NCBI GenBank assembly: GCA_016193065.1
Contig: JACPSX010000192.1
Span: forward strand, 1 to 5,467
Direction: 5' to 3'
DNA: 5,467 nucleotides
From: Candidatus Tectimicrobiota bacterium
Lineage (GTDB): Bacteria > JACPSX01
The notes under the pieces were generated by a model. The model made no database searches, was not told where the DNA came from, and saw only the letters and a list, made by a program, of their open reading frames with translations. The stretch's first letter is position 1, and every line of letters starts with the position of its first letter. Of this stretch, positions 1-5,467 are shown piece by piece. The translations under genes were made by a program, and so were the position numbers.

Positions 1-206
1 AAGCGATCCACCAGAGCGCCCGTCAGCGGGGAAGCAATGCCGTCGACGATGCTCCCCAGCGAAAAAACTCCCGCCGTCGAGGCCCGGCTCCAGCGAAAGG
101 TCTCCGCCAGCACCGGATAAAACACGGTGAACGTGACCTGCATACCCCGGGAAATGGCGAGAGTGAAAAAAGAGAACAGGACAATCCACCAGCGGTACGC
201 GAGCAT
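1..206 (-). CDS. MFS transporter, N-terminal part (partial)
   Basis: This is the first 68 residues of a secondary transporter; the rest lies beyond the left edge. Residues about 5-26 (YRWWIVLFSFFTLAISRG) form the first membrane helix. They are followed by FYPVLAETFRWSRASTAG, then by a second hydrophobic stretch ending in SPLTGALVDRF. The Y/R-RWW start, the F-W-SR motif after helix 1 and the G-x-L-x-D-R-F loop after helix 2 are the usual signature of major facilitator proteins of the oxalate/formate or monocarboxylate-like groups. An in-frame TGA lies seven codons upstream of the ATG at 206, and no other start lies between them, so this start is well fixed. GAGG directly abuts the ATG, so the ribosome site is poorly spaced. 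The substrate cannot be inferred. The gene lies 198 bp downstream of the importer operon on the same strand and probably has its own promoter. Confidence 0.85.
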   Translation of the reverse strand, partial: MLAYRWWIVLFSFFTLAISRGMQVTFTVFYPVLAETFRWSRASTAGVFSLGSIVDGIASPLTGALVDR

Positions 207-273
207 CCTCGAATCCCAAGCTCAAAGCAGACACAAGAGAGGTGAGGGGTTTGGGTTCCATTGAGCATCAGGC

Positions 274-302
274 ACACTAAATGCCCCACGGGGAGATGTC
301 AA
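274..302 (-). promoter_or_regulatory. Candidate promoter for the MFS gene
   Basis: On the minus strand a perfect TTGACA (302-297) is followed, after 17 bp, by TAGTGT (279-274), which matches the -10 consensus at three of six positions. The spacer contains the palindrome CCCCGTGGGG, which might be an operator. Transcription would begin near 267, about 60 nt before the ATG at 206. The -35 and the spacing are good but the -10 is weak, so this is a moderate call. The rest of the 207-404 gap shows no gene and no clear terminator for the operon ending at 405. Confidence 0.4.
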
Positions 303-404
303 ACGGTTTTCGTTACGGACATGAGGAGGAGAGCTCTGACTCTTTCGCTACCTACCGGTTTCGTGTCTTCGCAGTCCAGGACACCCGACTATGGGATTTG
401 CATG

Positions 405-1166
405 TTAGTGCGACGCAAGCAGGAAGCGCTTGCGGAGCCAACCACTGATCCCATCCATGACCAGGACGACTGCCAGGATCAGCAGGAGGAGGGTGGCCAG
501 GCGCTGGTAATCCAGCGTCTGAAGATAGACCTGCATGACGAAACCAATGCCTCCCGCGCCCACAAAGCCCAGGACGGAAGAGGCCCGGATGTTGTACTCC
601 AGCATGAAGAGGAGTTGGGCCACAAGGGCGTTTGCCCCCTCCGGGAGCACCACGAAGCGCACCAGGTGAAGCCTGGAGGCCCCAACTCCCCGCACGGCCT
701 CCAGCACCTCGGGATCCGTGCCCTCAAAGAGTTCCGCGTAGATCTTGGCCAGGTAGCCTACCGTGTAGACGGCGATGCCCAGGGTGCCCGCCAGAGGCCC
801 CAGGCCCACCAGGATAACAAAGATGATCGCCCAGAGGAGAACAGGAATGGTGCGGACTGCCGCAGCAATCAGCCTCGCCAGAGCGGGAACAGGCTCCGGG
901 AACAGGCGCCTTGTGCCTAGAATGCTCAGGGGAAGGGAGACCAGGAAGCCGAGAACTGTCCCGGCAAAAGACATCTGCACGGTCTCCAACAGAGCCTTGC
1001 CCGCCACGGGGAGAACCCCCATGTCCGGGGGAACCATCTCACCGGCAAAGCGTCCCAGGTTCAGCAGGCCCTTACCCAGGCGCTGGACGTCAAAAAAGCC
1101 CAACTGGCCCAGAACCACTCCCTGCAGCAGGCTAACCAGCCCAATGACCCAAAAGTCCCGCTTCAC
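405..1166 (-). CDS. phnE: PhnE-family ABC transporter permease
   Basis: This 253-residue inner-membrane permease is the channel subunit of a binding-protein-dependent importer. Hydrophobic segments lie near 5-25, 64-85, 105-142, 175-190 and 222-240. The EAA loop that docks onto the ATPase is at 156-175 (EAVRGVGASRLHLVRFVVLP, with the conserved E-A, G and LP). The stretch 191-208 (YNIRASSVLGFVGAGGIG) is the typical PhnE/MetI-type hallmark. The length is normal for PhnE. I chose the GTG at 1166 because it overlaps the upstream TGA as GTGA and has GGAGG 7 nt ahead (1178-1174). A longer in-frame ATG at 1214 would add 16 unlikely residues and lie inside the ATPase gene. There is one permease gene, so it presumably works as a homodimer. 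It is the last gene of the three-gene operon and is translationally coupled to the ATPase. The substrate is unknown; the symbol reflects family only. Confidence 0.9.
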   Translation of the reverse strand: MKRDFWVIGLVSLLQGVVLGQLGFFDVQRLGKGLLNLGRFAGEMVPPDMGVLPVAGKALLETVQMSFAGTVLGFLVSLPLSILGTRRLFPEPVPALARLIAAAVRTIPVLLWAIIFVILVGLGPLAGTLGIAVYTVGYLAKIYAELFEGTDPEVLEAVRGVGASRLHLVRFVVLPEGANALVAQLLFMLEYNIRASSVLGFVGAGGIGFVMQVYLQTLDYQRLATLLLLILAVVLVMDGISGWLRKRFLLASH

Positions 1167-1903
1167 TGGACGACCTCCGTGAAGCGATCCAAGTTGACCT
1201 CCTGGGCCGAGCACTCATGGAGGACCTGGCCATTGCTGACCATCAAGACCTGATCGCCAAACTCCTGCACCAACTGAACCTCATGCATGTTCATCACGAA
1301 CGTGATGTCTTCTTGCTCGGCCACCTGTCGCATGAGGGTTAAGATTTCAGCGGCCCGAGGCAGATCCAGATCGGAAACAAACTCATCGGCCAGCACCAGG
1401 CGAGGATGTTGCAGAAGAGTGCGGGCAATGGCGACGCGCTGGCGCTCTCCCCCACTTAAGCGAAAGACCTTCTCGCGAGCTTTATGACCAATCCCCATGA
1501 GATCCATAGCGGCCCTGGCTTGTTCAACCTCGTGGCCCGGGAACAAGCCCAGAAGCCCTCTGCCGGGGCTGATCCGGCTCAGAGCACCGATCAGCACATT
1601 CTCCAGGGCGGTTAAACTCCGCACCAACCCCAACTGTTGGGGGATATATCCAATCGCCGGCCGGAGCCCTCTGGAGACACCCCGTTGGATCTCAATCCCC
1701 AACACCTCCACTTTCCCCCGCTGGGGCCGCAAAATCCCTGCCATTACCTTCAGGAGCGTGGTCTTCCCGGAACCCGAGGGCCCCATGATCATCATGACGT
1801 TGCGGAGGGAGCAGGCCAGGGAGACATCCTTTAAAATCCAGTCCGGCTCCCGGTAGGCAAACCATACCCCCTCCGTCCGCAGAGCAACTTTCCCGTTGCG
1901 CAT
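1163..1903 (-). CDS. phnC: PhnC-family ABC transporter ATP-binding protein
   Basis: This 246-residue cytoplasmic ATPase powers the importer. Visible motifs are the A-loop Y17, Walker A GPSGSGKTT (41-49), Q-loop near 89-90 (YIPQQ), signature LSGGERQR (149-156), Walker B LVLADE (169-174) and switch His207 (MHE). The stretch ENVLIGAL (101-108) and the short insert LLGLFP (117-122) are characteristic of PhnC proteins. One oddity is that the segment after Walker B reads ADEFVSDLD, whereas PhnC-type ATPases normally have ADEPV-x-SLD, so the proline is replaced by phenylalanine and the residue two before the D-loop Asp-180 region is acidic. All catalytic residues are intact, so it should be active. 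The ATG at 1903 begins 5 nt after the binding-protein stop. Its ribosome site is weak (GGAG about 14 nt upstream), which suggests coupling to the gene before it. Its stop overlaps the permease start. Confidence 0.92.
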   Translation of the reverse strand: MRNGKVALRTEGVWFAYREPDWILKDVSLACSLRNVMMIMGPSGSGKTTLLKVMAGILRPQRGKVEVLGIEIQRGVSRGLRPAIGYIPQQLGLVRSLTALENVLIGALSRISPGRGLLGLFPGHEVEQARAAMDLMGIGHKAREKVFRLSGGERQRVAIARTLLQHPRLVLADEFVSDLDLPRAAEILTLMRQVAEQEDITFVMNMHEVQLVQEFGDQVLMVSNGQVLHECSAQEVNLDRFTEVVQ

Positions 1904-1908
1904 CGAGT

Positions 1909-2865
1909 TTACAGACGCTCCGTATACTTAAGGCTGGCCAGTTTCAGGTAGCGCATCAGGGAGCCCAGATGCTCGGCAGCCGTGGTGGGCTGGAAGCGCA
2001 CAAAAATGCTGGAGATGAACGCCCGCATCAGGTCCCGGCGATCCGGCTGGCCCAACTTCATGATGGCCTGGGTGACCTTGGAGCGCAGAGGCTCCTTGAT
2101 CTCTTTACTAAAAACCACTGCGTGGGAGGGGATTGGCCCTTGCTGATCCAAAACCCGAGTGGAGGACAGGACCTCTCTGTACAGTTTCTCTGATACATCT
2201 CCGGCGGTAATCGTGACATCCACCTGGCCTTGCTTCAAGGCCTGCCAGCACTGGGCATATCCGCCTCCAAAAAGCACTTCGCTAAAGAAGGCTTTTGGAT
2301 CCGCCTCCTTCCCCTGGGCCCCTTGGAGAAGGCCCAGTTCGACCAGACGGCCCATGGGAGCCACATACCCTGAGGTAGAGATCGGCCCAGGGAAGCAGGC
2401 ACGCTTCCCTTTGAGGGACTGAAGGCTCTGATAAGGAGACTCAGGGAGCACCACCCAATAGGAGTAATAGTAAGGAGCCTCCACCTTTTCTTTCCCGTGA
2501 ATAACCTCACGCACCTCAGCCAGGGCAACCTCGCCCCCTCCCAACTGAACGGCAAGTTGAGCCGGCCAGGCTGACATGAAAGCCACCTGGGCGTGGCCAA
2601 AGCGCAGGGATTCAACCACCGCCGCATAACTGCTGGGGACATAGATCTCCACATCGACCTTGCCGCCCAGCTCTTGCTCCAGGAACTGCTCCAGGGGCTT
2701 TGCCTTGGCCAACATGTCGCTGGCAGCCTGGGTAGGCTGGATGGCAATTACCAGGCGCTCCCTTCCGGGATCGCGCTGGGCAGCCATCCCCTGGGCTCCC
2801 AAAAGGGAAACAGCCAACGTGACACTAAATAAATGGATTGCAACCAATCTCCACAGTCGTTTCAT
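1909..2865 (-). CDS. phnD: PhnD-family periplasmic substrate-binding protein
   Basis: This 318-residue type II solute-binding protein delivers cargo to the permease. Residues 1-30 form a Sec signal peptide (MKRLWRL basic end, hydrophobic core, AQGMAAQ cleavage region). Family landmarks are YAAVVESLRFGHAQVAF (80-96), the LKGKRACF segment (151-158) followed by the STSGYVAP loop (163-170) that in PhnD holds the phosphonate group, and GGGYAQCWQALKQGQVDV (200-217). Family members usually have His near the start of the last block; here it is Tyr203. Two cysteines (157, 206) lie close to these ligand loops. I chose the ATG at 2865 because AGGAGGAGG (2883-2875) lies 9 nt upstream. An in-frame ATG at 2910 would add 15 residues before the signal peptide and would sit in the operator palindrome. 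PhnD relatives also bind phosphite, hypophosphite or arsenite (AioX), so the cargo is open. Fur-like sites upstream suggest metal-linked control. Confidence 0.9.
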   Translation of the reverse strand: MKRLWRLVAIHLFSVTLAVSLLGAQGMAAQRDPGRERLVIAIQPTQAASDMLAKAKPLEQFLEQELGGKVDVEIYVPSSYAAVVESLRFGHAQVAFMSAWPAQLAVQLGGGEVALAEVREVIHGKEKVEAPYYYSYWVVLPESPYQSLQSLKGKRACFPGPISTSGYVAPMGRLVELGLLQGAQGKEADPKAFFSEVLFGGGYAQCWQALKQGQVDVTITAGDVSEKLYREVLSSTRVLDQQGPIPSHAVVFSKEIKEPLRSKVTQAIMKLGQPDRRDLMRAFISSIFVRFQPTTAAEHLGSLMRYLKLASLKYTERL

Positions 2866-2904
2866 GGACAACTTCCTCCTCCTAGCCAACAGCCCGTTTG
2901 AATC

Positions 2905-2923
2905 GATCATGAGAATCGTTCTC
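2905..2923 (-). promoter_or_regulatory. Fur-box-like operator 1 (proximal)
   Basis: The plus-strand sequence GATCATGAGAATCGTTCTC matches the classic Fur consensus GATAATGATAATCATTATC at 15 of 19 positions. It contains the perfect inverted repeat TGAGAA-TCG-TTCTCA (2910-2924). It lies about 40 bp upstream of the binding-protein ATG and downstream of the terminator at 2937-2964. Bound Fur would block either a promoter here or passage of polymerase. Other Fur-family regulators such as PerR or Mur can use similar sites. Confidence 0.72.
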
Positions 2924-2934
2924 AGGTAATGAGG

Positions 2935-2991
2935 CTAAAAAAGGGGCATTTTCTTTTGCCCCTTCCGCTCACCTCCGGTTATCCTGACCAT
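2935..2991 (-). CDS. Possible 18-aa leader peptide upstream of importer operon
   Basis: A short ORF reads MVRITGGERKGQKKMPLF and stops at TAG (2937-2935). The sequence GAGGAG (3003-2998) lies 6 nt ahead of the ATG, an excellent ribosome binding site for a random small ORF. The second half of the ORF runs through the terminator hairpin, and the stop codon comes directly after the U-run, so a translating ribosome would cover the hairpin. The peptide is basic and rich in Lys, Gly and Arg, with no run of one amino acid pointing to a classic amino-acid attenuator. Whether it is translated is unknown, and it may be fortuitous. Confidence 0.3.
   Translation of the reverse strand: MVRITGGERKGQKKMPLF
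2937..2964 (-). terminator. Rho-independent terminator
   Basis: On the minus strand AAGGGGCA (2964-2957) pairs perfectly with TGCCCCTT (2948-2941) across an 8-nt loop, and the RNA then carries an uninterrupted run of U ending at 2937. On the plus strand no T-run follows the stem, so the terminator works only leftward. It lies about 140 nt past the molybdoenzyme stop and could end that operon. It also lies downstream of the best promoter for the importer operon, so it could act as an attenuator in that leader. Confidence 0.88.
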
Positions 2992-3003
2992 ATCGCTCTC
3001 CTC

Positions 3004-3022
3004 AAGAATGACAATCATTCTC
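3004..3022 (-). promoter_or_regulatory. Fur-box-like operator 2 (distal)
   Basis: The plus-strand sequence AAGAATGACAATCATTCTC matches the 19-bp Fur consensus at 15 positions and includes the perfect inverted repeat GAATGA-CAA-TCATTC (3006-3020). It lies just downstream of the predicted -10 box at 3036-3031 on the minus strand and so overlaps the expected transcription start, the standard position for repression by iron-loaded Fur. Confidence 0.75.
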
Positions 3023-3030
3023 ATTGCCAA

Positions 3031-3058
3031 ATTAGGACAACTCTCCCCTCCGTGTCAA
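3031..3058 (-). promoter_or_regulatory. Sigma-70-type promoter for the importer operon
   Basis: On the minus strand a perfect TTGACA (3058-3053) is followed, after 16 bp, by CCTAAT (3036-3031), which matches the last four positions of TATAAT. Transcription would start near 3024, at the edge of the distal Fur box. The resulting leader of about 160 nt carries the distal box, the small ORF, the terminator and the proximal box before the binding-protein ATG at 2865. I found no equally good promoter between the terminator and that ATG. Confidence 0.5.
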
Positions 3059-3102
3059 CAAAAAAATTTCGCCCGGAATCGGCAGGATTAAAACCCCGAG
3101 AC

Positions 3103-3807
3103 TTACAGACCGTAGTGCCAGGGGTAACCCTGCCGGTCCCAGTACCCTCCGAGATTCACCTCGGAAAGTCCCAGAAGGACAATCCCCTTTACGTTCTTGT
3201 AGCCGATCTTGGTGGGAGCAATGAGACGCAACGGGCCGCCGTGCTCGGGAGTCAGAGGCTTGTCACTCATCTCGTAGCAGAGAAGCGTCTGAGGATGGTA
3301 GGCGGTCTCAATGTCCAGAAAATCAAAATAGTCGTCGGCCGCGAAAAAAAAGACGTAGCGCTCCTTGGGAGTGGGACGGAGCGTCTCCAAGAAGGCCGAC
3401 AGCGGCGCTCCCCCCCACTTCGCAATGGCGCTCCAGCCTTCCACGCAGCGCAGCTCGGTGATTTGGGTCTTCTTGGGCAATGCCTGGACTTCCCGCAGGA
3501 AGACAGGACGATTGTCTTCCAGCAAAACCCCCTGCCCCGCAAACCGCACCCGGCCCACTTGCAGGAAATAGGTGGCAGGGTCCATGACCGGCGTGAAGGA
3601 ATAGTAATTATTCTTGAAATCAGGCGTGACGTCTTCCGGTGAATACTCCCTGGCGAGCCGGCTCTGGCTGAAAAGGGTTCCTCCCACTTTATCGTTTCGT
3701 TGCGCAAACCAGTCAAACACCCGGTTGAGAACCGGGCTCTCTTCCACCTTGGCGCACCCGGCCAGCAGCAAGGTTCCGGCCAGCTTCATAAAGGACCTGC
3801 GCTTCAT
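3103..3807 (-). CDS. Tat-exported lipoprotein molybdopterin oxidoreductase (sulfite oxidase/MsrP-like)
   Basis: This 234-residue molybdenum-cofactor enzyme belongs to the sulfite oxidase fold. The N-terminus has the twin-arginine motif RRSFMK (3-8) directly followed by a lipobox LLAGC with Cys18, so it should cross the membrane folded through Tat and be anchored by lipid. The cofactor-binding cysteine is Cys121 in ITELRCVEGWSAIAKWGG, equivalent to the RCVEAW motif of YedY/MsrP. Downstream, HPQTLLCYEM (171-180) and EHGGPLRLIAPTKIGYK (188-204) are the family's conserved cofactor-contact segments, and it ends GYWDRQGYPWHYGL. It is shorter than E. coli MsrP (about 330 residues), lacking much of the N-terminal region, and has no dimerisation or heme domain. 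The ATG at 3807 overlaps the upstream cytochrome stop as ATGA, with GGGGGG 6 nt ahead; longer in-frame readings run into the cytochrome gene. The partner cytochrome b probably exchanges electrons with it. The substrate (methionine sulfoxide, another S- or N-oxide, or sulfite) cannot be told from sequence. Confidence 0.9.
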   Translation of the reverse strand: MKRRSFMKLAGTLLLAGCAKVEESPVLNRVFDWFAQRNDKVGGTLFSQSRLAREYSPEDVTPDFKNNYYSFTPVMDPATYFLQVGRVRFAGQGVLLEDNRPVFLREVQALPKKTQITELRCVEGWSAIAKWGGAPLSAFLETLRPTPKERYVFFFAADDYFDFLDIETAYHPQTLLCYEMSDKPLTPEHGGPLRLIAPTKIGYKNVKGIVLLGLSEVNLGGYWDRQGYPWHYGL

Positions 3808-4664
3808 GGAATTCCCCCCATGACCTCTGGAGAAGAGGGCGCGCCCGGTTGCGGTTCCAGCAACTCTGGGGTCTCTGCGGTGTCCGGGCTCTCCACGCTC
3901 TCTTCCCTGTCTTCTTTCTGTTTTTTCCAACCCGTAATGATCGACAGGAAGTTGGACCAGCCGGAAAGCGCCACCATGATCAGATGAACCACAAGAAAGC
4001 CGGCAAAAATCCAGACCAGGAGGAAATGCCACAGCCGGGTATATTGAAAGCCTCCAAAGAACTCCGTCAGCCAGCCGGCCTGTACGGGCTTGTACAGGGC
4101 GACCCCCGTCAGAACGCTGAGGATCCCCGCCGCCACGATGGCGGAATAGGCAAATTTTTGTAAGGGGTTGTACTTCCCGTACGGCGGCGGTTGCTTGCGG
4201 AGCCGCATGTAGTACAGGAGCATGGGGCCCATGGCCCGGACGTCCGGGGGCCGGAGCACAAGACCCCGCCATTGCCCGCTGGCCGCCAGATAAAAAACGT
4301 AGAGCAGACCCGTGGCCGTGTAGAGCCACATGAACGTGTAGTGCCAGCGCAGGCCCCCTGCCAGCCAGCGGCCCAGTGTGTAGCGGTCATAAAACCCTTG
4401 GGAAAACCGGACGGGAACCAGGGTATCCCAGGAAAACTCCCGGAGGCCAAAACTGACGGGCGGCCGCAAGTTGATGACGGCGGGAGCCTCGTAGCCCAGC
4501 GACGGGTGGACGCGCAGGTTCAGGTTGAAGGCGGGATAGGCCCAGTAGATGCGCAGCCCGCTGAGAACCAGGATGGCGAGCGTAAACAAGTTGATCCAGT
4601 GGCTGATGCGGATGACCAGGGGGTGCTCGTAGCGCCTGCCCCCTTTTTGAGTTCCTGGCCTCAT
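3804..4664 (-). CDS. Cytochrome b561-type membrane subunit (Ni/Fe-hydrogenase/thiosulfate reductase cytochrome b family)
   Basis: This 286-residue four-helix di-heme cytochrome b probably links the quinone pool to the periplasmic molybdoenzyme encoded next. Helices lie near 20-43, 107-127, 170-192 and 211-236. Likely heme ligands are His22 (ISHWINLF), His108 (RWHYTF), His213 (RLWHFLLVW) and His227 (VVHLIMVAL), the usual pattern for this family. PYGKYNPLQKFAY (161-173) is the family's YN-x-x-QK-x-x-Y signature before helix 3. It is not the six-helix ferric-reductase-type MsrQ that normally serves MsrP. A cytoplasmic tail of about 40 residues after helix 4 is rich in Glu, Pro and Ser and has no recognised function. 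The ATG at 4664 follows AGAGGGGGG with about 5 nt spacing from GAGG. The stop overlaps the molybdoenzyme start, so the two are translationally coupled. A weak extended -10 on the minus strand (TGCTAGCAT, 4729-4721) may be its promoter. Confidence 0.88.
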   Translation of the reverse strand: MRPGTQKGGRRYEHPLVIRISHWINLFTLAILVLSGLRIYWAYPAFNLNLRVHPSLGYEAPAVINLRPPVSFGLREFSWDTLVPVRFSQGFYDRYTLGRWLAGGLRWHYTFMWLYTATGLLYVFYLAASGQWRGLVLRPPDVRAMGPMLLYYMRLRKQPPPYGKYNPLQKFAYSAIVAAGILSVLTGVALYKPVQAGWLTEFFGGFQYTRLWHFLLVWIFAGFLVVHLIMVALSGWSNFLSIITGWKKQKEDREESVESPDTAETPELLEPQPGAPSSPEVMGGIP

Positions 4665-4789
4665 GCCCCCCTCTTGCCTTACCAGGATTCCCGGCAGTGA
4701 TGGAATGCAATGCAGAAAACATGCTAGCAGAGCCTGCCGGGGGGGGCCATAGTTTTTTGCCGAACGGCACTTCGGGATCTTGGATGGAA

Positions 4790-4798
4790 TGATACAAT
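4790..4798 (+). promoter_or_regulatory. Extended -10 promoter ahead of the structured segment
   Basis: TGATACAAT on the plus strand is an extended -10 element: TG, one base, then TACAAT with five of six consensus positions. No convincing -35 box lies 16-18 bp upstream, which is tolerated for extended -10 promoters. Transcription would start near 4805, inside the left arm of the outermost inverted repeat, and read through the folded segment into the gene at 5016. Confidence 0.5.
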
Positions 4799-4800
4799 CT

Positions 4801-5007
4801 CCCTAATCCGAAATTCCCTGTCGGGGTCATCCGGCGTTGGCCCGCGGGTGGCGTCGGGGATGCCTCCGCAGAGCCGCGCGAAAGTGGCACCCTCGTCAGG
4901 GTGACGTAGCGCGGTTCGAGGAGGCGCCCCGGGTACCCGCCTGGCGGGTGTCAGGACCCGCGGGCCAATGGCGCAGATCAACCAGGTTGCTTTTCTTCGG
5001 ATTAGGG
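4801..5007 (+). ncRNA. Large self-complementary segment: structured leader or 6S-like RNA candidate
   Basis: The 207-nt segment folds end to end. CCCTAATCCGAA (4801-4812) pairs perfectly with 4996-5007. TTGGCCCGCGGGT (4837-4849) pairs perfectly with 4956-4968. Inside these, GGGG 4856-4859 pairs with 4927-4930, GCCTCC 4862-4867 with 4920-4925, GAGCCGCGC 4871-4879 with 4909-4917 (one G-U), and CACCCT 4888-4893 with 4898-4903 around CGTC. A side hairpin, ACCCGC-CTG-GCGGGT (4935-4949), sits in the 3' strand of the bubble just inside the 13-bp helix. A rod with a GC-rich closing helix, a central bubble with a 3'-side hairpin and a long apical arm is how 6S RNA is built, but I recognise no conserved 6S sequence and see no terminator after it. 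The plus strand is favoured by the promoter at 4790-4798 and the gene at 5016. The outermost helix runs into the likely ribosome site AGGG (5004-5007), so it may instead be a translational control leader. A small inverted-repeat element is a third possibility. Confidence 0.5.
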
Positions 5008-5015
5008 TCTAGCCC

Positions 5016-5467
5016 ATGAACACCTTGGAAACCCTCACGGCCTCGCTTGTCGGACTTAAATCCGGAGAGAACGAAACCCTTTTCCGGTTCGTCAGCTCCC
5101 AGACCCCTCGTCTGGACAGAGCGCCTCTTTACCAGGCTCGAGCTCCGATCTTAACCTTGGAGAACTTGTGGTCCCTTCGCCAGGAGAAAGAAAAAGCGGC
5201 GGGAGAAGAAAATTTCCTCTTCGATCTGCTCGAGGCAGCTCTCTTGCGACTTTTGGAAACGGCCAGGGTCACCCCTTTTCGCGACGAAATCCTAAATTCG
5301 TTGGCCGGCCCCGGAATCGAACTTCCGGAGGAGAAGGGAAATTTTTGGCAGGCCTTCTCGATCTTGCGCGAACTCGAACAGGGGCAGGCCCGCCACCGGA
5401 TCGGCGTCCTCATGGACCGGCAGGCCTCCCGGTCCATGGATCTTTGCGCCCGGCTTCTGGAGGGCCG
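5016..5467 (+). CDS. Unrecognised helical protein, N-terminal part (partial)
   Basis: The frame is open from ATG 5016 to the window edge, giving 150 residues that begin MNTLETLTASLVGLKSGENE. A TAG at 5010-5012 lies in frame just upstream and no other start intervenes, so the start is well supported. AGGG (5004-5007) lies 8 nt ahead. There is no signal peptide and no membrane helix. The segment is rich in Leu, Glu, Arg and Ala and looks mainly helical and soluble, with amphipathic stretches near 48-85 and 110-145. I do not recognise the family. The loose pattern of charged helices with E-Q-G-Q-A-R-H-R recalls the helical region ahead of the catalytic domain in M3-type oligopeptidases, but no catalytic motif is within the window, so this is only a guess. 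It is divergent from the cytochrome operon and would be transcribed with the structured segment as its leader. Confidence 0.7.
   Translation, partial: MNTLETLTASLVGLKSGENETLFRFVSSQTPRLDRAPLYQARAPILTLENLWSLRQEKEKAAGEENFLFDLLEAALLRLLETARVTPFRDEILNSLAGPGIELPEEKGNFWQAFSILRELEQGQARHRIGVLMDRQASRSMDLCARLLEG

Follow-up and report, generated by a model that had tools for sequence, protein, structure and literature searches.

Genomic context and fold of the element

The window (the whole 5,467-nt stretch of Candidatus Tectimicrobiota DNA that was analysed) has two groups of minus-strand genes: an ABC transporter set of phosphonate type, with permease, ATPase and binding protein (405-2910), and a cytochrome b561-like gene with an adjacent ORF that may be its molybdoenzyme partner (together 3103-4664). 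A 207-nt segment lies in the divergent intergenic region between the cytochrome b561-like gene (3804-4664, minus) and an ORF whose ATG, at 5016, is 8 nt past the right arm of the segment. This ORF is truncated by the contig end, and it has no match in Pfam and no significant match in NCBIfam.

The segment is closed by a perfect 12-bp outer helix (CCCTAATCCGAA, 183 nt between the arms) and a perfect 13-bp inner helix (TTGGCCCGCGGGT, 106 nt between the arms), which are properly nested (Table 1). The minimum free energy of the fold is -126 kcal/mol, compared with -92.8 +/- 4.9 kcal/mol for dinucleotide shuffles (z = -6.8), and none of 200 shuffles was as stable. These closing helices had been described in an earlier note on this DNA, and their pairing is as given there. 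Within the hairpin tip, ACCCT (4889-4893) pairs with AGGGT (4898-4902), and CGTC (4894-4897) may in addition pair with GACG (4903-4906).

Table 1. Positions of the element and its parts within the window.
Feature	Position	Strand	Remarks
Whole element	4801..5007	+	Dispersed MITE-like hairpin copy; orientation from the core; about 22 genome copies with the same ends; fold z = -6.8
Left terminal inverted repeat CCCTAATCCGAA	4801..4812	+	Perfect partner at 4996-5007; same ends in other copies
Right terminal inverted repeat TTCGGATTAGGG	4996..5007	+	Pairs with 4801-4812; same ends in other copies
Left flank ATCT	4797..4800	.	Site of the 4-bp target duplication in other copies; in the window copy differs from the right flank
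Right flank TCTA	5008..5011	.	Site of the 4-bp target duplication in other copies; in the window copy differs from the left flank
Inner 13-bp helix, 5' side	4837..4849	+	Partner at 4956-4968
Inner 13-bp helix, 3' side	4956..4968	+	Partner at 4837-4849
Conserved core (R1 model)	4839..4966	+	About 112 nt where the nested palindrome is lacking; covariation in relatives
Hairpin tip GCGCGAAAGTGGCACCCTCGTCAGGGTGACGTAGCGC	4876..4912	+	Corresponds to the loop AGUGGGACCC ... GGGUGACGGAG, kept across Rokubacteria
Nested 20-bp dispersed palindrome GGGTACCCGCCTGGCGGGTG (side hairpin)	4931..4950	+	117 genome places; missing here in other copies

The earlier note had also proposed a promoter at the left arm. 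The string on which this was based, TGATACAAT, does occur at 4790-4798, yet no site emerged when 4660-5100 was scanned for sigma-70 promoters. As that note had anticipated, no known RNA class could be assigned, since there is no credible Rfam match. No 6S or riboswitch model matched, even with E values up to 10 on a short stretch, and permissive thresholds gave only miRNA/snoRNA-type and other chance matches. Inspection by eye also spoke against group II intron domain V and hammerhead-like motifs, as the consensus breaks needed pairs or is without the conserved strings.

Dispersed copies in the same genome

A DNA search of the window's own genome (G000; 2.9 Mb, a fragmented assembly that is 86% complete) gave 40 matches, which represent about 22 copies, 70-96% identical, as well as short matches to a second repeat. 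The copies have inverted ends in common. Because they start and end at the equivalents of 4801 and 5007, these positions are the true ends of the unit. Identical 4-mers are present on both sides in 7 of the 12 copies with both ends readable (CTAA and TTAA twice each, GTAA, CCAA and TTAG, read by eye; most are not CTAG). The flanks of the window copy form no perfect duplication, and a duplication, if ever present, has therefore decayed. The element has no coding capacity. DNA searches found the repeat in none of 40 sampled genomes of the same domain and no copies on plasmids; viral contigs gave no core match and one loose match, which is inside an ORF. The assemblies of G000 and of a Rokubacteria genome considered below (G114) often break in or beside copies (L018, L024, L193, L290, L294 and other contig ends), and copy numbers are therefore probably underestimates.

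The side hairpin reported in the earlier note does exist, but it is a copy of a separate repeat, a 20-bp palindrome that recurs at 117 genomic places (none for the reversed control). This palindrome has the form GGGTACCCGC-N3-GCGGGTG, with stem variants GGGTACCCGG...CCGGGTG, and is also lodged in the large element, where the loop that it occupies varies from copy to copy (L013, L015, L021, L026, L027 and L028).

The conserved core in Rokubacteria

Within the GTDB 220 set, one other genome, a groundwater Rokubacteria assembly, shares a 31-mer of the core, in a single copy from which the outer arms are absent. This copy (L112:708-819, minus) fills most of the gap between two ORFs. A covariance model of the core (R1) led to more distant members in the Rokubacteria phylum set, which align on strongly kept motifs (GCGGGUGRC, AGUGGGACCC, GGGUGACGGAG and GACAGGACCCGC) and have freely changing stems. 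A second model (R2) matched at least 29 of 387 genomes, all within the 95-genome Rokubacteria-phylum set. With 150 candidates scored in each genome, the copy numbers are lower bounds: at least 88, 38, 24, 22, 16, 12 and fewer per genome, and at least 10 in the window's genome. The E-values of both models are rough, and the assemblies are incomplete. A literature search on Rokubacteria repeats of this kind found nothing relevant.

Among 105 aligned matches, 93.6% of cells pair, double changes occur at 44 of the 50 pairs, and the covariation score is 0.408 (0.135 shuffled, 0.042-0.068 with partners slid), figures that lean towards the model because the alignment was fitted to its structure. A structure-free MAFFT alignment of 12 sequences has double changes at 30 of the 50 pairs. 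The rod-like structure recognised in the earlier note is thus genuine and kept by compensatory changes in relatives. In the orientation of the window's plus strand there are 313 G-U pairs and 71 A-C mismatches; the counts are 65 and 32 in the non-redundant set once two nearly constant U-G pairs are left out. The difference is not significant on the independent stems of two genomes described below (8 vs 3). The overall excess of G-U would fit folding of one strand, as RNA or ssDNA. In Rokubacteria the core stands between different ends, described below, and its predicted fold is kept by pervasive compensatory change. Judged from the sequences, the core of about 110 nt is older than the repeat family of the window.

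Terminal repeats, target sites and a candidate transposase

In G114, at least two different end pairs surround the same core. A-type ends are CGCGCATTATTCACGAACGG ... TTCGTGAATAATGCAGG, bordered outside by YTAR, and B-type ends are TGGCNNTCCAACTAATCTCGCC ... AAGTTGGAGTCGCA, bordered by CTAG. The flanking 4-mers of A-type copies in Rokubacteria are identical in 27 of 42 cases, whereas shuffling of the right flanks gave a mean of 15.5 and never reached 27 in 20000 shuffles. A-type ends occur at 127 places in G114 (0 for the reversed control). Paired ends are separated by about 205 bp, and by less in derivatives missing part or all of the hairpin tip. Such deletion derivatives (L282-L300) have 61-172 bp between the A-type ends, and the same short form can be found at different loci (L284 and L285; L282, L298 and L300). 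The short forms may themselves move, or the same deletion may have arisen repeatedly. No transposase was identified between A-type ends among the G114 places examined, which held only deletion derivatives and single ends.

We identified an IS1380-family transposase in the window's genome (370 bits against the cut-off of 180; NF033539), the only DDE_Tnp_1 gene found there. The element that carries it (contig C242, L302:302-3824) starts with CCCGGATTATTCACGAACG (L302:302), preceded by CTAA, and its right end is CGTTCATGAATAATGCAGG (L302:3806-3824), followed by CTAG. Both ends are 2-4 mismatches from A-type element ends, and these are the only two stretches of the 9-kb L302 piece within 4 mismatches of the A-type ends tested. 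The right end is the same as that of one G114 copy (L195). An ISKra4-family element, with 21-bp inverted ends and the direct repeat CAGCCATCTG, has inserted into the IS1380 element, which measures about 1.7 kb outside this insertion. There is only one copy of the IS1380 element, and its flanks, CTAA and CTAG, differ at one base. In IS1380A of Acetobacter, a 4-bp TCGA is beside both ends in 2 of 4 copies, the exact boundary being ambiguous.

Because the ends of the IS1380 element match A-type ends, a transposase of this type is probably the mover of the A-type elements. The hairpin element, unlike members of the IS1380 family, encodes no protein, and no counterpart of its core was seen in the IS. 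The window element has ends of its own (CCCNAATCCGAAATTC) that differ from the A-type, and searches of G000 for a transposase with them found no partner. The genes neighbouring two singletons of the right end (C39 and C174) are for an ABC transporter and other functions, with no transposase. Thus, the assignment of IS1380 to the window copy is an extrapolation, and the link suggested by matching ends is direct for the Rokubacteria A-type only.

Stem turnover and alternative explanations

Two genomes (G091 and G090) contain 17 copies in which the stems are nearly unrelated between copies (52% identity vs 46% shuffled) and are 96% self-complementary over 38 nt, with tips that are 94-97% identical. 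In most of these copies the outer internal loop is now a perfect helix and the tip loop is intact. Hairpins of these genomes at L220-L235, L158 and L182 have nearly perfect stems of up to ~60 bp, unrelated between copies, and all end in a 70-nt tip that is almost constant; two at L222 are in opposite orientation within 300 bp. The stems do not appear to be copies of neighbouring genes, as the longest shared strings are at chance level.

Stems of this kind would reflect either very strong selection on the fold or arm-from-arm copying during replication. If copying is the cause, the compensatory changes are mainly a DNA effect, with one arm of the palindrome templated by the other and without selection on the folded product. 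We consider this explanation less likely than not. It would account for stems that are unrelated and yet self-complementary, for the loss of the outer internal loop, and for the lack of a significant G-U excess on independent stems. It does not readily account for the tip loop, as unpaired purines and nearly constant U-G pairs are kept there in all G091 and G090 copies, for the imperfect stems with shared loops that G114 copies retain, or for the predominance of G-U over A-C in the full set. The kept tip loop would speak for a function of the tip.

Copies are mostly at the 3' ends of genes (27 convergent, 45 co-directional and 8 divergent, with 17 inside predicted ORFs; the counts rest on crude gene calls), and those in relatives adjoin different genes in all orientations. 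Stable hairpins at 3' ends could have been domesticated by the host as terminators, stabilisers or RNase sites of mRNA, and maintained because they benefit the host, not as a selfish unit. The G091 and G090 stems, which change fully yet stay paired, agree with this, and a role in mRNA regulation for MITE transcripts from downstream of genes has been raised in a review (PMC2229807). However, a choice of stop codons as targets could by itself account for the 3' bias, tip-less deletion derivatives persist, copy number is very uneven (0 to at least 88 per genome), and the window copy itself is between divergent genes. We consider domestication unlikely.

It is very improbable that a Y1 (RAYT) transposase moves the element via ssDNA as a REP-like palindrome, with the fold recognised on one strand. 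There are two PF01797 genes in the window's genome, and the one-strand G-U bias would be expected, but neither gene is flanked by copies of the element or of the 20-bp palindrome. The long inverted ends with 4-bp target duplications also argue against this mechanism; to our knowledge, Y1 transposition does not produce target duplications. REPs, which are extragenic, palindromic and of high copy number like the element, are 20-40 bp in length and belong to GTAG/CGTC superfamilies (PMC3733652). The 207-nt unit is far longer, and it is the separate palindrome at 4931-4950 that is similar to REPs in size.

Transcription from the TGATACAAT site could make the segment a single-copy regulatory RNA, of the 6S (SsrS) type or another, or a leader of riboswitch kind for the ORF that follows; the earlier note had pointed to 6S RNA and to such a leader. 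These readings can practically be set aside: the length of about 200 nt, rod shape and strong fold recall 6S RNA, and the position just 5' of an ORF a leader, but the element is present as about 22 scattered copies (the kind of result that the note itself held to count against a discrete RNA) with mobile-element ends and target duplications, lies beside different genes in all orientations and mostly at their 3' ends, and has neither an Rfam match nor a sigma-70 site.

A probable mobile hairpin with a conserved tip

We conclude, with a probability of about 0.85, that the segment at 4801-5007 is a hairpin repeat that a DDE transposase mobilises. The window element is a mobile hairpin of MITE-like, non-autonomous kind, and its folded core is unusually old and well conserved. 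As in MITEs, the copies are dispersed and non-coding, with common terminal inverted repeats and, in many of them, a target duplication fixed at 4 bp (not perfect in the window copy). IS1380 provides the candidate autonomous partner for Rokubacteria A-type ends, and none was found for the ends of the window copy.

Bacterial MITEs with RNA-like folds include ERIC/IRU, RUP, Correia/NEMIS and YPAL/RU-2 (review PMC2229807). The element resembles them in being non-autonomous, no longer than ~200 bp and intergenic, with terminal inverted repeats, target duplications and stem-loop folding. Unlike the known bacterial MITEs, it is GC-rich and its duplications are 4-bp YTAR, not TA. It also differs in that one core occurs between several end pairs and across lineages, and in its massive covariation with kept internal loops, the stems being fully replaced in some genomes.

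A mechanism can be proposed for the mobile hairpin. The inverted ends would be cut by a trans-acting DDE transposase, most likely an IS1380-family enzyme, and the unit would insert at CTAG/CTAA/TTAG-like sites, often overlapping stop codons. CTAG contains a stop codon on both strands. Thus, we infer that after a 4-bp duplication each of the two neighbouring genes can still end in a stop codon; with a stop on both sides, the insertion would be tolerated. The tip would then act as a folded strand in the polarity of the window's plus strand and would help the element to persist. It could do so in RNA form, at transcript 3' ends, or as ssDNA in mobilisation. We put forward this role in persistence tentatively, seeing the arguments as close to evenly balanced. 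Our best guess is that the tip provides a signal in folded, single-stranded form, RNA or ssDNA, for a selfish element whose insertion at stop codons is tolerated. More doubtful still is the broader idea of a class of mobile hairpins, common throughout one phylum and also found in another lineage, that would swap transposon ends around a tip functional as RNA or as protein-recognised ssDNA, with arm-templated turnover of stems in some hosts.

The repeat is apparently an undescribed structured element of poorly known bacteria, and is very abundant, with at least 88 copies in one genome. One branch is tied to a named transposase family, and stems have been replaced wholesale around a nearly fixed tip. 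For annotators, the element is a caution against labelling such hairpins as 6S RNAs or riboswitches. It also allows a direct test of an old question, namely if bacterial hairpin MITEs are under selection as RNA, under selection as ssDNA, or under none.
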